In this document: one piece after another, positions 1 through 64,000 of the stretch
Numbering within the stretch: the first letter of the stretch is position 1
Layout: the number at the start of each line of letters is the position of its first letter
Source of the DNA: an uncultured Clostridia bacterium
GTDB taxonomy: Bacteria; Bacillota; Clostridia; UBA1381
Length of the DNA: 64,000 nucleotides
Direction of reading: 5' to 3'
NCBI GenBank assembly: GCA_947631235.1
Contig: CANRKO010000002.1
Span: 1-64,000 of the forward strand
Notes under the pieces: model-generated
Databases searched by the model: none
What the model was told of the DNA's origin: nothing
Seen by the model: the letters and a program-made list of their open reading frames with translations, nothing else
Translations under genes and position numbers: made by a program

Positions 1-406
1 CGATACTTGTCACACCGTTGGGAATGGTTATGTTTGTTAGACTATCGCAGTTGAAAAATGCATCACTAACGATACTTGTCACACTGCTGGGAATTGTTAC
101 GCTTGTCAGGCTATCGCAGTCGTAAAACGCATCCATGCCGATGCTTGTTACGCCCTGCTCTATTATTGCCTTTGTTATATTTGAGCGAATATAGTACCAT
201 GGAGTGTAAGTAAAATATCTATAATAATAATCATTCATCTCTCCTTCGCCGCTTATGGTAAGTGTGCCTTCATCGTCAAGCGTCCAAGTCACGTTATCGC
301 CGTCCGCGCCGCAGCTGCCGCTGTCGATGATTTGGGCGCTCGCGATAATAGGCACGCACAGTAGCATTGTCAATACTGTCAGCACAATCAAAATTCGTTT
401 TTTCAT
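1..406 (-). CDS. Secreted BspA-type leucine-rich-repeat protein, N-terminal part
   Basis: The reading frame is cut by the window edge; about 135 residues are visible. It starts with ATG after a clear GGAGG site and encodes a signal peptide ([16 protein letters not shown]...). A short beta-rich stretch follows ([19 protein letters not shown]), of the kind that precedes the repeats in many clostridial LRR_5 proteins. Then come tandem units of about 23 residues with the pattern [14 protein letters not shown] and YDCDSLTS, typical of BspA/LRR_5 repeats. Such proteins are usually exported and often mediate adhesion, but the target here is unknown. The gene has its own long leader with two hairpins (see 437-453 and 472-499). 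Confidence 0.85.
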
Positions 407-436
407 TTTTTCTTCCTCCGTAAAGTAAATTTTGCG

Positions 437-453
437 GGCGAACACGGTTCGCC
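437..453 (-). other. Hairpin in the leader of the LRR gene
   Basis: GGCGAAC and GTTCGCC form a perfect 7-bp stem with a 3-base loop, 31 bp upstream of the LRR start codon. It may affect translation or mRNA stability. No riboswitch class is recognised. Confidence 0.4.
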
Positions 454-471
454 TCAATCCCTCACTAAAAA

Positions 472-499
472 ATGCGTGGCACAAATCCGCACCACGCAT
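472..499 (-). terminator. Terminator-like hairpin upstream of the LRR gene
   Basis: ATGCGTGG pairs with CCACGCAT (8 bp, 12-base loop) and on the minus strand is followed directly by a T-run. It stands 66 bp before the LRR start, so it could end transcripts from further upstream or act as an attenuator in the LRR leader. Confidence 0.45.
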
Positions 500-520
500 A
501 AAAACGCGGCTTGGAAATGT

Positions 521-715
521 TACCACACATTTTACTTTGTATATAAAACACCACTAAAAAACTTTAAGGAAAAGTATTTCATATAAAAGCCTGCGTTTTA
601 TACTGACACAAACTTTTCCCTAAGTCAATAAGAATATTCATATTTGAATATTCTAAAATACGGTATTAAAAAAGCAGTGTTATATATTTAATATAACAAA
701 GTAAAAAATGTGGTA
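521..715. repeat. Foldback element in the 407-756 gene-free gap
   Basis: This is the main content of the gene-free stretch between the LRR gene and the ypeB terminator. Arms of about 25 bp at 521-545 and 691-715 are inverted copies differing by small indels (TACCACACATTTTACTTTGT against TACCACATTTTTTACTTTGT). A near-central palindrome at 631-654 (AGAATATTCA, 4-base loop, TGAATATTCT) lies inside. No open frame is present. It resembles a small non-coding foldback or MITE-like sequence. Confidence 0.45.
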
Positions 716-756
716 CATTTATTATACCATATTTCGTGAATAAGTCAACAAAAAGA

Positions 757-793
757 ATAAAAAACGGCGTACCGCCTTGTCAGCGATACGCCG
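757..793 (-). terminator. Intrinsic terminator of ypeB
   Basis: CGGCGTA at 765-771 pairs with TACGCCG at 787-793, and on the minus strand the stem is followed by a T-rich run. It begins just after the ypeB stop codon. Confidence 0.8.
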
Positions 794-804
794 CCGTTAT
801 GCCG

Positions 805-2166
805 TTAAACCGTCAGCACGCCCTCGGGGCTTTCGATAAGGATAAATATTTCTTCCTCCGCGCCGGTGTCGGCGTTGACGTACACGAGGAAGTTTTTGCC
901 CGCGAACGCTCCGGCGTACTCGTAGCAAAGCACCTCGCGCATACTGTCCTTCGGTATAAGCGCAAGCTTTTTGCCGCTAACCTCAAGACCGGTCGAAACA
1001 TACGATTGCGCGTCCTCCATCGTAAGCTGCGGCTCGGCGAGGGAACGCTCGGTGTGGTTCATGATATATCCGTTCGTCTCGATACCGATAACCTCGCCGT
1101 TGTCGAGCGCGACGCGCACTTTCACGAGGTCGCTGTAGCACGTCACATTGTCCTGCACGTACGCGAAATTGATAGTGGCGATAGAGCCGAGTTTGTCGTA
1201 GTAGCTGCGCTGCATACTGTAAAAACCGTTCGTCTGCAAAAACTGCGCGGCGCGCTCCGTCGCCTCGTCAATCGTCAAAAGCGCGTCGCCGACGCTGCGG
1301 CTGTTGAGGTAGGAGAGAATATAGCCGCCCTTGCGCGTGACGCTTATCGAGATTTGACCGTTGTCGGTGTCCTTCGTAAACGTGTATGCCGATACGGGCG
1401 TGTTTTCCGAAAGACCCGAGAACACGAGCGAGCCGCCGTTGCCGCCGAGGAACTGCTCGGCTTTTTTGAGCGCGTCGGCTTGCGAGATGTTGTCGGCGTT
1501 TTCGAGCAGCGCGGGCTTGCGGTTCTCTATATGCTCCGAAAACGGACCGTCGTATATCAGCGACGGGTAATCCTCAAACGACTTTTCGACGTTTTCAAGG
1601 TCGGCAAAAATATCCTCGCCGGCAGCCTCGGCTGTTTCCTCGCCGATAATGCCCTTACCGTCCTTTTCCGAAATGTGTATCTCGCCGCTTGTAATTTTAC
1701 TCTGAATTTCCGTAAGCGTGTCACTCAAATCGGACGCGTACTCGTTGAGTTTCGAAAGGTTCTCGCGTTCCTCGTCCGACGGCGACTGACCGTTGATCAT
1801 GTTCTGCGACAGCACGTACGTGTAATCGCCCACCTGCGAGAGAAATTTCGAGGTGTTGTCAAGCTGCACCTGCGACGTGGGTAGCTGACCGAGACAAGCC
1901 TTTGCCGACGTGCTTTCGCGGAATATGTCGCCCGAAATTTTCGCGAGCGACGACGCGCCGTTCGCGAGCCGTGCCTTGCTCAAATAGTTATTAATATTCG
2001 AGACGTGGTCGGTAAGCTCGAAGAACGCGCGGTTATAGGCGTTTTCGTTTGAGATTTCAAGCGCTCTCGCGCTCTTGGACGACGCCGCGCCCCACACGAG
2101 TGCGGTGACAAGTCCCGCGATAAGCACCGAGTAAAGCCATATATGCACATTTTTTACCTTTTCCAT
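805..2166 (-). CDS. ypeB: Spore germination protein YpeB
   Basis: At 453 residues it matches the usual length of Bacillus YpeB (about 450). It opens with one membrane anchor (VHIWLYSVLIAGLVTALVWG) followed by a helical N-domain (residues about 35-200) and a C-terminal region of repeated PepSY-like units (for example DALLTIDEATERAAQFL and LAEPQLTMEDAQSYV). In the family YpeB sits at the inner spore membrane and stabilises the cortex-lytic enzyme SleB. No sleB is adjacent here. The gene diverges from spoIIR with 118 bp between start codons. Sporulation promoters are expected, but I could not assign one confidently. Confidence 0.9.
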   Translation of the reverse strand: MEKVKNVHIWLYSVLIAGLVTALVWGAASSKSARALEISNENAYNRAFFELTDHVSNINNYLSKARLANGASSLAKISGDIFRESTSAKACLGQLPTSQVQLDNTSKFLSQVGDYTYVLSQNMINGQSPSDEERENLSKLNEYASDLSDTLTEIQSKITSGEIHISEKDGKGIIGEETAEAAGEDIFADLENVEKSFEDYPSLIYDGPFSEHIENRKPALLENADNISQADALKKAEQFLGGNGGSLVFSGLSENTPVSAYTFTKDTDNGQISISVTRKGGYILSYLNSRSVGDALLTIDEATERAAQFLQTNGFYSMQRSYYDKLGSIATINFAYVQDNVTCYSDLVKVRVALDNGEVIGIETNGYIMNHTERSLAEPQLTMEDAQSYVSTGLEVSGKKLALIPKDSMREVLCYEYAGAFAGKNFLVYVNADTGAEEEIFILIESPEGVLTV

Positions 2167-2284
2167 TATAATACTCCTTTTAAAGTTTTTTCTTTAGTAT
2201 TAGCCGCTGAAAAAGAAAATATGTATTAAATTCAAGGATTTGTCAATACTTAAATTAAAATCACGAAAACGAGGGAGAAAAGAA

Positions 2285-2905
2285 ATGAAAAAGATTACGG
2301 CTGCTTTTTTTATCGCGCTTTTGCTGACGGCTGCCGTCACATCGTATTCCGACGCTGTTCACGGCGACCTTGAAAATAATCTTATCCGCTTGCACATAAT
2401 AGCCGACAGCGACGACGCGGACGCGCAGAACGTAAAGCTGAAGGTGCGCGACGCCATTATAAGCGAGGTGGGGGAGAGACTTACAAGCGCGGATATAGAC
2501 GAGGGCAGGGAGAAAATAACGGGCAGTCTGGACGAAATCGAGCGTATCGCGGATGAAACGCTTAGCGAAAACGGCTGTACATACACGTCGCGCGCGGAGT
2601 ACGGAAAGTTTTATTTTCCGCGCAAGGAGTACGACGGTATAACGCTGCCGGAGGGCGAATATTACGGCGTGCGCGTCGTGCTCGGCAGCGGCGGCGGTAA
2701 AAACTGGTGGTGCGTGATGTACCCGCCGATGTGCTTTACCGAGAGCAGCGGCGGCAAATTGAGCGAGGAAAGCGACAAACGGCTTAAAAGCGAGCTAAAC
2801 GCCGACTCCTACGATATAATAACCGGTACAGGCGGGGACGTTGAGGTGCGTTTCGGCGTTGTGGAGTTTGTGCAGAAGGCGAAACGCTTTATCACGGGAA
2901 ACTGA
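2285..2905 (+). CDS. spoIIR: Stage II sporulation protein R
   Basis: The 206-residue product has a signal peptide (MKKITAAFFIALLLTAAVTS) and the family signature NNLIRLHIIADSDDADAQN followed by KLKVRDAI. SpoIIR is made in the forespore under sigma-F, exported, and triggers SpoIIGA processing of pro-sigma-E in the mother cell. The ATG at 2285 is chosen because GGGAGAAAAG precedes it and the signal peptide begins there; upstream in-frame codons from 2240 lack a ribosome site. It diverges from ypeB, so two sporulation genes share an intergenic region. Confidence 0.9.
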   Translation: MKKITAAFFIALLLTAAVTSYSDAVHGDLENNLIRLHIIADSDDADAQNVKLKVRDAIISEVGERLTSADIDEGREKITGSLDEIERIADETLSENGCTYTSRAEYGKFYFPRKEYDGITLPEGEYYGVRVVLGSGGGKNWWCVMYPPMCFTESSGGKLSEESDKRLKSELNADSYDIITGTGGDVEVRFGVVEFVQKAKRFITGN

Positions 2906-2935
2906 ATACGACGACCGCCCGTGCGGCGGCAAACA

Positions 2936-2978
2936 AAAAACTGTGTCAGCCATTTACCCCCGGGCCGGCACAGTTTTT
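2936..2978. terminator. Bidirectional terminator between spoIIR and the ydjI-like gene
   Basis: AAAAACTGTG at 2936-2945 pairs with CACAGTTTTT at 2969-2978. A/T runs on both sides let it work for both converging genes. Confidence 0.8.
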
Positions 2979-2999
2979 GATTTTTATGTTTATTCCCGA

Positions 3000-4262
3000 T
3001 TAAAACGCGTTTCCGCAGTTCGGGCAGAACTTAGGAGCCGCGCCCGTACCGGTGTAGCCGCACTTAGCGCACGTAAAGCCCTCGGGCTTGGGTTTGCCGC
3101 AGTTTGGGCAGAACTTGCCCGTGTTCTCCGCGCCGCACTCGCATTTCCACGATGTCGGCTGCGGTTTGCCGCAGTTGGAACAGAATTTGCCCGTGTTCTC
3201 CGTGCCGCATTCGCACTTCCAGCCGCCCGCTGCGGGAGCGGACTGCTGTTGCTGTCCCATTGCGAACAGGTTCGCGGCTTGGTTGCCGGCGGCGTTGTTA
3301 GCCATGTTCATGCCGAAAAATCCGCCCATAGCGCCCATACCGCCTTCGTTCTTTGCCGCGTCCTGCATAGCCTGTGACTGTGCGCCGGTAAGGTGCGCGG
3401 CAGCCATGCTCGGGTCGCGCAAAGCGGCGTTGCGCTGGATCTCCTTAATCATCTTCTCGTCCTCTTCGGAGGCGTTTACGCTCGATATTCCGAATACGAC
3501 GATTTCTATACCGCGTCTCTCGCGCCACTCTTTACTAAGTATCTCGTTGAGCGCCTGTGAAATTTCCGTTGTGTGAGCCGGCAGCGCACTGTAACGCACG
3601 CCCATCTCGGAAATTTTCGCGAACGCGGGCTGCAGCGCGGTGAGCAGTTCCGTTTTAAGCTGACTGTCAATCGCGTCGCGCTTGTACGCGTCCGATATGT
3701 TGCCGCACACGTTCGTGTAGAACAAAATCGGGTCGGTAAGCTTGTACGAATACTCGCCGTGGCAGCGAATGGCTATATCCACGTCCAGACCTATGTTCTT
3801 GTCAACCACGCGGAACGGCACGGGGCTGGGCGTACCGTACTTGTTTCCGACGATTTCCTTTGTGTTAAAGTAGTACACTCTCTGATCCTTCGCCGGCTCG
3901 CCGCCGAACGTGAAACGCTTGCCGAGCTGCTCGAAGGTTGCTTTGATAGTTTCCTTCAGATTGCCGTAGAACAGGCTCGGCTCGGTCGATGTGTCGTACA
4001 CAAACTCGCCCGGCTCGGCGCATACCTCGACGACCTTGCCCTGGTCTACGATAACCATGCACTGACCGTCGTTTACCGCGACGATAGAGCCGTTCGATAT
4101 AATGTTGTCGTCGCCGTGCTTGTTTGAACTGCGCTTACCCTCGCGCTTTGCTCCCTTTACCGCGAGCGTGTCGGCGTCAAGAGCCTCACAGTAGAAATAA
4201 TCTCTCCATGAATCGGCGAGTACGCCCGCAAGCGCGCCGACTCCGGCTTTTAAAAGTCCCAT
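3000..4262 (-). CDS. SPFH/virion-core-type protein with C-terminal zinc ribbons (YdjI-like)
   Basis: The 420-residue protein has an SPFH-type N-terminal two-thirds (residues about 20-280) like Bacillus subtilis YdjI. A Met/Ala/Gln-rich linker follows, then three zinc ribbons: WKCECGTENTGKFCSNCGK, WKCECGAENTGKFCPNCGK and FTCAKCGYTGTGAAPKFCPNC. YdjI belongs to the pspA operon of B. subtilis and works with YdjG and YdjH in envelope-stress tolerance at the membrane. Here it is the last gene of a four-gene run that also holds YdjG-like and YdjH-like proteins. The start ATG follows AAAGGAGA. Confidence 0.82.
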   Translation of the reverse strand: MGLLKAGVGALAGVLADSWRDYFYCEALDADTLAVKGAKREGKRSSNKHGDDNIISNGSIVAVNDGQCMVIVDQGKVVEVCAEPGEFVYDTSTEPSLFYGNLKETIKATFEQLGKRFTFGGEPAKDQRVYYFNTKEIVGNKYGTPSPVPFRVVDKNIGLDVDIAIRCHGEYSYKLTDPILFYTNVCGNISDAYKRDAIDSQLKTELLTALQPAFAKISEMGVRYSALPAHTTEISQALNEILSKEWRERRGIEIVVFGISSVNASEEDEKMIKEIQRNAALRDPSMAAAHLTGAQSQAMQDAAKNEGGMGAMGGFFGMNMANNAAGNQAANLFAMGQQQQSAPAAGGWKCECGTENTGKFCSNCGKPQPTSWKCECGAENTGKFCPNCGKPKPEGFTCAKCGYTGTGAAPKFCPNCGNAF

Positions 4263-4286
4263 AGCTTTATCTCCTTTTTAGGTCGT

Positions 4287-4685
4287 TCAGTCTCTTTCAA
4301 GCACCATGTTTGTGTTGCCGTCCGAAAATGTAAGTTTACCGTCATCAAGCTTTCCGTCCAGAGGCTCGTCGTTTACGGTAACGGTAACATTATCACCGTC
4401 CTGCGTCCATGTGCCGGACAAATTCTGCTCCTCCGCGTCCGTGAACATCGAACTTGTCGCGACAAGATCGAAGGAACCGTCATCCTTAAATTCCATCGCT
4501 ATAGCTAAGCCGAGAGTTTTGGGATCAAGCTCCTCACTTTGAAGTGTGGCGGACACAACCGACCATTTTCCAACAACGGACTCGACCTTCGGCTCGTCAG
4601 CCGCGTTATTGCCGCAGCCCGCAGCGAGCGTCAATACCATAATCATTGCCGCGAGAACGGCGATTACTCTGTTCATTTTTTTCAT
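4287..4685 (-). CDS. Small lipoprotein with a lipocalin-like tail domain
   Basis: The 132-residue product has a lipoprotein signal (MKKMNRVIAVLAAMIMVLTL) and lipobox LAAGC. The mature part is beta-rich and opens with VVGKWSVVSATLQ. It contains MEFKDDGSFDL, LSGTWTQDGDNVTVTV and KLDDGKLTFSDGN, a pattern common in clostridial lipocalin-like or DUF5640-type lipoproteins. It sits between the TPM and SPFH genes with short gaps and good Shine-Dalgarno sites, so it is likely part of the same operon. Its role is unknown. It is an addition compared with the B. subtilis ydjGHI order. Confidence 0.75.
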   Translation of the reverse strand: MKKMNRVIAVLAAMIMVLTLAAGCGNNAADEPKVESVVGKWSVVSATLQSEELDPKTLGLAIAMEFKDDGSFDLVATSSMFTDAEEQNLSGTWTQDGDNVTVTVNDEPLDGKLDDGKLTFSDGNTNMVLERD

Positions 4686-4745
4686 GTTTATTCCCTCCGT
4701 AAAAATTATTTTTTTATATTTTAATCCGCTGCGCGGATCAAATTC

Positions 4746-5543
4746 TTAATAGCTGCCACCGCCGCCTCCGCCGTGCATTTCGCCGCTTGACGACATATGC
4801 GTGGTACTGCCGCCGGAATTCGCGGTGTTTTGCATACGCGGCGTGCGCGTTATCGAACTGTACAGAAAGAGGTCGTTCGAGGTCGTGAGGTTAAGACCGC
4901 CTTTTACGTAACCGGCAGCCGAATTGTTGTACTGAGCCGTGTTCATTCCTCTGCTCCGTGCGCGTGTTGTAAGCGCTGCCACTATAAGCGGTATAATTCC
5001 CGCAAGTCCCCACGCGACGGGCTTTGTATAATCGTCTGCGCCTTCGCCGTAGCCGTACACCTCGCCGTTTGCGGCAGCCGTGAGCATACCGTACGTTTCC
5101 TCCGAGTACGCCGCAACCGCGTCGTAATAGTCGCCCGCGCGCATATACTCGCCCGTAACCTCCGTAAGACGCTCTATCGCCGCGTCGTTAAAAACGCGTA
5201 TACCCTCGCTGCACGTCGAAAACGTGTATTTGCGCGGGTACATGCTTATGTACATCATTATGCCGTCGCGGTTTTCACCGACGCCGTAACCTCGGTAATC
5301 GTATATGTCGTCCGCGCGCAAAAGCACGTTGTCGCTGCCAGCCGACTGTTCTATGTATACAGCCACGTCCATGCCGTACTCATTTCTGACTTGTTCAAGG
5401 TACGAGTTCAGCGCGTTTATTTCGTCCTGCGTAAGATAGCCGACCTCGTCCGTGACGGGCGTGTTGTAGGCGAACGATGTAAACGGCGCAAAGGCGGTCA
5501 GCGTGAATATGACCGCGAGGAACGTTAAAATTCTTTTCTTCAT
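4746..5543 (-). CDS. TPM-domain membrane protein (YdjH-like)
   Basis: The 265-residue protein has a signal peptide (MKKRILTFLAVIFTLTAFAP). A TPM domain follows (residues about 25-150: VTDEVGYLTQDEINALNSYL ... DGIMMYISMYPRKYTFST), then one transmembrane segment (VAWGLAGIIPLIVAALTT). The tail ends in a Gly/Ser-rich stretch, a very common end for TPM proteins. TPM domains face outside or the membrane surface; the biochemical role is not settled. The ATG at 5543 is preceded by GGAGGG; an upstream in-frame start would overlap the previous gene. It lies 14 bp after the zinc-ribbon gene, consistent with one operon. Confidence 0.82.
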   Translation of the reverse strand: MKKRILTFLAVIFTLTAFAPFTSFAYNTPVTDEVGYLTQDEINALNSYLEQVRNEYGMDVAVYIEQSAGSDNVLLRADDIYDYRGYGVGENRDGIMMYISMYPRKYTFSTCSEGIRVFNDAAIERLTEVTGEYMRAGDYYDAVAAYSEETYGMLTAAANGEVYGYGEGADDYTKPVAWGLAGIIPLIVAALTTRARSRGMNTAQYNNSAAGYVKGGLNLTTSNDLFLYSSITRTPRMQNTANSGGSTTHMSSSGEMHGGGGGGSY

Positions 5544-5557
5544 CACAGCGTCCCTCC

Positions 5558-6649
5558 TTACATCAAATGCGTGAACGCCAGGACGCACGCCGCGCACGCG
5601 GCGAACACCGCGCCGAACACAGCCGCGAAAAAGCGAGCCTTTTTAGCCTTGCTCGTCGGAAACTCGCCCGACACCTTGCCCGTCTGACCGTTTATGACAT
5701 ACTTGTACATCTTGTCCATGTATTTGATATTCAGCATCCACACGGGGAGCAGCGAATACCGTATTTTACCGTCCGAAAAACTTATGCTCGAATTTTCGGG
5801 AATTACCGTGGCGTAGCCCATGGCGGTCGAACCGAGTACCTCCGCGGCGGTGTTTTTTACTCTTTCGTTCGCACGCTCTATGCTGTCGTCCGCGCTCACG
5901 TCGTACCTGTCGGCGAGACAGCCCGACAAATATCCCGCGTTAAAATCCACAGCCGCGCTGTAATCGAACGGCTCAACGCCCTCCATGTAGCGGTTGTCGG
6001 TTTTTGACGACGCGTCCACGGGGATATTTGCAAATCCCACGCTGCCCGCGCGGATAAGCTTGTAGAAATCGGTTTTCACGTAATCGAACCGATCGTCCGA
6101 CCATGCCGAAACGCGTGTCGCGGCGTATACCGCGCTTATGTCGCAGTCGCAGTCGAACATCCAGTACGGCACGTACACGCCCGTCATTTTCTCAATCACG
6201 CGCTTATCCTTAAATTCCTTCGGCAGAAACGGAGCGTTCGCGCACGCGTTTTCAAACGCCCGCATCGCGCCGTCCTTATCCGTCTTGAACGGGATAATAT
6301 AGTCGGGACGGAGCGTACCCTCGAAATTGCGCTTTACTATCGTGGAGTTGCCGCAGTAGGGGCATATCGTCGCGCCGAGGTTGTTGTCGCCCGCTATTTC
6401 CGCGCCGCACGACGGGCAGGAATACGACGCGAGATCAATCTCACTTTCGGGTTCATAATTTCGCGGCTCGTAATGCGTCCAGTCAAACTTTGACTCCTTC
6501 GCCGCGTCGTTCGCGCCCTGCTCAAGCTGTCTCAGCGTCTCGACCTCGAACTTGTTCCCGCACGAGGAACAGTCGAGCGTCTGCGAAACACCGTCGAACA
6601 CAAGCGGCGCGCCGCAGCAGGGGCATTTAAAATTCCGTATTTCAGACAT
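5558..6649 (-). CDS. Zinc-ribbon membrane protein (YdjG-like)
   Basis: The 363-residue product starts with two zinc ribbons (CPCCGAPL...CSSCG and CPSCGAEI...CPYCG), the layout of B. subtilis YdjG. A long globular region follows (residues about 110-330, with YIIPFKTDKDGAMRAFENAC and GVYVPYWMFDCDC). A C-terminal transmembrane helix ends the protein (FFAAVFGAVFAACAACVLAF). It is first in the operon, behind a sigma-A-like promoter at 6690-6718, and its start is set by AGGAGG seven bases upstream. With the TPM and SPFH genes it forms a ydjGHI-type set; no pspA homologue is adjacent. Confidence 0.8.
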   Translation of the reverse strand: MSEIRNFKCPCCGAPLVFDGVSQTLDCSSCGNKFEVETLRQLEQGANDAAKESKFDWTHYEPRNYEPESEIDLASYSCPSCGAEIAGDNNLGATICPYCGNSTIVKRNFEGTLRPDYIIPFKTDKDGAMRAFENACANAPFLPKEFKDKRVIEKMTGVYVPYWMFDCDCDISAVYAATRVSAWSDDRFDYVKTDFYKLIRAGSVGFANIPVDASSKTDNRYMEGVEPFDYSAAVDFNAGYLSGCLADRYDVSADDSIERANERVKNTAAEVLGSTAMGYATVIPENSSISFSDGKIRYSLLPVWMLNIKYMDKMYKYVINGQTGKVSGEFPTSKAKKARFFAAVFGAVFAACAACVLAFTHLM

Positions 6650-6689
6650 ATTTACCTCCTTACCGGCAAACATTCATACAATTAAAAAT

Positions 6690-6718
6690 ATTGTAACATA
6701 TTATTCCGTAATTTACAA
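6690..6718 (-). promoter_or_regulatory. Promoter of the ydjGHI-like operon
   Basis: On the minus strand TTGTAA (6713-6718) and TACAAT (6690-6695) are separated by exactly 17 bp. The sigma-W type sequence expected from the B. subtilis pspA operon is not evident here. Confidence 0.65.
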
Positions 6719-6782
6719 CACAAAATAAATGCTCCGTGTTCCTATGTTAAGTTATTTTTAGAAAAATGTAATATGCCGTAAA

Positions 6783-6811
6783 TTGAATATGGCGGCGGCG
6801 CGTGGTATTAT
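6783..6811 (+). promoter_or_regulatory. Promoter of the glycosyltransferase-ROK-GH88 run
   Basis: TTGAAT (6783-6788) and TATTAT (6806-6811) have a 17-bp spacer, and GGAGGTG precedes the ATG at 6841. Confidence 0.7.
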
Positions 6812-6840
6812 TTATATGATATACTGCCGGAGGTGTAAGT

Positions 6841-8454
6841 ATGGCGAAAAAAGAGGTAACGTACCAAATAAGTATGGATAAAATACGCGAGGCGGGTAAG
6901 CTCGGCAAAAAGAAGTTTATCCGTCTGCCCGACCCGACGCGCCTTCAGGACGGCGATTACCGCAAATATCTTATAAAGCGGATTGTAATATATATTTTGC
7001 TGTCGGCGTTCTGCACGGCGTTTCTGCTGTTTCTGTCGGCGTCCACCAGCCCTTTGTACAACGATTACTGCGACGGCGACTCAAGCATTTTCATGGTTAT
7101 CGGTAAAGCGATAGCGCAGGGACGAAACGTGTACCGCGACTATTTCGACCACAAGGGTCCGATATTGTTTTACCTAAACGCGTTCGGATTCGCGCTCACG
7201 GGCGGAAAAAGCGGAGTGCTGATAGTGCAGTGCGTATTTTTGTCGCTCACGGCAATATTTATGTATAAGACGTCTCGCATATTCACGAAAACGATACGCT
7301 CCGTAATTTGCGTCGTTTTGACGGTACTCGCGTTCGCCGCAACGATAAGCGACGGCAATCTGAGCGAGGAATACTGTATGCTCATGTGCGTGATACCGAT
7401 ATATTTCGCGGTAAAATATTTCGCGATAGCCGAAAACGAGCCGCATCCGCCGCTTTACTCGGCGATTTACGGCGCGTGTTTCGCCGTCTGCGCCTTCATA
7501 CGCATAAACAACGGCGTTATGATAGGCGGAGTTGTGCTTGTGACGCTCGTGACGGAATTTATAAGCGGACGCGTAAAGAGCGCACTCATAAATCTTGCCG
7601 CCGTGGTTGGCGGTATGGCTGCGGTCGCCGCGCCCGTATGTATATTTTTCGCGGCGAAAGGACTTCTGGGCGACATGATATTCGCGACGTTTACGTTTAA
7701 CTTCCTCTACGCCGCCGAGGGCGCGGAACAGACAACGTCGCTCCTTTCGGTGCTTTTAAACTGGACGCTGCCGATAATCGCGCTCGTGGTAATATCGCTC
7801 GTGTTCGCGAAAAGGCTCGGCGCGAAAGTGGCGTCGCTCATAACGACGGTATCGGTGTTCGCGCTCATACCCGCGCTTATGGGTTTCGCGTACACGCATT
7901 ACTACACGACGCTCATACCACTCATATCGCTTTACTGCGCTGTGTTCTTTTTCATCGCAACGCGGCATATAACGTTCTGGTCGGTTCTGCTGTGCGTGGC
8001 GATGATGTTCCCCATGTCGGGCTATTTCGCGAATATGACAGTTACGGCGGCGCATTACGCCGACAAGCTGCAAAGACAGAAGTCGCCCGAAATATACCGC
8101 GACATTCACACCGACGTGCATTACAGCGCCGAGGCGCTTTCGGCGCGCATACCGGAGGAGGACAGAGACAGCGTGTTCGGCTACGACGTTTCGGCGGCGT
8201 GGTTCTTGGAGTCGGATATAATGCCGTGTTTCAGGCTGTTCACACTTCAGGAGTCGTGGGCGGGTCATTACCCCGAATTCGGACGCGAAATAAACGAATT
8301 TATGCTTGAAACGCCGCCGAAGTGGGTGGTAATCCATAACATAGACATCATAAAGAGCAGTCAGTTTTTGAAGATAATCGAGGACGGCTACGAGCTCGAT
8401 ACGGAGTTCGGCTACGATCTGCTCTACAAACGGCGCGATGATACAAACGCGTGA
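6841..8454 (+). CDS. Polytopic membrane glycosyltransferase (GT-C / family 39 type)
   Basis: The 537-residue protein has about ten hydrophobic segments. The first extracytoplasmic loop after the first helix holds acidic residues (DYCDGDSSIF) and DYFDHKGPILFYLNA, the layout of GT-C enzymes that use a lipid-phosphate sugar donor (PMT_2/ArnT group). A soluble C-terminal domain follows (about residues 400-537). The acceptor is unknown; surface glycans or wall polymers are plausible. It is the first gene after the promoter at 6783-6811, with the ROK kinase 35 bp downstream. Confidence 0.75.
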   Translation: MAKKEVTYQISMDKIREAGKLGKKKFIRLPDPTRLQDGDYRKYLIKRIVIYILLSAFCTAFLLFLSASTSPLYNDYCDGDSSIFMVIGKAIAQGRNVYRDYFDHKGPILFYLNAFGFALTGGKSGVLIVQCVFLSLTAIFMYKTSRIFTKTIRSVICVVLTVLAFAATISDGNLSEEYCMLMCVIPIYFAVKYFAIAENEPHPPLYSAIYGACFAVCAFIRINNGVMIGGVVLVTLVTEFISGRVKSALINLAAVVGGMAAVAAPVCIFFAAKGLLGDMIFATFTFNFLYAAEGAEQTTSLLSVLLNWTLPIIALVVISLVFAKRLGAKVASLITTVSVFALIPALMGFAYTHYYTTLIPLISLYCAVFFFIATRHITFWSVLLCVAMMFPMSGYFANMTVTAAHYADKLQRQKSPEIYRDIHTDVHYSAEALSARIPEEDRDSVFGYDVSAAWFLESDIMPCFRLFTLQESWAGHYPEFGREINEFMLETPPKWVVIHNIDIIKSSQFLKIIEDGYELDTEFGYDLLYKRRDDTNA

Positions 8455-8489
8455 TATGTGAAAGAATAAACCGCGTAAGGAGTTTTACA

Positions 8490-9437
8490 ATGTATATAGG
8501 AATTGATTTGGGCGGCACGAACATAGCCGTCGGACTTGTGGACGACAGAGGAAAAATAATAAAAAAGGACAGCGCACCGACGCGCCGCGAGCGCGGCCAT
8601 GAGGAAATAGTGCGCGATATGGCGTCATTGGCGAGGTGCGTGACGCGTGAAAGCGGTCACAGCATGAGCGAGGTCAGGGCGATAGGCATAGGCAGTCCGG
8701 GAACGGTCGATAATTCGCGAGGCATGGTCGTGTACGCGAACAATCTCAAAATGGATCACGCGCCGATAGCCGCCGAAATGCGAAAATACTTCGACCTTCC
8801 CGTAAACCTCGAAAACGACGCGAACGCGGCGGCTTACGGCGAGTATATCGCGACGGGTAAAAACGCGTCGAGCTTTGTGTTTATGACGCTCGGCACGGGC
8901 GTGGGCGGCGGTATAATACTGGACGGCAAGATATACCGAGGATTTAACGGCGCGGGCGCGGAAATAGGTCACACGACAATAGTCATGGGCGGCAAAAGGT
9001 GCAGCTGCGGCAGACGCGGCTGCCTTGAAATGTACGCGTCCGTAACGGCGCTTAAAGCCATGACGGAGGAGTCGCGCAAAAGATACCCGCGTTCGCTCAT
9101 AAACGACTGGGCAAGGCGGCGCGGACACGTAAGCGGCAGAACGGCGTTCGAGTGCGCGAAGGAGGGCGACGAAGCGGCAAGGCTCGTTAAGGAGCAGTAT
9201 ATACGTTCCGTCGCGGTGGGCGTGTGCAATATGATAAACGTATTCCAGCCGGAGATTTTCGTTATAGGCGGCGGCATAAGCCGCGAGGGCGACGAGCTGC
9301 TTTTGCCGATACGCGAATATGTTGAAAAGAACGACTACAACAAACATATGCCGAAAACGGAAATACGAATAGCAAAGCTGTACAACGACGCGGGAATAAT
9401 CGGCGCGGCGCTGGCGGCAAAACAGGAGGACAAATGA
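8490..9437 (+). CDS. ROK-family glucokinase-type sugar kinase
   Basis: The 315-residue product has the N-terminal ATP-binding motif MYIGIDLGGTNIAVG, the sugar-binding region LENDANAAAYGE, GTGVGGGII, and the ROK zinc motif CSCGRRGCLE. These fit a ROK glucokinase phosphorylating glucose or a related hexose in the cytoplasm. The ATG at 8490 is preferred over 8451 because AAGGAG precedes it and the ROK domain begins exactly there. Its stop overlaps the GH88 start (ATGA), so the two are probably translationally coupled. That supports a role in feeding released sugars into metabolism. Confidence 0.88.
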   Translation: MYIGIDLGGTNIAVGLVDDRGKIIKKDSAPTRRERGHEEIVRDMASLARCVTRESGHSMSEVRAIGIGSPGTVDNSRGMVVYANNLKMDHAPIAAEMRKYFDLPVNLENDANAAAYGEYIATGKNASSFVFMTLGTGVGGGIILDGKIYRGFNGAGAEIGHTTIVMGGKRCSCGRRGCLEMYASVTALKAMTEESRKRYPRSLINDWARRRGHVSGRTAFECAKEGDEAARLVKEQYIRSVAVGVCNMINVFQPEIFVIGGGISREGDELLLPIREYVEKNDYNKHMPKTEIRIAKLYNDAGIIGAALAAKQEDK

Positions 9438-10564
9438 TGTATAATTTAAGCGACACAGACAGAGCGTGGGTAAACGAAACGTGGGAAAAGCTTGACAAAA
9501 AGCTTAAAACAGTGAGCGAGCGCAGCAGAAACAAAATACCGTACACCGCCGTGAATGGAGTGCATAACGATATGGCGAAAGAGGACGTTACGTGGTGGAC
9601 GAACGGTTTCTGGGCGGGGCTTATGTGGCTCATGTACGTTGACACGCGTGACGGGCGTTACAGGGAAACGGCTGAAAGAGCCGAGCAGCTCCTTGACGCG
9701 GCGTTTGACGAGTACGACAAGCTGCACCACGACGTGGGCTTTATGTGGCTTTTGTCGAGCGGCGCGAACTACCGCATTACGGGCAACAAAAAGTCGCGGC
9801 TGCGTGTTTTGTACGCGGCTGACACGCTCATGGCGCGATACAACGCCGAGGGAAAATTCATACGCTCGTGGAACGGTGACGACAACAAGGGCTGGGTCAT
9901 TATCGACAGCATGATGAATATACCGCTTTTGTATATGTCGGGCGCGGAGCATGACGACCCGCGCTACCGCTACGTCGCCGAGAACCACGCAGATACGCTT
10001 TTGAGAACGCATATCCGCGACGACGGCTCGGTGAACCACATCGTAAATCTCGACCTTAAAACGGGCGAGGTAATAGAGAGTATCGGCGGTCAGGGCTATA
10101 AAACGGGCTCGTCCTGGTCGCGCGGTCAAAGCTGGGCTGTGTACGGCTACGTTTTGAGCTATATCCGCACCGGTAAACAAATATATCTCGATACCGCGAA
10201 AAAGGTCGCGCATTATTTTATCGCGGCTGTCGCGGCGACGGACTACGTGCCGCGCTCGGACTTCCGCGCCCCGGACGAGACGATAATCGACACGACGGCG
10301 GGAGCGTGCGCCGCGTGCGGACTTATAGAGATAGCGAACAACGTCGGCGAGTACGAGAGGAAAATGTACCTTGACGCGGCTCTTAAAATACTTAAATCAC
10401 TTGAAAAATACTGCGATTTTACCGATGATAACGACTCCGTTCTTCAAATGGGAACGGAGGCGTATCCGCGTGAGCGCGGCAGACACATACCGATAATATA
10501 CGGCGACTACTTCTTTGCCGAGGCGCTTTACAAGCTGCGCGGTAACGATTTGCTTTTCTGGTAA
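9434..10564 (+). CDS. GH88 unsaturated uronyl hydrolase
   Basis: The 376-residue protein has no signal peptide, so it is probably cytoplasmic. It matches the unsaturated glucuronyl hydrolase fold of GH88: WWTNGFWAGLMWL, HHDVGFMWL with Asp100, and GWVIIDSMMN with Asp158, the two aspartates known to be needed in this family. SWSRGQSWAVYGY and PRERGRHIPIIYGDYFF are further family blocks. The enzyme hydrates and releases the 4,5-unsaturated uronic acid left on oligosaccharides by a polysaccharide lyase. That fits the rhamnogalacturonan lyase at 17108-20374. Confidence 0.88.
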   Translation: MMYNLSDTDRAWVNETWEKLDKKLKTVSERSRNKIPYTAVNGVHNDMAKEDVTWWTNGFWAGLMWLMYVDTRDGRYRETAERAEQLLDAAFDEYDKLHHDVGFMWLLSSGANYRITGNKKSRLRVLYAADTLMARYNAEGKFIRSWNGDDNKGWVIIDSMMNIPLLYMSGAEHDDPRYRYVAENHADTLLRTHIRDDGSVNHIVNLDLKTGEVIESIGGQGYKTGSSWSRGQSWAVYGYVLSYIRTGKQIYLDTAKKVAHYFIAAVAATDYVPRSDFRAPDETIIDTTAGACAACGLIEIANNVGEYERKMYLDAALKILKSLEKYCDFTDDNDSVLQMGTEAYPRERGRHIPIIYGDYFFAEALYKLRGNDLLFW

Positions 10565-10585
10565 TTCACGGACGGGGGCGGGACA

Positions 10586-12106
10586 ATGGAAAGAACATAT
10601 ATAGCGATAGATTTAAAATCGTTCTACGCCTCCGCGGAGTGCGCCGAGCGCGGGCTTGACCCGCTGAAAACAAACCTCGTCGTCGCGGACGAGAGCCGCA
10701 CCGAAAAGACGATATGTCTCGCGGTGTCGCCGTCGCTGAAAGCCTACGGAATACCGGGCAGAGCGCGGCTTTTCGAGGTTGTGTCCAAGGTTAAGGAAGT
10801 AAACGCTAAACGCCTTAAATCCGCGCCCGACGGCGCGTTTAAGGGCGAGTCGTTCGACGATACGGAGCTTAAAAACGACGCGTCGCTTGCCGTGTCGTAC
10901 ATTACTGCTGTGCCGCGTATGGCGCTTTATATGGAGTACAGCAAACGCATATACGGCATATATATGCGGTTTTTCGCGCCGGAGGATATTATAGTGTACT
11001 CGGTGGACGAGGTTTTTATCGACGTCACGTCCTACCTCAATACGTACGCGCTGTCGCCGCGCGACCTGACGGTAAAGGTCGTGCGCGAGGTGCTTAAAGC
11101 CACGGGCATAACCGCCACGGCGGGTATCGGCACAAATCTTTATCTCGCGAAGGTCGCGATGGATATTGTGGCTAAGCATATCGAACCCGACAGCGACGGC
11201 GTGAGGATTGCCGAGCTTGACGAGATGTCGTACCGCCGCATATTGTGGGAACACCGACCGATAACCGATTTCTGGCGCGTCGGCAGGGGTTACGCGCGTA
11301 AACTCGAAAAAAACGGTATGTACACCATGGGCGACGTGGCGCGATGCTCAATAGGCAAGCCGAACGAATTTTACAACGAGGACTTACTGTACAAGCTGTT
11401 CGGCGTGAACGCGGAACTGCTTATCGACCACGCGTGGGGCTGGGAACCTTGCACCGTTGAGGACGTGCGGGCGTACGAACCCGAAAATCACTCCGTCGGT
11501 TCGGGACAGGTACTTCACTGCCCGTACGACGCGGAAAAGGGCAGACTCATCGTGCGTGAAATGGCTGATTTGCTCGTACTCGATTTGGTGGACAAGCGGC
11601 TCGTGACAGACCGAATGGTACTGACCGTGGGCTACGACATCGAGAACCTCTCGACCGACGAAAAACGCCGCGCATACAAGGGCGAGGTCACGACCGACCG
11701 CTACGGCAGAAAAGTGCCGAAACACGCGCACGGCACGGTAAATCTCGGCTGTAAAACGTCATTGACGCGGCTCATCACCGACGCGGTCATGGAATTATAC
11801 GATAGGATAATCAACCCGAAATTCCTCATAAGGCGCGTGAACCTTGTCGCGGAGCGCGTCGTGAGCGAGGACAGTCTGCCGCCCAAGAAGGAGTACGAGC
11901 AGCTTGACCTTTTCACCGATTACGGCGAGGAGGACAAAAAGCGCGAGGCGGAAAAACGCGCCGAGATAAAAGAGAAAAATATGCAGCACGCGCTGCTGGA
12001 CATAAAGAAAAAGTACGGCAAAAACGCCGTCATAAAGGGTATGAATTTGGAGGAAGGCGGCACAGCCATAGACCGGAACAGGCAGATAGGAGGTCATAAG
12101 GCGTGA
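10586..12106 (+). CDS. Y-family DNA polymerase (UmuC/UvrX-like)
   Basis: The 506-residue product starts with the catalytic block AIDLKSFYASAEC and contains VYSVDEVFIDVT with the acidic active-site residues. It then has the helix-hairpin-helix region (TAGIGTNLYLAKVAMDIVAK) and a little-finger region. Its divergent palm insert and length resemble the UvrX/UmuC group rather than short DinB. It would copy damaged DNA. The YolD-like gene overlaps its stop (GTGA), the same pairing as uvrX-yolD in Bacillus. No LexA box was recognised in the short upstream gap. Confidence 0.87.
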   Translation: MERTYIAIDLKSFYASAECAERGLDPLKTNLVVADESRTEKTICLAVSPSLKAYGIPGRARLFEVVSKVKEVNAKRLKSAPDGAFKGESFDDTELKNDASLAVSYITAVPRMALYMEYSKRIYGIYMRFFAPEDIIVYSVDEVFIDVTSYLNTYALSPRDLTVKVVREVLKATGITATAGIGTNLYLAKVAMDIVAKHIEPDSDGVRIAELDEMSYRRILWEHRPITDFWRVGRGYARKLEKNGMYTMGDVARCSIGKPNEFYNEDLLYKLFGVNAELLIDHAWGWEPCTVEDVRAYEPENHSVGSGQVLHCPYDAEKGRLIVREMADLLVLDLVDKRLVTDRMVLTVGYDIENLSTDEKRRAYKGEVTTDRYGRKVPKHAHGTVNLGCKTSLTRLITDAVMELYDRIINPKFLIRRVNLVAERVVSEDSLPPKKEYEQLDLFTDYGEEDKKREAEKRAEIKEKNMQHALLDIKKKYGKNAVIKGMNLEEGGTAIDRNRQIGGHKA

Positions 12107-12510
12107 GATACGATGATATAATAAACCTCCCTCACCACGTCTCAAAAAAGCACGCGCATATGTCGATGGTTGACAGGGCGGCGCAGTTTTCGCCGTTTAT
12201 GGCGCTTGTGGGCTTTGACGGAGAGGTCAGCGAGATGCAGCGGCTCACCGATAAAAAAACGGAGCTTTCGGAGAGTGAAAAAGAGGTCATAAACGAAAAG
12301 CTAATGCTGCTCGCCGAAAATATACGCGAAAAGCCGTATGCCGCGATAACGTACTTCGTACCGGACGGCAAAAAGGCGGGCGGCGCGTACGTGACCGCCG
12401 AAGGTCGGATAAAACGCGTAAACGAATATGAAAAAAGCGTGACAATGGCTGACGGACGTGTTATAATAATGGAAGATATTGCGGATATTAAGTTGAGTGA
12501 AAGGAGATAA
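12103..12510 (+). CDS. YolD-like protein
   Basis: The 135-residue protein has the YolD family features HVSKKHAHMSMVDRAAQFSPF and LVGFDGEVSEMQRLT, and a beta-rich C-terminus (AITYFVPDGKKAGGAYVTAE). YolD-like proteins accompany Y-family polymerases in Firmicutes and are thought to modulate them. Translation begins with GTG inside the polymerase stop region, behind AGGAGG, giving tight coupling. Confidence 0.85.
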   Translation: MRYDDIINLPHHVSKKHAHMSMVDRAAQFSPFMALVGFDGEVSEMQRLTDKKTELSESEKEVINEKLMLLAENIREKPYAAITYFVPDGKKAGGAYVTAEGRIKRVNEYEKSVTMADGRVIIMEDIADIKLSERR

Positions 12511-12512
12511 TT

Positions 12513-13379
12513 ATGAGCGCAAAGGTTTACTTTTCAAAAAATATAACGCCCGACGAGGTTATACGGCTGTACAACGCGGTCGGCAAGGAGCTTACGGGCA
12601 AGGTCGCCGTGAAGATCCACTCCGGCGAGGAGGGCAATCAAAATTTCTTAAAGCCCGATTTCTGGAAGGGAATAGTTGACGTTGTAAAGGGTACTGCCGT
12701 TGAGTGCAACACCGCTTACGACGGCGCGAGAAACACCACGCCGAAACATTTAAAGCTTATCAAAAAGCACGGCTGGGAGGATTATTTCGACTTTGATTTA
12801 ATGGACGCCGAGGGTCCCGACGCGGAGATACCCGTCGAAAACGGCGCGAGAATGAAGAAGGATATAGTCGGCAAAAATCTTTTAAATTACGACTCAATGC
12901 TTGTGCTTGCACACTTTAAGGGTCACCCGATGGGCGGTTTCGGCGGCTCGCTCAAACAGCTTGCGATAGGCTGCGCGTCGTCGAAGGGTAAAAATCTTAT
13001 CCACGGCGGCGGGGATCTAAGCAAGGCGTGGATATGCGGACAGGACGAATTTTTAGAGGCTATGGCAGACGCGGCGTGCGCCGTCGCAAAGCATTTTAAC
13101 GGAAATATCGTGTATATAAACGTGATGAAAAATCTGTCGGTTGACTGCGACTGCTGCGCCGTGGCGGAGGATCCGTGCATGAAGGATATAGGCATACTCG
13201 CGTCCGACGACCCGATAGCGATAGACAAGGCGTGTCTCGATTTGATTTACGCCGCGAAGGACGACCCCGGTCAGGCGCATTTTCTCGAAAGAGTGGAGAG
13301 CAAAAACGGCGCTCACACAATTGAAGCGGCGGCAAAGCTCGGTTTCGGCACGACCGATTACGAGCTTGTCGAGATTTAA
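12513..13379 (+). CDS. DUF362-domain protein
   Basis: The 288-residue protein is a DUF362 family member: VAVKIHSGEEGNQNFLKP, LLNYDSMLVLAHFKGHPMGG, and a C-terminal cysteine region (CDCCAVAEDPCMKDIGILAS) ending in DDPIAIDKACLDL. Many relatives carry an extra 2x[4Fe-4S] ferredoxin domain; this short form lacks it. The function is not established; a redox or metal-cluster role is usually assumed. It follows yolD closely but is probably unrelated in function. An intrinsic terminator follows. Confidence 0.8.
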   Translation: MSAKVYFSKNITPDEVIRLYNAVGKELTGKVAVKIHSGEEGNQNFLKPDFWKGIVDVVKGTAVECNTAYDGARNTTPKHLKLIKKHGWEDYFDFDLMDAEGPDAEIPVENGARMKKDIVGKNLLNYDSMLVLAHFKGHPMGGFGGSLKQLAIGCASSKGKNLIHGGGDLSKAWICGQDEFLEAMADAACAVAKHFNGNIVYINVMKNLSVDCDCCAVAEDPCMKDIGILASDDPIAIDKACLDLIYAAKDDPGQAHFLERVESKNGAHTIEAAAKLGFGTTDYELVEI

Positions 13380-13395
13380 TTTAAAGCGGTTTTAA

Positions 13396-13444
13396 GAGAA
13401 AAATCGGCGTATGAAAAATTTTTCAAAAACCGATTTTTTTCTCT
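13396..13444 (+). terminator. Terminator after the DUF362 gene
   Basis: GAGAAAAATCGG pairs almost completely with CCGATTTTTTTCTC, giving a long A/T-flanked stem with a T7 run. Confidence 0.75.
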
Positions 13445-13472
13445 TGACAACCCCGTTTTTTTGTGGTATTAT
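13444..13472 (+). promoter_or_regulatory. Promoter of tRNA-Glu
   Basis: Consensus TTGACA (13444-13449) and TATTAT (13467-13472) with a 17-bp spacer lie 14 bp upstream of the tRNA. Confidence 0.85.
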
Positions 13473-13485
13473 ATACAAGCTGTAC

Positions 13486-13560
13486 GGCTCGTTGGTCAAG
13501 CGGTTAAGACTCCGGCCTCTCACGCCGGCAACGCGGGTTCGATTCCCGCACGAGTCACCA
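13486..13560 (+). tRNA. tRNA-Glu (anticodon CTC)
   Basis: The cloverleaf is complete: acceptor GGCTCGT/ACGAGTC, anticodon stem CCGGC/GCCGG around loop CTCTCAC (anticodon CTC), T-arm GGGTTCGATTCCC, and an encoded CCA. It reads GAG codons. A strong promoter precedes it and an intrinsic terminator follows, so it is a single-gene unit. Confidence 0.93.
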
Positions 13561-13563
13561 AAA

Positions 13564-13589
13564 CCCGACACGAAGGTGTCGGGTTTTTT
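13564..13589 (+). terminator. Terminator of tRNA-Glu
   Basis: CCCGACAC and GTGTCGGG form an 8-bp stem with loop GAAG, followed by six T. Confidence 0.88.
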
Positions 13590-13600
13590 GTATACCGTTC

Positions 13601-13615
13601 TCAACCGTCGGTTGA
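13601..13615. promoter_or_regulatory. Palindromic site upstream of the first XRE-TPR gene
   Basis: TCAACCGTCGGTTGA is a perfect 7-bp inverted repeat around one base. Its twin with a C at the centre stands at 14814-14828, in the same position relative to the next promoter (24 and 22 bp upstream of the -35). Confidence 0.65.
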
Positions 13616-13638
13616 CAAAAAACTAACCGAATAATTCA

Positions 13639-13667
13639 TTGTGTCTTGCACGTTACGATGCTATAAT
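13639..13667 (+). promoter_or_regulatory. Promoter of the first XRE-TPR regulator
   Basis: TTGTGT (13639-13644), 17-bp spacer, TATAAT (13662-13667). The -35 is weak, which suits an activator-dependent or tightly controlled promoter. Confidence 0.6.
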
Positions 13668-13713
13668 ACACTTAATAACAGCGCTGTTAAATAAATTCAA
13701 AGGAGCGGTTACA

Positions 13714-14808
13714 ATGAATATAGGTGCAAGAATTAAGGAGTTAAGAATCGAGCAGAAAATAACGCAGGACAGATTATCGGAATATTTGGGTATATCGCCG
13801 CAGGCGGTTTCAAAGTGGGAAAACGGCACGTCTATGCCGGACATTACGGCGTTGCCTATGCTTGCGGAAATATTTAATGTTACCGCAGACTATCTGCTCG
13901 GCATAGAATACGACGTCCGCGACAGCAAGACCGAGGAGTACCGCAGGAAGTACCGAGAGCTGCAAATAAAAGGCGATAACAAAGGCAGATGTGAACTTAT
14001 GAGAAAAGCCCTCGCTGAATATCCGAGGAACTACGAATTTATGAATAATCTCGCGCGCAGTCTGCCGCACGTTACCGACAAGCCGGAGAATCATCGGGAA
14101 ATAATCGAGCTCTGCAAGCGAATTATCGCAGGCTGCCGTGACGATTCAATCAGATTTTCGGCAATTCAGACCATATGCAGAGCGTACAGCTATATCGGCG
14201 AGGACGAAAAGGCAGCGGAATACGCGCGTATGCTGCCGCCGCGCAAATACGCGAGAGAGGATACTCTTGCGTGGATCACGAAGGGTGAAAATAAAGCTAT
14301 GATCATCCAGAGCAACACATTGGATTTGCTTATGGAGCTGGGCGGCTATATGATAAGCAGAAGTGGTCATCATATGGGTATGGGCAATTTTGAACTGTCA
14401 TTTGACGATGAGCTGACGGTATATAATACTGTGCTCTCGCTTTTGAAGCTGCCGTTCAAAGACGAAAATTATTATTTGATTAACGGAAAATTAGCGCATG
14501 TGTACCGCTACATGGCGGGCTTATATGCCCGAAACGCGGACAGCGAAAACGCTATGAAGTGCTTAAGGCTGGCGGAGCGTCATGCCGATGATTTTGAAAC
14601 CAACAAGAACAAGGGATTAAAGTACACTTCTGTATTCTTCGACAAGCTGCAATTCGAGTTTACGGGAACGCGCCACGGCGACAACAATGAATATGAGCGT
14701 CTTTTGAGAAATCTCCGTCAGCGGCGTTGCTTTGATTGTATGCGTGACAGCGAGGAATTTAAGGCGTTTGAAAAAGAACTTGAAGAAAAAGCCAACTCAG
14801 CGCAGTAA
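13714..14808 (+). CDS. XRE-family regulator with TPR-like C-terminus (first copy)
   Basis: The 364-residue protein has an N-terminal helix-turn-helix (IGARIKELRIEQKITQDRLS ... SPQAVSKWENGTSMPD) and a helical, TPR-like remainder (about residues 90-350). This architecture is typical of regulators that sense a peptide or small molecule through the TPR part. The ATG at 13714 follows AAAGGAG and opens the HTH domain. Its nearest relative is the next gene, and both carry the same palindrome upstream. No exported peptide gene was found next to them. Confidence 0.82.
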   Translation: MNIGARIKELRIEQKITQDRLSEYLGISPQAVSKWENGTSMPDITALPMLAEIFNVTADYLLGIEYDVRDSKTEEYRRKYRELQIKGDNKGRCELMRKALAEYPRNYEFMNNLARSLPHVTDKPENHREIIELCKRIIAGCRDDSIRFSAIQTICRAYSYIGEDEKAAEYARMLPPRKYAREDTLAWITKGENKAMIIQSNTLDLLMELGGYMISRSGHHMGMGNFELSFDDELTVYNTVLSLLKLPFKDENYYLINGKLAHVYRYMAGLYARNADSENAMKCLRLAERHADDFETNKNKGLKYTSVFFDKLQFEFTGTRHGDNNEYERLLRNLRQRRCFDCMRDSEEFKAFEKELEEKANSAQ

Positions 14809-14813
14809 AATTC

Positions 14814-14828
14814 TCAACCGCCGGTTGA
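14814..14828. promoter_or_regulatory. Palindromic site upstream of the second XRE-TPR gene
   Basis: TCAACCGCCGGTTGA matches 13601-13615 except for its central base. It begins 6 bp after the stop of the first regulator and ends 22 bp before the -35 at 14850. Confidence 0.65.
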
Positions 14829-14849
14829 AAATGCTCGTTTGCGCGGTTA

Positions 14850-14878
14850 TTGACGCGTATGGCGTGAACGGATATAAT
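14850..14878 (+). promoter_or_regulatory. Promoter of the second XRE-TPR regulator
   Basis: TTGACG (14850-14855), 17-bp spacer, TATAAT (14873-14878). Confidence 0.75.
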
Positions 14879-14921
14879 AATTTCAGAAAAGCGCTTTTAC
14901 TTAATTTTAAGAGGTGATTTT

Positions 14922-15722
14922 ATGGAATTACAAATAGGAAACAGAATACGCGAGTTGCGTAAAGCAAGCGGTATGACGCAGGAACAACTGGCGGAGTTGA
15001 TAGGAATTTCATTTCAAGCGGTCAGCAAGTGGGAAAACAATATTGCCCTGCCGGATATTTCGCTTGTGCCGACGCTTGCACGGATTTTCGGAGTAACAAC
15101 CGATGAGATTTTCGCGTACAATCTTGTGGAAATGCGTGAGGAAATAGAGAGATATGTCAACGAGGCGGCAAAGCTGCGCGAGAGCAATCCAAACGAAGGA
15201 CGGCGTATATTGGAGGAAGGATTGCAGAAATATCCCGATAACGATATACTTCTGAACAATCTGCTGTATGTGATTGATTATTCACAAAATCCCGACGAAA
15301 CCATACGTGCGGCAAGTCGTCTTATCGACAAAACAGCCGAAAGCGATATTCGCTATGACGCGCTGAGATTTCTGGCGTACGCGTACAATGCAAAGGGTGA
15401 CACGGACAGCGCGGTAAAGGCATTGGAGCAAATCCCCGAAATATATTTTTCAAAGCTGTCGGAGATGGCGTTTATAATGCAAGGTAAGGCAAAATTCACC
15501 GCCGCCGAAAAACAGAAATGGTTGTCATTTGAAACGCTTTTGCAGATGATGCAAAAAATAACGGAATGTTACAAAGCCGAAGGCAAATCCGCTGCTGCCG
15601 CCGCCGAAATTAAACGCGCTCTCGCGCTCATAAAGACTATGGACGGAGAAGAAAAAATACAGAATTTTTCGCATTACGCCGCGTCTTTTGAAAGTGAACT
15701 GCAGCGGATAACGGAAGAATAA
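14922..15722 (+). CDS. XRE-family regulator with TPR-like C-terminus (second copy)
   Basis: The 266-residue paralogue of the preceding gene has HTH ELQIGNRIRELRKASGMTQE and SFQAVSKWENNIALPDIS, then a shorter helical region with TPR-like pairs (about residues 70-260). The start follows AAGAGGTG. It has its own promoter and the same upstream palindrome as its neighbour, suggesting that the two came from a duplication that included the control region. Targets beyond the pair cannot be told from the window. Confidence 0.82.
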   Translation: MELQIGNRIRELRKASGMTQEQLAELIGISFQAVSKWENNIALPDISLVPTLARIFGVTTDEIFAYNLVEMREEIERYVNEAAKLRESNPNEGRRILEEGLQKYPDNDILLNNLLYVIDYSQNPDETIRAASRLIDKTAESDIRYDALRFLAYAYNAKGDTDSAVKALEQIPEIYFSKLSEMAFIMQGKAKFTAAEKQKWLSFETLLQMMQKITECYKAEGKSAAAAAEIKRALALIKTMDGEEKIQNFSHYAASFESELQRITEE

Positions 15723-15773
15723 AAAGGGCTGCCGCCGATGAACATTAAATGCTCGCCGGCGGCAACCCCTTTA
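15723..15773. terminator. Bidirectional terminator between the XRE gene and glyA
   Basis: AAAGGGCTGCCGCCG pairs with CGGCGGCAACCCCTTT around an 18-base loop, with A/T tracts on both sides. Confidence 0.8.
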
Positions 15774-15785
15774 ATTTTACGTAAA

Positions 15786-17027
15786 TTACTTATACAGCGG
15801 ATATTTATCGCAAAGAGCCTTAACTCTTGCTCTTACCTCATCCTTTGTACCCTCAAAGTCCTTTATGGTCATGGCGATAAGCTTACCTATCTCGACCATA
15901 TCGTCCTCCTTAAAGCCGCGTGACGTTGACGCGGGAGTGCCTATCCTGAGACCGCTCGTAATGAACGGACTTTTCGTATCGAACGGGATAGCGTTCTTGT
16001 TGACGGTAATACCGACCTCGTCGAGCATATGCTCCGCGTCCTTACCGGTAACGCCGGTGTCGGTGAGATCCAAGAGCATGAGGTGGTTGTCCGTACCGCC
16101 CGAAACAAGCTTAAAACCCTCGTCCTGCAGCGTTTTCGCGAGAACGGCGGCGTTCTTTACGACCTGCTTAGCGTACTCCTTAAAACTCGGCTCAAGCGCT
16201 TCCTTAAAGCATACAGCCTTTGCCGCGATAGTGTGCATCAGGGGACCGCCCTGGATACCGGGGAATATAGCCTTGTTGATTTTCTTCGCAAGCTCCTCGT
16301 CGTTTGTGAGGATAAGACCACCTCTGGGACCGCGCAGCGTCTTGTGCGTGGTCGTCGTAACAACGTCCGCGTACGGCATCGGCGAGGGATGCTCGCCCGC
16401 CGCGACAAGACCGGCGATGTGCGCCATGTCGACCATGAAATACGCGCCGACTTCCTTCGCGATTTCGGCGAACTTCTCAAAGTCGATAACTCTCGGGTAC
16501 GCGCTCGCGCCCGCGAGAATAAGCCTGGGTTTATGCTCCAAAGCAAGCTTACGAACCTCGTCGTAATCTATCGTGTTCGTGTCCTCGGTAACGCCGTAGG
16601 GAACAATGTTAAAATACTTACCCGACATATTTACCGGCGAGCCGTGACTCAAATGACCGCCGTGCGCGAGACTCATCGAAAGAACCGTGTCGCCGGGCGT
16701 AAGCAGTGCGAAGAACACAGCCATATTAGCCTGCGCGCCGCTGTGCGCCTGCACGTTCGCGTAACCCGCATTAAACAGCTTTTTTGCCCTCTCAATCGCG
16801 AGCGTCTCGACAACGTCAACGTACTCGCAGCCGCCGTAGTAACGCTTGCCGGGGTAACCCTCCGCGTACTTGTTTGTCAGCGGCGAGCCGTTAGCTTCCA
16901 TGATACGCTCCGAAACAAAGTTTTCCGACGCTATAAGCTCGATTTTATTGTTCTGACGATTTGTCTCGTCCTGGATAGCCGCGTAAACCTCGGGGTCAAA
17001 CGACTTCATCTTCTCGTATTTTTCCAT
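15786..17027 (-). CDS. glyA: Serine hydroxymethyltransferase
   Basis: The 413-residue enzyme has the usual family length and motifs. The PLP-binding lysine lies in [14 protein letters not shown] (Lys229), preceded by [20 protein letters not shown], and the N-terminus holds LIASENFVS. It converts serine and tetrahydrofolate to glycine and methylene-tetrahydrofolate in the cytoplasm. The start at 17027 is preferred over 17057 because the promoter at 17063-17091 would start transcription at about 17056, leaving no ribosome site for the upstream ATG, while AAAGGAAAC precedes the chosen one. Confidence 0.95.
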
Positions 17028-17062
17028 ATTTGTGTTTCCTTTCTGAATATTACTCATGCTAC

Positions 17063-17091
17063 ATTATATAGTGTATCGCGCAAAAGTGCAA
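17063..17091 (-). promoter_or_regulatory. Promoter of glyA
   Basis: On the minus strand TTGCAC (17086-17091), 17-bp spacer, TATAAT (17063-17068). It sits between the rhamnogalacturonan lyase stop and glyA, giving glyA its own start site. Confidence 0.75.
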
Positions 17092-17107
17092 GAGTTTTGT
17101 CGCATTT

Positions 17108-20100
17108 TTACTGTTTTTTAAGCATTCCGATTTTCAGATTGTCGATTTCGGTCGCCCATTCAAAGTTCTTTTCCTGTCTTACCGCGAGAACCTCTATTGC
17201 GCCGAAGTTTTCGGCGTTAAAGAATTCCATATCGCCGACCTTCTTGCCGTTAAGCGAAATCGCGCACTTCTTCGCCGCGAAATCGGCTGTGACGCTCACA
17301 TGGCAAGCCTTGTCAAGAGCCGTTACGCCCGCGCTCTTCCAGGTTTCCGTTTCAAGTCCGCCGTTCGAGATCGAGCCGCCGGTCGAATATTCAAGACCCG
17401 TACCCTTAACGGTGCGTATGCCGAGAAATACCTTACCGCTTTCGTCCGCGAGACGGATTTCGCCGTACGACGTTCCGCCGGTACACTCGCCGGGCATCCA
17501 GTCAAATTCGATAAGTGCGTTGTCCTTCATCGCGAACGGAGCTGTGTACACGGCGTTTCTGTTACCCTTCGACGAGCCTGATATAGCCATTACATTACTG
17601 CCGCCGCTTTTCATTACGCCTATGCTGTCAAGCGGGGCGGGCTTTGTGCCTGCCCAGCCTGCCGCGTCGCCCGCGCTGTAGCTTTCAAAATCCTCGTCAA
17701 CATATATGTTCCACGTATTGCCGTCGCCGTCGGTGTACTCGGTATGCTCAGCCGTAAGCGACGGGTCAACGGTAGGTTCGGGCGTGGGCGTTGCCGCCGG
17801 AGCGGGGATCACGCCCGTTTTCATACCCTCGACGTACCTGTCGGACTCGTCCTTATCGTAGAACGCGTGCTTGCCGAGGTAGATGAGCTTTCTGTCGCCG
17901 TCCCACTCGACCTGCATACCGACCGCCTCAGCCATTGCGCGCAGCGGTATCATCGTCCTGTCGTTTATGGATGCGGCGGGAACGTCGAGCGTGTACGGTT
18001 TGTCGTTTACCGTATATTCCGCCTTGTCGAGCGTCATCTTTACGCTGTAGCCGTTGCCCGTAAAACCGACCTCGCGCGTGCCGCCGTTCCAGTCAACGGT
18101 CATGCCGAGGTTTTCCGCGATAAAGCGCACGGGTACAAGCGTTCTGCCGTCAATTATCGTCGGCACGACCTTATCGTCCTCGGGATCTATCTTAACAATG
18201 TCGTTTCCGACGATAGCGCTCGGACTGTCGATTAAAAGTTTCATGCTGAACGTACTCGGTTTTGTGCCGTTTATTTTGTACGTCTGATGCGTACCCGTCA
18301 AATCGGGGTTTGTAAGCTTTTCGCCGTCCTTCATAACGTAGCCCTCGAATACCGGTACTTCGGTCGTTTCCGCGCCGAGGTAGTAGCTAACGTTCGCGGG
18401 CTGGTTGTAGTGGTTGTTCTGCATTGCGATCGACGCTCTGTAGAAGGAATCGTGCATAAGAGTCGGGATTTTGTACGACGTGGGGATAGCCGTGGAATAA
18501 ATCCATATTTCCTTTTCATCCTTTGTTTTCCAGATTATTTCATCGCGCCAGTCGCCGAAAATATCCGCAGCGGCGCACGGTACTGCTTTCGTGCCGCTGT
18601 TTGACGCGCAGTCGCCGGCAGTCATAAGAATATCTACCGTCTTATCCTCCCAGTTCCACTTTGAAACGGAAACATCGTCGAGGAACTCACTCAGCAAATC
18701 GCCATCCCAGTAAACCTTGAAGTTCACGGGCAGACAATTTACCGTTGCCTCCGAACCGTCGGGATTTCTGAACGAAATTTCGTTCCATACGCTGTCGGTT
18801 ATTCTCTCGTCATTAAACGTGGATGGGTTCTGAGCCGTTGACGCCCATACCTCGTAGCCCTTGTGCGTCGGGTCAATGTCGCCCGCGCGGCTCCTGCCGG
18901 TGTCCTTGTTCTTGCCGTAGCCCCACGCCACCTGACCGGTGCGCGCGTCGTGCAAATCGGTGTTCGCCATAAGCGGGTGGTTCTCGTGGCAAGCCCAAAC
19001 GAGGTAGCCGTCAAAATCGGGATCCATCTTCGCAACATCGAACGCGTCGCCGTGAAGGAGTTTCTGTGCCTTGCCATCGTTGTCGTAAGCCTTCGTCGCG
19101 TACATCTGCGTACCGTCGTGGTCTATAGCAGCCGGACCGGAAAGAATTTCATCCTTACCGTCAAAGTCAACATCGGCTACTGCCATGTTGTGATTCCACG
19201 CGCCCCAAATACTGTCGTCGTTGGCTTTGTTGGGCGTGAGACACTGCCAGTCAACGACGAACTTACCGTTTTCGTCGAGGTGCCACGCGGCTGCGCGAAC
19301 GTTATCCCATGCGCCGCGCACCATTACGACGCTCGGCGTGACCCCGTCGAGGTACGCGAGACCGAACAGGTAATGGCTTGCACGTTTCGTAAGCCTGCCC
19401 GTGTCGGTGTAGTTGTACGACCACTCCGAAAGCGGCTCTTTTACGGGCAGCAGGTCGGTTCTGTCAAGCTCCGCGCCCGTCTCGCCGTCGTATACCGACA
19501 GGAACTCGGGCGTTGAAACTACGTACTGTCTGTCCTGGAAAATAGCGAGATTGTTGGGGTCTTTTGTGTAATCCGTTTTACCGTCGCCGTTTGTGTCGCC
19601 TATCTCGTTGCCTGCGCCGTCAACAGTACCCTCGAACGAGCGCATAACGACCTCGGATTTGCCGTCGCCGTTGAAATCATAGACCATCATATTTATGTCA
19701 TGCTCGTTGATTTCATTCGGACCAATGTCGATCGTCCACATATGCGTACCGTCCGTTTTATACGCCTCGATAAGCGGGTACGCCGTGCGCTCCTTTGTCG
19801 TGTCCATGCTCGGGATACGGCGGAGAATAACCTCAAACTCGCCGTCACCGTCGAGATCGCCTACCGTTCCGTCGTCAACGTTATAGCCCTCGCGCTCCTC
19901 AATCTTGAAGGCTATATGGTCTTTATCCCACGCGGTCGTTTCGGTCGTAACGCCGTTCTCCGCACCGCCCACGACCTCGCGCAGTTCATATTTCGACCCC
20001 TCCGGCGCGTTAATATCAAAATAACTCGACGCGTTTATCGGCTCGTTATTCAGCTTTTCGCCGTTTCTGTAGAGGTTGTAGCAAAGACTGTCGGAGTCCG

Positions 20101-20374
20101 TACCCAAGAAACGCCAGCTTACGAGAATGCCGCCGCTGCCCGGAACGGCAACAAGTCCGCGCGTGAGGTACTCGAACCGTCTTTCGTTCTTCGGACGGCT
20201 CTCGTATAGCTTTTCGGTCTCTTCTCTGTCGGCAGCCTTAAACTCGTCGGTGTAGTGACCGAGCGTCATACCGTCCGCCTCCGCGCCCGTGTACTGCTCG
20301 TACTGCGCGAACGCGGGAACGCACGACGCGGCGATTGACAAAGCCGCGAGAAACGCGATAAATTTTTTGTTCAT
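17108..20374 (-). CDS. Secreted rhamnogalacturonan lyase (PL11) with stalk domain
   Basis: The 1088-residue modular enzyme begins with a signal peptide (MNKKFIAFLAALSIAASCVP). A family 11 polysaccharide lyase domain covers about residues 45-650, with hallmarks EYLTRGLVAVPGSGG, VSWRFLGTDSD, NLYRNGEKL, GDLDGDGEFEVILRR and DFNGDGKSEVVMRS; the Asp-rich loops would bind calcium. A copper-amine-oxidase-like domain follows (about 690-860: IDGRTLVPVRFIAENLGMTV, INDRTMIPLRAMAEAVGMQV), often used for surface attachment. A Pro/Thr linker then leads to an unassigned beta-sandwich-like C-terminal domain of about 180 residues. It cuts the rhamnogalacturonan-I backbone outside the cell by beta-elimination. 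Confidence 0.9.
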   Translation of the reverse strand: MNKKFIAFLAALSIAASCVPAFAQYEQYTGAEADGMTLGHYTDEFKAADREETEKLYESRPKNERRFEYLTRGLVAVPGSGGILVSWRFLGTDSDSLCYNLYRNGEKLNNEPINASSYFDINAPEGSKYELREVVGGAENGVTTETTAWDKDHIAFKIEEREGYNVDDGTVGDLDGDGEFEVILRRIPSMDTTKERTAYPLIEAYKTDGTHMWTIDIGPNEINEHDINMMVYDFNGDGKSEVVMRSFEGTVDGAGNEIGDTNGDGKTDYTKDPNNLAIFQDRQYVVSTPEFLSVYDGETGAELDRTDLLPVKEPLSEWSYNYTDTGRLTKRASHYLFGLAYLDGVTPSVVMVRGAWDNVRAAAWHLDENGKFVVDWQCLTPNKANDDSIWGAWNHNMAVADVDFDGKDEILSGPAAIDHDGTQMYATKAYDNDGKAQKLLHGDAFDVAKMDPDFDGYLVWACHENHPLMANTDLHDARTGQVAWGYGKNKDTGRSRAGDIDPTHKGYEVWASTAQNPSTFNDERITDSVWNEISFRNPDGSEATVNCLPVNFKVYWDGDLLSEFLDDVSVSKWNWEDKTVDILMTAGDCASNSGTKAVPCAAADIFGDWRDEIIWKTKDEKEIWIYSTAIPTSYKIPTLMHDSFYRASIAMQNNHYNQPANVSYYLGAETTEVPVFEGYVMKDGEKLTNPDLTGTHQTYKINGTKPSTFSMKLLIDSPSAIVGNDIVKIDPEDDKVVPTIIDGRTLVPVRFIAENLGMTVDWNGGTREVGFTGNGYSVKMTLDKAEYTVNDKPYTLDVPAASINDRTMIPLRAMAEAVGMQVEWDGDRKLIYLGKHAFYDKDESDRYVEGMKTGVIPAPAATPTPEPTVDPSLTAEHTEYTDGDGNTWNIYVDEDFESYSAGDAAGWAGTKPAPLDSIGVMKSGGSNVMAISGSSKGNRNAVYTAPFAMKDNALIEFDWMPGECTGGTSYGEIRLADESGKVFLGIRTVKGTGLEYSTGGSISNGGLETETWKSAGVTALDKACHVSVTADFAAKKCAISLNGKKVGDMEFFNAENFGAIEVLAVRQEKNFEWATEIDNLKIGMLKKQ

Positions 20375-20423
20375 AATATCATCCTTTCTTAAATTTAATC
20401 ATTCTGTTTTTAACCTAACTTAT

Positions 20424-20452
20424 ATTATATTTCATTTTTGCCCAAAAATCAA
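20424..20452 (-). promoter_or_regulatory. Promoter of the rhamnogalacturonan lyase
   Basis: On the minus strand TTGATT (20447-20452), 17-bp spacer, TATAAT (20424-20429), 50 bp upstream of the start codon. Confidence 0.7.
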
Positions 20453-20490
20453 TACATCAATATGCACGAGAAAAAATTTTGACGAAACAC

Positions 20491-20519
20491 TTGACAGACC
20501 ACAAACGTAGGCGTATAAT
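20491..20519 (+). promoter_or_regulatory. Promoter of the blaI-like gene
   Basis: Consensus TTGACA (20491-20496), 17-bp spacer, TATAAT (20514-20519). Confidence 0.85.
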
Positions 20520-20527
20520 AAAATTAT

Positions 20528-20543
20528 GACCACAGTGGTAGTC
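20528..20543. promoter_or_regulatory. BlaI/MecI-type operator
   Basis: GACCACAGTGGTAGTC contains the palindrome ACCACAGTGGT and is close to the known BlaI/MecI/CopY box GACTACAnnTGTAGTC. It covers the expected transcription start of the repressor gene, the classical autoregulatory position. Confidence 0.7.
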
Positions 20544-20563
20544 TTAAAACGGGAGGTGATATT

Positions 20564-20941
20564 ATGGCAAGGCAAACCGTTACCGAATCGGAGTACGAGG
20601 TGATGAAAATTCTGTGGGAGGCGGACGCTCCGCTTTCGCTCGGCGAAATTTTAAAATCGCTCTCCTCCGATAACAAGTGGACGAGAAATACCGTGGGTAC
20701 CCTGCTTGTCCGCCTTTGTGAAAAGGGAGTCGTGTCATACGAGAGAAAGGGCAAGTCGAATTTATACTACGCGGTGCTGGATAAGAAGGATTACAGCATG
20801 AGCGAAACGAAATCGTTTTTGTCAAAGCTTTATAACGGCTCGGTCGGCAATCTTGTCGCGTCACTGTTTGAAAGCCGTGAAATTTCGCACGACGAAATCG
20901 AAAATCTGAGGAAAATAATCGACGGCAAGGACGACGAGTAG
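20564..20941 (+). CDS. BlaI/MecI/CopY-family repressor
   Basis: The 125-residue winged-helix protein has TVTESEYEVMKILWEADAPL, SSDNKWTRNTVGTLLVRLCE and KGVVSYERKGKSNLYYAVL, standard for this family. A C-terminal dimerisation region carries the segment normally cut when the partner peptidase is triggered. It is followed 9 bp later by an M56 peptidase, its usual partner, and an operator lies over its promoter. The inducer cannot be told from the sequence; a cell-wall or membrane stress signal is more likely than beta-lactam, because no penicillin-binding sensor domain follows. Confidence 0.88.
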   Translation: MARQTVTESEYEVMKILWEADAPLSLGEILKSLSSDNKWTRNTVGTLLVRLCEKGVVSYERKGKSNLYYAVLDKKDYSMSETKSFLSKLYNGSVGNLVASLFESREISHDEIENLRKIIDGKDDE

Positions 20942-20950
20942 GAGAAGGGT

Positions 20951-21790
20951 ATGTTTGAAATTTTTAAGACGGTGCTGCTTTTGAGCGCGGCGGGCGCATG
21001 CGCGACGCTTATTTTGCTCGCCCTAAAACCGCTCGCGCTGCGGAAATTCCCAGCGATGTGGCAGCGGAACTTATGGATAATCGCGGCTGTCGTGATGCTT
21101 TTACCGTTCTGGCGGTTTGTGCCGAGACAGGGCTTTGAGCGTCTTGCGCCGCAAAACGTCCCGCAAGAGGTGCAGTCGGAAACCGCCGCGCCGAACGCGG
21201 ATTTTGACCCGAAAACGGTGGTAATAGAGGACACACCGATGGAGTACCGCGAGGTCGCGCTGCCGCGGGGAAGGAGCGTGCGCCTTTACGACCTCGCCGC
21301 GTATGTGTGGCTCGGCGGCGCGTGCGTGTTTGCAGCGTCGTCGGTTTTAAGCTACGCGGTGTTTCTTATAAGAAAACGCCGCGCAAGCGTAGATTTGGAT
21401 AAAAGGGAAAGCTTTGAACGCGTGAAAAAGGAACTCGGAATACGGCGGAAAATACGCGTGCGTATCTTGCACGGCGCACGGTCGCCGATGCTCGTCGGGA
21501 CGCTGTTTCCCGTCGTGTACATACCCGACGGGGGTATGGACGCCTACGCGGAGGAAATGGTGTTCCGCCACGAGCTTACGCATTACAGACACGGGGATTT
21601 ACTTATTAAGTGGTTTATGATGTTTGTGAACGCGGCGCACTGGTTCAATCCGTTCGCGTACCTTTTGACCGCGAATATAAGCGAGGCGTGCGAGGTTGCG
21701 TGCGACATGGCTGTGATTGACGGTATGGACGACGCGCATCGGCGGATTTATATGGAGACGATTTTGAATATGCTGGAAAAGGGTAGATAA
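20951..21790 (+). CDS. BlaR1-like M56 metallopeptidase, N-terminal part
   Basis: The 279-residue product has transmembrane segments near 8-27, 40-56 and 118-140 and the zinc motif HELTH (residues 207-211). The third zinc-ligand region is NISEACEVACDMAVI. This is the BlaR1/MecR1 membrane protease architecture, but the frame stops right after the peptidase domain, where a fourth membrane helix and an outside sensor normally follow. The missing parts appear in the next open frame (22054-23202), separated by the repeat at 21814-22008. I infer a gene split by an inserted repeat; the halves may still work as separate chains. Confidence 0.8.
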   Translation: MFEIFKTVLLLSAAGACATLILLALKPLALRKFPAMWQRNLWIIAAVVMLLPFWRFVPRQGFERLAPQNVPQEVQSETAAPNADFDPKTVVIEDTPMEYREVALPRGRSVRLYDLAAYVWLGGACVFAASSVLSYAVFLIRKRRASVDLDKRESFERVKKELGIRRKIRVRILHGARSPMLVGTLFPVVYIPDGGMDAYAEEMVFRHELTHYRHGDLLIKWFMMFVNAAHWFNPFAYLLTANISEACEVACDMAVIDGMDDAHRRIYMETILNMLEKGR

Positions 21791-21813
21791 TGTGGGCGTG
21801 CGGCGATGCGTAT

Positions 21814-22008
21814 GACCCCCTCTCCGAGGGGGTCGAAATCTTTGATTTCGAGGGGTGTATATACGGATGGCACGAACCCACACCCCAAAACCCCTCAGTC
21901 GCCTACGGCGACAGCTCCCCTGATAGGGGAGCCTTACGGTATGCGGCTCATATCGTATGCCTCCCCTACTAGGGGAGGTGTCATTGCAAAGCAATGACGG
22001 AGGGGTTT
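21814..22008. repeat. Hairpin-rich repeat element inside the peptidase locus
   Basis: A chain of short palindromes: GACCCCCTC/GAGGGGGTC (21814-21834), GAAATC/GATTTC (21835-21849), GTCGCC/GGCGAC, CTCCCCT/AGGGGAG twice (the second at 21961-21977) and GTCATTGC/GCAATGAC (21980-21998). The core 21888-22008 is bounded by AAACCCCTC and GAGGGGTTT in inverted orientation, like a small non-autonomous element. Similar repeats are, from memory, common in gut Clostridia genomes. It carries no protein gene. Confidence 0.65.
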
Positions 22009-22053
22009 ATATTGCATATCCCAAAAGACAAGGATAAAAGGAGGAGACACGCA

Positions 22054-23202
22054 ATGTTTAAAATATTTTACACAACGCACATGAGCGCGTCGGCGCGGCA
22101 ATTACAGGCGCGGTTCATAAAAATGCGCGCGGGCGCGGGCGCATTTTCACGCCGGACCGCTGCCGCGGCGGCAGCCGCGCTTACGATGGCGGCAGCGTTC
22201 GCGACGATAGCGTTCGCGTCGATTGACGGGCTTGACATTAAAAACGGCACGCTGATTGCGGACGGCAAAAGCTATGGAATTGACATAATTCACATCGAAA
22301 GTCAAAAGGCGACGCACACCGACAGCTTTTACATGCCGCTGCGCGAAACGTTCGAGTCGCTCGGCTTTACGGTTCATTACGACGTTGACAAGTCGAAGTA
22401 CGCCGACAGGATGGGCGGCGTCGATTTCCCAAGCTATTCTTGGGGCGAGGAACTTGTTAAAACCGAAACGGATAAGTACATGTACGGCGCGACGGAGCGG
22501 CTGAACACGAATATGCCGATAATCGAAATGGTGTCGCCAGCGGGCAGAACAGAATACTGCCAACTCGGCTCAAAGGAATATTCCAAAGGCTACACGTTCA
22601 CACCGCCCGCAATTATTGACGGACGCGCATATTTGCCGATACGCGCCGTGGCTAATATCATAGGCGGCACGGATAACGTGAAGTGGAACGACGGCGCACA
22701 CGATACGTACTATAAGGGCGCGGTGACGTTTGACGAAGATATCATGACCGTGACGGTAAATACCGATTGGACGAAACCGACCGCGATAAACGATTATGAA
22801 AGCCGCGCGCTTTACGATAACTATGAAGATATGACAATGGCGTGCTATGATGTTACGGAACGGTTCTTCACCGCGTTTGCGAACGGTGACTCGGCGGCGG
22901 CTCGTGCGTGCGGCACGGCGGAGTTTTTGGAAAGTCAATTTAACAACGATTTGCTGTTCTACGAGCCGCGTGCGGAACTTGTAACGGTACGCGCGATAAA
23001 TATGTACACCGACGGCAATATATATGTGGACGCGGAAATTTCCGACGATTATGCCGAAAGAGACGTGCTTATAAGAATGGCTGCGCAGCCGGACGGAACG
23101 TATTTGATTGACGACGTTGAGGCGGTCGATGTGATAAGGCATGACGTGCCGTTAAATTACGTGGATGAGTCGAATACCGTAATGTGGAGTGCGGAGGAAT
23201 AA
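22054..23202 (+). CDS. BlaR1-like C-terminal half: membrane helix plus stalk-type sensor
   Basis: The 382-residue product starts with a basic helical stretch (MSASARQLQARFIKMRAG) and a membrane helix (AAAAALTMAAAFATIAFA). That is the juxtamembrane part which normally follows the M56 peptidase domain. The outside portion has copper-amine-oxidase-like motifs (FYMPLRETFESLGFTVHYDV and DGRAYLPIRAVANIIGG) and an unassigned beta-rich C-terminus (about 250-382). The ATG at 22054 has AGGAGG upstream, so it can be translated alone. It is most simply the sensor half of the split peptidase at 20951-21790. Confidence 0.65.
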   Translation: MFKIFYTTHMSASARQLQARFIKMRAGAGAFSRRTAAAAAAALTMAAAFATIAFASIDGLDIKNGTLIADGKSYGIDIIHIESQKATHTDSFYMPLRETFESLGFTVHYDVDKSKYADRMGGVDFPSYSWGEELVKTETDKYMYGATERLNTNMPIIEMVSPAGRTEYCQLGSKEYSKGYTFTPPAIIDGRAYLPIRAVANIIGGTDNVKWNDGAHDTYYKGAVTFDEDIMTVTVNTDWTKPTAINDYESRALYDNYEDMTMACYDVTERFFTAFANGDSAAARACGTAEFLESQFNNDLLFYEPRAELVTVRAINMYTDGNIYVDAEISDDYAERDVLIRMAAQPDGTYLIDDVEAVDVIRHDVPLNYVDESNTVMWSAEE

Positions 23203-23212
23203 GTGGGTTATA

Positions 23213-23286
23213 CGGGCGACCGCAAGGGTCGCCCCTACGGTGTCAATATAAATAACGGGTGTAGGGGCGACCCTTGCGGTCGCCCG
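23213..23286. repeat. Perfect 26-bp inverted repeat (REP-like)
   Basis: Arms 23213-23238 and 23261-23286 are exact reverse complements (CGGGCGACCGCAAGGGTCGC followed by CCCTAC) around a 22-bp loop. Each arm also contains its own smaller palindrome (GGGCGACC/GGTCGCCC). Elements of this type are dispersed in many Firmicutes genomes. It lies between the sensor gene and the nth promoter. Confidence 0.8.
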
Positions 23287-23304
23287 CAAATTTCCCTTTA
23301 CCGA

Positions 23305-23333
23305 TTGACGAAATGTGAGAAATATGATAGAAT
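23305..23333 (+). promoter_or_regulatory. Promoter of nth
   Basis: TTGACG (23305-23310), 17-bp spacer, TAGAAT (23328-23333). It starts 18 bp after the repeat ends. Confidence 0.7.
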
Positions 23334-23364
23334 AATGTCAGAAACGCAAAGGAGGGCGGCGGAC

Positions 23365-23997
23365 ATGACAAAAAAAGAACGCGCGGAAAGAGCGCGAATT
23401 CTTCTCGAGAAGGCGTACCCGAACGTGAAATGCACGCTCGAATACGAAACGCCGCTCCAAATGCTCATCGCGACGCAGCTTTCGGCGCAGTGTACCGACG
23501 CGCGCGTCAACATTGTGACGAAGGACTTATTCAAAAAATACAAAACAGCCGAGGACTTCGCGAACGCCGATTACGATGAGCTTTGCGACGACATCAAATC
23601 GTGCGGCTTTTACCGTAACAAGGCGCGTAACATTATAGAGTGCTGCCGCCGCATTTTGGCGGTGTACGGCGGCGAGGTGCCTGACACTATGGAGGATCTC
23701 ACAAGCCTTGCCGGTACTGGCAGAAAGACCGCGAACCTCGTTCTCGGCGACATTTTCGGCAAGCCCGCCATTGTTGTGGACACGCACTGTAAACGCATCG
23801 CGAAACGTATAGGTCTAACGTCGAACGACGACCCGACAAAGGTCGAATACGACCTTCAAAAACTGATCCCCGGCGAGTATCAGCTTGTAACGTGCCACCG
23901 TTTCGTGGCGCACGGTCGGGCTTGCTGCACCGCGCGTAACCCCAAATGCGATATTTGCCCCGTCGGCGAGGTCTGTAAAAGCAAAGGAAAATGTTAA
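23365..23997 (+). CDS. nth: Endonuclease III
   Basis: The 210-residue base-excision glycosylase/AP lyase has helix-hairpin-helix LTSLAGTGRKTANLVLG with the catalytic lysine, the catalytic aspartate in VVDTHCKRI, and a C-terminal [4Fe-4S] site with spacing C-X6-C-X2-C-X5-C (CTARNPKCDICPVGEVC). It removes oxidised pyrimidines from DNA. The ATG at 23365 is chosen because AAAGGAGGG lies just upstream; earlier in-frame codons run back into the repeat. A terminator shared with the convergent gene follows. Confidence 0.93.
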   Translation: MTKKERAERARILLEKAYPNVKCTLEYETPLQMLIATQLSAQCTDARVNIVTKDLFKKYKTAEDFANADYDELCDDIKSCGFYRNKARNIIECCRRILAVYGGEVPDTMEDLTSLAGTGRKTANLVLGDIFGKPAIVVDTHCKRIAKRIGLTSNDDPTKVEYDLQKLIPGEYQLVTCHRFVAHGRACCTARNPKCDICPVGEVCKSKGKC

Positions 23998-24022
23998 AAG
24001 CGTCCAAAAGGACGCTTTTTTC
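23996..24022. terminator. Bidirectional terminator between nth and the PIG-V-like gene
   Basis: AAAAGCGTCC and GGACGCTTTT pair around an AAAA loop, with T-runs on both strands. Confidence 0.85.
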
Positions 24023-25321
24023 TTACATAATCGAATGTCCCGTCAGATACCCCGCGAGGAAAATCCCAAACAGCGCGGCTGAGCATACTGTTATAAGTTC
24101 CGCCGCGTTTTTTCGTTTCTCCGTAAGCGAGGCGAGCACCCACGCGGCGGGAATCATGCACGCCATGTACCGGTTAAGGCTCAACGGCCACGACGTGCCG
24201 GCGTTAAAGAAGAAGTACGTGAGCATAAACGCGGTGTACATACTCCTTGTGCGCCGCACCGCGAGCAGCGTCAGAACAGCCGCGGCTGCGACAGACACAA
24301 TATCGCTCAAAAACATACACACGATAAACGACCACGACTCCCGCGTGTTCACGCGTGACACAAGCATGTTGACGGTCTTGCCGAAATATTGAAACTCCTG
24401 CGACCAATGCTCCTTTTGGTACTCCATAAACGCGAACGCGTTGCCCTCGACGCGGTAATTTATATAGAGATATACGAGCGTGCCTACGGGTATTATAAGC
24501 AGCGGCAGCGCGGACACGAATTTTTTACCGAGTTTTTTAAAATCTTTTCCGCGTATTAGCGCAATCGGACGTTCGCATTGTACCCACTCGACCGCCGCCG
24601 CGACAATCATAAGCACGCCGACCGAGCGCGTCAGTGCCGCGAGTGCACCGAGTACGCCCGCGCCGAGCCAATTATGCCTGCGTATCGCGAGAAAGGTCGC
24701 CGTGACAACGAGAAAGAACAGCCCCTCGGTCATAACCCCTCCGAAGAAGAACGCGAACGGCGACACCGACAGGAATATAACGCTCCTGCGTGCGACGGCG
24801 CGGCTGTAATCAATTCTTACAAGCTTATACATCAGCGCGCAGCCCGCGCTATACGAAAGAAACGAAACGGCGAGTGCGGAAACCGTATAGCTGCGCAGCG
24901 CGATTGCGAATATTCTCACGACAAGCGGGTAGAGCGGGAAGAACACAAGAAACAGGTGCTTGCCGTCCTCCAAATGGTGCGAGTAGCCGTACTGCGCTAT
25001 ATCGAGGTAGTGCGGCGCGTCCCATAAATTCCACTTTTCGCAGTAATCGAGAAACGACGGCATACCGCCCTCGCTGAATATACCCGACGCAGCCCAGCCG
25101 AGTATAAATACAATAACTCGGAACGTCAATGCGTAAAGGAATATTTTAAGCAGCGTGTATTTGCCGTCTTTTTCGTCCTCGTCCGCGCCGTACTTGTACG
25201 CGGTCAGAAAATCCACGGCTTTGCCGCGCGGCAGCGTCACGCCCGATTCGCCCGCGAGACGCAGCAAAAAAAGCGCGAGCGCGGCAAAAATAATAACCGA
25301 CAGCAAAATACTTAAAATCAT
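24023..25321 (-). CDS. PIG-V/Gpi18-like mannosyltransferase
   Basis: The 432-residue polytopic protein has the motif WDAPHYLDIAQYGY in the first outside loop, then FFPLYPLVVRIFA and LAALTRSVGVLMIV, which match the PIG-V family of GT-C mannosyltransferases. In eukaryotes this family adds a mannose to the GPI anchor. Bacterial members are thought to glycosylate exported lipids or proteins using polyprenyl-phosphate sugars. Its start overlaps the stop of the upstream GT2 gene by 4 bp. That gene would make the polyprenyl-phosphate donor, so the two plausibly work as a pair. Confidence 0.82.
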   Translation of the reverse strand: MILSILLSVIIFAALALFLLRLAGESGVTLPRGKAVDFLTAYKYGADEDEKDGKYTLLKIFLYALTFRVIVFILGWAASGIFSEGGMPSFLDYCEKWNLWDAPHYLDIAQYGYSHHLEDGKHLFLVFFPLYPLVVRIFAIALRSYTVSALAVSFLSYSAGCALMYKLVRIDYSRAVARRSVIFLSVSPFAFFFGGVMTEGLFFLVVTATFLAIRRHNWLGAGVLGALAALTRSVGVLMIVAAAVEWVQCERPIALIRGKDFKKLGKKFVSALPLLIIPVGTLVYLYINYRVEGNAFAFMEYQKEHWSQEFQYFGKTVNMLVSRVNTRESWSFIVCMFLSDIVSVAAAAVLTLLAVRRTRSMYTAFMLTYFFFNAGTSWPLSLNRYMACMIPAAWVLASLTEKRKNAAELITVCSAALFGIFLAGYLTGHSIM

Positions 25322-26268
25322 TCCTTACCCGCGCCCCCTTCTTCCTTAATTATATACGCGGGGCGATTTTTTACTTCCATGTACGTCTTGGCAAGGTACT
25401 GCCCGACTATGCCGACGCAGAATGTCTGCACTCCCGCGACAAAGAAAATAATACACACAAGCGACGGATAACCCGCGACGGGGTCTCCCCATATAACGGT
25501 TTTCGCGATTATGACGAGTATCATAACGAACGCGATAACGCACATGAGCATACCTATAACCGACGCCACGGCAAGCGGCATTGTAGAAAATGACGTTATG
25601 CCGTCCACCGAGTAGAGGAAAAGTTTCCACATCGACCATTTCGTCTCGCCCGCGATGCGCTCCGCGTTTTCAAATTCTATCCATTTCGTTTTAAAGCCTA
25701 CCCAGCCGAAAATACCCTTTGAAAATCTGTTATACTCCTTCATGGAGATTATCGCGTCAATGACCTTGCGAGTCATAAGACGATAGTCTCTCGCGCCGTC
25801 CGCGATGTCGGCGTTCGCTATTTTACCGATGAGCGAGTAAAAAAGGCGCGACAAAAACGAGCGCAGCTTAGGCTCGCCCTTTCGTGTGACGCGTCTCGCG
25901 GCTGCGCAGTCGTAGCCCTCGTTTACAATCGTCTCGTACATTTCGCAAAGCAGCTCCGGCGGATCCTGCAAATCCGCGTCCATGACCGACACGTAATCGC
26001 CGCGTGCCGATTCAAGTCCCGCGAGCATAGCCGCTTCCTTGCCGAAGTTGCGCGAAAAAGACACGTATCTCACGCGTCCGTCCTTCGCGGCGTACTCCCT
26101 GACAATCGAAAGAGTGTCGTCCTTTGAGCCGTCGTCAACAAAAATATATTCAAAATCAACTCCGTATTTTTCACGCATAATGTCCGACTGCTTCGTGATT
26201 GCGCCGTAAAAGTACGGCACGGCTTCAGCTTCGTTGAAGCAGGGGACTATAATGCTTATTTTCGGCAT
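25318..26268 (-). CDS. GtrB/DPM1-like polyprenyl-phosphate glycosyltransferase
   Basis: The 316-residue family 2 glycosyltransferase has the N-terminal Rossmann part MPKISIIVPCFNEAEAVPYF, YIFVDDGSKDDTL, the DXD-type motif SVMDADLQDPPELL, and two C-terminal transmembrane helices (residues about 225-290). It would transfer a sugar from a nucleotide donor to polyprenyl phosphate on the inner face of the membrane. The ATG at 26268 follows AAAGGAAG. It lies downstream of ychF and overlaps the PIG-V-like gene, suggesting one transcript. Confidence 0.87.
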   Translation of the reverse strand: MPKISIIVPCFNEAEAVPYFYGAITKQSDIMREKYGVDFEYIFVDDGSKDDTLSIVREYAAKDGRVRYVSFSRNFGKEAAMLAGLESARGDYVSVMDADLQDPPELLCEMYETIVNEGYDCAAARRVTRKGEPKLRSFLSRLFYSLIGKIANADIADGARDYRLMTRKVIDAIISMKEYNRFSKGIFGWVGFKTKWIEFENAERIAGETKWSMWKLFLYSVDGITSFSTMPLAVASVIGMLMCVIAFVMILVIIAKTVIWGDPVAGYPSLVCIIFFVAGVQTFCVGIVGQYLAKTYMEVKNRPAYIIKEEGGAGKE

Positions 26269-26297
26269 ATTCAAGGCTTCCTTTCAGAATTTATTTA

Positions 26298-27392
26298 TCA
26301 TACGTTAAATCTGAACAGAACAATATCGCCGTCCTGCATGACGTACTCCTTGCCCTCGCTGCGGACAAGACCCTTCTCCTTCGCGGCTGTCATAGAACCG
26401 CAAGCCATGAGGTCGTTGTAGTGTACGACCTCGGCGCGTATAAAGCCGCGCTCGAAGTCGGTGTGTATCTTGCCGGCAGCCTGCGGGGCTTTCGTGCCTT
26501 TTGTGATAGTCCATGCGCGCACCTCCGGCTCGCCCGCAGTGAGGTAGCTTATAAGACCGAGAAGCGTGTAGCTTGCCTTTATGAGACGGTCGAGACCCGA
26601 CTCGTTCATGCCGAGCTCTTCGAGGAACATCGCTTTTTCGTCGCCGTCAAGCTGCGCGATTTCCTCCTCAATTCTCGCGCTCACGGGCATAACCTGTGAC
26701 CCTTCGCTTTCGGCGAGAGCTTTTACCTTGTTCACGTACTCGTTATTTTCTATACCCTTCGAGAAATCGTCCTCGGCGACGTTCGCCGCGTAGATAACCG
26801 GTTTCATGGAAATAAGCGAGATTTCCTTCATTATCGCCGCCTCGTCCTCGTCGTATTCGAGACTTCTTGCGGGCTTACCGTCCTCGAGCGCCGCCTTTAC
26901 GCGTTCCAACAGCGCGAGTTCCTTCGCGAGCGACTTGTCGCCCTTCATCATTTTCTTTGTGCGCTCTATGCGGCGGTCGATTATCTCCGCGTCGGAAAAT
27001 ACAAGTTCTAAATTTATTGTCTCGATGTCGCGCAGCGGATCTATCGAGCCGTCCACGTGCGTGATGTTCGAGTCCTCAAAACAGCGCACGACATGTACGA
27101 TCGCGTCGACCTCGCGTATGTGCGACAAAAACTTGTTACCCAAGCCCTCGCCCTTCGACGCGCCCTTTACAAGTCCCGCTATGTCCACAAATTCAATATA
27201 CGCGTGCGTCACCTTTTTCGGATGGTACATCTCGGCGAGCCTGTCCAGACGCTCGTCGGGAACATCGACGATACCGACGTTCGGTTCTATCGTGCAGAAC
27301 GGGTAGTTCGCGCTCTCCGCGCCCGCCTGTGTTATCGCGTTAAAAAGGGTCGACTTGCCGACGTTCGGCAGACCCACTATACCTAATTTCAT
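26298..27392 (-). CDS. ychF: Ribosome-binding ATPase YchF
   Basis: The 364-residue OBG-family P-loop protein has G1 GLPNVGKST (residues 7-15), G3-region DIAGLVKGASKGEGLGN, an unusual G4 suited to ATP, a coiled-coil insert (about 130-200) and a C-terminal TGS-like domain (RAWTITKGTKAPQAAGKIHT). YchF binds ribosomes and responds to oxidative stress. It has its own promoter and may also drive the two glycosyltransferase genes 30 bp downstream. Confidence 0.95.
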   Translation of the reverse strand: MKLGIVGLPNVGKSTLFNAITQAGAESANYPFCTIEPNVGIVDVPDERLDRLAEMYHPKKVTHAYIEFVDIAGLVKGASKGEGLGNKFLSHIREVDAIVHVVRCFEDSNITHVDGSIDPLRDIETINLELVFSDAEIIDRRIERTKKMMKGDKSLAKELALLERVKAALEDGKPARSLEYDEDEAAIMKEISLISMKPVIYAANVAEDDFSKGIENNEYVNKVKALAESEGSQVMPVSARIEEEIAQLDGDEKAMFLEELGMNESGLDRLIKASYTLLGLISYLTAGEPEVRAWTITKGTKAPQAAGKIHTDFERGFIRAEVVHYNDLMACGSMTAAKEKGLVRSEGKEYVMQDGDIVLFRFNV

Positions 27393-27439
27393 CTGTTTTT
27401 CGTCCTTTCATGGCATATATTGTTAAAAATTACGCATTT

Positions 27440-27468
27440 ATTCTATCATATTTCAGCCGTTTTATCAA
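27440..27468 (-). promoter_or_regulatory. Promoter of ychF
   Basis: On the minus strand TTGATA (27463-27468), 17-bp spacer, TAGAAT (27440-27445). It lies immediately beside the GH2 stop codon. Confidence 0.7.
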
Positions 27469-27474
27469 TAGAAT

Positions 27475-29133
27475 TTATTTATTTTGTCGTCCGAACAGTT
27501 CCTTAACCGTGTCGTACGCGATTTTCGGGCGGCGGTACTCGTCCACCACGCCCTTGTTGTTATGGCAGCGGGCGCGGCTTTGGAACCACTCGCCCTCCTC
27601 CGTGACTCGGCAGTCGGCAAACTGCCAGACGAACACGCCGCTTATCCTGTCGTCGTTTAAATACACGTCGAGATTGTCGCGCAGTATGTCCGACTGACCT
27701 TCCTCGCTCCACTTGCAATGGGAGGGGTCGCGGTAGCCGTAAATAGCCGCCGCGCCGACCTCGCTGACAATTATCGGCTTATGCGCGCCGCCCGATTTAT
27801 AAATCCACTCTATCTCCTCGTCGTTACGCATTGAAATATCGCAGTCTTGGTACCAATTCGAGTACATATTAAACGATACCACGTCGGGGAGGTCGAGACA
27901 AATATCTGTAAAGTGGCGGCACGTCGCGGAGGTTGTAGGGCGCGTTTTATCCATCGCCTTAATTTGCTCGTACTGCTTTTTGTACATTCTCCGCCCCTCA
28001 TCCGTCTCGGACGCGCACTCGTTCAAAATGCCCCATATCACGATTGAGGGGTGGTTATAGTGGTTTTCAATCATCTCGCGTATGCAGTCCTCGCACTGAC
28101 GCTCAAAATTCGGGTTCTGCATGTCCCCGAGTTTCAGCCCGCGGGCGTGATTTTCCTCCCATACCATTACGCCGCGCTCGTCGCACAGGTCGAGAAAACG
28201 CTCGTCGTTGGGGTAGTGGCACGTGCGGACGGCGTTCGCGTTCGCGGCTTGAATTAAATCCATGTCTTGTACCATATGCTGCAAACTTACCGCGCAGCCG
28301 TCGACGGCGTAGTCCTCGTGGCGGTTAAAGCCTTTCATAAATATCGGTCTGCCGTTAAGATATATTTTAGTGTCCCTCACCTCTGCGACGCGGAAACCTA
28401 CGCGCTCGATCATATCGTCAACCTCCCTGCCGCCGACCGAGAGCGTCGCCGTAAGCTCGTACAAATTCGGCTCGCCGACGAACCACGGCTTTACATTGTC
28501 AAAATCCCGGGTAAACGCAACGGTCGTCTCCGACGCGGCGGGTACTTCGGTTTCGCGCTCCGTCTCCGTACCCGCGAGCGCGGTCTTTGCCGTGACCGTC
28601 CGCGCTTTATCCGAAATATTTTTAATTATTATCTCCGTCGCCGCGCTCCATTTGCCGTCCGTAAGCGACGGCGTGAAACGCACGCGCTCTATGTACACAT
28701 CGCCGATATATTCGAGCGCAACGGGGCGCGTTATGCCGCCGTAGGTGTAGTAGTCGTTGGGAATATGCAGCGCGCTGTGTTCGCCGAAGGAGTTGTCAAC
28801 GTCAACCCTTATCTCATGCCCGCCCGCGCACACGTCGGGAATAACAGCCGAAAACGGCGTGAACGCGTTGTAGTGGTGCGCGATTTTTACGCCGTCAAAA
28901 TACACGTCTGCGGTGTGGCTCACGCCCTTAAATTCAAGACGGATATTGCCTGACCGTTTTATGTAAACCGTTTTCGTGTACGTACCCTGTCCGCGATAGT
29001 TGAGCAAATCGGGATGCTGTTCCCAGCAACCGGGAACCGGCAGCGAATACGTTTTACCGTTCGCGGTAAAATCCCACATTCCGTCAAGCTCGCGTGTTTC
29101 TCTTACGCGGTGCGTGTCAAAAAGTCGTATCAT
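27475..29133 (-). CDS. GH2 glycosidase (beta-glucuronidase/beta-galactosidase type)
   Basis: The 552-residue enzyme has the GH2 sugar-binding domain (WDFTANGKTYSLPVPGCWEQ), an immunoglobulin-like domain (about 165-250) and the TIM barrel. The predicted acid/base is Glu372 in WGILNECASE and the nucleophile Glu458 in PIIVSEVGAAA. It is short, without the extra C-terminal domains of LacZ, and nearest in layout to beta-glucuronidases. No signal peptide is present. Substrate is uncertain; side chains of pectic polysaccharides fit the neighbours. Its start overlaps the stop of the esterase gene (ATGA). Confidence 0.85.
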   Translation of the reverse strand: MIRLFDTHRVRETRELDGMWDFTANGKTYSLPVPGCWEQHPDLLNYRGQGTYTKTVYIKRSGNIRLEFKGVSHTADVYFDGVKIAHHYNAFTPFSAVIPDVCAGGHEIRVDVDNSFGEHSALHIPNDYYTYGGITRPVALEYIGDVYIERVRFTPSLTDGKWSAATEIIIKNISDKARTVTAKTALAGTETERETEVPAASETTVAFTRDFDNVKPWFVGEPNLYELTATLSVGGREVDDMIERVGFRVAEVRDTKIYLNGRPIFMKGFNRHEDYAVDGCAVSLQHMVQDMDLIQAANANAVRTCHYPNDERFLDLCDERGVMVWEENHARGLKLGDMQNPNFERQCEDCIREMIENHYNHPSIVIWGILNECASETDEGRRMYKKQYEQIKAMDKTRPTTSATCRHFTDICLDLPDVVSFNMYSNWYQDCDISMRNDEEIEWIYKSGGAHKPIIVSEVGAAAIYGYRDPSHCKWSEEGQSDILRDNLDVYLNDDRISGVFVWQFADCRVTEEGEWFQSRARCHNNKGVVDEYRRPKIAYDTVKELFGRQNK

Positions 29134-29915
29134 AATCCCCCTCCGTAATATTTAGCTATATTTTCGCCCACGGTTCTGCCGACGGCGTTGTATGCCGACT
29201 GGCGGTAGTGGTACCGGTCTTTCATTTCCGCGATGTACGGCTCAAAGCTGCCGACGAGAATGTAATCGTCGTTTTCTTCGCACAGCCTTTCCTGCGCGGC
29301 GCGTATCACGGCGTAAAAACCGTCGCGCTCCGCGTTTTCGGGATATTTTACGTAGTTGTAGTGACCTGTCTGCACTACAAAGATTTTCTCCGCGCCGCAC
29401 CTCTTAAACTCTTGAAAAAGCCCTTCCGTGTTCGCGATGTAGTCGTCAGCCGTCCTTTGCACGTCGCCGTCGCTCTCGCCCTGACACCACACGACGAATA
29501 TTCTCCCGATTTTTATGTTGTTGCCTATGAGAAATTTTTTCGCGTCACAAAGACGGCGCACAGCGTCGCCGATAAGCGTTTCCTTCCATTCCTCGGTATT
29601 CGTACCGCCCTTCGACGCGCTGACCGCGACAAGCTTTCTTTTCGTGCGGCTGTAATACTCGCTCACGACCGCGCTCACCATGCTGCCGCTGCGCTTATTC
29701 GTACCGTCCGCGCGTATATCGTCGAGCGCGCCTTTCCTGTCCTCGCCGAGACCGAACGGCTCTCTTACCGGCACGAGCGTGTCGGGCTTACTCACCGACT
29801 TATATTCAAATCCCGCGTCGACGCCGCACGCGACCGCCTTACACGCGTCGCCGCGACCCGACATATTCGACTGACCCGCGAACAGCGCGAGGTCTGCAGT
29901 GCTCAATTTATCCAT
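29130..29915 (-). CDS. SASA-type carbohydrate acetylesterase
   Basis: The 261-residue SGNH-like hydrolase has the block GQSNMSGRGD with nucleophile Ser16, ASKGGTNTEEW, VVWCQGESDGD and a C-terminal His-containing segment (YHYRQSAYNAVG). This is the sialate-O-acetylesterase/acetylxylan-esterase family. No signal peptide is seen, so it probably acts on imported oligosaccharides. The start at 29915 follows GGAGGG; an ATG at 29945 overlaps the -10 box of the promoter and cannot be used from that transcript. It is co-transcribed with GH2. Confidence 0.83.
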   Translation of the reverse strand: MDKLSTADLALFAGQSNMSGRGDACKAVACGVDAGFEYKSVSKPDTLVPVREPFGLGEDRKGALDDIRADGTNKRSGSMVSAVVSEYYSRTKRKLVAVSASKGGTNTEEWKETLIGDAVRRLCDAKKFLIGNNIKIGRIFVVWCQGESDGDVQRTADDYIANTEGLFQEFKRCGAEKIFVVQTGHYNYVKYPENAERDGFYAVIRAAQERLCEENDDYILVGSFEPYIAEMKDRYHYRQSAYNAVGRTVGENIAKYYGGGL

Positions 29916-29943
29916 TTTTACCCTCCGATGCGTTTGTATATCC

Positions 29944-29972
29944 ATTATACCGCCTTTGCGTCGGGAATACAA
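29944..29972 (-). promoter_or_regulatory. Promoter of the esterase-GH2 operon
   Basis: On the minus strand TTGTAT (29967-29972), 17-bp spacer, TATAAT (29944-29949). It fixes the esterase start downstream of 29944. Confidence 0.75.
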
Positions 29973-30066
29973 TAGAAAATTCCTTGAAGGAAATTAAAAA
30001 TACACTTTATTTATTCGATATTTTATGGTAGAATATATGTAATTCAAAGGATAAGGAGGAAAAATC

Positions 30067-30753
30067 ATGGCAAACAACAAGGTTCTTATAGCGGACGATG
30101 ACAGCAACATTTCTGAACTGATAAAGGTATATTTTGAGAAGGACGGATTTGAGACGGTAACGGCGCGCAACGGCAAAGAGGCGGTGGAACTTTTCAAATC
30201 GGAAGCGCCGTCTATCGTGATACTGGACGTTATGATGCCGGAGATGGACGGCTGGCAGGTGTGCCGCGAGATACGGCGCGTCAGCAATATTCCCATAATC
30301 ATGCTCACCGCGAAGGGCGAAACGTTCGATAAGGTGCTGGGACTCGAACTCGGCGCGGACGATTACATGGTAAAGCCGTTCGACCCGAAGGAGCTTATCG
30401 CGCGCGTGAAGGCTGTATTAAGGCGCAGCGAAACGAAAGAGGTAAGCACGGAGAAGGAACTTGTGTTCCCGAACCTCACGATAAACCTCACGAACTACGA
30501 ACTTAAAATAAACGGAAACATAACCGAAGTGCCGCCGAAGGAACTCGAACTCCTCTACTTCCTCGCGTCGAACCCGAACCGCGTGTTCACGCGCGAGCAG
30601 CTTTTGGAGCAGGTATGGGGATTTGACTATTTCGGCGACTCGCGCACCGTGGACGTGCATATAAAGAGACTGCGCGAAAAGCTGGAGGGCGCGGAGTCGA
30701 ACTGGCAGCTTAAAACGGTGTGGGGCGTTGGATATAAATTCGAGGTCAGATAA
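30067..30753 (+). CDS. OmpR-family response regulator
   Basis: The 228-residue protein has a receiver domain with acidic pocket LIADDD, phosphorylation site Asp54 (IVILDVMMPEMDG), the switch Thr (MLTAKGE) and the conserved Lys (MVKPFDP). A C-terminal winged helix follows (LEQVWGFDYFGDSRTVDVHI). It is followed without a gap by a histidine kinase (stop TAA, then ATG), forming a two-component system. The stimulus and targets are unknown. AAGGAGG precedes the start. Confidence 0.93.
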   Translation: MANNKVLIADDDSNISELIKVYFEKDGFETVTARNGKEAVELFKSEAPSIVILDVMMPEMDGWQVCREIRRVSNIPIIMLTAKGETFDKVLGLELGADDYMVKPFDPKELIARVKAVLRRSETKEVSTEKELVFPNLTINLTNYELKINGNITEVPPKELELLYFLASNPNRVFTREQLLEQVWGFDYFGDSRTVDVHIKRLREKLEGAESNWQLKTVWGVGYKFEVR

Positions 30754-32172
30754 ATGTTTAAGAGTATATTGAGCCGCCTGTTCTGGACGTACGCGGCAAT
30801 TCTTGCGCTCGTGTTCGCGTCCGTTGCCGTATCGGTCGGCATATTTACGGACAGGTTCGTCACAAATCAGCACAGACAGAACGTGCGCGATGTTTCGCAG
30901 ACAATCGAATACTGGACAGCCGTGTCGGAGATAGAGGACGACGGCGCGCGCACAAAGGTGATGTATATGAATCTCCTTAAAAAGTGGGCTGATTACCTTC
31001 ACTCCGATATAATAATCACAAACGCCGAAGGACGGATAACAGCCAATACGGGCAGCGTTGCCGTCGTGCCGGACGATTTGGTAAACGCGGTAATATCGGG
31101 CGAGGAGGTGCGCGAGGTCTCGACGCTTAACGGCGCGTACCGTTCGAAGGTCGTCGCGATGGGAATACCGGTGCATTACCAGGGCGGCGTGGTCGGCGCG
31201 ATGATTTTTACAACGCCCGTCGAACGGCTCAGGAAAACCACGACCGAACTGTTCTCCATGCTTGTGCTGTCGTCGCTTTTGGCGGTGCTTATCGCGGGAG
31301 TGCTTGTATACTGGCAGTCGCGCCGCATATCAAAGCCTATAGGCGAGATAAACAAGGCTGCGAGAAATATCGCGTCCGGCAAGTATGACAAGCGCGTTGT
31401 GGTTACGAGCAAGGACGAGATAGGACAGCTTGCGTCGAGCTTTAACTTCATGGCTGACTCGGTGGAGACTCTCGAACGTACGCGCAGCGACTTTATAAGC
31501 GACGTGTCGCACGAGCTGCGTACGCCCATGACGAGCATATCGGGTTTCGCGCAGGGCATACTCGACGGCACGATACCCAAAGAAAAGCAGGACGAATACC
31601 TCAAAATCATTCTCGACGAGAGCAAGCGTCTCACGAAAATGGTAAACGATATGCTCGAAATGTCGAAGATGTCGTCGAGCAGCTACAAGCTCGACGTAAC
31701 GGCGTTCGACTTAAACGAATTAACGCGCCTTTGCATAATAAGTCTCGGCAGCAGGATTGACGAGAAAAACCTTGAAATAAACGTCGATTTTGACCGCGAC
31801 ATTTTGAAGGTACTCGCCGACCGCGACGCGATCCAGCGCGTAATAATAAACCTGCTCGACAACGCCGTAAAATTCAGCTACCCCAACACGACCGTCACGA
31901 TAAAGACGCGCCGCGAAAGGAACCGCGCGATATTCAGCGTCGGCAATTTCGGCGACGGCATAGACAGCGGCGATTTGAGCAGTATATTCACGCGCTTTTA
32001 CAAAACCGACAAGTCCCGCAGAACGGAAAAAAGCGGCGCGGGACTGGGCTTGTCGTTCGTTAAAAACATACTGACGCTCCACAAGCAGAACGTCTGGGTC
32101 GAGAGCATTGACGCAAAGGAAGGGTCGAGCGCGAAATACACAACATTTACATTTACACTGGAGACGGAATAA
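30754..32172 (+). CDS. HAMP-containing sensor histidine kinase
   Basis: The 472-residue membrane kinase has TM1 (LFWTYAAILALVFASVAVSV), an outside sensor of about 130 residues, TM2 (MLVLSSLLAVLIAGVLVYW) and HAMP. The dimerisation domain carries the phospho-acceptor His253 in SDVSHELRTPMTSISGFAQ, and the ATPase domain has the N-box INLLDNAVKFS, GDGIDSGD and SGAGLGLSFVK. It would phosphorylate the response regulator encoded directly upstream. The layout resembles the many Firmicutes envelope-stress kinases, but no ligand can be assigned. Confidence 0.93.
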   Translation: MFKSILSRLFWTYAAILALVFASVAVSVGIFTDRFVTNQHRQNVRDVSQTIEYWTAVSEIEDDGARTKVMYMNLLKKWADYLHSDIIITNAEGRITANTGSVAVVPDDLVNAVISGEEVREVSTLNGAYRSKVVAMGIPVHYQGGVVGAMIFTTPVERLRKTTTELFSMLVLSSLLAVLIAGVLVYWQSRRISKPIGEINKAARNIASGKYDKRVVVTSKDEIGQLASSFNFMADSVETLERTRSDFISDVSHELRTPMTSISGFAQGILDGTIPKEKQDEYLKIILDESKRLTKMVNDMLEMSKMSSSSYKLDVTAFDLNELTRLCIISLGSRIDEKNLEINVDFDRDILKVLADRDAIQRVIINLLDNAVKFSYPNTTVTIKTRRERNRAIFSVGNFGDGIDSGDLSSIFTRFYKTDKSRRTEKSGAGLGLSFVKNILTLHKQNVWVESIDAKEGSSAKYTTFTFTLETE

Positions 32173-32178
32173 AAAATA

Positions 32179-32207
32179 TTGACTATAAGAAGAAATTATA
32201 GTAAAAT
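32179..32207 (+). promoter_or_regulatory. Promoter of galT
   Basis: TTGACT (32179-32184), 17-bp spacer, TAAAAT (32202-32207). Confidence 0.75.
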
Positions 32208-32239
32208 AGAAGTAATGAATTTCAAGGAGGAACACAACA

Positions 32240-33223
32240 ATGGCTGAATTAAGATGGAACCCGCTTACAAAGGACTGGGTTATGATAGCGTCGCACCGCC
32301 AGAACAGACCGCAGATGCCGAAGGACTGGTGTCCGTTCTGTCCGGGACCCGACAACGACAAAGTACCCAAGTCCTTCACGGTACATAAACACGACAACGA
32401 CTTCCCCGCGCTTTCGCAGAACCCGCCCGAGCCGGACGACGTTGAGACGAGGATTTACAAGACAAAACCGTCCTACGGCAAGTGCGAGGTTATCCTCTAT
32501 TCGCCGGAGCATACGGTGACGCTGCCCGAGCTTTCCGTTCCTCATATAAGAGAACTGGTAGACCTCTGGACAAACCGTTTCGAGGAAATCAGCGCCGACC
32601 CGAAAATAAAATACGTGTTCATATTCGAGAACAGGGGAGACGTTGTGGGCGTAACGATGCCCCACCCGCACGGTCAGATTTACGGCTATTCGGTAGTGCC
32701 GAAAAAGCTGGAGCTTGAAATGGAGTCGTGTAAGGAGCATTTCGACGAGACGCACCACTGCCTTATCTGCGATATGCTGGAGGACGAGGTCAAGGCTGAA
32801 AAGAGAATTATATTCGAGAACGACGACTTTATAGTGTTCCTGCCGTTCTACTGCGAATACCCCTACGGTATATATATAGCGGCAAAGCGTCACTACCAGA
32901 ACCTCACGCAGATGACCGACAAGGAAAAGACAAGTCTTGCGTCGGCTCTCAAAGAGGCTGCCGGTACGCTTGACAGCCTGTTCGACTATCCGTTCCCGTA
33001 CATGATGTGTATGTACCAGAACCCCGTAAACGGCGAGGATGTGTCGGATTATTATCATTTCCATATCGCGTTCTATCCGCCGATGAGAAGTGCGGACAAG
33101 CAGAAGTTCAACGCGTCGTCCGAGACGGGCGCATGGGCGCACTGCAACCCGACCGCTCCCGAGGAGAAGGCTGTGGAACTTCGTGCTGCGCACGAGAAAT
33201 TTGTAAAGAAAATGAACGGCTGA
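32240..33223 (+). CDS. galT: Galactose-1-phosphate uridylyltransferase
   Basis: The 327-residue HIT-superfamily enzyme has the active-site motif MPHPHGQIYGY (nucleophilic His144), zinc-binding cysteines CPFCPG and CLICD, and a C-terminal repeat with YYHFHIAFYPP. It exchanges UMP between UDP-glucose and galactose-1-phosphate in the Leloir pathway. No galK or galE lies beside it. Galactose would be available from pectin side chains. It has its own promoter, a GGAGGAA ribosome site and a terminator, so it is a single-gene unit. Confidence 0.93.
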   Translation: MAELRWNPLTKDWVMIASHRQNRPQMPKDWCPFCPGPDNDKVPKSFTVHKHDNDFPALSQNPPEPDDVETRIYKTKPSYGKCEVILYSPEHTVTLPELSVPHIRELVDLWTNRFEEISADPKIKYVFIFENRGDVVGVTMPHPHGQIYGYSVVPKKLELEMESCKEHFDETHHCLICDMLEDEVKAEKRIIFENDDFIVFLPFYCEYPYGIYIAAKRHYQNLTQMTDKEKTSLASALKEAAGTLDSLFDYPFPYMMCMYQNPVNGEDVSDYYHFHIAFYPPMRSADKQKFNASSETGAWAHCNPTAPEEKAVELRAAHEKFVKKMNG

Positions 33224-33232
33224 TACAACATT

Positions 33233-33264
33233 GGGAGACTGCATCGCGGTCTCCTCTTTGTTTT
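33233..33264 (+). terminator. Terminator of galT
   Basis: GGGAGAC and GTCTCC form the stem around TGCATCGCG, followed by a T-rich tract. Confidence 0.75.
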
Positions 33265-33269
33265 ACCGC

Positions 33270-33298
33270 TTGACATTACGGTGAAAAACGGTTATAAT
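33270..33298 (+). promoter_or_regulatory. Promoter of greA
   Basis: Consensus TTGACA (33270-33275), 17-bp spacer, TATAAT (33293-33298). Confidence 0.88.
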
Positions 33299-33341
33299 GG
33301 ATAAGCTGTTATGATAATTATATAGAGAGGAATGACGTAAA

Positions 33342-33815
33342 ATGGCTGAGACCAAAGAGTATATCCTTACGAGAGAAGGCAAAGCGGAGCTTGAAGAGGA
33401 GCTCGATACACTAAAGAATGTCACGAGAAAAAGAGTATCGGAAAAAATAAAGGAAGCGCGTTCGTTCGGCGACCTTTCGGAGAACGCCGAGTATGACGAA
33501 GCGAAGAACGAGCAGGCGGAGGTAGAAGCGAGAATAGGCGAGATAGAGAATATGCTCAAATACGCCCGCGTCCTCGACGACGACGAGATACGTTCCGACG
33601 TTGTAACGCCCGGCTCAAAGGTTATTCTCGGCATTTTCGGCGACGAGAAGCATTATCAGGTAGTAGGCTCGACCGAAGCCGACCCGTACAAGAACAAGCT
33701 GTCGTACGAGTCGCCCATAGGCGCGGCTATACTCAACAAGAGCGCCGGCGATACCGTTAAGGCGATAACGCCGGGCGGCGAGATTGAAATAAAGATTATC
33801 GCGATAGAAAAATAA
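33342..33815 (+). CDS. greA: Transcription elongation factor GreA
   Basis: The 157-residue protein has the N-terminal coiled coil with the tip acidic residues (FGDLSENAEYDEAKNEQAEV) and the C-terminal FKBP-like domain (SPIGAAILNKSAGDTVKAIT). GreA enters the secondary channel of RNA polymerase and stimulates cleavage of backtracked transcripts. It has a strong promoter and its own terminator. Confidence 0.95.
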   Translation: MAETKEYILTREGKAELEEELDTLKNVTRKRVSEKIKEARSFGDLSENAEYDEAKNEQAEVEARIGEIENMLKYARVLDDDEIRSDVVTPGSKVILGIFGDEKHYQVVGSTEADPYKNKLSYESPIGAAILNKSAGDTVKAITPGGEIEIKIIAIEK

Positions 33816-33827
33816 CAAACAAAAAAG

Positions 33828-33867
33828 AAAGCGAAGAGATGAGGAAATCATCTTTTCGCTTTTTTTG
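33828..33867 (+). terminator. Terminator of greA
   Basis: AAAGCGAAGAGATGA pairs with TCATCTTTTCGCTTT around a GGAAA loop, ending in a T-run. Confidence 0.85.
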
Positions 33868-33883
33868 ATATAAGGAATTTTGC

Positions 33884-34651
33884 TTAATTTAAGCCATTGG
33901 CTTCAAGCACCATATCGGCATAACCGCTAAAATTCTGATTATATAATGTAGTCCAACTATGAATTACATTATTCCAAATCCAATTTTTATCTTCAGAAAG
34001 TTGATAATGGAATGTACCCTCTGTTGTCGGCATTGATGTCATTGCCCTCCATTCTGCACCCCAATGTCCTTCTCCTGTTATATTATTTACAAAATATGAC
34101 TCATTATTTATACGCATACCTACTGAGTCAACTTGGTCACCAACGTCACCTGAAAAAACAGAATTTGTTACATTTGTCATTGTAACTGTGGTATTACCGA
34201 CACCTGTTACCGTAACGCCGAGATCCGGCGCGACGCCCTGACCCTCGCCGAGTACGCCGTGCGGGCCCTTTTTCAGCACTACCTCTGTACCGTCAGCCTT
34301 TATCACGGTGTCGCCTTCTCTGGCAAATCTTCTTTGAGACACTTCGCCCTCGTGGATTGTGATAGGCTCGTCGTCGTTTGCGGGTTCGGACGGTTCGGGC
34401 GGAGTGTATTGCGATGTGTTAATTGTAATCGTATTATTCGTAAAACCGACCGTAAATCCGCCCACAGCGTCGGCGATGTCGCGGAGTTTAAAGTATGTAC
34501 TGTCGTTTATGTTATATCCCTCTATTGACTTTCCAACACCGTCAACCCTGATAGGGAACGGGTTCGCCGTTACGGCGTATTCGACCGCAAAGCCCGTCAG
34601 CGCGGAACAGATAATGCCGCCTATTATAAAACCTAAAGTAAATCTTTTCAT
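33884..34651 (-). CDS. Exported stalk-domain protein (downstream tandem copy)
   Basis: The 255-residue protein has an N-terminal signal or anchor (MKRFTLGFIIGGIICSALTG) and a short copper-amine-oxidase-like unit (DGVGKSIEGYNINDSTYFKL, then GGFTVGFTNNTITI). A Pro/Glu/Asp linker and an unassigned C-terminal region follow (about 100-255), with VIKADGTEVVLKKGP and GVLGEGQGVAPDLG. It closely resembles the next gene upstream through residue about 160, while their ends differ. Function is unknown; exported and surface-located is the safe statement. The start follows an AGGAAG site. Confidence 0.72.
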   Translation of the reverse strand: MKRFTLGFIIGGIICSALTGFAVEYAVTANPFPIRVDGVGKSIEGYNINDSTYFKLRDIADAVGGFTVGFTNNTITINTSQYTPPEPSEPANDDEPITIHEGEVSQRRFAREGDTVIKADGTEVVLKKGPHGVLGEGQGVAPDLGVTVTGVGNTTVTMTNVTNSVFSGDVGDQVDSVGMRINNESYFVNNITGEGHWGAEWRAMTSMPTTEGTFHYQLSEDKNWIWNNVIHSWTTLYNQNFSGYADMVLEANGLN

Positions 34652-34674
34652 GGGAAATTACTTCCTCCTATCTA

Positions 34675-35436
34675 TTACTGATGTGTATTGACATACTCTA
34701 ATATACTACGTCCATTATCACAAGCCAAATATACCCAACCATCATCATCCCATATAAAGTTTTTATCCTCTGAAATCTCACCAAATGCTGTACCGGGAAC
34801 TTGAGGGTGTGTTTTTTGAGAAATAACTGCCCATTCGCCATCCCAATGTCCTTCCCCGGTCAAAGGGTTTACTTCATAAGTTGATGCAGCAGTCCAACGA
34901 CCTGTTGAGTCATTACCATATTTATTTGTCATCAATTCAGTATTTGGTTTCAAAGGAAATGTAGTCATCTGGTCTCCCTGCCCAAACTCATCCATTATAC
35001 CTACATCTGGCGCAACGCCTTGTCCATACCCCAACACGCCTGTTACTTCATCTTTCTTTAACACTATCTCTGTACCATCTGCCTTGACAAATATATCCCC
35101 CTCTTTCGCGAGGCGATTATCTCTCGGCTGACCCTCATAAATTGTAATAGCACCGTCGGTGTTTGCGGGCTCGGGCGGTTGCTCGGACGGCTCGGCTTGT
35201 GTGCTGATTGTGATTGTATTATTCACAAAACCGACCGTAAAACCGCCTACCGCGTCGGCTACGTCGCGGAGTTTAAAGTATGTGCTGTCGTTTATGTTAT
35301 AGCCTTCGATTGACTTAGCAACACCGTCAACCTTAATAGGGAACGGATTAGCCGTTACGGCGTACTCAACCGCAAACCCCGTCAGCGCGGAACAGACAAT
35401 GCCGCCTATAATAAAACCCAGAGTAAATTTCTTCAT
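34675..35436 (-). CDS. Exported stalk-domain protein (upstream tandem copy)
   Basis: The 253-residue paralogue of the 33884-34651 gene has signal MKKFTLGFIIGGIVCSALTG and stalk unit DGVAKSIEGYNINDSTYFKL, then GGFTVGFVNNTITIS. A Pro/Glu linker leads to VKADGTEIVLKKDE and GVLGYGQGVAPDVG. The C-terminal third differs and contains GRWTAASTYEVNPLTGEGHW. The start at 35436 has AAGGGGG upstream; an extended frame to 35526 would run into the divergent gene. The 23-bp gap between the copies suggests co-transcription. Confidence 0.72.
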   Translation of the reverse strand: MKKFTLGFIIGGIVCSALTGFAVEYAVTANPFPIKVDGVAKSIEGYNINDSTYFKLRDVADAVGGFTVGFVNNTITISTQAEPSEQPPEPANTDGAITIYEGQPRDNRLAKEGDIFVKADGTEIVLKKDEVTGVLGYGQGVAPDVGIMDEFGQGDQMTTFPLKPNTELMTNKYGNDSTGRWTAASTYEVNPLTGEGHWDGEWAVISQKTHPQVPGTAFGEISEDKNFIWDDDGWVYLACDNGRSILEYVNTHQ

Positions 35437-35539
35437 AAAAAATCCCCCTTTTGACGTATTATACACCACCCGAACGAAAAAATCAAGGCGGCGTAATAAA
35501 GCTAATACGCCGCGCATATTATTCACGGGAGGTGTCCGT

Positions 35540-36598
35540 ATGCGCGGTAATATAATAGGTATACTTACGGTCGCGGGCGGTTACGCGGCGGCTGTAATCG
35601 GCGCGGGTTTCGCGTCGGGACAGGAGATAGTGAGCTTTTTCGTGCGGCAGGGAAGGGCGGGCATAATCGGTATAGCCGTCGCCTGCACGATTTTCTCACT
35701 GTTCGCCTACACGGTGCTTGCACGCTGTATCACAAGCGGCACACACAGCTTTTCCGCGCTGCTCGCGGAAATTATACCAAGTAAGACTATGCGCCGCACG
35801 GTCGAGGCGGTAATACTTTTGTGCGCAATGTCAACGCTGTGCGTTATGACGTCCTGCGCGGGCGAACTCGGCGCACAGCTTTACGGCGCGCCGGTCATAA
35901 TGGGCGCGGCGGCGTTTTCGGTGGTGTGCGGAATGGTATTCCTCATGGAAATACGCGGCATGATGAGTACAAACGCCGCACTCGGCGCGGTAATCATAAC
36001 GGGAATAATCTTCTCGTGCCTTTACATACTCCGTTACCGCGAGCATCAGACCCTCGCGCCGCAAATTAAAGCCGTCGTATCGGGACTGAGCTACGCGGGC
36101 TACAACGTCGTCGGCACGGGCGCGGTACTTGCGGCAATGAGCCGTTTCCTCACGGAAAAAAAGGACGCGGCGATCGCGGCGGTATCTTCGGGCATAATTT
36201 TGTTTACAATGACAGCCCTCATATGGACGGTACTGTCAATCTATTACGGCAAAATCAACCTCGGGGAAATACCGATGCTCACAATGACGTTCCGCCAGGG
36301 CAAAACGCTCGGCATATTTTACGGCGCACTTCTCGCCGCGGCGGTGATTACGACGGGAATATCAAGCGGTTACGCCGTGATCGATATGCTGAGCCGACGC
36401 ATGAACCCCAAAAACGCCGCGAATATAACGCTTTTGGTAAGCTTTTGCATGAGTGGCGCGGGCTTTTCGACGCTTATCGACACGCTTTACCGCCTGTGCG
36501 GATATATAGGGATTGCGGCGGCTGTTTACATAGGGTTAAAATGCCGCACGCAAATAAAAAATGAAGAAAAATCGCGAAAACCAAAGCATTTACCCTAA
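35540..36598 (+). CDS. YkvI-family membrane protein
   Basis: The 352-residue polytopic protein has ten or so hydrophobic helices and the family start TVAGGYAAAVIGAGFASGQE followed by IVSFF. YkvI proteins belong to the APC transporter superfamily and are poorly characterised; an amino-acid or related solute is a guess. The ATG at 35540 follows GGGAGGTG. It lies alone between the stalk-protein pair and the tRNA cluster. Confidence 0.83.
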   Translation: MRGNIIGILTVAGGYAAAVIGAGFASGQEIVSFFVRQGRAGIIGIAVACTIFSLFAYTVLARCITSGTHSFSALLAEIIPSKTMRRTVEAVILLCAMSTLCVMTSCAGELGAQLYGAPVIMGAAAFSVVCGMVFLMEIRGMMSTNAALGAVIITGIIFSCLYILRYREHQTLAPQIKAVVSGLSYAGYNVVGTGAVLAAMSRFLTEKKDAAIAAVSSGIILFTMTALIWTVLSIYYGKINLGEIPMLTMTFRQGKTLGIFYGALLAAAVITTGISSGYAVIDMLSRRMNPKNAANITLLVSFCMSGAGFSTLIDTLYRLCGYIGIAAAVYIGLKCRTQIKNEEKSRKPKHLP

Positions 36599-36637
36599 AA
36601 TACGCCGATAAACGGAAATAACTCGTAAATGAGGGGG

Positions 36638-36666
36638 TTTACAAAAGAAAAATTCTTTGCTAATAT
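36638..36666 (+). promoter_or_regulatory. Promoter of the tRNA cluster
   Basis: TTTACA (36638-36643), 17-bp spacer, TAATAT (36661-36666), 32 bp before tRNA-Pro. Confidence 0.7.
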
Positions 36667-36697
36667 ATATAGGTCGTCTGACGGATTTTGAAAATAG

Positions 36698-36774
36698 CGG
36701 GATGTAGCGCAGTTTGGTAGCGCATCCGGTTTGGGACCGGAGGGCCGCAGGTTCAAATCCTGTCATCCCGACCA
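36698..36774 (+). tRNA. tRNA-Pro (anticodon TGG)
   Basis: Acceptor CGGGATG/CATCCCG, anticodon loop TTTGGGA between CCGG stems, T-arm GGTTCAAATCC, encoded CCA. It is first in a four-tRNA cluster. Confidence 0.93.
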
Positions 36775-36792
36775 ATATATCCAAACGGTAAT

Positions 36793-36868
36793 GGGAGTTT
36801 AGCTCAGCTGGGAGAGCGTCTGCCTTACAAGCAGGATGTCACAGGTTCGAGCCCTGTAACTCCCACCA
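36793..36868 (+). tRNA. tRNA-Val (anticodon TAC)
   Basis: Acceptor GGGAGTT/AACTCCC, anticodon loop CTTACAA, T-arm GGTTCGAGCC, encoded CCA. Confidence 0.93.
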
Positions 36869-36890
36869 ATCCACTTTAAAAACGGATTGT

Positions 36891-36966
36891 GCTGGTGTAG
36901 CTCAATTGGTAGAGCAGCTGATTTGTAATCAGCAGGTCGCGGGTTCGAGTCCCATCACCAGCTCCA
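36891..36966 (+). tRNA. tRNA-Thr (anticodon TGT)
   Basis: Acceptor GCTGGTG/CACCAGC, anticodon loop TTTGTAA, T-arm GGTTCGAGTCC, encoded CCA. Confidence 0.93.
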
Positions 36967-36970
36967 ATAC

Positions 36971-37055
36971 GGGAGAGTTCCCGAGTGGCCAAAGGGGGCA
37001 GACTGTAAATCTGTTGTCTTCGACTTCAATGGTTCGAATCCATTCTCTCCCACCA
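36971..37055 (+). tRNA. tRNA-Tyr (anticodon GTA), prophage insertion point
   Basis: An 85-nt class II tRNA with a long variable arm, acceptor GGGAGAG/CTCTCCC, anticodon loop CTGTAAA and encoded CCA. The integrase gene ends 21 bp after it, which marks its 3' end as the probable attachment site. The exact core cannot be defined because the other prophage end is outside the window. Confidence 0.93.
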
Positions 37056-37061
37056 AATAAC

Positions 37062-37091
37062 AAACAGACCGCATAACTATGCGGTCTGTTT
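37062..37091. terminator. Bidirectional hairpin between the tRNA cluster and int
   Basis: AAACAGACCGCATA and TATGCGGTCTGTTT pair perfectly (14 bp, 2-base loop). The int stop codon lies inside the stem, so it can end both converging transcripts. Confidence 0.75.
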
Positions 37092-38285
37092 GCTTGTATA
37101 CACGTTTTTTACACGTAATTTATATCTTTTTTTGTTTTCCGTGATTAAATTTAGCGCGGTAACAGCCCTGTCCTCCTCTTTTGGGTAGAGGTGGGAGTAG
37201 GTATTCCATGTGATTTCGACCTTGGCGTGCCCGAGGCGGCGAGCGATTTCCTGTATGTTGATGCCGCAGTATGCCAGATATGACGCGTGGCTATGTCTGA
37301 AATCGTGTATACGGATTTTTTTCAGCCCTGCCGCTGACGCATATTTCTTATTGCGGTTTTCGAGGGTGCTGTCCCTTACGCAGGTTTTACCACCGCATAT
37401 TCGCCAGTCGTCCGAAAACCCCGCCATGCCCTGACAGCGTTTCAAATGCTCGTTAAGCACATTTTTTAATTGGACAGGTATTTTTATGTCACGGACGGAA
37501 TTTTTGTTTTTTGGCGGCGTTTCACGGTCGTCGCCGCGTAATTTCTGTGTAATGCTTTTAGTTACGTGTATAATATCCCCGTCAATATCCGTCCATTTGA
37601 GCGCGTAAATTTCGCCCTTTCGCATACCGGTATAAAACGCAATACTGAAAAACACATAGAAATTCCACTCGTAAATACTATTGGTTACGCTCTCCGATTG
37701 CTCGGCTTGTTCGCGTGCGGCGGCAATGAATTTCAAAAATTCGTCAGCGGTGTAAAATTCGATTTTTTTCTTTATGCTGTACGCGTCCTTAAAATTTTCC
37801 GTCGCAAACAGCGGATTGCGGGGCAGATATTCCATTTTGACGGCGTAATTCAGCACGGCGCGCAATTCACAGTACGCGCTTTGTTTAGTCCGTAGTGACA
37901 AATGCTCGCCGGTGCTTTTCGTCATTTCCTCAACTTCCGCTTTCCATTTTTGCAGGATCGGCGTATTCAGTTTGTCAATTCTATATTCGCCCAAAGAGGG
38001 CAGTACGTAATAATTCAGCCTGCGTCTGATTTTGTCCAATGAACTTTCGCGAATTTCATATCTTTTCATGGATAGGTATTCTTCGGCGAGCTCGCCGAGG
38101 GTTATTTTCTTTATCGTTTCTTCTTTTAAGTCGCGCATGAGACGACTCTCAAGCTCCTTTGCAGCGTCCTTGCCGTAGGCGACGCGGTCAAGCTGCTTTT
38201 GTACGCCGAGGTTATCTGTGTAATTTATCCTGACGCGGTACTTCTGTAAGCCGTCCTTCTTGCCGTCCATTTTATAAATTGGCAT
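37077..38285 (-). CDS. int: Phage tyrosine integrase
   Basis: The 402-residue recombinase has an N-terminal arm-binding domain (about 1-55), a SAM-like core-binding domain (about 60-165) and a catalytic domain. The full set of active-site residues is visible: Arg222 (GMRKGEIYALKW), His327 and Arg330 (RIHDFRHSHASYL), His353 (LGHAKVEI) and the nucleophile Tyr363 (NTYSHLY). It would integrate the phage at the adjacent tRNA-Tyr. The start follows AAGGAGTG. Confidence 0.93.
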   Translation of the reverse strand: MPIYKMDGKKDGLQKYRVRINYTDNLGVQKQLDRVAYGKDAAKELESRLMRDLKEETIKKITLGELAEEYLSMKRYEIRESSLDKIRRRLNYYVLPSLGEYRIDKLNTPILQKWKAEVEEMTKSTGEHLSLRTKQSAYCELRAVLNYAVKMEYLPRNPLFATENFKDAYSIKKKIEFYTADEFLKFIAAAREQAEQSESVTNSIYEWNFYVFFSIAFYTGMRKGEIYALKWTDIDGDIIHVTKSITQKLRGDDRETPPKNKNSVRDIKIPVQLKNVLNEHLKRCQGMAGFSDDWRICGGKTCVRDSTLENRNKKYASAAGLKKIRIHDFRHSHASYLAYCGINIQEIARRLGHAKVEITWNTYSHLYPKEEDRAVTALNLITENKKRYKLRVKNVYTSKQTA

Positions 38286-38303
38286 AAAAATAACACTCCT
38301 TAC

Positions 38304-38333
38304 TTGACTTTTTTCGGAGTGCTATGGTATAAT
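38304..38333 (+). promoter_or_regulatory. Possible rightward promoter in the int upstream region
   Basis: TTGACT (38304-38309), 18-bp spacer, TATAAT (38328-38333). It points away from int, toward genes encoded on the other strand, so any product would be a short or antisense RNA. The -10 lies in an inverted repeat TATGGTATAA/TTATACCATA (38324-38361), which might be an excisionase or integrase arm site. Confidence 0.4.
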
Positions 38334-38394
38334 TTACATGTCAGATGTGTGTTATACCATAACACCCTATTTCAATTCCTCGACTGTTGGTTGA

Positions 38395-38414
38395 ACAACA
38401 CACTTGTGTGTTGT
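38395..38414. repeat. Perfect palindrome upstream of int
   Basis: ACAACACAC and GTGTGTTGT pair around TT. It lies between int and the toxin-antitoxin genes and could be a protein-binding or attachment-arm site. Confidence 0.45.
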
Positions 38415-38473
38415 AGCATAGCAAGGTGCAAGCTTGCGTAGCGTAACAAAGGCGGTCGGGGGATTTTTTTATT

Positions 38474-38701
38474 TTACTGTAAACCAAGCTCTTTCATGGC
38501 ATCTTCGTTTGAAACAAATATTTTGCAGTCGGGATTGACCTCTGTTTCTCGAAGCATGGCGATGTCAACATCGTCCGGCTCAACTTCGCCTATATCATCC
38601 CATGACGGGAAATTATCAATAATAATTTTCCAAAGAGCGTTTGCGTCTTTTTCGCTCATAACAGTTACAGCTCCCAAAATTCTTTCTTTTATATTTGACA
38701 T
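38474..38701 (-). CDS. Probable antitoxin, second gene of the RelE-type pair
   Basis: The 75-residue acidic protein (MSNIKERILGAVTVMSEKDA ... ISVSNEDAMKELGLQ-like end) lies 11 bp downstream of a RelE/ParE toxin and is read in the same direction. Position, size and charge fit an antitoxin, although the toxin-first order is the less common one. I do not recognise a DNA-binding domain with confidence. The ATG at 38701 follows AGGAGTG; a GTG 9 bp further up is less well placed. Confidence 0.6.
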   Translation of the reverse strand: MSNIKERILGAVTVMSEKDANALWKIIIDNFPSWDDIGEVEPDDVDIAMLRETEVNPDCKIFVSNEDAMKELGLQ

Positions 38702-38712
38702 AATAATCACTC

Positions 38713-38952
38713 CTATCTTTGCTTGTAAATTTCGCCGCGAGAGCCTATTTTCTCGATATATAATATATTTCCCTGTCTGTCAAATATCACTCTGAAATCA
38801 CCGACACGCAACCGATATTTGGAAATGCTGCCTTGAAATTTTTTAACATCACCATTCGGCAGGTTATTGATCGCATTCACTATCCGCTCTTTTGTGCTTT
38901 TGTCCTGACGATTTAAAAACTTTATCGCTTGTCGTGAGTAATTTACCGTCAA
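38713..38952 (-). CDS. RelE/ParE-family toxin
   Basis: The 79-residue protein has the compact RelE/ParE pattern: YSRQAIKFLNRQDKSTKERI, then a central ISKYRLRVGDFRVIFDRQG and the end ILYIEKIGSRGEIYKQR. Relatives cut mRNA at the ribosome or poison gyrase. Start is a TTG behind GAAGGGA, because no in-frame ATG is available after the upstream stop. Its partner would be the following small gene. A toxin-antitoxin pair next to int may stabilise the prophage. Confidence 0.8.
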   Translation of the reverse strand: MTVNYSRQAIKFLNRQDKSTKERIVNAINNLPNGDVKKFQGSISKYRLRVGDFRVIFDRQGNILYIEKIGSRGEIYKQR

Positions 38953-39023
38953 TATTTATCATTCCCTTCATGTAAAATATATAATAAATTTATTTATAAT
39001 CCCATTTACAGGGAATATAAGAC

Positions 39024-39470
39024 TTACTTTGAATTTGTAGGTATTTGTCGTTCTTGCCTTAATTCATTGAGTATATCGTCTGATATATCGCCGGCTACAA
39101 CAGATTTGTATTTGTCAGATTTTAACATCTGCTTCATTTCGCCTCGTATTTCAGCTTTATCTTCTATATCAAGATGCTTGTACATATATAATATAAATTG
39201 GTCAGGATCTATCTTGTTAGGACTAATAACACCCGGGATTATGATGTTATACTTATCGTCACTTTTCCCTAAAACCCATTCGGGATTTACTCCTAAATAA
39301 TATGCTATTGATTCAACAACAGGTAATTTAAGACGTTTTATTTTCCCTTGTTCATACCGGGCGATAGTAGAGGCGGCAACATTTATAGCATTTGATACAT
39401 CTATTTGTTTCAGTTGTTGCTCCTTCCGAGCTTCTTTTAATCTTTCGCCAATCAATCTATTATTAAGCAT
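39024..39470 (-). CDS. cI-like phage repressor
   Basis: The 148-residue protein has an N-terminal XRE helix-turn-helix (LIGERLKEARKEQQLKQIDV, AASTIARYEQGKIKRLKLPV) and a C-terminal helical domain without the Ser/Lys autoprotease motif of LexA-like cI proteins. Induction therefore may not be through self-cleavage. It diverges from the cro-like gene across a region with three TTGCnnnnnGCAA operators. The ATG at 39470 follows GGAGG. Confidence 0.83.
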   Translation of the reverse strand: MLNNRLIGERLKEARKEQQLKQIDVSNAINVAASTIARYEQGKIKRLKLPVVESIAYYLGVNPEWVLGKSDDKYNIIIPGVISPNKIDPDQFILYMYKHLDIEDKAEIRGEMKQMLKSDKYKSVVAGDISDDILNELRQERQIPTNSK

Positions 39471-39491
39471 AATTTTATCCTCCGTAACGAT

Positions 39492-39520
39492 AGTATAACA
39501 TATAAATTTGCTCAATGCAA
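39492..39520 (-). promoter_or_regulatory. Promoter of the repressor gene
   Basis: On the minus strand TTGCAT (39515-39520), 17-bp spacer, TATACT (39492-39497). Operator O1 overlaps the -35. Confidence 0.75.
39508..39520. promoter_or_regulatory. Repressor operator O1
   Basis: TTGCTCAATGCAA, a TTGC-N5-GCAA inverted repeat over the -35 of the repressor promoter. Confidence 0.7.
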
Positions 39521-39547
39521 TATATTTTTCAAAAAAACAATAAAAAT

Positions 39548-39560
39548 TTGCATAATGCTA
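39548..39560. promoter_or_regulatory. Repressor operator O2 (imperfect)
   Basis: TTGCATAATGCTA, with one half-site diverged, directly abutting the -35 of the cro promoter. Confidence 0.6.
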
Positions 39561-39589
39561 TTGACAAGAAGAAAATCAAGTGTTATAAT
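39561..39589 (+). promoter_or_regulatory. Promoter of the cro-like gene
   Basis: Consensus TTGACA (39561-39566), 17-bp spacer, TATAAT (39584-39589). O2 abuts it upstream and O3 covers its start region. Confidence 0.88.
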
Positions 39590-39599
39590 AAAATAAAAA

Positions 39600-39612
39600 T
39601 TGCACAGTGCAA
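39600..39612. promoter_or_regulatory. Repressor operator O3
   Basis: TTGCACAGTGCAA, a perfect TTGC-N5-GCAA site about 11 bp downstream of the cro -10. Confidence 0.7.
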
Positions 39613-39631
39613 ATATGAAGGAGGTGTTATT

Positions 39632-39847
39632 ATGATAAATTCAAATAAAATAAAAGGACGTCTAAGAGAATTGAATTTAACTCAAAAGGACGCAGCAGAA
39701 GCTCTTGGTATCGCTCAATCGACTATGGCGCAGAAACTCAATGGTACTCGACCTATGACGATCTACGAAGCAGAAGCATTAGCAGAATTATTAGAAATTG
39801 AGGATATGCAATATGGAGTATATTTTTTTAATCGAAAAATTGCATAG
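39632..39847 (+). CDS. Cro-like XRE regulator
   Basis: The 71-residue protein is a single helix-turn-helix domain (KGRLRELNLTQKDAAEALG, IAQSTMAQKLNGTRPMTIYE). It is the first rightward early gene, divergent from the repressor, and starts at an ATG behind AAGGAGG. It should compete for the TTGC-N5-GCAA operators and favour the lytic programme. A fourth operator copy overlaps its last codons. Confidence 0.82.
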   Translation: MINSNKIKGRLRELNLTQKDAAEALGIAQSTMAQKLNGTRPMTIYEAEALAELLEIEDMQYGVYFFNRKIA

Positions 39848-39852
39848 AGCAA
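39840..39852. promoter_or_regulatory. Repressor operator O4 at the end of cro
   Basis: TTGCATAGAGCAA overlaps the cro stop codon, ahead of the next small gene. It could act as a roadblock or as a distal operator. Confidence 0.5.
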
Positions 39853-39887
39853 TAAAGAAAGGAGAAAAAAGAAAGGAGGGTGTTAAA

Positions 39888-40070
39888 TTGAGATGCAAAA
39901 AGTGCAGAAGTGAGATTGATAAAAGTGCCAATTTCTGCAAATTCTGTGGGACAAAACAAAATTCAATTTGTAATTGCTGGATAAAAAAAGAGCCGTATAA
40001 TTGCGGTCAGGAAAAGTGTCCGGGATACAAGCTCTTTAATTTGGAACGCAGTGAAAAAGCTACTTCATAA
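39888..40070 (+). CDS. Small zinc-ribbon protein
   Basis: The 60-residue product has KCRSEIDKSANFCKFCGTKQ, forming a CxxC...CxxC ribbon, and two or three more cysteines further on (CNCW, CGQEKCPGY). It starts with TTG behind AAAGGAGGG; an ATG three bases on is in another frame. It is read from the cro promoter and overlaps the end of the convergent DUF2321 gene by 11 bp. Function is unknown. Confidence 0.6.
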   Translation: MRCKKCRSEIDKSANFCKFCGTKQNSICNCWIKKEPYNCGQEKCPGYKLFNLERSEKATS

Positions 40071-40527
40071 TAAGTTTAACCGCTAATTCACAGCCGAAAT
40101 CAATAATAAATTGCTTGAGCGCATCGGCGGTGAAACTTTCTGCAGAAGGCAGCAGTTTTTTTGTTATAATTCCTGCAAGCCGTGTTTTGGGGGTCTCTGA
40201 TACAATATCAGGTAATGAATCATTTAGTTTTGTTTTTTCTGATTCAGATAATGACGAGTCTTCATAAATCATTGCGGCGGCCACCTCTAATGCTGAAGCT
40301 GTCCACGGATATGGTTGCCCACAGTTGTAACAGTATTTAGGAACAATATACTTTTTTGCCGATACGAAGCCTGAAGTGTTTTCTTTGCCGTGAATCGGCA
40401 TACCGCAGGATGGGCAGCAGGATATATTCGGCGCACCGCATATTTCGCAGAATTTTTCACCTACGATATTGTTATGGCTAATTGTGTGACCGTTTTCACA
40501 AATAGTCGCATTATAGTAATTTGACAT
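40060..40527 (-). CDS. DUF2321-like zinc-ribbon protein
   Basis: The 155-residue protein has the DUF2321 layout: ATICENGHTISHN, FCEICGAPNISCCPSCGMPI and YCYNCGQPYPWT in the first 75 residues, then a helical tail (about 80-155). Function of the family is unknown. It is the leftward gene of the first bidirectional unit of the small-gene array; its promoter and inverted repeat match those of the other three units. The ATG at 40527 follows AAAGGAG. Confidence 0.75.
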   Translation of the reverse strand: MSNYYNATICENGHTISHNNIVGEKFCEICGAPNISCCPSCGMPIHGKENTSGFVSAKKYIVPKYCYNCGQPYPWTASALEVAAAMIYEDSSLSESEKTKLNDSLPDIVSETPKTRLAGIITKKLLPSAESFTADALKQFIIDFGCELAVKLIMK

Positions 40528-40528
40528 T

Positions 40529-40578
40529 ATAATCATCTCCTTTGAGTTGATTATAACATAATATAACAAAAATTTCAA
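40529..40578 (-). promoter_or_regulatory. Array unit 1: leftward promoter with inverted repeat
   Basis: On the minus strand TTGAAA (40573-40578), 17-bp spacer, TATAAT (40550-40555). The inverted repeat ATAATCA (40529-40535) and TGATTAT (40548-40554) reaches from the -10 to the ribosome site of the DUF2321 gene. It is a shorter version of the repeats at 40993, 41593 and 42290. Confidence 0.7.
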
Positions 40579-40639
40579 GCGGTGGTAAGCCGCGAGGCGG
40601 AAAGGCGCGGACGCGGCGTAGGGAAGGAGTGAGGGAAAG
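40571..40639 (+). repeat. Array leader copy 1
   Basis: Contains the stem GCCGCG (40589-40594)/CGCGGC (40612-40617) followed by GGGAAGGAGTGAGGGAA and the start of the next gene. It is one of eight related leaders between 40.57 and 43.21 kb. Confidence 0.75.
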
Positions 40640-40798
40640 ATGAGCGAGAATGAGATTGATTTAACAAAAGAGGCTTGTAAGTTAGTTATCTCAGCGGTAG
40701 ATATGCTATCAGAGATAAAAAAAACACAGCCGGAACGCTTCTTAGATTACGCACCGGCAGTGTTACGGATGATTATTGATTATATCAATAATATTTGA
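40640..40798 (+). CDS. Small array protein (52 aa)
   Basis: The frame starts with ATG right after leader copy 1 and encodes 52 residues (MSENEIDLTKEACKLVISAV ... RMIIDYINNI), predicted helical and slightly acidic. No family recognised. Its start is set by GAAGGAG eleven bases upstream. It ends 2 bp before the convergent gene at 40801-40989. Confidence 0.6.
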   Translation: MSENEIDLTKEACKLVISAVDMLSEIKKTQPERFLDYAPAVLRMIIDYINNI

Positions 40799-40800
40799 CA

Positions 40801-40989
40801 TTAGGACATTGTATCTCTTGATATTACACGAGCTTTCGGGCGGTTATCCTGTTTATATTGTATCACGGCATCAGTAACTTTTTGCAGAGTTTCAAAGTAT
40901 GTCATTACAAGCTGTTCGGGAGATTGATCCGCAACCTTGTTTTGCAGAATGGTTAGCGTAATATCATGAGCAATTTGCTTAATTTCCAT
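40801..40989 (-). CDS. Small array protein, leftward (62 aa)
   Basis: The 62-residue helical protein (MEIKQIAHDITLTILQNKVA ...) is unrecognised. It is the leftward partner in array unit 2, with a TTGAAA-17-TATAAT promoter and an AAAGGTGG ribosome site inside the inverted repeat. Identical control sequences stand before the genes ending at 41591 and 42289. Confidence 0.6.
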   Translation of the reverse strand: MEIKQIAHDITLTILQNKVADQSPEQLVMTYFETLQKVTDAVIQYKQDNRPKARVISRDTMS

Positions 40990-40992
40990 TTT

Positions 40993-41044
40993 ATAATCAC
41001 CACCTTTCTACGGTGATTATAGCATAAGCAAAAGGAATTTTCAA
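40993..41044 (-). promoter_or_regulatory. Array unit 2: leftward promoter with inverted repeat
   Basis: On the minus strand TTGAAA (41039-41044), 17-bp spacer, TATAAT (41016-41021). ATAATCACC (40993-41001) and GGTGATTAT (41012-41020) form a 9-bp inverted repeat with a 10-bp spacer covering the -10, start site and ribosome site, as expected for an operator. Confidence 0.75.
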
Positions 41045-41095
41045 GCCGCGAGGCGGAAAGGCAACGGACGCGGCGTGAGGGAAGGAGTGAGGGAA
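41041..41095 (+). repeat. Array leader copy 2
   Basis: Stem GCCGCG (41045-41050)/CGCGGC (41069-41074), then GAAGGAGTGAGGGAA and a GTG start at 41096. Confidence 0.75.
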
Positions 41096-41479
41096 GTGGA
41101 TAAAAAGGCAAGGGAAACGAAACCGTATAAAAGCAGTTGGCTGAAAAGCTTTTATACGGCGCGTAATGTATGGTCTGAGGCTATTTTAAGGGCGGTAAAG
41201 GAATATCCGGTAACTCGCAGGGTTCCTCTTGTTCGATTAGTGGGATATGATTCTGCAAGGCGTATTCTTTCAAAAATCGTATTAGTGCATTCAGATTTTT
41301 GTGGAAGGATTTTTTATCGGATAAAGTGTCGAAGTGCATATTTGCATTTGCTTCATCCTTGTATGCACGGACAAGTTCCAAAATATCGTCAACATACATA
41401 TCATCAATGTCTGAATTACCGTCTTTCAAATGCTGATAAAGACTCTTTGCATCATCAGGAACGAACACATCAAACGTAA
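41096..41479 (+). CDS. Doubtful array frame overlapping the opposite-strand gene
   Basis: A GTG behind leader copy 2 opens a frame of 127 codons whose first 28 or so codons (VDKKARETKPYKSSWLKSFY ...) lie clear of other genes. The remainder overlaps the better supported leftward gene 41181-41591 and has the look of an antisense shadow. I infer either a truncated small gene or a short real peptide with a run-on end. Confidence 0.3.
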   Translation: MDKKARETKPYKSSWLKSFYTARNVWSEAILRAVKEYPVTRRVPLVRLVGYDSARRILSKIVLVHSDFCGRIFYRIKCRSAYLHLLHPCMHGQVPKYRQHTYHQCLNYRLSNADKDSLHHQERTHQT

Positions 41480-41591
41480 AGAACCCATCATCATCTATCA
41501 CGGTACAATCTGTAGAGTATAAATCCGGATGTTCCAGATAGTACGAAAGTACAGACATAACAATATTTTTTTGAAAATCATCTAATATCAT
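41181..41591 (-). CDS. Array protein, leftward (136 aa)
   Basis: The 136-residue acidic protein (MILDDFQKNIVMSVLSYYLE ... TVIDDDGFFTFDVFVPDDAK) has no recognised domain. Its acidity and size are reminiscent of DNA-mimic or inhibitor proteins, but that is only a hint. It is the leftward gene of array unit 3, with ATG at 41591 behind AAAGGTGG; the GTG four codons upstream lies inside the inverted repeat. Confidence 0.6.
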   Translation of the reverse strand: MILDDFQKNIVMSVLSYYLEHPDLYSTDCTVIDDDGFFTFDVFVPDDAKSLYQHLKDGNSDIDDMYVDDILELVRAYKDEANANMHFDTLSDKKSFHKNLNALIRFLKEYALQNHIPLIEQEEPCELPDIPLPPLK

Positions 41592-41592
41592 T

Positions 41593-41644
41593 ATAATCAC
41601 CACCTTTCTACGGTGATTATAGCATAGGTAAAAGGAATTTTCAA
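41593..41644 (-). promoter_or_regulatory. Array unit 3: leftward promoter with inverted repeat
   Basis: On the minus strand TTGAAA (41639-41644), 17-bp spacer, TATAAT (41616-41621). ATAATCACC (41593-41601)/GGTGATTAT (41612-41620) is identical to unit 2. Confidence 0.75.
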
Positions 41645-41695
41645 GCCACGAGACGGAAAGGCAACAGACGCGGCATGAGGGAAGGAGCGAGGGAA
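41641..41695 (+). repeat. Array leader copy 3
   Basis: GCCACG (41645-41650) faces CGCGGC (41669-41674), so one pair of the stem is lost in this copy. GAAGGAGCGAGGGAA and GTG at 41696 follow. Confidence 0.7.
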
Positions 41696-41833
41696 GTGGA
41701 TTTAGAAAAACTGAAACAGCTATCGCAACCGTTGATTGAGTATATCAAGATAAATTGCAATCCGTATACGCGAATAGTCATATCGGATTCAGACGTGAGA
41801 GTTGTAGAAGATGTGGCGTACATACCAAAATAA
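41696..41833 (+). CDS. Small array protein (45 aa)
   Basis: A GTG-started frame of 45 residues: MDLEKLKQLSQPLIEYIKIN, a Cys-Asn-Pro turn, then RIVISDSDVRVVEDVAYIPK. The shape (helix, then two beta strands) recurs, as I recall, in short proteins of many Firmicutes phages, but no function is known. It follows leader copy 3 exactly and is followed 7 bp later by leader copy 4. Confidence 0.65.
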   Translation: MDLEKLKQLSQPLIEYIKINCNPYTRIVISDSDVRVVEDVAYIPK

Positions 41834-41840
41834 TATGAGA

Positions 41841-41898
41841 AATTTCAAGCCGCGAGGCGGAAAGGCAACAGACGCGGCATAGGGAAGGAGTGAGGGAA
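41841..41898 (+). repeat. Array leader copy 4
   Basis: Stem GCCGCG (41849-41854)/CGCGGC (41873-41878), then GGGAAGGAGTGAGGGAA and GTG at 41899. This copy lacks the leftward promoter part. Confidence 0.75.
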
Positions 41899-42078
41899 GT
41901 GGATGTATTAGAGTTTTTCAGGAAACTAAAACAACACTGTGAACAGTTTTCCGGTGGAGACGGGAACCGCTGTGAACAGTGCAGTTTTAGAGAATTGTGT
42001 TTTACTCCGCCGATTACTCTGACAGATGAGATTGTGGCTCGAAGTCTGGAGCGTCTGGCGGAATTTCAATCGGGGTGA
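41899..42078 (+). CDS. Small cysteine-containing array protein (59 aa)
   Basis: The 59-residue product (GTG start after leader copy 4) has an acidic helical start and the cysteine pattern FSGGDGNRCEQCSFRELCF, suggesting a small metal site. No family recognised. Its end overlaps the convergent gene 42014-42289. Confidence 0.6.
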   Translation: MDVLEFFRKLKQHCEQFSGGDGNRCEQCSFRELCFTPPITLTDEIVARSLERLAEFQSG

Positions 42079-42289
42079 CGGTTAAGAGTTTGCAAAGACC
42101 GCCGTGCGCCCGCCCGGAACAATAAGAACGACCGACTCCCGTCATGTTGCGGCTGCAAGTTCGTTTTATTAGGCGATACATATTCTTTTCAGGAATGTAT
42201 TGATATGTTGATGTGCAGTCAACATACACTTCTTTCCTGTAACAGCGCCTTTTCCGATAAGAATATTTGAATTCGGGATAGTCAGGCAT
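42014..42289 (-). CDS. Array protein, leftward (91 aa)
   Basis: The 91-residue basic, Tyr/Arg-rich product (MPDYPEFKYSYRKRRCYRKE ... ) has several cysteines (RTCSRNMTGVGRSYCSGRA). It is unrecognised. It belongs to array unit 4, whose inverted repeat is identical to units 2 and 3, with the ATG at 42289 right behind AAAGGTGGTG. Confidence 0.5.
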   Translation of the reverse strand: MPDYPEFKYSYRKRRCYRKEVYVDCTSTYQYIPEKNMYRLIKRTCSRNMTGVGRSYCSGRAHGGLCKLLTVTPIEIPPDAPDFEPQSHLSE

Positions 42290-42341
42290 ATAATCACCAC
42301 CTTTCTACGGTGATTATAGCATAAGCAAAAGGAATTTTCAA
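42290..42341 (-). promoter_or_regulatory. Array unit 4: leftward promoter with inverted repeat
   Basis: On the minus strand TTGAAA (42336-42341), 17-bp spacer, TATAAT (42313-42318). ATAATCACC (42290-42298)/GGTGATTAT (42309-42317) matches units 2 and 3. Confidence 0.75.
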
Positions 42342-42385
42342 GCCGCGAGGCGGAAAGGCAACGGACGCGGCGTGAGGAGGTATAT
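42338..42385 (+). repeat. Array leader copy 5
   Basis: Stem GCCGCG (42342-42347)/CGCGGC (42366-42371), but the ribosome site differs (GAGGAGGTATATATG) and leads to an ATG, as if the gene part had been swapped with its own start region. Confidence 0.7.
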
Positions 42386-42586
42386 ATGCGGAAAGTACAG
42401 TACATGTTGGCAGATTACATGAAAAAGAACGGCATTACAATTTCATTTGTTGCAGATGCGGCAGGAATCAAATATGAATTGCTGAGACGTTCGTTGAATG
42501 GAAATCGTGTTATGACTGCGGACGAACTTGCGGCGATATTGATGTCAACAAATATCACATTCAAAGATATTTTAGGTAGGGACTAA
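42386..42586 (+). CDS. Small XRE-type helix-turn-helix protein
   Basis: The 66-residue protein is one helix-turn-helix domain (LADYMKKNGITISFVADAAG, IKYELLRRSLNGNRVMTADE). It could bind the inverted repeats of the array or serve as a second antirepressor; both are guesses. It follows leader copy 5 with an AGGAGG site. It is the only recognisable regulator inside the array. Confidence 0.72.
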   Translation: MRKVQYMLADYMKKNGITISFVADAAGIKYELLRRSLNGNRVMTADELAAILMSTNITFKDILGRD

Positions 42587-42625
42587 CCCATATCTTGTGC
42601 ATCTACCCCATGTACGAGAAGAATT

Positions 42626-42644
42626 ATACTACACGCTGTAGTAT
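42626..42644. promoter_or_regulatory. Palindrome between array genes
   Basis: ATACTACA and TGTAGTAT pair around CGC. It lies in the 42587-42710 gap, which otherwise shows no gene; a second short inverted repeat (AATGAC/GTCATT) follows at 42651-42676. Probably a binding site or small structured RNA. Confidence 0.4.
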
Positions 42645-42710
42645 GGCGTCAATGACAAACACATTGCATAGTCATTAAAAAAATATTACGCCAGCAAAGG
42701 AAAAGGTATT

Positions 42711-42763
42711 ACAGCCGCGGGGTGGAAAGACAACAGACGCGGCATAGGGAAGGAGTGAGGGAA
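42711..42763 (+). repeat. Array leader copy 6
   Basis: Stem GCCGCG (42714-42719)/CGCGGC (42738-42743) is kept although the loop has several changes. GGGAAGGAGTGAGGGAA and GTG at 42764 follow. Confidence 0.72.
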
Positions 42764-42896
42764 GTGAGCGAAAAAAATAACAGTACGTGAAGCCGTTGAC
42801 ATGATTTATAAAAGGGTTAAAATGTTACAACTTATTGTAGCAATTATGATAGTATCAGATCTCGTATGCGTCGTTATAAACTTAATAAAAAGTTAA
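42764..42896 (+). pseudogene. Frameshifted small membrane-protein gene
   Basis: The GTG behind leader copy 6 opens a frame that stops after eight codons. Removing one A from the A7 run at 42771-42777 joins it to a 43-residue frame ending at 42896 with a membrane helix (MLQLIVAIMIVSDLVCVVIN). Either the gene is broken, or the homopolymer was misread, or ribosomes slip here. Confidence 0.5.
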
Positions 42897-42926
42897 CGGA
42901 CGCGGCGTAGGGAAGGAGTGAGGGAA
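42895..42926 (+). repeat. Array leader copy 7 (3' half only)
   Basis: ACGGACGCGGCGT then GGGAAGGAGTGAGGGAA and GTG at 42927. The left half of the stem is missing; the leader begins within the stop codon of the preceding gene. Confidence 0.65.
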
Positions 42927-43163
42927 GTGGATATTATAGAGGCAACAAGAACAGCAATGAAGGAAGGAAAAGGTATAATTAATATGGGATGGCAGAGTCC
43001 TAAATCATACTACCTTTTGCCAACCAACACTACTGATTGCTTTTTGTTAACACCTATAGGCTTTTCTGCTACTGAAGGTCGAGCTTGTCCTCGTTGGAAT
43101 CCTCGTGCGTGCGATATATTATCTGACAAGTGGGAAATCTACGAAGATATAATTAGCGATTAA
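42927..43163 (+). CDS. DUF2829/Tad2-like protein
   Basis: The 78-residue GTG-started protein has the DUF2829 pattern: an N-terminal IIEATRTAMKEGKGIINMGW (compare EALkalKEGKkv...W in the family), a beta-rich middle (SYYLLPTN, CFLLTPIG), and the end RWNPRACDILSDKWEIYED matching the conserved WxPxxxDxLxxDWE tail. Tad2, an anti-Thoeris protein that sequesters the gcADPR signal, belongs to this family; other members have no known role. It is a typical compact phage early gene and the best functional clue for the array. Confidence 0.62.
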   Translation: MDIIEATRTAMKEGKGIINMGWQSPKSYYLLPTNTTDCFLLTPIGFSATEGRACPRWNPRACDILSDKWEIYEDIISD

Positions 43164-43209
43164 GCCGGAACGAGTAAATGACCTCGGCGTGAGAGAAGGA
43201 GTGAGGGAA
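43162..43209 (+). repeat. Array leader copy 8 (diverged)
   Basis: The stem is reduced to GCCG/CGGC with a changed loop, but GAGAAGGAGTGAGGGAA and a GTG at 43210 are retained. Confidence 0.6.
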
Positions 43210-43299
43210 GTGGACAAGGACTTTTTAATTTTTAGCATAATAGGGTTTATTGTCGGTGCAATTATAATTGGTAGTCTTAAAGCACATGGCGCATTATAA
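43210..43299 (+). CDS. Very small membrane peptide (29 aa)
   Basis: A GTG behind leader copy 8 opens a 29-residue frame dominated by one hydrophobic helix (FLIFSIIGFIVGAIIIGSL) with charged ends. The ribosome site is the same as in the other array genes. A single-pass micropeptide; role unknown. Confidence 0.5.
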   Translation: MDKDFLIFSIIGFIVGAIIIGSLKAHGAL

Positions 43300-43437
43300 A
43301 CGGTTGATGATAGACTGATTTGCTAAAAGCTCCTGTGCAGTTAATATGTTATCTAATACATCAGGTGCAACCGCAATACGGTAGTCGGTAAGAGCTGAAC
43401 CGTTATACTCTTCTACGCTTCTGGAGAGGTCAGCTAT
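43294..43437 (-). pseudogene. Gene remnant without a start codon
   Basis: A 47-codon open stretch on the minus strand reads like real protein (ADLSRSVEEYNGSALTDYRI, VAPDVLDNILTAQELLANQ) and ends with TAA, but an in-frame stop precedes it and there is no start or ribosome site. Probably the tail of a gene cut by recombination. It is most of what the 43300-43530 gap contains. Confidence 0.4.
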
Positions 43438-43464
43438 TTATCATACTTATTTATATTTTGTGGT

Positions 43465-43502
43465 GTTGCGGGTTTCGCAATGGACGTTGTAAAACCCGCA
43501 AC
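43465..43502. other. Strong hairpin before the ParB-region genes
   Basis: GTTGCGGGTTT pairs perfectly with AAACCCGCAAC around a 16-base loop. No T-run follows, so it is a structured RNA or processing site rather than a standard terminator. Confidence 0.45.
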
Positions 43503-43530
43503 GCGCCGGTCCAAAGGCAGGTGATAGGAA

Positions 43531-43815
43531 ATGAAGGTTAAACAGATTACGGATATTGAAACAGCGATACGCATTTATTATCAATACCCCGAAATCGACA
43601 ATAATCAAATACGCGAGCTGTTTGGGAGCATAAGCAGCGGAACGCAGGCACGGTACAAAAAGGCGGTAAAGGATGAGCAGATTAACCGCAACGTCAAGAC
43701 AATGTGCATCGACGCTGTGAACACCGAGGTTGCATATGACGTGTGGGGTATTGATGTTGCGGATTTGGAGCGTCGGCTCAAAAAGCTGAAAAGTTTAGGG
43801 CTGGCGAAAGTGTGA
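43531..43815 (+). CDS. Phage protein of unknown function (94 aa)
   Basis: The helical 94-residue product (MKVKQITDIETAIRIYYQYP ... ) contains a possible helix-turn-helix (EIDNNQIRELFGSISSGTQA) and ends basic. It is the first of a co-directional run to 51708. The ribosome site is AGGTGATAGG. No family recognised. Confidence 0.7.
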   Translation: MKVKQITDIETAIRIYYQYPEIDNNQIRELFGSISSGTQARYKKAVKDEQINRNVKTMCIDAVNTEVAYDVWGIDVADLERRLKKLKSLGLAKV

Positions 43816-43831
43816 AAGGAGAGTTAAAACA

Positions 43832-44131
43832 ATGGATATGGCGTCATTGGTAGTTATATGTGCGATTGCGTTTGCGGCGGGTATGATATTTTCAGCCGCG
43901 TTGATACGCGAGCAGCAAAACAGGACGCGCAAGCGGCGGCAAGCGTTTATAAAATCGCGTGACGGGCGGTCGGCGGCTGAGCGCGACCTGGCGCGGGCAT
44001 TAGAACGGTTCGCACGTGCGGTAGAACGCGGTCAGGGATGCACAATCTACAAGGGCGACAGCAATTTGAAATCCGACGACGAATTTATAAACCAATTACG
44101 AAAGGATTTGAGTTTAAATGAGCGATTTTGA
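43832..44131 (+). CDS. Single-pass membrane phage protein (99 aa)
   Basis: An N-terminal transmembrane helix (SLVVICAIAFAAGMIFSAAL) is followed by a basic, Arg-rich cytoplasmic part (RTRKRRQAFIKSRDGRSAAE). It is unrecognised. It overlaps the next gene by 14 bp. Confidence 0.7.
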   Translation: MDMASLVVICAIAFAAGMIFSAALIREQQNRTRKRRQAFIKSRDGRSAAERDLARALERFARAVERGQGCTIYKGDSNLKSDDEFINQLRKDLSLNERF

Positions 44132-44411
44132 CGCACGGCGGCGGATGGCGGGCGGCGCAAGTACGAGGACAATGCCGCGCCCGCTGAATTTGCCGCCCAC
44201 AGACAGCTTGGGTTATGTGGACTTACGGTGTATACAGTGCGGCAGAAAACAAAAGGTAATGCCGGAACTGTTTATCGTCCAGCCCGAAGCTATGACGGAC
44301 AAGGGATATATATGCCCGGATTGTCTGCGCGGCGGTGTTAAGCCGAAAACAAAGCCGACACCGCCGCCGAAAGCGGTACAAATAAGAGTTGAGGACACTA
44401 TAAATCAGTAA
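44118..44411 (+). CDS. Phage zinc-ribbon protein (97 aa)
   Basis: A disordered, basic N-terminus leads to a CxxC...CxxC ribbon (RCIQCGRKQKVMPELF ... GYICPDCLRGG) and a Lys/Pro-rich tail. Metal binding is likely; the partner is unknown. Confidence 0.7.
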   Translation: MSDFDARRRMAGGASTRTMPRPLNLPPTDSLGYVDLRCIQCGRKQKVMPELFIVQPEAMTDKGYICPDCLRGGVKPKTKPTPPPKAVQIRVEDTINQ

Positions 44412-44425
44412 GGAAGGAAAAAATT

Positions 44426-44707
44426 ATGATACACACAATACCATATCTTACAGACAATTTTAACAAACTTGTACGCGCCGAGAGGACAGCTATTGACATG
44501 GACAAAAACTGCCATGTTAAGGTCAATGACTACATAGCAGTGAATGAATTGCTTATACACGAAGGCAAAGACGAATACGGCAGGTGTTGTATTGTGCGCG
44601 TTACGGATGTAATCGCACATGAGCAGAAGGATATTTGCAGCGTCAATCCGTGCCGTATTGAGGAACACAGCCGTATTCCGATGTCAGTATACGGCGGCGA
44701 AGAATAA
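44426..44707 (+). CDS. Phage protein with possible ASCH/DUF3850-like fold
   Basis: The 93-residue protein has CHVKVNDYIAVNELLIHEGK and YGRCCIVRVTDVIAH, spaced like the beta-barrel of small ASCH/DUF3850 proteins, which suggests RNA or nucleotide binding. The match is by pattern only. The ribosome site is AAGGAAGG. Confidence 0.55.
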   Translation: MIHTIPYLTDNFNKLVRAERTAIDMDKNCHVKVNDYIAVNELLIHEGKDEYGRCCIVRVTDVIAHEQKDICSVNPCRIEEHSRIPMSVYGGEE

Positions 44708-44721
44708 AAAGGAGCGAAAAA

Positions 44722-46029
44722 ATGATTGAAAATATAAGCATAGAGAAATTACACCCGCACCCGGACAATCCGCGCCGCGACGTGGGCGACGTTACGGAAC
44801 TGTCCGAAAGCATAAAGGCGAGCGGAGTATTACAGAATTTAACGGTCGTTCCGGCGACGGGATATTATTACGGCGATTATTACGTAGTAATCGGCAATCG
44901 CCGTTTGGCGGCGGCAAAAGCGGCAGGACTTACAGAATTGCCCTGCGCCGTGGTGGAAATGAATCAGAAAACACAGGTCGCGACAATGCTGTTAGAAAAT
45001 ATGCAGCGCAGCGATTTGACGGTTTACGAACAGGCACAGGGCTTTCAAATGATGTTGGACATGGGCGAAACGGTTGAGAGTGTCGCAGAAATGACAGGTC
45101 TTTCACAGTCCACGATCCGCCGTCGGACAAAGCTGTTACAGCTTGACGCGGACACGTTCAAAGCGACAGAAGGGCGCAATATTGACTTACAGGACTATGA
45201 AAAGCTGTTTGAGATTGAGAACGCGGCGCGTCGCAACAAGCTATTGGAAGAAATCGGAACAAATAATTTCAATAACTCCTTTCAAAAGGCAATTGACACA
45301 GAAAAGCGCGAAAAAGAACGTGCGGCATTTGTCGATGGGCTTAACGCGGCAGCAACGCAAATTGACAACGGCGCGGACACAAGCGAATTAAAGTATATAA
45401 CATACATATGTAATGTGGACATGGTTAAAGAAATACCAGACGACGGACACGAGTATTTTTATAAATTGTTTGCGGATACTTCTGCGAATGTATACCGTGC
45501 CTATACCGATGACGAAATTCGGGATCGAACCGCTGACACCGAAAAACGCGCTGCGGCAGCGGCGGCAGAGCGGGAACGGCAACAGCGCATTGAGGAAATA
45601 AATGCACGAATGTATACGCTCCGAGTGAATTTCTTGCGTGAATGTTCGTTGAAGGGTAAGGCGACAATCATCAAGGAATACGCGGCGCGGACAATGGCAC
45701 AAATAAGCTATGACACCCCCGATATGGACATTGTTTCAGACATTTTAGGCATACAGATTGATAACGATGTACAACCCGAAGAAATATGGGATCTATTATC
45801 GCCTAAATTCGCGGTTGATCCCGAACGCGTATTGTTGGCGTTGACATACAGTTTCAGCGGCGACGGCCGCGATTTAGATTTATTGTACGGATATGCAGAT
45901 GGCGATGAGCGGATTGACAATATATATACCATGCTTGAACGGTTTGGCTACGAAATGTCGGACGAAGAACAGGCATTACGCGACGGCACGCATGAGCTAT
46001 TTGCAGAGCTGGAAAGTGAAACAGAATGA
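44722..46029 (+). CDS. ParB/Spo0J-like nuclease-domain protein
   Basis: The 435-residue protein has the ParB N-terminal domain (ISIEKLHPHPDNPRRDVGDV, GYYYGDYYVVIGNRRLAAAK) and the helix-turn-helix (SVAEMTGLSQSTIRRRTKLL). A long C-terminal extension follows (about 200-435) with a coiled-coil stretch around 275-300. No ParA is present, so plasmid-style partition is unlikely. In phages such ParB-like proteins accompany a DNA methyltransferase, as here: the MTase starts inside its stop codon. Confidence 0.87.
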   Translation: MIENISIEKLHPHPDNPRRDVGDVTELSESIKASGVLQNLTVVPATGYYYGDYYVVIGNRRLAAAKAAGLTELPCAVVEMNQKTQVATMLLENMQRSDLTVYEQAQGFQMMLDMGETVESVAEMTGLSQSTIRRRTKLLQLDADTFKATEGRNIDLQDYEKLFEIENAARRNKLLEEIGTNNFNNSFQKAIDTEKREKERAAFVDGLNAAATQIDNGADTSELKYITYICNVDMVKEIPDDGHEYFYKLFADTSANVYRAYTDDEIRDRTADTEKRAAAAAAERERQQRIEEINARMYTLRVNFLRECSLKGKATIIKEYAARTMAQISYDTPDMDIVSDILGIQIDNDVQPEEIWDLLSPKFAVDPERVLLALTYSFSGDGRDLDLLYGYADGDERIDNIYTMLERFGYEMSDEEQALRDGTHELFAELESETE

Positions 46030-47027
46030 GCAAAATAATTAACGGTGACGCGCTTGAAGTGCTGCGGACGCTGCCGGACGAATGTGTTGACTGCTGTATA
46101 ACGTCGCCGCCGTATTACGGCTTGCGCGATTACGGATCGGACGGTCAAATCGGTTTGGAAGAAACGGTCGAGGAATACATACAAAAACTTGTAGCCGTAT
46201 TTCGTGAGGTACGGCGTGTGTTAAAACGTGACGGTACATTGTGGCTGAACATGGGCGACAGTTACGCCGGCAGCGGGAAAGGTGCGGCAGCATATCCCGA
46301 CAATGCTAAAAAATACAAGCAAGCTACGAACAAAGGCATGGTCGGAGCTATAAAAACAGCAAAAATAAAGCATATCGGATATAAGCGTAAGGATCTTATG
46401 GGTATCCCGTGGGAGTTGGCATTTGCGCTCCGCGCCGATGGGTGGTATTTGCGGCAAGACATTATCTGGTACAAACCTAACTGTATGCCGGAAAGCGTCA
46501 AAGACCGCTGTACAAAATCGCATGAGTATATATTTCTTTTAAGCAAATCAGACAAGTATTATTTTGACAGCGAGGCAATCAAAGAGCCGGCAGTCGGGTT
46601 TAACAATATTCCGCCTGCAGGCAGCGTGGGTACGTTTAGACCAAATTCACGGCGGCGCAAGGGCAACGCTAAAACTTTTCGCGGCGGCGTATATACAGGC
46701 AACAAGGCTTTTAATAATTCTCAAAGTCAGGAACGCGACAGTCACGGCAACGTGGAGAATGTGACGGGGTTGCGAAATAAACGCGATGTATGGCAAATAT
46801 CAACACGAGGGTACAAGGGTGCGCATTTTGCGACTTTTCCCGAGGAATTAGCGCGTAATTGTCTGCTTGCGGGGTGTCGTAAGGGTGGTGTCGTGTTAGA
46901 CCCATTTGCAGGGAGCGGCACGGTCGCGGCGGTTGCTGTAAAATGCGGCCGCGATTATGTGGCGATAGAAATAAACGAGAATTACACAGAAATTATAAGA
47001 CAACGAATACGGGAGGTAGAGACATGA
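46026..47027 (+). CDS. Phage DNA methyltransferase (beta class)
   Basis: The 333-residue enzyme has the catalytic motif early (CCITSPPYYGLRDYG, residues about 23-37) and the SAM-binding motif late (VLDPFAGSGTVAAVAVKCGR), the beta-class order. Intermediate blocks are LWLNMGDSYAG, LRQDIIWYKPNCMPES and SHEYIFLLSKSDKYYFD. TSPPY fits an N4-cytosine or N6-adenine amino-methyltransferase. No restriction enzyme lies beside it, so it probably protects the phage DNA. Start and stop overlap both neighbours by four bases (ATGA). Confidence 0.88.
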   Translation: MSKIINGDALEVLRTLPDECVDCCITSPPYYGLRDYGSDGQIGLEETVEEYIQKLVAVFREVRRVLKRDGTLWLNMGDSYAGSGKGAAAYPDNAKKYKQATNKGMVGAIKTAKIKHIGYKRKDLMGIPWELAFALRADGWYLRQDIIWYKPNCMPESVKDRCTKSHEYIFLLSKSDKYYFDSEAIKEPAVGFNNIPPAGSVGTFRPNSRRRKGNAKTFRGGVYTGNKAFNNSQSQERDSHGNVENVTGLRNKRDVWQISTRGYKGAHFATFPEELARNCLLAGCRKGGVVLDPFAGSGTVAAVAVKCGRDYVAIEINENYTEIIRQRIREVET

Positions 47028-47623
47028 TATTATCAAAAATGCTGAAACAATGCAAGAAAAACAAACATATTAAAATAGTCAGATACGGCGGGTATGATTA
47101 TTTATCCGACGGCAGTGTTGCGGGAGTTATTGATGCTGATGTTGACGACTGGACGGCAGAGGACTGTGCGGCGGCGATCGGTATCAGCGACGATGAACGT
47201 GACAAATACATATTCCCGCCCGCCGAGTTTCCGAATGTAACAAAATTTGAGGACGCTGTGCCAATGGAATTTTCTATCGAATTGCCGAGTGGAACGGTTA
47301 TTCAGCCGTTTATGCTTGTCAACAAGCGCGTTTTCTTCGTGCAATCAGGGCTGCTCGATATTTTTGACGACGTTAAGAATAAACGATATTTTTTCGGGCA
47401 TGATACATTGTTTATTATGCGTGATGTATTTACGGTTGGATTTATTAACCCCATGCGTCTCAACTTGAATAATCTGTCGGCGTATGCCGCCGATCTGCTT
47501 ACAGGACTGAACGCGTCAGAGGAAGCGGCGTTTTTCGACGCGGGCGGGCAAATGGAAATTAAAGAGCCGGTCGAGGCGGAAAGCGAGGACAAGAGCGATG
47601 GACAAGGAGCGAGCAGCGATTGA
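47024..47623 (+). CDS. Phage protein of unknown function (199 aa)
   Basis: The 199-residue product starts with a basic stretch (MILSKMLKQCKKNKHIKIVR), has alternating strands and helices in the middle (FSIELPSGTVIQPFMLVNKR) and an acidic, low-complexity tail (VEAESEDKSDGQGASSD). It is coupled to the methyltransferase by ATGA and overlaps the next gene by 26 bp. No family recognised. Confidence 0.75.
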   Translation: MILSKMLKQCKKNKHIKIVRYGGYDYLSDGSVAGVIDADVDDWTAEDCAAAIGISDDERDKYIFPPAEFPNVTKFEDAVPMEFSIELPSGTVIQPFMLVNKRVFFVQSGLLDIFDDVKNKRYFFGHDTLFIMRDVFTVGFINPMRLNLNNLSAYAADLLTGLNASEEAAFFDAGGQMEIKEPVEAESEDKSDGQGASSD

Positions 47624-48476
47624 ACGGCTGAAGGTGGGCGCGGAAACGTCAGAGAGGTATTATAATGCGCCGCTGATAATCTGCTACAGCGGCGGCAAGG
47701 ACAGTGATGTATTATTACAACTGGCGATTAGCAGCGGTATCAAATTTGAAGTATTGCATAATCACACAACTGCTGACGCGCCGGAAACGGTCTACCACAT
47801 ATCGCGCACGTTCCGACAATTAGAGGAACGCGGCATTAAATGTACGCGCGAATATCCGATGTACAAGGGCGCGGCGGTGTCAATGTGGACGCTGATACCG
47901 ATAAAGAAACTGCCACCTACAAGAATAATGCGTTATTGTTGCGAGATTTTGAAGGAACAGGGCGGCAAAAACCGCGCTATCGCAACGGGCGTTCGTTGGA
48001 ATGAAAGCCGCGCACGATCGAAACGCGGAATTTACGAAAGCAACGCCCGAAAAATCAGCGACCGAATTATCATAAACAATGACAACGACGAAAAGCGGCG
48101 GTGGTTCGAGCGGTGCGAACTGCAAGCGAAAACAGTTGTAAACCCGATAATTGACTGGACGGACGCCGATATATGGGACTATATCGCGGACAATCGAATT
48201 GAGTGCAATCCGTTGTATTGTGAGGGTTGGAAACGCGTTGGGTGCGTCGGTTGCCCTATGGCGGGAAAAAACAGGTACGCGGAATTTCGGCGATACCCGA
48301 AGTATGAACAGATGTATATGCACGCGTTTGACCGTATGCTCGAAATGCGAGCAGCGGCGGGCAAGGATAACAAAACATGGCGCAACGGTTATGACGTATT
48401 TCGGTGGTGGTTAGAGGAAAATCATTTACAAGAAGAATTTGGCAAAGAATTTTACGAAAGCGCGGTGACGGAATGA
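47598..48476 (+). CDS. PAPS reductase-like PP-loop protein
   Basis: The 292-residue protein has the ATP-pyrophosphatase PP-loop YSGGKDSDVLLQ (Ser31-Ser36), then RYCCEILKEQGGKNRAIATG and WTDADIWDYI, and the Cys-rich C-terminal block WKRVGCVGCPMAGK. This is the phosphoadenosine-phosphosulphate-reductase-like family found in many phages, related to DndC. A role in DNA or tRNA thiolation is possible but unproven. It overlaps its upstream neighbour and is coupled to the HNH gene by ATGA. Confidence 0.87.
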   Translation: MDKERAAIERLKVGAETSERYYNAPLIICYSGGKDSDVLLQLAISSGIKFEVLHNHTTADAPETVYHISRTFRQLEERGIKCTREYPMYKGAAVSMWTLIPIKKLPPTRIMRYCCEILKEQGGKNRAIATGVRWNESRARSKRGIYESNARKISDRIIINNDNDEKRRWFERCELQAKTVVNPIIDWTDADIWDYIADNRIECNPLYCEGWKRVGCVGCPMAGKNRYAEFRRYPKYEQMYMHAFDRMLEMRAAAGKDNKTWRNGYDVFRWWLEENHLQEEFGKEFYESAVTE

Positions 48477-49000
48477 TCTACAAGGTTTCGACAATAGGAT
48501 TTCAGCCTATTCCCGGATATGAAGGACGTTATGAGATTGATTACTATGCTAACATACGCCGAATATGGTCTAAAAGCGGCAAGCGCACGAAAATGACGCC
48601 TCGCATAAAAAAAGGTGATAGCGTTATCAGGCTTACGGGATTTGACGGTATACGCGCTTGGTATAAAGTGGCACATCTTATGGCGCTGACGTTTATTAAA
48701 GGCTATCGCAAGGGCGTTTCGGTATATCATGCAGACGGAGTAAAAACTAACAATACACTGTCGAATTTGAAACTGGCAAATAAGCGTTCACTTGGAAAAC
48801 TCACAGGAGCGAACAGCCGCCGCCGTACTGTTGCAAAATGCGCGGTCGGCGGTGAAATTGTTGAGATTTATCCGTCAGCACGCGCGGCAGCACGGGCAAA
48901 CTTTTTCAGCTATCAAACGATAATAGACCGATGTAACAAGAAAACAAAGTCTGATATTGCGCCGGACGGCTATGCGTATGTTTGGGCGGACGATTTATAA
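48473..49000 (+). CDS. NUMOD4/HNH-type homing endonuclease
   Basis: The 175-residue protein has NUMOD4 (FQPIPGYEGRYEIDYYANIR), a central HNH-like block (YHADGVKTNNTLSNLKLA, partly degenerate) and a C-terminal NUMOD1 helix-turn-helix (IVEIYPSARAAARANFFSYQ). It is probably a free-standing homing endonuclease that spreads into phage genomes. It begins within the stop codon of the PAPS-reductase-like gene. Confidence 0.83.
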   Translation: MIYKVSTIGFQPIPGYEGRYEIDYYANIRRIWSKSGKRTKMTPRIKKGDSVIRLTGFDGIRAWYKVAHLMALTFIKGYRKGVSVYHADGVKTNNTLSNLKLANKRSLGKLTGANSRRRTVAKCAVGGEIVEIYPSARAAARANFFSYQTIIDRCNKKTKSDIAPDGYAYVWADDL

Positions 49001-49027
49001 AATAGCAAAACGATCGGAGGAATAGAC

Positions 49028-49468
49028 ATGAGCAGAATAACAGAGCGCGACGCGCGCGGGCACGCGCAAGTCATTGAATATTACAACACTAAAGAGGCGA
49101 TCGACAAATTAGCCGCGTATGAGGACATGGGTATACCGACTGTCGATACAAGCGTATTGACGCACGCCCTCATTGCATACGGAGGCGATACACAGGTGGA
49201 CATGATGATAGAAGAGATGTCAGAGCTGACAAAGGCGTTGTTAAAACAGCGACACACACAACAATTCGGTTGCCAATACGACAGACGCGTAAAGGCGACT
49301 GTCGAGGAAATGGCGGACGTATATATCATGCTGCTACAGATGATACAGATTTCCGGCGAGCCGGACTTATTCGACGAATTTGTGCGCGAGAAAATTTTGC
49401 GCCTTAGCTTGCGGTTGTTCGCGGACGGATTTACGGAGGCGGCGGCGGGAAATGGGTGCGGGGAGTAA
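49028..49468 (+). CDS. MazG-like nucleotide pyrophosphohydrolase
   Basis: The 146-residue helical protein has the metal-binding pattern of all-alpha NTP pyrophosphatases: MIEEMSELTKALLKQRH and VEEMADVYIMLLQM (ExxE and ExxD helices). Phage MazG-like enzymes hydrolyse dNTPs or alarmones. N-terminal residues 1-40 contain AIDKLAAYEDMG, which often precedes such domains in phages. The ribosome site is CGGAGGA. Confidence 0.78.
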   Translation: MSRITERDARGHAQVIEYYNTKEAIDKLAAYEDMGIPTVDTSVLTHALIAYGGDTQVDMMIEEMSELTKALLKQRHTQQFGCQYDRRVKATVEEMADVYIMLLQMIQISGEPDLFDEFVREKILRLSLRLFADGFTEAAAGNGCGE

Positions 49469-49486
49469 GCTTTTAGAGGTAGCAAA

Positions 49487-50272
49487 GTGCTTGAAGTAAT
49501 TTATAGAATTTATGAGGTAGCCGACGAAGAAACGACAGCACGAAACGCAGAACTTGAACGTGATATGGGATTATACCCGAGCAGCAAAGTACATAATACA
49601 GAGCTACTCATGGACTGTAAGATTTGTGATAGCCGCGACCACTTCAAAGAGATTATTAAAAGCGAATATGACAACAAGATAGCCTTTCGATATAGCAAAA
49701 AATTAAAGCCGGGCGACGTTTATTGCATTATCATAGGAGAGCATTGCTACAACACAGAACGTTATTTTAACAAGGTGACTATGACGTGCGACTGCTGCGG
49801 TGCAACGATAGAAACGTACTATGGCAAGGCAATATGTTTCTCGGACTACGAAATCAGACAGAAGTTTTATAACATTCAAGAATATGCAGAAAAAAGGTTT
49901 TGTTGCTATAAGTGTAAAGAAGTTTACGAGGAACGCGTCCGACGACAAATCAAACCCAATGAAGAACAAGAATTTTATATACAAAAGGATATGTTTACAG
50001 AGGATATTGCCGGATATGTTTACAAAATCACAAAAAGATCCACAGGCGAATTTTATGTAGGTCAAACCGTATATGCGCCGGTATTTCGTTGGGGACAACA
50101 TCTTAAAACAGATAGATTTCCAATAAAAAACATTAAGGACTATATATTTGAAGTTATTGAGATTGTACCCAAAAGCGAAAATATCCTTGAACGTGAAAAG
50201 TATTACATTCAAAAACTATACAGAGAAAGTCCACAAAAATCCTTGAACATATCTTGCACAAAAGGAATTTAA
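49487..50272 (+). CDS. GIY-YIG endonuclease
   Basis: The 261-residue protein has a C-terminal GIY-YIG domain (about 185-255): AGYVYKITKRSTGEFYVGQT, the catalytic Arg in FRWGQHL and Glu in LEREKYYIQ. The N-terminal two-thirds contains cysteine pairs (CDCCGATI, CCYKCKEVYEE) likely to bind zinc. It is probably another homing-type nuclease. It starts with GTG behind AGAGGTAG. Its last third is AT-richer than its neighbours, suggesting separate origin. Confidence 0.82.
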   Translation: MLEVIYRIYEVADEETTARNAELERDMGLYPSSKVHNTELLMDCKICDSRDHFKEIIKSEYDNKIAFRYSKKLKPGDVYCIIIGEHCYNTERYFNKVTMTCDCCGATIETYYGKAICFSDYEIRQKFYNIQEYAEKRFCCYKCKEVYEERVRRQIKPNEEQEFYIQKDMFTEDIAGYVYKITKRSTGEFYVGQTVYAPVFRWGQHLKTDRFPIKNIKDYIFEVIEIVPKSENILEREKYYIQKLYRESPQKSLNISCTKGI

Positions 50273-50299
50273 ACGTATCAACAAAGGAGGCGGCGGAAA

Positions 50300-50503
50300 A
50301 TGGCGAATAAAAAATATGTGATTATGCGTCGACAATCTCCCCACACGCGGAACACCGTATGTCCGACGGTTGCGGCAGACGATAACAGGGCAATAAAATC
50401 ATATCAAAAACGCGGCTATAAAATCATCGGACGTGTCAGCTGCAACGAGGGATTTATACCGGATTATGTGGTAACAGACGTTATACATAAGGAGGCAGAG
50501 TAA
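50300..50503 (+). CDS. Small phage protein (67 aa)
   Basis: The 67-residue basic product (MANKKYVIMRRQSPHTRNTV ...) is unrecognised. Its first eight codons and ribosome site are repeated in the gene at 50931, suggesting duplication of a start region. The stop overlaps the next start. Confidence 0.7.
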   Translation: MANKKYVIMRRQSPHTRNTVCPTVAADDNRAIKSYQKRGYKIIGRVSCNEGFIPDYVVTDVIHKEAE

Positions 50504-50916
50504 TGAAAACAGAAACGGTCGAGAGCAGGGCGGTAACGATTGCCGCAAAGGTTTTACAGGCTGCCGGCGTTTGCCGTTACGACGATTTTAATAAATGTCG
50601 TAGGGTTTATGTAAATGAAACCGTTTGCGATAAATGTATACGGTCGTGGCTGATTGCAAAAGCAAAAGATGAATTAAAAAAAGAGAATGTGAAAAAAACG
50701 GTAACGGTGCCGCCGTTACGGGCGTGTCCGCTCTGCGGCGGTAAGGCGACAATCGACGTACTATACAGCGACGGGTTATATTATGCGCAGGGACGATGTG
50801 AAAATTGTCAAGCAATCGGCTACTCCCGCGAAAACAAAGGCAAGATAAACGCCTGTCGTGCAGCGACGATCCAATGGAACACGAATGATGTAAGTATTCC
50901 CGACAACCGGAAGTAA
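50503..50916 (+). CDS. Lar-like zinc-finger protein
   Basis: The C-terminal part of this 137-residue protein (about 75-130) has LRACPLCGGKATIDVLYSDG, then RCENCQAIGYS and an ending AATIQWNTN, the layout of Lar restriction-alleviation family domains. The N-terminal half has two more cysteine pairs (CRYDDFNKC, CDKCIRSW). Lar in Rac prophage relieves type I restriction; whether this one does is not known. Confidence 0.72.
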   Translation: MKTETVESRAVTIAAKVLQAAGVCRYDDFNKCRRVYVNETVCDKCIRSWLIAKAKDELKKENVKKTVTVPPLRACPLCGGKATIDVLYSDGLYYAQGRCENCQAIGYSRENKGKINACRAATIQWNTNDVSIPDNRK

Positions 50917-50930
50917 GGCGGTAAGAGAAA

Positions 50931-51092
50931 ATGGCGAATAAAAAATATGTGATTACATGGCGTTCAAAAATCATTCGCTGTCCGGTAAAGGCGGAGCGCG
51001 AGTGTGAAAATTGCCACGCTTACGGTCACGTTTACGAAAAACAGCGGCGGCGTGTGGTCAAAGACGATGTGAGTTATGAAAATGATTGCTGA
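50931..51092 (+). CDS. Small phage protein (53 aa)
   Basis: The 53-residue product begins MANKKYVITWRSKIIRCPVK and contains CENCHAYGHVYEK, a possible metal site. Its start region is nearly identical at DNA level to that of the gene at 50300. Confidence 0.62.
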   Translation: MANKKYVITWRSKIIRCPVKAERECENCHAYGHVYEKQRRRVVKDDVSYENDC

Positions 51093-51116
51093 CGCAAAAC
51101 GAAAGGAGCGGGGAGC

Positions 51117-51299
51117 ATGAAAAACATTGATGTGGTATGCACGATAAAGGAGCGGTCGGTCGTGGAAGGAAATCCTATCCGCGTTAAGAACGACGTGAAC
51201 AACGACAGCGTGGTTATCATCGAGGCGGACGGCAAGGAGTACAAGGTTGACGGTGAAGAATTAAAGATGGCGGTCAACAAATGTATGCGCTGGAATTAA
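51117..51299 (+). CDS. Small phage protein (60 aa)
   Basis: The 60-residue beta-rich product has VRVKNDVNNDSVVIIEADGK-like alternating strands (KNDVNNDSVVIIEADGKEYK) and a short C-terminal helix. No family recognised. The ribosome site AAAGGAGCGGGG is strong. Confidence 0.68.
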   Translation: MKNIDVVCTIKERSVVEGNPIRVKNDVNNDSVVIIEADGKEYKVDGEELKMAVNKCMRWN

Positions 51300-51313
51300 G
51301 GCGGTGAGCGAAT

Positions 51314-51469
51314 ATGCAAAAACGAAATTTAACACGGCGCGAGAAAATATTTGTTGCGTCACGCGGACTTAAGCCCGAAAACTGGTACATAGTCAAGGAA
51401 ACGGACGAGTATTATCAACTCGTCAGCAAAGCCGGCGCGACGCGCTTGCTATGGAAGGACAAGCAGTGA
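51314..51469 (+). CDS. DUF6906-like small phage protein (51 aa)
   Basis: The 51-residue product has LTRREKIFVASRGLKPENWY and IVKETDEYYQLVSKAG, the pattern of short phage proteins grouped as DUF6906 (a Lys/Arg-rich helix followed by GLdPenWlvvk). No role is known. Its stop overlaps the next start (TGATG). Confidence 0.65.
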   Translation: MQKRNLTRREKIFVASRGLKPENWYIVKETDEYYQLVSKAGATRLLWKDKQ

Positions 51470-51708
51470 TGGACGCCCGACGCATAGCGGAATTGAAACA
51501 GGTGGCTAATCGGCTGTCGGATCTGTTGATTGACGACGCTGATAAATTCGTTATAAGGTGTGCAATGCTATACAGCGGCGGCAAATGCACAAAAAAAGAA
51601 TATCACATTATAATAAGCCTATGCGATGTGTACAGCATGGTAAAAACGGGCGATATGAGCCGCGCCGAGGCGGTCGAAAAGCAGCGCGAGTTACTGCGTA
51701 GCGAGTGA
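51469..51708 (+). CDS. Small helical phage protein (79 aa)
   Basis: The all-helical 79-residue product (MDARRIAELKQVANRLSDLL ... SRAEAVEKQRELLRS) is unrecognised. The ATG at 51469 overlaps the preceding stop and has GGAAGGAC upstream. It is the last gene before a hairpin. Confidence 0.68.
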   Translation: MDARRIAELKQVANRLSDLLIDDADKFVIRCAMLYSGGKCTKKEYHIIISLCDVYSMVKTGDMSRAEAVEKQRELLRSE

Positions 51709-51737
51709 GTTTCTACTATATAATAAATCAAAATCCA

Positions 51738-51758
51738 AAGCGCCCACACGGGGCGCTT
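51738..51758 (+). terminator. Hairpin ending the early/middle gene run
   Basis: AAGCGCCC and GGGCGCTT pair around a 5-base loop. The following T-run is short, so termination may be partial. Confidence 0.5.
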
Positions 51759-51811
51759 AGGGGTTTATACGTAATATTAACAAATCAACCACAATACTAA
51801 AGGTGATTATT

Positions 51812-52657
51812 ATGGCAAAAAGAAAAAAGGGCGGGCGCACGGTTCAGAGGGAACGCCGAATATACCACGGTAATTATTTAGATGTTCATGTTTTCCCTGT
51901 TTTCAGAAAAGCGGGAAAGAGATGTAAACGGTATCGGGAAAGCTCCGAAGTACAAAAAAAGCTAAATCAGAAATATAGAGAGTTCAGGATAACATATTTG
52001 ATAAATGAAAATTTTGTAGAAAATGATTTAGAGATGTGTTTTGGGTTTGATGATGAATATCTGCCGAAATATTATGCGGACGTTCAGAGGGTAGTGCGTA
52101 ATTTTATTCGCAGGGTAAAACGATACAGAATGAAAAACTTTTTGCCGGAATTAAAATATTTATACGTGATAGAAAAAGGAAAAGAGAATGGACGTTGGCA
52201 TATACATATGCTTTTAAGCGGTGATATGGATCGCGATATGTTAGAAAAAATGTGGGGGTTAGGATATGCGCACACTTTCAGAGTAAAATTCGATGATGAT
52301 GAGGGACTGAAAGGGTTAGCAAAATACAAAGTCAAAGAGCCGGAAACAGAGATAGAGAACATAGACGAAAAAGTCCGTAGATGGGCGTCAAGTAAAAATC
52401 TGAAACAGCCGAAGATCCCGAAAGACCGTGACGGGTTCATCAGTAAGCAAACGGCAAAAGATATTCGGGAGGGCAACGTTACGGAGCGAGAAATAGAGCG
52501 GCTATATCCGGGTTATACAGTTACGACAGTTGAGCCGCTTTTCAATAATGTAAACGCGGGCGAATATTTGACAATTCGCTTACGGAAAACAGAAACGAGC
52601 AGAGAGGCAAAGGAAATAATAGGCGATGTCAAGCGACGATCACGCCGTAATGAATAA
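51812..52657 (+). CDS. HUH rolling-circle replication initiator
   Basis: The 281-residue protein has the HUH pair in NGRWHIHMLLSGDMDRDML (His130, His132), an upstream strand matching motif 1 (DLEMCFGFDDEY), and a Tyr-xx-Lys motif in GLAKYKVKEPE (Tyr172, Lys175) for the nicking tyrosine. This is the rolling-circle Rep architecture found in plasmids, ssDNA phages and some Firmicutes prophages. It is the only replication-initiation protein recognised in the prophage part of the window. The start ATG follows AAAGGTGAT. Confidence 0.8.
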   Translation: MAKRKKGGRTVQRERRIYHGNYLDVHVFPVFRKAGKRCKRYRESSEVQKKLNQKYREFRITYLINENFVENDLEMCFGFDDEYLPKYYADVQRVVRNFIRRVKRYRMKNFLPELKYLYVIEKGKENGRWHIHMLLSGDMDRDMLEKMWGLGYAHTFRVKFDDDEGLKGLAKYKVKEPETEIENIDEKVRRWASSKNLKQPKIPKDRDGFISKQTAKDIREGNVTEREIERLYPGYTVTTVEPLFNNVNAGEYLTIRLRKTETSREAKEIIGDVKRRSRRNE

Positions 52658-52721
52658 ATTTCAGCCGTGAGAGTGCGGCTTTAGTTTGCGTAGAGGAAAT
52701 AATAAAAAAAGGAGTGCGGAA

Positions 52722-53144
52722 ATGACAAAGAAAGAATTAGAGCAATATCGCTCCGTGGTCGCGGAGATACGCGAAACGGAGGAAAGGATAAAGGAAAATA
52801 CGGTTACGGACACTGTTAGCGGCTCGGATGCTGAATTTCCGTACACAAAGCACTCTATGAGCGTCGCGGGGCTTGAAAAGAACGAATACAACAACGTGCT
52901 CATGTCGCGGCGTAACAAGCTGCAACGGCAGCGGCGGAAAGTTGAAAGGTATGTTGACGGTATCGAGGACAGCTTTACGCGGCGGATATTTCGTATGAGA
53001 TACATAGAGGGTGAGGTGCGTCCGTCGTGGCAGTGGATTGCGTTTAAAGTGGGCGGCGGAAACAGCGCGGACGGAACGCGAAAAAGGCATGACAGATTTT
53101 TGGGAAAATTATTGACAAAAAAAAAGAAATATGATATATTGTAG
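52722..53144 (+). CDS. Late transcription regulator (ArpU/RinA-like)
   Basis: The 140-residue protein has a helical N-terminus (MTKKELEQYRSVVAEIRETE) and a sigma-like C-terminal part (IEDSFTRRIFRMRYIEGEVR, SWQWIAFKVGGGNSADGTRK) typical of ArpU/RinA-type regulators. These stand just before the terminase genes and switch on late transcription. Here one moron gene lies between it and terS. The ATG at 52722 follows AAAGGAG. Confidence 0.78.
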   Translation: MTKKELEQYRSVVAEIRETEERIKENTVTDTVSGSDAEFPYTKHSMSVAGLEKNEYNNVLMSRRNKLQRQRRKVERYVDGIEDSFTRRIFRMRYIEGEVRPSWQWIAFKVGGGNSADGTRKRHDRFLGKLLTKKKKYDIL

Positions 53145-53207
53145 ATAACAAAGGAGCGGTTTTGACCGTTCCGCAAGTTCAGCAAAAGTTAGTATAAAAC
53201 TAACGCA

Positions 53208-53243
53208 GCCGCCCTATTTGCGAGATGGGGCGGCTTATTTTTT
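53208..53243 (+). terminator. Terminator after the late regulator
   Basis: GCCGCCC (53208-53214) and GGGCGGC (53228-53234) pair, followed by TTATTTTTT. A smaller repeat GTTAGT/ACTAAC lies just upstream. Confidence 0.82.
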
Positions 53244-53309
53244 GATATTCTTTATTATTTCAAGAATTATGTATAATTCAATCAGTCTAATTAAAATACC
53301 AATATCCAT
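53235..53309 (-). CDS. Candidate 24-residue membrane peptide on the opposite strand
   Basis: An ATG at 53309 with AAGGGGGTG seven bases upstream opens a 24-codon frame, MDIGILIRLIELYIILEI and then a Lys/Asn end, strongly hydrophobic with a basic tail. A promoter (53392-53420) and a leader hairpin (53368-53385) precede it. This arrangement resembles type I toxin peptides of phages, but no antisense RNA is proven and no family match is claimed. Confidence 0.5.
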   Translation of the reverse strand: MDIGILIRLIELYIILEIIKNIKK

Positions 53310-53367
53310 AATTGACACCCCCTTTACTGAGAGTGTCGGAACAGCCGCCGCCGCTCCTATGTTACCA

Positions 53368-53385
53368 GCCGTAATTTCTTACGGC
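53368..53385 (-). other. Leader hairpin of the small peptide gene
   Basis: GCCGTAA and TTACGGC pair perfectly around four bases, between the promoter and the ribosome site. Confidence 0.5.
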
Positions 53386-53391
53386 AAAATC

Positions 53392-53420
53392 AGTATATCA
53401 TACAAAAAACCATATTACAA
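53392..53420 (-). promoter_or_regulatory. Promoter of the small peptide gene
   Basis: On the minus strand TTGTAA (53415-53420), 17-bp spacer, TATACT (53392-53397). The rest of the 53421-53715 gap shows no convincing gene; a TATAAT at 53473 lacks a well-spaced -35. Confidence 0.6.
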
Positions 53421-53715
53421 CAAATTTTTTAAAAATTTTAAAAGTTGTCCGTTTTGTCCGTTTTTTCTGTGTTATAATTCAAAATGGGAAAAGTATAAAG
53501 AGATTACAAGAGATGAGCGCAATCGGCGCGAAAATCCTTTCATCGGCGCGGGCGAGTTTTCCCGACAGGGTTTCAACCCGCGCCGGACTTTTGTTGTGTA
53601 ATGGACTACTTTGGACTACCTCGACGCGTATACGCCCGCGCGCGATAATTGAAAAAACACGCTCGGTGGCGGAATGAGGTAATCCATATACAAAAGATTG
53701 AGAGAATACACTATA

Positions 53716-53743
53716 TTGACAAAACAATATTTTGTTGTATAAT
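53716..53743 (+). promoter_or_regulatory. Promoter of the moron gene
   Basis: Consensus TTGACA (53716-53721), 16-bp spacer, TATAAT (53738-53743). Confidence 0.8.
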
Positions 53744-53779
53744 TAAATATAATAGTATTTTTTGGAAGGTGATATACAA

Positions 53780-54298
53780 ATGGAAGATTATACCAAATCT
53801 ATTCTTAAAACCGATTATGCATATAAAGATTTTAAGGACTTTGAAGAGTTTAGGGAAAACAAGGTTGAAGAATATACACATGTTGATACAGATGGACTAT
53901 TAAAAGAAAAACAGCGATTTCAGGTTTATCAGTACTACAATGAAAATAAAGATGTCATGTCTCTTTCAAGAGACAGCATATCTATTATGACCTCTCTAGT
54001 GTCAATATTTGCAATAGTAATTACATTGTGCGATGACGTTGCTATCAAAAAATTTTTGAGTATTCCTGTCGCTATTCTAGCTTTATTGACGGCTGTTTTT
54101 TGGATATGGTCACTTTTCGATAGAAGACAGGAAAATAAAAGAATACAGACCTGTATTCAATATAAAATAGCGATACAATGTATAGATACAATATTAGCTG
54201 AGCGTATGCATGGCGAAGAGGGGAATGAACATATTAGCGCATTTAACGAAAAAGATGATGTAAGGCAATTTGTAGTTACGTTGAAAGAAAAGAAATAA
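53780..54298 (+). CDS. Two-helix membrane protein, lysogeny moron
   Basis: The 172-residue protein has a charged N-terminus (MEDYTKSILKTDYAYKDFKD), two adjacent membrane helices (SIMTSLVSIFAIVITLC and SIPVAILALLTAVFWIWSLF) and a cytoplasmic helical C-terminus. It is AT-rich compared with the terminase genes, has its own promoter and terminator, and sits between the late regulator and terS, a common site for genes expressed in lysogens. The two-helix design resembles SLATT-like effectors, but no enzymatic partner is nearby. Confidence 0.72.
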   Translation: MEDYTKSILKTDYAYKDFKDFEEFRENKVEEYTHVDTDGLLKEKQRFQVYQYYNENKDVMSLSRDSISIMTSLVSIFAIVITLCDDVAIKKFLSIPVAILALLTAVFWIWSLFDRRQENKRIQTCIQYKIAIQCIDTILAERMHGEEGNEHISAFNEKDDVRQFVVTLKEKK

Positions 54299-54312
54299 TA
54301 TATAAGTGTTAT

Positions 54313-54342
54313 AAAAACAGTCTGCATAGGCTGTTTTTAATA
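54313..54342 (+). terminator. Terminator of the moron gene
   Basis: AAAAACAG (54313-54320) and CTGTTTTT (54331-54338) pair, ending in a T-rich tract. It isolates the moron from the structural operon. Confidence 0.75.
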
Positions 54343-54364
54343 TTTTATAAGGGGGGGCGGCAAA

Positions 54365-54817
54365 ATGGCGCTGACAGGGAAGAAAAAGCGATTTTTTGAT
54401 GAATACATAATCGACCGCAACGGGGCGCGCGCCGCCGCTGCCGCCGGATATGCGCCCGGGAGCGCAAAGCAGAGGGCGTACAAGCTGTTACGCGATGAGG
54501 ACGTCGCCGCAGCCGTTAAAGAATGGGACGAACAGCAGCACGAGGAAAAGACCGCCGAGCGCAACGAGGTGATTGAGTTTTTGACCGAGGTAATGCGCGG
54601 TGAAAACGAGGTCGAGAACATCCCTATATTTGTCGGCGACGGTGAGCAAAAGTTCAAGAAAGGTTTGCCGTCAGCAAAAGACAGGCTTAAAGCGGCGGAA
54701 ATGCTCGGCAAGTATTACGGCATGTTTACCGACAAAACGCAAATTGAGGGCGTAGAACCCGTTACAATCATAAACGACATACCTCGAAGGGGTGATAACG
54801 TTGGAAAGACTGACTGA
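54365..54817 (+). CDS. terS: Terminase small subunit
   Basis: The 150-residue protein has the Terminase_2 layout: TGKKKRFFDEYIIDRNGARA, AAAAGYAPGSAKQRAYKLL and an oligomerisation helix. It binds the packaging start site and loads the large subunit. It overlaps terL by 17 bp. An odd G7 run sits just before its ATG. Confidence 0.87.
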   Translation: MALTGKKKRFFDEYIIDRNGARAAAAAGYAPGSAKQRAYKLLRDEDVAAAVKEWDEQQHEEKTAERNEVIEFLTEVMRGENEVENIPIFVGDGEQKFKKGLPSAKDRLKAAEMLGKYYGMFTDKTQIEGVEPVTIINDIPRRGDNVGKTD

Positions 54818-56060
54818 CGTTATCGCTCCTTCGTTTTATGATTTATATTACGATGTGACGGAAAACGCTCACACGCACTACTGGCTGAAAGGCGGGCGCG
54901 GAAGTACAAAGTCGTCGTTTGTGTCGGTGATGATAATACTCGGAATAATGGGCGACGCGGCGGCAAACGCCGTCGTGATACGCAAGGTAAAGGACAATCT
55001 GCGCGACACCGTATATAGTCAGCTATTATGGGCGATTGACAAATTAGGCGCGGCGCACTTATGGCAGGAGAAATTAAGTCCTATGGAGCTTGTGTATCTC
55101 CCTACGGGGCAGCGTATCTTATTTCGCGGCGCGGACAAGCCGCAGAAATTGAAATCGACAAAGGTCAAGAAAGGATATATCAAATACATCTGGTACGAGG
55201 AATTAGCCGAGTTTGGCGGCATGGCGGAAATACGCTCCATAAACCAATCGCTAATGCGCGGCGGCAACGGGTTTGTAGTGTTTTATTCGTATAACCCGCC
55301 GCAGTCAAAGCGCAACTGGGTAAACAAAGAGGCGTTGACGGAGCGGAAAGACAGGATCGTACATCACAGCACATATATTGACGTTCCGGCTGAGTGGTTA
55401 GGTAAAGATTTTATAAGAGAGGCAGAGCACTTGAAAAAAACAAAACCTGAATTATACGAGCATGAATATCTCGGCTATGCGACAGGCACGGGCGGCGAGG
55501 TATTCACAAACATTACACAGCGGCGGATTACCGACACGGAAATAGCGGCGTTCGACCGAATAAAACGCGGCGTCGATTTCGGTTACGCGTCCGATCCGTT
55601 TGCGTATATCGTCGCGCACTACGACAAAAAACGGCGGCGGTTATATATCTTCGACGAGATATACAAAACCGGATTGTCAAACAGGCGGGCGGCGGAAATG
55701 ATTAACGCAAAACGCGCATACAGCCAGCCAATTATATGTGACAGCGCAGAGCCTAAGTCAATCGCGGAATTACGCGGGTACGGGTTACGTGTACGCGGCG
55801 CGAAAAAAGGCCCTGACAGCGTGGAGTACGGCATTAAATTTTTACAGTCATTAGAGGAAATTATAATCGACAATGAGAGATGTCCGAACGCGGCGGCGGA
55901 GTTTTACAACTATGCGCTTGAACCGGACGGTAACGACGGGTTTCGAGCGGAATATCCCGACAAGGATAACCACACTATTGACGCGGCACGGTACGCGTTA
56001 GAGGACGAAATAACGATGAGAAAGGCAAAGATATATTCACGGAAGGAGTTTGGAATATGA
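54801..56060 (+). CDS. terL: Terminase large subunit (PBSX type)
   Basis: The 419-residue packaging motor has Walker A GGRGSTKSS near residue 31, Walker B YIWYEELAEF, the coupling motif and the C-terminal RNase H-like nuclease with RGVDFGYASDP and an acidic end DKDNHTIDAARYALED. TTG at 54801 is preferred because AAGGGG lies seven bases upstream; a GTG at 54792 falls inside that ribosome site. Its stop overlaps the portal start. Confidence 0.92.
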   Translation: MERLTDVIAPSFYDLYYDVTENAHTHYWLKGGRGSTKSSFVSVMIILGIMGDAAANAVVIRKVKDNLRDTVYSQLLWAIDKLGAAHLWQEKLSPMELVYLPTGQRILFRGADKPQKLKSTKVKKGYIKYIWYEELAEFGGMAEIRSINQSLMRGGNGFVVFYSYNPPQSKRNWVNKEALTERKDRIVHHSTYIDVPAEWLGKDFIREAEHLKKTKPELYEHEYLGYATGTGGEVFTNITQRRITDTEIAAFDRIKRGVDFGYASDPFAYIVAHYDKKRRRLYIFDEIYKTGLSNRRAAEMINAKRAYSQPIICDSAEPKSIAELRGYGLRVRGAKKGPDSVEYGIKFLQSLEEIIIDNERCPNAAAEFYNYALEPDGNDGFRAEYPDKDNHTIDAARYALEDEITMRKAKIYSRKEFGI

Positions 56061-57394
56061 TAATCGACAAGAACATAATAGCGAACGGCATTACGGCTGA
56101 AATTCTGGCAAAGCTGATACAGATTCACCGCGGCGCGGCGGAAAGGTATGCGCGTCTGCGCGACTACTACGCGGGCAGGCATACAATACTTAACCGTCGG
56201 CGCGTATCGCCCGATTCGCCGAACACGAAAATAGTATTAAACCATGCGCGGTATATAACGGACATGACAACATCGTATTTGATAGGCAATCCCGTTACAT
56301 ATGCCGCGTCGGAAGAATACGACATCGAGGCGTTGAAGAATAACTATCTTATTCAGGACATCGCGTCGGTGGACAGTGAAATCGTTAAAAACGTCAGCAT
56401 TTACGGGCGGGCATATGAATACGTGTACGCGAACGAAAACAGCGCGCCGGAAAGCGCGGTACTGCCGCCGGATAGGACGTTTGTTGTGTACGGCGACGAC
56501 TGCCGGCATACTCCGCTGTTCGGCGTTTATTACTTCGAGCGCCGCGACCTCGACGGGACTATCACGGGTACAGAATGTATCGTGTGCGACGCAAACGACA
56601 TATACACGTTTACGGGGCAGCACAGCTTTGACAACATGGAATGTACGGACACAACGCCGCACTATTTCGGCAGCGTGCCGCTTATCGAGTATACCAACAA
56701 TGGAGAGAAACAGGGCGATTTTGAGCAGCTTATTCCCGCGATAGACGCGTACAATACGCTGATGAGCGACCGCGTGAACGACAAAGAGCAGTTTGTGGAC
56801 GCGTTTTTATTCCTGGTAAACCTCGAAATTGACGGCGACCAGGCGCGGGAGCTGCGTAAAGAAAAAATCCTCATGGGAGATGAAGGCGCGTCTGCACAAT
56901 ACCTGTCAAAAATAATGCAGGAAAGCGACATCGAGGTCTTGCGCAATAATTTGAAAGACGATATACACCGCTTTTCGCTTGTGCCTGATTTGACGGATGA
57001 GAGCTTCGGCAACAACCTTTCGGGCGTGGCGATAAAATACAAGCTACTGGGATTTGAGCAGAGCGTCAAAAACAAGGAGCGGCAGATTGCAAAGGGGTTA
57101 AAGAGCCGTCTGGGACTGTATATAAATTTCCTGTCGCTCAAAGGCGCGATGGCACTTGTGCCGATACACAGGATTGACGTTGTATTTACGCGTAATCTGC
57201 CGGCGAACGAGTTGGAAATCTCGCAAATGGCTATGAATTTAGTTGACATCGTATCAAACGAAACGCTATTAGAGCAGCTCCCGTTTGTGTCGGACGCAAA
57301 GGAAGAAATGAAAATACGCGAACAGGAACGGGAAACCGACAGCATTATGAAAATCAGAGAAGTACAAGATATGGCGGAAGGCGGCGGCTACTGA
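56057..57394 (+). CDS. Phage portal protein (SPP1 gp6-like)
   Basis: The 445-residue protein matches the SPP1-type portal: HRGAAERYARLRDYYAGRH, NHARYITDMTTSYLIGNPV, PLIEYTNNGEKQGDFEQLIP and the stem/crown helices near NNLSGVAIKYKLLGFEQSVK. Twelve copies would form the DNA channel at the head vertex. The start has AAGGAG and overlaps the terL stop (ATGA). Confidence 0.92.
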   Translation: MIIDKNIIANGITAEILAKLIQIHRGAAERYARLRDYYAGRHTILNRRRVSPDSPNTKIVLNHARYITDMTTSYLIGNPVTYAASEEYDIEALKNNYLIQDIASVDSEIVKNVSIYGRAYEYVYANENSAPESAVLPPDRTFVVYGDDCRHTPLFGVYYFERRDLDGTITGTECIVCDANDIYTFTGQHSFDNMECTDTTPHYFGSVPLIEYTNNGEKQGDFEQLIPAIDAYNTLMSDRVNDKEQFVDAFLFLVNLEIDGDQARELRKEKILMGDEGASAQYLSKIMQESDIEVLRNNLKDDIHRFSLVPDLTDESFGNNLSGVAIKYKLLGFEQSVKNKERQIAKGLKSRLGLYINFLSLKGAMALVPIHRIDVVFTRNLPANELEISQMAMNLVDIVSNETLLEQLPFVSDAKEEMKIREQERETDSIMKIREVQDMAEGGGY

Positions 57395-57732
57395 TGAAGA
57401 TAAGCATTGAAGGACTTGACGCGGTTCAGGCGGCATTGAGCCGGTATGCGGCGGACGTTCCCGAGAAGGTACATAAAGGCTTAGTTCTCGGAACACGGAT
57501 TGTACAAAGTGAAGCAAGAGTTGAAGCTCCGGTTGATACGGGTGCGTTGAGACGTTCTATTCACGGAAAGGTTGACGGTATGACCGGAATTGTCTCCACA
57601 AACTGTGAATATGCAATGTATCAAGAATTTGGGACGTACAAAATGTCAGCACACGCATTTCTTGTACCGTCGTTGAAGAATAAGCAATCAGATGTTATTG
57701 CGGCGATAAAAAAACAGTTTATGGGAGGCTGA
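57394..57732 (+). CDS. HK97 gp10-like head-tail protein
   Basis: The 112-residue protein has the gp10 family features ISIEGLDAVQAALSRYAADV, EAPVDTGALRRSI and YAMYQEFGTYKMSAHAFLVP. It usually caps the head-tail joint and is encoded among the connector genes. Here it lies between portal and MuF instead, starting within the portal stop codon (TGATG). Confidence 0.87.
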   Translation: MKISIEGLDAVQAALSRYAADVPEKVHKGLVLGTRIVQSEARVEAPVDTGALRRSIHGKVDGMTGIVSTNCEYAMYQEFGTYKMSAHAFLVPSLKNKQSDVIAAIKKQFMGG

Positions 57733-57733
57733 T

Positions 57734-59314
57734 ATGCGAAATGACGAATACTGGGAGCAAGCCGCGCTTTTGCGTGAAATTGCCGTACAAGAGGGAGCGA
57801 CGCATACGGCGGCGGAGGTGCTGGAGCTTTACGACGGTGCGCTGAAGGATATTCAAAACGAGATACGCACCATAAAATTCAATTTCAAAAAGAGATACGG
57901 TATTGACGATAAAACCGCCGAATATCATTTGAGCCGCGCACGGCTTGACGATAATATGAATACGCTCATAGAACTGTTGGAAAACGCGCCCGACGCGGCG
58001 GCAAGAAAGAAGATACTCGATTATATTCACCGTGACGGACTTTCCGTCAGAGCGTATTCAGCACGTATAGAGAGGTACGAGCAGTTAAAGACCGTAATTT
58101 ATGCGCGGACTATGAAAATCGCGGCGGAAAGCACGGGAATAATAGGCGATATGCTGAAATCGGCATATAAGGAAAGCTATTACGGATTGATTGACGACGC
58201 GGCGCGTGGTATGGATGTGGGGATTGGTTTTACTGTCCTTAACGACAACGCCATAAACGAGGCGGTAAATGCGAAATGGAACGGCAAACGGTTTTCGAGA
58301 CGTATATGGGATAATACCGACAGGCTTGCGACAGAGGCGCAGAATTTGATTGTCAAGTCCCTTATATCCGGCGAGAGCTATACGAAAACGTCACGAAAAC
58401 TCGCGGAAGCGTTCAACGTAGAAAAATATCATGCAACGACGCTTATACACACCGAAACGGCGCACATTCACGGACAGGCGGATTTAAAGGCATATAAGGA
58501 TTTGGGCGTACAGGAGTACAAATATCTTGCGACGCTCGATTACAGGACATGCGAGACGTGCCAGCCGCTTGACGGAAAGGTATTCAAGCTGTCGGCGGCA
58601 CGCGAGGGCGTGAATTACCCGACAATGCACCCGCGCTGTCGCTGCACAACGACTATGAATATCGACTACGCGAGCCGACGGGCGAGAAATCCGCTGTCGG
58701 GGAAAAATGAAATTGTGGACGGCGATATGACATATTCACAATGGATTGACAGCCTTACGCCGGAAGAAAAAGCCGCGCTTGAGCTGTCGCGGAAAAAGGA
58801 CGATAACAAGACCTCGGATAAGCTGCAGCACGCGGAGTACAAAGCGACGCTCGGCACAAAAATTGTGCCGCGTTCATTTGACAAATTCCAAGAAATGAAG
58901 TATACTGATAGTGAGAAGTGGCGGTACATAAAGCTCGACTACGGCAGACAAAACAGACTTGCGAAACATCCGGAGCTGGCGTTACCAAATGCAAGTAAGG
59001 TAACCGCAGATGACAGAAAATTTACGGGATATTTATTTAACCCCGAAAATGCTGAAGGTTGGGCGAAGGGTAAGGCGTTTACAAGTCGTTTGGGTTATGA
59101 TAAAAACAATTATGCAGACTTGAAAAAGGAAATAGTGTCTCACGCAACAAAATATCCTGCAAGGTTGAAAGGTGAGGACAAATTTGGTAAAGCCTACGAA
59201 CAAAAAATCGTTTTGTACGGCTTAAAAAACAAGCCTGCCAATGTTATAATCGGCTGGAAAGAAAATAACGGGGAAACATGGATGACAAGCGCCTATATAA
59301 AGGAGGTACAGTAA
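57734..59314 (+). CDS. MuF-type head protein with C-terminal toxin-like (DUF6883) domain
   Basis: The 526-residue protein has an N-terminal SPP1 gp7/MuF region with the diagnostic CETCQPLDGKVFKL and MHPRCRCTTTMN (about 270-310). A variable linker and a C-terminal domain (about 415-526) follow: KFTGYLFNPENAEGWAKGKA, AFTSRLGYDKNNYADLKKEI, then YEQKIVLYGLKNKP and MTSAYIKEV. This end matches my picture of DUF6883, a predicted RNase-like toxin domain of polymorphic toxins. MuF proteins are packaged and can carry such effectors into the next cell. A likely immunity gene follows 1 bp later. Confidence 0.82.
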   Translation: MRNDEYWEQAALLREIAVQEGATHTAAEVLELYDGALKDIQNEIRTIKFNFKKRYGIDDKTAEYHLSRARLDDNMNTLIELLENAPDAAARKKILDYIHRDGLSVRAYSARIERYEQLKTVIYARTMKIAAESTGIIGDMLKSAYKESYYGLIDDAARGMDVGIGFTVLNDNAINEAVNAKWNGKRFSRRIWDNTDRLATEAQNLIVKSLISGESYTKTSRKLAEAFNVEKYHATTLIHTETAHIHGQADLKAYKDLGVQEYKYLATLDYRTCETCQPLDGKVFKLSAAREGVNYPTMHPRCRCTTTMNIDYASRRARNPLSGKNEIVDGDMTYSQWIDSLTPEEKAALELSRKKDDNKTSDKLQHAEYKATLGTKIVPRSFDKFQEMKYTDSEKWRYIKLDYGRQNRLAKHPELALPNASKVTADDRKFTGYLFNPENAEGWAKGKAFTSRLGYDKNNYADLKKEIVSHATKYPARLKGEDKFGKAYEQKIVLYGLKNKPANVIIGWKENNGETWMTSAYIKEVQ

Positions 59315-59315
59315 A

Positions 59316-59498
59316 ATGTTAGACGTAGATTGGTATGATGATGTTAGGTTAAAGGACGGACGTAAAGGTTGTGTTATAGAAATATACGAACACCCAGACG
59401 GAAATGGTTACGAGATTGAATTGTGTCCCGAACCTGACAATTCGGAAACGGTTACGGTAGCTATTGATGACATAGCCGAGGTTATTCGTAAGAACTAA
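59316..59498 (+). CDS. DUF4926-like immunity protein
   Basis: The 60-residue acidic protein (WYDDVRLKDGRKGCVIEIYE, NGYEIELCPEPDNSETVTVA) has the small beta-barrel pattern of DUF4926, the family usually encoded right after DUF6883 toxins. It is read from the same transcript as the MuF protein, with AGGAGG overlapping the MuF stop. It would neutralise the toxin-like domain in the producing cell. The assignment rests on pattern and position. Confidence 0.62.
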   Translation: MLDVDWYDDVRLKDGRKGCVIEIYEHPDGNGYEIELCPEPDNSETVTVAIDDIAEVIRKN

Positions 59499-59509
59499 AT
59501 ACAGTTTAC

Positions 59510-59537
59510 AAAGCACATTTTCGGACGTGCTTTTATA
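59510..59537 (+). terminator. Terminator after the immunity gene
   Basis: AAAGCAC (59510-59516) and GTGCTTT (59527-59533) pair, followed by a short T tract. Probably leaky, since structural genes continue downstream. Confidence 0.6.
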
Positions 59538-59608
59538 ATACCAAAAATCCCAATCGAATGGGAAAAGGATGTGAGGGTATGACGTAGCAAAACAGATTAA
59601 ATATTCTT

Positions 59609-59641
59609 TGAGCGTGGTAAGATGAAACGCTCATATTTTTA
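59609..59641 (+). terminator. Second hairpin before the scaffold gene
   Basis: TGAGCG (59609-59614) and CGCTCA (59628-59633) pair, followed by TATTTTTAT. With 59510-59537 it separates the MuF/immunity block from the scaffold-capsid block. No gene is seen in 59499-59670. Confidence 0.6.
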
Positions 59642-59670
59642 TACAAAAAATTATAGGAGGTAGAATTATT

Positions 59671-60228
59671 ATGGACGATCCTACAAAGACAGACCCCACG
59701 CCGGGCGAACCGACAGAACCGAAGGAGCCTCCCGTACCGCCCACACCGGGCGAGCCGGGCGAACCGACAGAACCGCCCGCGCCTGAGCAGAAGTTCACGC
59801 AGACCGACATTGATAAGGCGGTAGCGGCGGCGGTAAAGGCGGCAAAAGACGGCTGGGATAGGGAACGCTCCGAGGCGGAAAGGCTCGCTAAGCTCAGCAA
59901 AGAGGAACGCGAGAAGGAGCAGTTCCGTATCGACCGCGAGAAATTTGACGCCGACAGAGCCGCGCTCGACCGTGAAATGCTCGTGAATGAAGCGGCGAAA
60001 CAGCTCCGCGCGGTCGGTGTTTCCGACAACTTCGCGGAGCTTGTCTGCGGCAAGGACGCGGAGGAAACAAAGGCAAATATAGACGCGTTTACAAAAGATT
60101 GGAACGCGGCTATCGAGGATGCGGTAAATACGCGGCTCAAGGGCAAACCGCCCAAAACGGGCGGCGGAACACCGCCGAGCGCGTCTATGGCAGACGTTAT
60201 CAAAAACAGTATTACACAGGGATTTTAA
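59671..60228 (+). CDS. Capsid scaffolding protein (DUF4355-like)
   Basis: The 185-residue protein has a Pro/Glu/Thr-rich disordered start (TPGEPTEPKEPPVPPTPGEP), a long charged coiled coil (AERLAKLSKEEREKEQFRID) and a short C-terminal helix for capsid contact. This is the standard scaffold layout directly upstream of the capsid gene. The ribosome site is AGGAGGT. Confidence 0.85.
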   Translation: MDDPTKTDPTPGEPTEPKEPPVPPTPGEPGEPTEPPAPEQKFTQTDIDKAVAAAVKAAKDGWDRERSEAERLAKLSKEEREKEQFRIDREKFDADRAALDREMLVNEAAKQLRAVGVSDNFAELVCGKDAEETKANIDAFTKDWNAAIEDAVNTRLKGKPPKTGGGTPPSASMADVIKNSITQGF

Positions 60229-60247
60229 GGAAGGACAGGTGAAATAA

Positions 60248-61171
60248 ATGCCTATAAACACATTGGAGTTTGCGAAGATTACGCAGACACAGCTTGACAG
60301 ACAGGTCGTCGCCGAGGCGACTTCCGGCTGGATGGAACTTAATTCGTCCAGAGTGAAGTACAGCGGCGGCAACGAGGTAAAAATACCGAAGTTATCAATG
60401 GACGGTCTGGGTAACTATGACCGCGACAACGGTTTCGTGCAGGGCTCGGTAACGCTCGAATGGGAGACGAAAAAGCTCACGCAGGACAGAGGGCGCACAT
60501 TCCAGCTTGACGCTATGGACGTTGACGAGACCGCGTTCGTTGCGACGGCGGCGAGCGTCATGGGCGAGTTTCAGCGTACGCGGGTTATCCCCGAAATCGA
60601 CGCTTACCGCTATTCGTCTATCGCGACACAGGCGATTGACAAGGGCAAGGCAACAGAGAGCTATACGCCGGACGCGTCGGACATTCTCACAAAACTGCGT
60701 GAGGACATTTACAAGATTTACGATGTAGCGGGCGAAATCCCGCTTGTACTCTCGATGTCTATGCAGGTGGCGGCTATCCTTGAAGGTTCAAAGGAAATCG
60801 CAAAGGTTCTTGATACCGGCGACTTCAAGCGCGGCGACGTCAGCACAAAGGTACGCACGCTCGACGGTGTGCCTATAATTAAAGTGCCGTCGGCGAGAAT
60901 GCAGACAAAGTTTGTATTCTATGACGGCAAGACCTCCGGCGAACCCGACCAGACGAAAGGCGGTTTTAAGGCGGACGAGAGCGCAAAGGCTATTAACTGG
61001 ATCATTCAGGCTCGCGATACGGCTATTGCGGTTTCCAAGACCGACAAAATCCGAATATTCGACCCGAACACAAACCAGAAGGCGGACGCGTGGAAACTCG
61101 ATTACAGAAAGTACCATGATTTGTGGATACTGGATAATCAGTTTGACCGCATTATCGTCAACACTCAGTAA
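60248..61171 (+). CDS. Major capsid protein
   Basis: The 307-residue protein follows the scaffold gene and has the pattern of Firmicutes siphophage capsids: LEFAKITQTQLDRQVVAEAT, VKIPKLSMDGLGNYDRDNGF, GRTFQLDAMDVDETAFVATA and TLDGVPIIKVPSARMQTKFV. An HK97-like fold is expected. It is the most highly expressed gene of the module; AAGGACAGGTG lies upstream. Confidence 0.88.
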   Translation: MPINTLEFAKITQTQLDRQVVAEATSGWMELNSSRVKYSGGNEVKIPKLSMDGLGNYDRDNGFVQGSVTLEWETKKLTQDRGRTFQLDAMDVDETAFVATAASVMGEFQRTRVIPEIDAYRYSSIATQAIDKGKATESYTPDASDILTKLREDIYKIYDVAGEIPLVLSMSMQVAAILEGSKEIAKVLDTGDFKRGDVSTKVRTLDGVPIIKVPSARMQTKFVFYDGKTSGEPDQTKGGFKADESAKAINWIIQARDTAIAVSKTDKIRIFDPNTNQKADAWKLDYRKYHDLWILDNQFDRIIVNTQ

Positions 61172-61183
61172 GAGGTGAGCGTC

Positions 61184-61339
61184 ATGTATAAAATGGAACG
61201 ATTGAATGTAATCCGCTATGTTGAAACCGAGAAGGAGCGCGACAAGCTTAAAGCCGAGGGTTTCAAAGAGGTAACAACGCCGAAACGGGGTGGTAAGAAT
61301 GGAGCAGGAAAAGACGGCGGAACTGTTAAAGAGACTTAA
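61184..61339 (+). CDS. Small head protein (51 aa)
   Basis: The 51-residue basic product (MYKMERLNVIRYVETEKERD, then KLKAEGFKEVTTPKRGGKNG) follows the capsid gene with an AGAGGTGA site and overlaps the next gene by 41 bp. Short Lys-rich proteins in this position recur in related phages; role unknown. Confidence 0.65.
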   Translation: MYKMERLNVIRYVETEKERDKLKAEGFKEVTTPKRGGKNGAGKDGGTVKET

Positions 61340-61685
61340 AATGCTCTTAGGGATAACGGACGAGAGCAAGGATGAGCTCTTGTCCTTTTTGATTGACGAT
61401 ACGGTCAATCTTATCCTGGGTTATTGCCGCATATGCTTTTTGCCGCGGTCGCTTGAAAGCCTTGTCCCCGTTATCGCGGCGGAAATGTACCGCGCGAAGG
61501 GCTACGGTAACGAAAGCGCGCCGGAAATCATTAAGAGCATATCCGAGGGGCAGCGGTCGGTATCGTTTGACAGTAAAACGCCCGACAGCGATTTCTTGAC
61601 GAATTATTATGACCGCTTAAAGCCGTTTGTAAACCGCAGAGGGAAGGTGCCGAGCGATGTTGGAAAAATATGCGGGTGTGTTTAA
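61299..61685 (+). CDS. Head-tail connector (gp6/gp15-like)
   Basis: The 128-residue helical protein (AELLKRLKMLLGITDESKDE, LVPVIAAEMYRAKGYGNESA) matches the phage connector family that adapts the portal ring. The ATG at 61299 follows GGGGTGG. It overlaps the next gene by 29 bp. Confidence 0.82.
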   Translation: MEQEKTAELLKRLKMLLGITDESKDELLSFLIDDTVNLILGYCRICFLPRSLESLVPVIAAEMYRAKGYGNESAPEIIKSISEGQRSVSFDSKTPDSDFLTNYYDRLKPFVNRRGKVPSDVGKICGCV

Positions 61686-62001
61686 GAGGTTTTACGCCTC
61701 ATACGCGCAGCTTGTAACCATCAGCAACGGCAAGGGTTACAGCGACAGGGGCGACACGGTTACAACGCCCCTTGCGCTCATACAAGCGGACATACAACCT
61801 ATCGGCGGCGAACTTGCGGCGAACGAGTACGGATTTTCCGAGGAATGTCAGGCGCGTATGTTCTGCGAGCCCAACGAGCATATCAAGGTCGGTAACTATG
61901 TTACGGCGGAGGGGCGGTTATACAGGATTGTGTATATCGCGTCATGGACAAATCCCGAAGTGCTGTTACAGTTTGTAAAGGAGGCGGTAAGCGGTGATTG
62001 A
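61657..62001 (+). CDS. Head closure protein
   Basis: The 114-residue beta-rich protein (YASYAQLVTISNGKGYSDRG, IQADIQPIGGELAANEYGFS, VGNYVTAEGRLYRIVYIASW) fits the SPP1 gp16-like head-completion group by pattern and position between the connector and tail-completion genes. Confidence 0.75.
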   Translation: MLEKYAGVFKRFYASYAQLVTISNGKGYSDRGDTVTTPLALIQADIQPIGGELAANEYGFSEECQARMFCEPNEHIKVGNYVTAEGRLYRIVYIASWTNPEVLLQFVKEAVSGD

Positions 62002-62350
62002 CGTCAACAAAGAGACGGAAAAATCGCTTTCCAAGGTCGATTGCGAGACGGTATACTACTATCCCGACGACTTCAATACGCTGCCGGTTATAAGCTATTA
62101 CCAGCTTACGGAGCGTCCGAACTTTGGTTATGACAATATTGAGGCAATACAGACGGGTACGGTCGTGGTGGATGTGTGGAGCAATAAGCCGAGCGAGGTG
62201 GGCGCAATCAGCTTACAGGTCAACGACGTTATGGTCGCTGACGGCTGGGGGCGTGAATTTTCAAGGGATGTAAATCCCGACGGAAAGCCCGGTGAGGATT
62301 ACGTATACCATAAAACGATGAGATTTTCAAAAAATTTTAACGTAGATTAG
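61994..62350 (+). CDS. Tail completion protein
   Basis: The 118-residue protein (VISYYQLTERPNFGYDNIEA, GTVVVDVWSNKPSEVGAISL) resembles SPP1 gp17-type tail-to-head joining proteins. It starts with GTG inside the preceding gene. In most relatives a gp10-like gene stands directly before this one; here it has moved to 57394. Confidence 0.77.
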   Translation: MIDVNKETEKSLSKVDCETVYYYPDDFNTLPVISYYQLTERPNFGYDNIEAIQTGTVVVDVWSNKPSEVGAISLQVNDVMVADGWGREFSRDVNPDGKPGEDYVYHKTMRFSKNFNVD

Positions 62351-62362
62351 GAGGAATAATAA

Positions 62363-62977
62363 ATGGCAGTAAAAACGAACAGAAAACCCTTGCCCACAAT
62401 AGGCGTGGACAAGTATACATTTTTCCCGCTTACGTCGGATACGGCGGAGGGCGCGGAATACGGCGAGGCGTACAGTCTGCGCGGTACGGTAGAAATCGCG
62501 CCGTCGGATAGCGGCGGCAGCGACGTATTTGACGCGGATAACGGCGCTTACGTTGCTGATACCTACATTGAAAACATCGGACACGACATCACAAACGCGG
62601 ACATACCGCCCCAGGTAGACGCGATGTGGCGCGGTCTGGAAATGAAAAACGGTCTGGTTACCGTCGGAACAAATATGCCGACAAAATACTTCGGCGTGGC
62701 ATGGCGCGCCTTGAAATCGGACGGCACATACCGCTATGTGCGTTATTTCAAGGGCTCGTATTCGTTCGCGTCAAACGTCGGCGGCAAAACAAAGCCGTCA
62801 ACGGGCGCGTCGGAAAAGCAAACGGCAAAGGCGACGTTTACAGCGGTTGCACGTGACTACGACAACAATTATTATGAGTACATCGACGAGACGGATTTGC
62901 CGGAGTCGGTAACGAGAGAAACGTTTGAAACGGAATGGTTCACCGACATGAACTGGAAACCGGAGGCAGAAGAATAA
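62363..62977 (+). CDS. Major tail protein (phi13 type)
   Basis: The 204-residue protein has the phi13-family major tail pattern: GVDKYTFFPLTSDTAEGAEY, DADNGAYVADTYIENIGHDI and YFGVAWRALKSDGTYRYVRY with a conserved FKGSYSF. It polymerises into the tail tube. A strong hairpin follows, limiting transcription into the chaperone genes. Confidence 0.87.
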   Translation: MAVKTNRKPLPTIGVDKYTFFPLTSDTAEGAEYGEAYSLRGTVEIAPSDSGGSDVFDADNGAYVADTYIENIGHDITNADIPPQVDAMWRGLEMKNGLVTVGTNMPTKYFGVAWRALKSDGTYRYVRYFKGSYSFASNVGGKTKPSTGASEKQTAKATFTAVARDYDNNYYEYIDETDLPESVTRETFETEWFTDMNWKPEAEE

Positions 62978-62985
62978 AGCAGAAG

Positions 62986-63018
62986 GGGGACACTAAAGTT
63001 TTAGTGTCCCCTGTAATT
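62986..63018 (+). terminator. Attenuating terminator after the major tail gene
   Basis: GGGGACACTAAA and TTTAGTGTCCCC form a perfect 12-bp stem with a 2-base loop, followed by a T-rich tract. It would allow high major-tail and lower chaperone expression. Confidence 0.78.
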
Positions 63019-63046
63019 TTAATTTATATCAAAGGAGAGATTTACT

Positions 63047-63358
63047 ATGCAAAGAGTATTGACATTCACATACAACAAAAAGAAGTATACATCAAAGCCC
63101 TGGGATTTTGAGGCGATGTGCCGCGTGCAGGAGGCACAGGTTGGCGGCGCGAAAGGTATAGGTATGGTGGGCGGCAACGCGGTTGATTACCTGTTTGAGG
63201 GTACGGACGCGACGCAAGACATTTTGAACGACGCCAGACTTGAAAAAATGGGTATGTGCCGCACCGTCGTTGATTGGTATTACGCCGACATGGAGGAATT
63301 GCAGAAAAAGACGGCAAAAAACGCGGAAACGCCGACGGAGGACGCGGCGGCGAACTAA
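63047..63358 (+). CDS. Tail assembly chaperone gpG-like
   Basis: The 103-residue protein (RVLTFTYNKKKYTSKPWDFE, VDYLFEGTDATQDILNDARL) lies between the major tail and tape-measure genes, the fixed position of gpG. Near its end a slippery heptamer A AAA AAC (63316-63322) allows a -1 shift into the gpT-like frame. AAAGGAGA precedes the start. Confidence 0.85.
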   Translation: MQRVLTFTYNKKKYTSKPWDFEAMCRVQEAQVGGAKGIGMVGGNAVDYLFEGTDATQDILNDARLEKMGMCRTVVDWYYADMEELQKKTAKNAETPTEDAAAN

Positions 63359-63522
63359 AAGACATATATACTATCATGTTTAGGTATTACAGAAAATTAC
63401 CGAACGAGGTAGGACGGCAGAACCCGATACGGCTGTTTGATATGCTGTACGGCGGCGAGAACGACGAACCGCAGGAATATACGGGAGATGATCCTCACCT
63501 GCGTATGTTCTACGGACTGTAA
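63047..63522 (+). CDS. gpGT-like fusion made by -1 frameshift
   Basis: After the slippery A AAA AAC at 63316-63322 a -1 shift continues into a frame ending at 63522 (TIMFRYYRKLPNEVGRQNPI ... HLRMFYGL), giving a 158-residue fusion. The continuation lacks a good start codon of its own. This is the conserved G/GT arrangement that sets the chaperone ratio for tail-length assembly. Confidence 0.8.
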
Positions 63523-63539
63523 GGGGGGGTGGCGGCAGT

Positions 63540-64000
63540 ATGGCAGATGAAATAGCGAGTTTAAAAGTCGTAATTGAAGCAGAGGATAAGGTTTCCCCCG
63601 TAGTTGATGGTATTGGTGAAAAATTAGGCGGTTTAGGGGGCAAGCGTTCTCCGGCTACACGTGTGCCGGACGAAATTGCACAAAAATGGCAGGCAACGGG
63701 TAAAGCGTTAAAAAACGTCGGCGAGGGTATCGACAGCGTTACCAAGCCTATACAGGTCGCAGCGGTCGCACTCGCGGCAGGCGGCACTGCTGCGGCGAAG
63801 TTTGCGATTGATTTTGAGGATAATTTCGCGGCGGTAAAGAAAACCGTTGACGGCACGCCGGAACAACTTGCAGAGATACGGCAGGGCATTATAGACCTGA
63901 CGACCACCGGCATAAACGGTAACAGCGCGATACCCATGACCACAAAAGAATTGACGGCACTTGCGTCGGCCGGTGGACAGCTTGGTATTCAGACCGAAAA
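63540..64000 (+). CDS. Tape measure protein, N-terminal part
   Basis: The frame runs off the window after 153 codons. It begins MADEIASLKVVIEAEDKVSP and has NVGEGIDSVTKPIQVAAVAL, FAIDFEDNFAAVKKTVDGTP and TKELTALASAGGQLGIQ, the start of a PhageMin_Tail tape-measure protein. It sets tail length and follows the gpT-like frame, as usual. The ATG at 63540 follows a GGGGGGGTGG site. Confidence 0.88.
   Translation, partial: MADEIASLKVVIEAEDKVSPVVDGIGEKLGGLGGKRSPATRVPDEIAQKWQATGKALKNVGEGIDSVTKPIQVAAVALAAGGTAAAKFAIDFEDNFAAVKKTVDGTPEQLAEIRQGIIDLTTTGINGNSAIPMTTKELTALASAGGQLGIQTE

Follow-up and report, generated by a model that had tools for sequence, protein, structure and literature searches.

Repeated bidirectional control cassettes among exchanged small genes in temperate phages of Clostridia

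Why should small genes of many families stand behind nearly identical control DNA? The question is raised by an array of tiny genes in a 64,000-nt stretch of DNA from an uncultured Clostridia bacterium (contig CANRKO010000002.1, positions 1 to 64,000), here called the window. The array sits after the cro gene of a temperate-phage genome with an integrase, CI and cro genes, a terminase, a phrog_64 portal, and a phrog_422 major head protein, and it contains four bidirectional cassettes and four one-way leaders among the tiny genes (Table 1). The doubtful rightward ORF at 41096 matched nothing in Pfam or PHROGs up to E 1 and none of the array proteins compared.

Table 1. Features of the array and of the adjoining regulatory region, by position in the window. 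R1 is the rightward-leader model.
Feature	Position	Strand	Evidence or remark
CI-type repressor gene	39024..39470	-	PHROGs transcriptional regulator/repressor
Presumed PR, TTGACA-17-TATAAT	39561..39589	+	Extended -10, 12/12, directed into the array
cro-type gene	39632..39847	+	PHROGs transcriptional repressors
Leftward gene 1, DUF2321	40060..40527	-	PF10083, E 2.2e-46
Cassette 1 inverted repeat	40529..40554	-	Diverged, 26 bp; one arm with the -10, the other with the SD
Cassette 1 leftward promoter, TTGAAA-17-TATAAT	40550..40578	-	
Cassette 1 rightward leader	40587..40642	+	ATG start at 40640; R1, 69.1 bits (sequence itself in the R1 training set)
Rightward gene, convergent partner of 40801..40989	40640..40798	+	Pair within DNA common with L121 (91%) and L125 (97%)
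Leftward gene 2	40801..40989	-	Family present in 4 arrays
Cassette 2 inverted repeat	40993..41020	-	
Cassette 2 leftward promoter	41016..41044	-	
Cassette 2 rightward leader	41043..41099	+	R1, 83.3 bits
Rightward ORF, doubtful gene	41096..41479	+	Mostly antisense to 41181..41591
Leftward gene 3	41181..41591	-	
Cassette 3 inverted repeat	41593..41620	-	
Cassette 3 leftward promoter	41616..41644	-	
Cassette 3 rightward leader	41643..41698	+	Stem with mismatch (fold); R1, 73.2 bits
Rightward gene, phrog_4621 of unknown function	41696..41833	+	E 2.9e-9
Leader without leftward unit	41847..41901	+	R1, 85.7 bits
Rightward gene, 3' end overlapping convergent partner 42014..42289	41899..42078	+	Same pair in L121 and L152
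Leftward gene 4	42014..42289	-	92% to L121, 49% to L152
Cassette 4 inverted repeat	42290..42317	-	
Cassette 4 leftward promoter	42313..42341	-	
Cassette 4 rightward leader	42340..42388	+	Other RBS and ATG; R1, 55.6 bits
Rightward gene, Cro/CI-type HTH	42386..42586	+	PF13443, E 9.7e-7
Leader without leftward unit	42712..42766	+	Gene behind broken near start, reading frame closed after 8 codons (by eye); R1, 78.8 bits
Leader without 5' stem arm (fold)	42887..42929	+	R1, 50.4 bits
Rightward gene, Tad2-like	42927..43163	+	PF11195, E 3.2e-9, 37.6 bits (cut-off 25)
Diverged leader	43162..43212	+	R1, 54.7 bits
Rightward gene, small hydrophobic protein	43210..43299	+	ORF

Repeated control DNA, claimed in an earlier note on this locus, is present in counts far above chance. 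The 28-bp inverted repeat is exact at 40993, 41593, and 42290 (three matches with up to 3 mismatches; 0 expected), and the 111-nt cassette is present three times in all, with 94% and 86% identity of the other two copies to the reference. The ribosome-binding site (RBS) part, GGGAAGGAGTGAGGGAA, occurs seven times in the window (five exact copies and two with one mismatch; 0.05 expected), and in the whole metagenome-assembled genome (MAG; 86% complete) these array copies are all seven of the matches with up to 2 mismatches. At each of the four places where a promoter with an inverted repeat had been described, TTGAAA-17-TATAAT is found (11/12, extended -10). Three of these cassettes, at 40993, 41593, and 42290, are alike as described, whereas that at 40529 is a diverged relative with a 26-bp repeat and not a copy. 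The common ending ascribed to the leaders, the same RBS and start codon, holds for six of eight (RBS and GTG, with one mismatch in two of them), but the leader at 42340 has a different RBS and ATG, and that at 40587 has ATG. The stem-loop ascribed to every leader did not hold up in folding: 42887 and 43162 form none and 41643 forms one only with a mismatch, so it is not a constant part of the leader. No rightward promoter common to the cassettes was seen by eye, and no terminator-like site was found within 40060 to 43299.

The leftward unit is present in 16 of 70 genomes of the same bacterial family. Gene exchange behind constant control DNA, as the earlier note proposed, would sit badly with repeats confined to this prophage and showing no gene turnover; related prophages of the family carry the same cassettes with different genes behind them, and the arrays of the window and of genome G022 share cassette and leader DNA alone (matches of at least 35 nt). 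Other array pairs share single modules, the ends of which are enriched in cassettes: 45 of 68 directed homology ends fall in control DNA, which spans 20% of the arrays, and 23 lie outside annotated control DNA, two of them at the 40587 leader, which the pattern missed. The 24 leftward genes represent 18 families (blastp, E 1e-3) and the 28 automatically called rightward genes represent 21; the units share descent, so the counts are not independent. In G007, DNA of the 43162 leader precedes another gene, the switch lying at the start codon (L122, 98% over positions 42998 to 43212 of the window). There is also an apparent second location for arrays, beside the head genes. Judged by these comparisons, genes are exchanged at the cassettes (gene shuffling), because shared DNA tends to end there, convergent gene pairs move together between arrays, and one slot, in L120, is empty.

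In all 24 leftward units compared (12 loci), TTG stands exactly 17 nt ahead of TATAAT and is followed by a long Shine-Dalgarno sequence (SD); no search pattern specified TTG or the 17-nt distance, and the spacer sequence varies among the units. With the 16S tail of a genome of the same genus, GGATCACCTCCTTTCTAAGG, this SD could pair almost throughout. The -10 box lies in the 5' arm of the inverted repeat and, by prediction, the 3' arm covers the SD, so the SD would be hidden in read-through RNA and free in RNA from the unit's own promoter. When the 7-mer behind the -10 box is replaced by random ones, the predicted hairpin beats 95% of the resulting variants for 23 of 29 distinct sequences (13/14 and 10/15 in two sets) and fails to do so for six; with permuted rather than random 7-mers, 8 of 14 sequences beat 95%. 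The 29 exclude three exceptions among 40 examined matches of R2, the leftward-unit model: L122 5483 and L156 990 lack such a hairpin and L197 lacks an SD. In L123 6781, the SD is mainly in the hairpin loop. The R2 match in G076, which has no SD, was excluded as a member. Predicted SD exposure is 0.44 in the native RNA, 0.20 in read-through RNA, and 0.22 with the 7-nt spacer permuted, the last value meaning that this measure cannot tell the hairpin from its context.

On these predictions, a hairpin that covers the SD in the RNA is the best reading of the inverted repeat, and a more likely one than an operator. Under the operator reading, a repressor from phage or host would bind the repeat in the DNA and control all leftward promoters jointly, as a regulon, and the palindrome does overlap the -10 box and start point and is identical in several phages. 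There is also a phage precedent in SPBRE of SPbeta, described in part of PMC10516654 as a 15-bp motif repeated at many promoters of one temperate phage and bound by the protein MrpR; relative to that description, the present element differs in its variable arm spacing and in the gene exchange behind it. We nevertheless hold the operator to be unlikely: the span from the -10 box to the arm end (23 to 31 nt) and the loop (3 to 12 nt) vary widely, which is evidence against a protein operator, the left arm is already accounted for by the -10 box and by its pairing with the SD, and the repressor/cro regions of G022, G007, and G027 are unlike that of the window by eye. The CI operator was rejected as a source of the repeat, the operator-like TTGCACAGTGCAA near PR being different by eye.

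A more modest explanation is that duplication and recombination simply spread good promoter and RBS DNA, and that neither hairpin nor leader has any further function. The long SD and the promoter account for most conserved columns, some leader copies lack a stem, strict pair counting gave 0 compensatory pairs, and the spacer-permutation controls are weak. This is improbable in our judgment, as CACC behind the -10 box is needed for neither promoter nor SD and yet is retained in most units or altered so that pairing persists. Read-through itself would be reduced in L123 and L152, where a terminator-like site (GCCGC-4-GCGGC and a T-rich tail) lies ahead of one unit in each. A parallel with IS10 was set aside, since support on read-through protection of IS transposases was not found in two papers searched for it.

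The rightward leader, to go by its pattern of variation, resembles the leftover 3' end of a cro-like gene joined to an SD. A single consensus of the leader core, with up to 2 mismatches, finds 30 sites, 0 on the opposite strand, and 0.55 in shuffles. Departures from it number 8, 5, and 28 by codon position, the third-codon signal coming mostly from two columns, and this concentration in third positions indicates coding ancestry. At 26 of the 30 sites, an in-frame stop that was not part of the pattern lies next to the core. Compared by eye, cro in the window, L120, L121, and L123 has a 3' end unlike the leader. A leader peptide was rejected, as inspection by eye showed no in-frame ATG, GTG, or TTG ahead of the core in cassette 2. 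The third-position variation also speaks against the leader as a structured RNA regulator (antiterminator, riboswitch, or processing site). Such a regulator would suit the 6-bp GC stem that is whole in the predicted folds of five of the eight window leaders, and fold z values of -3.23 for the best window copy and -3.10 for one L120 copy; however, the other window copies range from -2.16 to +0.55, no Rfam family was matched at gathering score, and the stem, missing in two window leaders, is also lacking or altered in those leaders of L121 and L156 that were folded, making this reading very unlikely. The relic leader is probably read from PR, which most likely serves the rightward genes since no conserved rightward promoter was found. 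The common control once suggested for the array holds in part: every leftward gene has a promoter pattern of its own, and the rightward ones most likely rely on read-through from PR.

We think it fairly probable that the array serves temperate phages, mainly of one Clostridia family, as a modular platform for accessory genes, with leftward genes on their own promoters, rightward genes on PR, and exchange of modules. In the leftward half, an extended -10 promoter would be joined to a 5' untranslated region with a long SD, the -10 box and following bases doubling as the 5' hairpin arm and the SD forming the 3' arm. RNA started at the promoter would lack the 5' arm and be translated; RNA entering from the next leftward gene would include it and have its SD hidden, and each leftward gene would be expressed solely from its own promoter, probably in the lysogen. 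In the rightward half, the cro-like relic and its SD would serve the gene behind, most likely transcribed from PR during lytic growth, when repressor levels drop. Recombination within or beside the common leader or promoter DNA would swap modules between phages, a module often being a convergent pair of one rightward and one leftward gene. A stronger version, which we offer only tentatively, is a self-insulating two-way slot in which leftward lysogen genes ignore read-through, rightward lytic genes are read from PR, and convergent pairs are swapped at the cro-like-derived core, any inserted gene being correctly expressed whatever its neighbors. Should the hairpin act as predicted, the unit would be a natural and testable analogue of engineered insulator parts.

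The closest known kinds are the PeSL cassettes of T4 and start-associated sequences. PeSL promoter-terminator cassettes, a subject linked with Arbiol (2010) and Comeau (2014), are reportedly one-way. In T4-like phages, according to part of PMC4503421, these repeated regulatory cassettes of hypervariable regions mediate gene shuffling, and cassette-bound gene shuffling is also seen in the Clostridia arrays. Here, in contrast, a leftward promoter and a rightward leader diverge from one cassette, the phages are temperate phages of Clostridia, that of the window having no T4-like myovirus genome, and a terminator-like site occurs in some arrays alone (L123 and L152), with none in that of the window. 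The SAS and ESAS of cluster K mycobacteriophages, as covered in part of PMC3203893, similarly place an RBS repeat before unrelated genes of different families in the non-structural half, some with an inverted repeat; for ESAS, the authors report little support for hairpins. An ESAS and the SAS downstream of it stand before one and the same gene, whereas in the Clostridia arrays the inverted repeat is that of the opposite gene and bears a promoter; the 13-bp SAS, GGGATAGGAGCCC, is matched nowhere in the 64-kb window even when 2 mismatches are allowed. For T4 gene e, soc, 49, and I-TevI, parts of PMC3014915 and PMC2988022 describe a hairpin whose 5' strand contains the promoter and which, in longer transcripts, conceals the RBS, an arrangement resembling the -10 box in the 5' arm of our predicted SD-covering hairpin. 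That group comprises late genes with late promoters in a lytic phage, whereas here the unit is repeated before many unrelated leftward genes of temperate phages and has a sigma-70-type extended -10. No description of such a bidirectional cassette was found among titles and abstract openings examined in an open-licence collection.

By blastn, the 111-nt cassette matched none of 50,697 phages and 72,556 plasmids, and the whole array matched none of the 50,697 phages. In IMG/VR, an exact leader 17-mer was found in 0 contigs, the downstream gene at 43531 had no relatives, and R1 gave 0 matches at E 0.05 on 28 of 80 kept relatives of the major head protein. Inspected by eye, the weak matches of R1 in L126, L127, L130, L131, L133, and L134 were dismissed as chance-like or the ribosome site alone. 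An exact leader 20-mer was found in two stretches of genome contigs, L009 and one in a Calothrix MAG (L008).

The array resembles a naturally occurring plug-in platform for arms-race genes, which suggests that temperate phages could keep exchanging such genes without disrupting expression. The leftward unit, through R2, offers a sequence handle for finding unknown defense and anti-defense genes by control DNA rather than by homology. Host-takeover or anti-defense cargo had been proposed from the outset; genes like Tad2 (Thoeris anti-defense 2) are indeed present, rightward, in three arrays, although most array proteins are of unknown kind. Besides the PF11195 member in the window, these are an L156 homologue (33.6 bits) and one in G007 recognized by 96% to 98% DNA identity. 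PDB Tad2 chains match only weakly (E 0.08 to 0.67), and PHROGs places the window protein in phrog_643, "transcriptional regulator." On these similarities, some of the exchanged small genes are likely anti-defense genes. The proposed cargo also draws on leftward genes, namely a Trypsin_2 gene and some DUF genes.

The prophage runs in the order integrase, CI-type repressor, cro-type gene, array, ParB-like and methyltransferase genes, terminase, portal, minor head, and major head, with cro on one side of the array and a small gene (43531) on the other. The tRNA genes beside the integrase are a likely attachment site.

Features of the prophage region, in window positions
Feature	Position	Remark
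Four tRNA genes (Pro, Val, Thr, Tyr)	36698-37055	directly adjoin integrase
Integrase	37077-38285	
Leftward gene pair	38474-38952, 38946-39004	between integrase and repressor; RelE/ParE-type toxin-antitoxin by eye
Array of small genes	40060-43299	

The repeats described in the earlier note are real, with corrections, and their counts are far above expectation: seven copies of the ribosome-binding stretch in the window versus 0.05 expected (up to 3 mismatches), three copies of the 28-bp inverted repeat versus 0, and three copies of the 111-nt cassette (leftward unit back to back with rightward leader), two of them 94% and 86% identical to the third. Within its own metagenome-assembled genome (MAG; 86% complete), the ribosome-binding stretch is confined to this array at up to 2 mismatches. 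The note had asked for the repeats to be sought in Firmicutes phage and prophage genomes; they are present in relatives with other genes behind them, the compared sequences being mutually related MAG contigs. A covariance model of the leader, trained on the eight copies in the window plus L009, a Clostridia MAG contig, had hits in 16 of 70 family genomes (E value of 0.01), with values below 1e-6 in five (its own genome, G007, G022, G024, and G027). Eight of the remaining 11 were inspected (G006, G060, and G061 were left out), and two of these, G017 and G028, hold arrays; matches in five were chance-like, and G010 was rejected as having only the ribosome site in common. With up to 3 mismatches allowed, the inverted repeat extended by its five flanking bases occurred at 17 places in 10 of 70 genomes, versus none for the reversed control.

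A model of the leftward unit matched 39 places in 17 of 95 order genomes (E value of 0.001), 16 of which belong to the family; the 17th, G076, has no Shine-Dalgarno (SD) sequence and was left out of the count. Among 40 matches inspected, three were without hairpin or SD. Sampling the class evenly gave hits at 1e-5 in 7 of 391 genomes: five in the family and two, G439 and G310, outside the order. In both of these loci, the unit by eye precedes a leftward gene and lies downstream of a helix-turn-helix (HTH) gene, and its rightward neighbor in G439 is similar to the window gene at 43531. The leftward gene in G310 (L202) resembles by eye the DUF2513 family present in L152, and its hairpin is the shortest (23-nt span, 4-nt loop). 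One IMG/VR contig (L200; IMGVR_UViG_2898786852_000001, 379 to 872) carries an HTH gene, a convergent pair, and a hairpin in the same layout, but by eye no -35 TTG where one normally stands. No match was found by blastn with the cassette against 50,697 phages and 72,556 plasmids or with the whole array against the phages. An exact copy of a leader 20-mer occurs in a Calothrix MAG (L008, 3394 to 3413); on a rough estimate, a collection of this size would yield about one such match by chance.

An exchange of genes behind constant control DNA, as proposed earlier, is well supported. Inside the array, the window and G022 have only cassettes and leaders in common (matches of 39 to 119 nt); also shared are the integrase region and stretches within 38452 to 39212 upstream and 43445 to 43799 (89%) downstream. 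The last G022 leader continues into the downstream DNA with no gene called behind it. G007 shares three modules with the window (90% to 96%) and G027 one (97%). From within the Tad2-like gene (Tad2, Thoeris anti-defence 2) across leader 43162, G007 is 98% identical up to 43212, directly after which a different gene begins at the same position, one also found behind leaders in G022 and L009. Control DNA makes up 20% of the arrays and holds 45 of 68 directed homology ends (34 distinct ends, each counted from both sides; matches of at least 150 nt, contig edges excluded); of the other 23, two fall at the cassette 1 leader, a site that the pattern did not pick up. Cassettes thus tend to form the boundaries of gene swaps, although, because they resemble each other and matches can run through them, these are swap bounds and not exact crossover bases.

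Convergent pairs are kept together: 41899/42014 in the window, L121, and L152 and 40640/40801 in the window, L121, and L125. The 3' ends of the former two genes share 65 bp (42014 to 42078), and a similar 59-bp overlap occurs in L152 at 49% to 67% protein identity. The rightward genes number 28 in 21 families, a rough count because automatic calling missed window gene 40640, Tad2-type genes at G007 contig ends, and one L120 gene and may include false ORFs.

Comparison of the leftward half covered 24 units at 12 loci: 23 came from a pattern for the -10 and repeat arms and one (L132, 6152) from the inverted-repeat search; an L122 match with a disrupted -10 was left out. TTG stands exactly 17 nt ahead of TATAAT in all 24, a feature absent from every search pattern, as does TG one base before TATAAT, which was in the inverted-repeat search pattern; the spacer varies. 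The long SD (GAAAGG.GGTGAT) could pair almost fully with GGATCACCTCCTTTCTAAGG, the 16S tail of a same-genus genome; that tail is matched in 2 of 70 genomes, the window's own MAG not among them. The 5' arm ATAATCACC, ahead of the SD, includes the -10 box. Predicted stems mostly have 6 to 12 pairs, spans from -10 to arm end are 23 to 31 nt, and loops are 3 to 12 nt. With -10 and SD fixed, 13 of 14 distinct sequences, and 10 of 15 in a further set, folded better than 95% of random-7-mer variants; against permuted 7-mers, 8 of 14 did so. Hairpin alleles pair differently (CAACTC with GGAG, CATCTT with GAGG). Counting against a hairpin device, one alignment gave no compensatory pairs under strict criteria, and predicted SD exposure in read-through RNA was 0.20 for real versus 0.22 for permuted spacers (0.44 in native RNA), a measure that does not separate real from permuted.

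In control of the T4 gene e type, as outlined in passages of PMC3014915 and PMC2988022, the promoter lies within the 5' strand of a hairpin and longer RNAs alone are silenced. The leftward unit is alike by prediction, and we read it as such a device, in which RNAs from the unit's own promoter would escape silencing. A need to silence read-through fits the window array, where no terminator-like site was seen.

Beside the rightward leaders, no conserved promoter pattern was seen by eye; the presumed rightward promoter PR, at 39561, is a perfect promoter match. The stem-loop ascribed to the leader is whole in five of eight window copies and mismatched in one, but it is not a constant feature, being absent from 42887 and 43162 and absent or different in the folded L121 and L156 leaders. 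The conserved core ACGGACGCGGCR has 30 rightward-strand sites within 2 mismatches of one consensus, versus none on the other strand and 0.55 in shuffles. Departures at codon positions 1, 2, and 3 number 8, 5, and 28, mostly in two columns, and 18, 26, and 54 at 3 mismatches, where chance sites enter (6.35 in shuffles); over 33 nt of eight full-length copies (window, L009, and L120), they are 4, 1, and 12. The core translates as T-D-A-A-stop, and the in-frame stop, outside the search pattern, directly follows in 26 of 30 sites. By eye, array-head HTH genes end in LFATDAA* (L124 and L125), LFSTDVA* (L156), and EYLFATDVA* (L129), with no leader-like end in those heading the window, L120, L121, and L123 arrays. 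The third-position departures, in-frame stop, and similar gene ends make the leader look like a relic 3' end of an array-head HTH-type gene with its following SD.

The array is a variant of the promoter-terminator cassettes of T4-like phages (PeSL) and the start-associated sequences of mycobacteriophages; by the features tested, it belongs to neither. An exchangeable-gene platform with hairpin-guarded leftward promoters and a relic leader read from PR is, judged from sequence, the explanation we somewhat favor. A self-insulating two-way slot, in which convergent pairs would be swapped and any inserted gene would be correctly expressed, is a more tentative reading. Confidence in both is slightly lowered by the control with permuted 7-mers and by a codon signal narrower than first counted. 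The same two results slightly raise the likelihood that the repeats are only good promoter and ribosome-site DNA, with hairpin and leader of no further function, which we still consider improbable.

Rightward genes include Tad2-like genes (window, L156, and G007 contigs), an HTH protein, and otherwise mostly unknowns, and leftward genes include DUF2321, Trypsin_2, DUF2513, and DUF6173; judged by orientation, the leftward genes would serve lysogeny and the rightward genes lytic growth. Tad2 DNA at overlapping ends of two G007 contigs hints at two copies in that genome. Leader-borne genes at L009 4473 to 4671 and L122 5675 to 6040 adjoin head-morphogenesis-type genes by eye, so that the position is not only after cro. 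The L120 locus (4089 to 4753) has the DNA of the window's putative toxin-antitoxin pair and other leftward genes, with repeats that resemble a terminator plus a promoter standing between them; the lysogeny side perhaps carries a second exchange platform.
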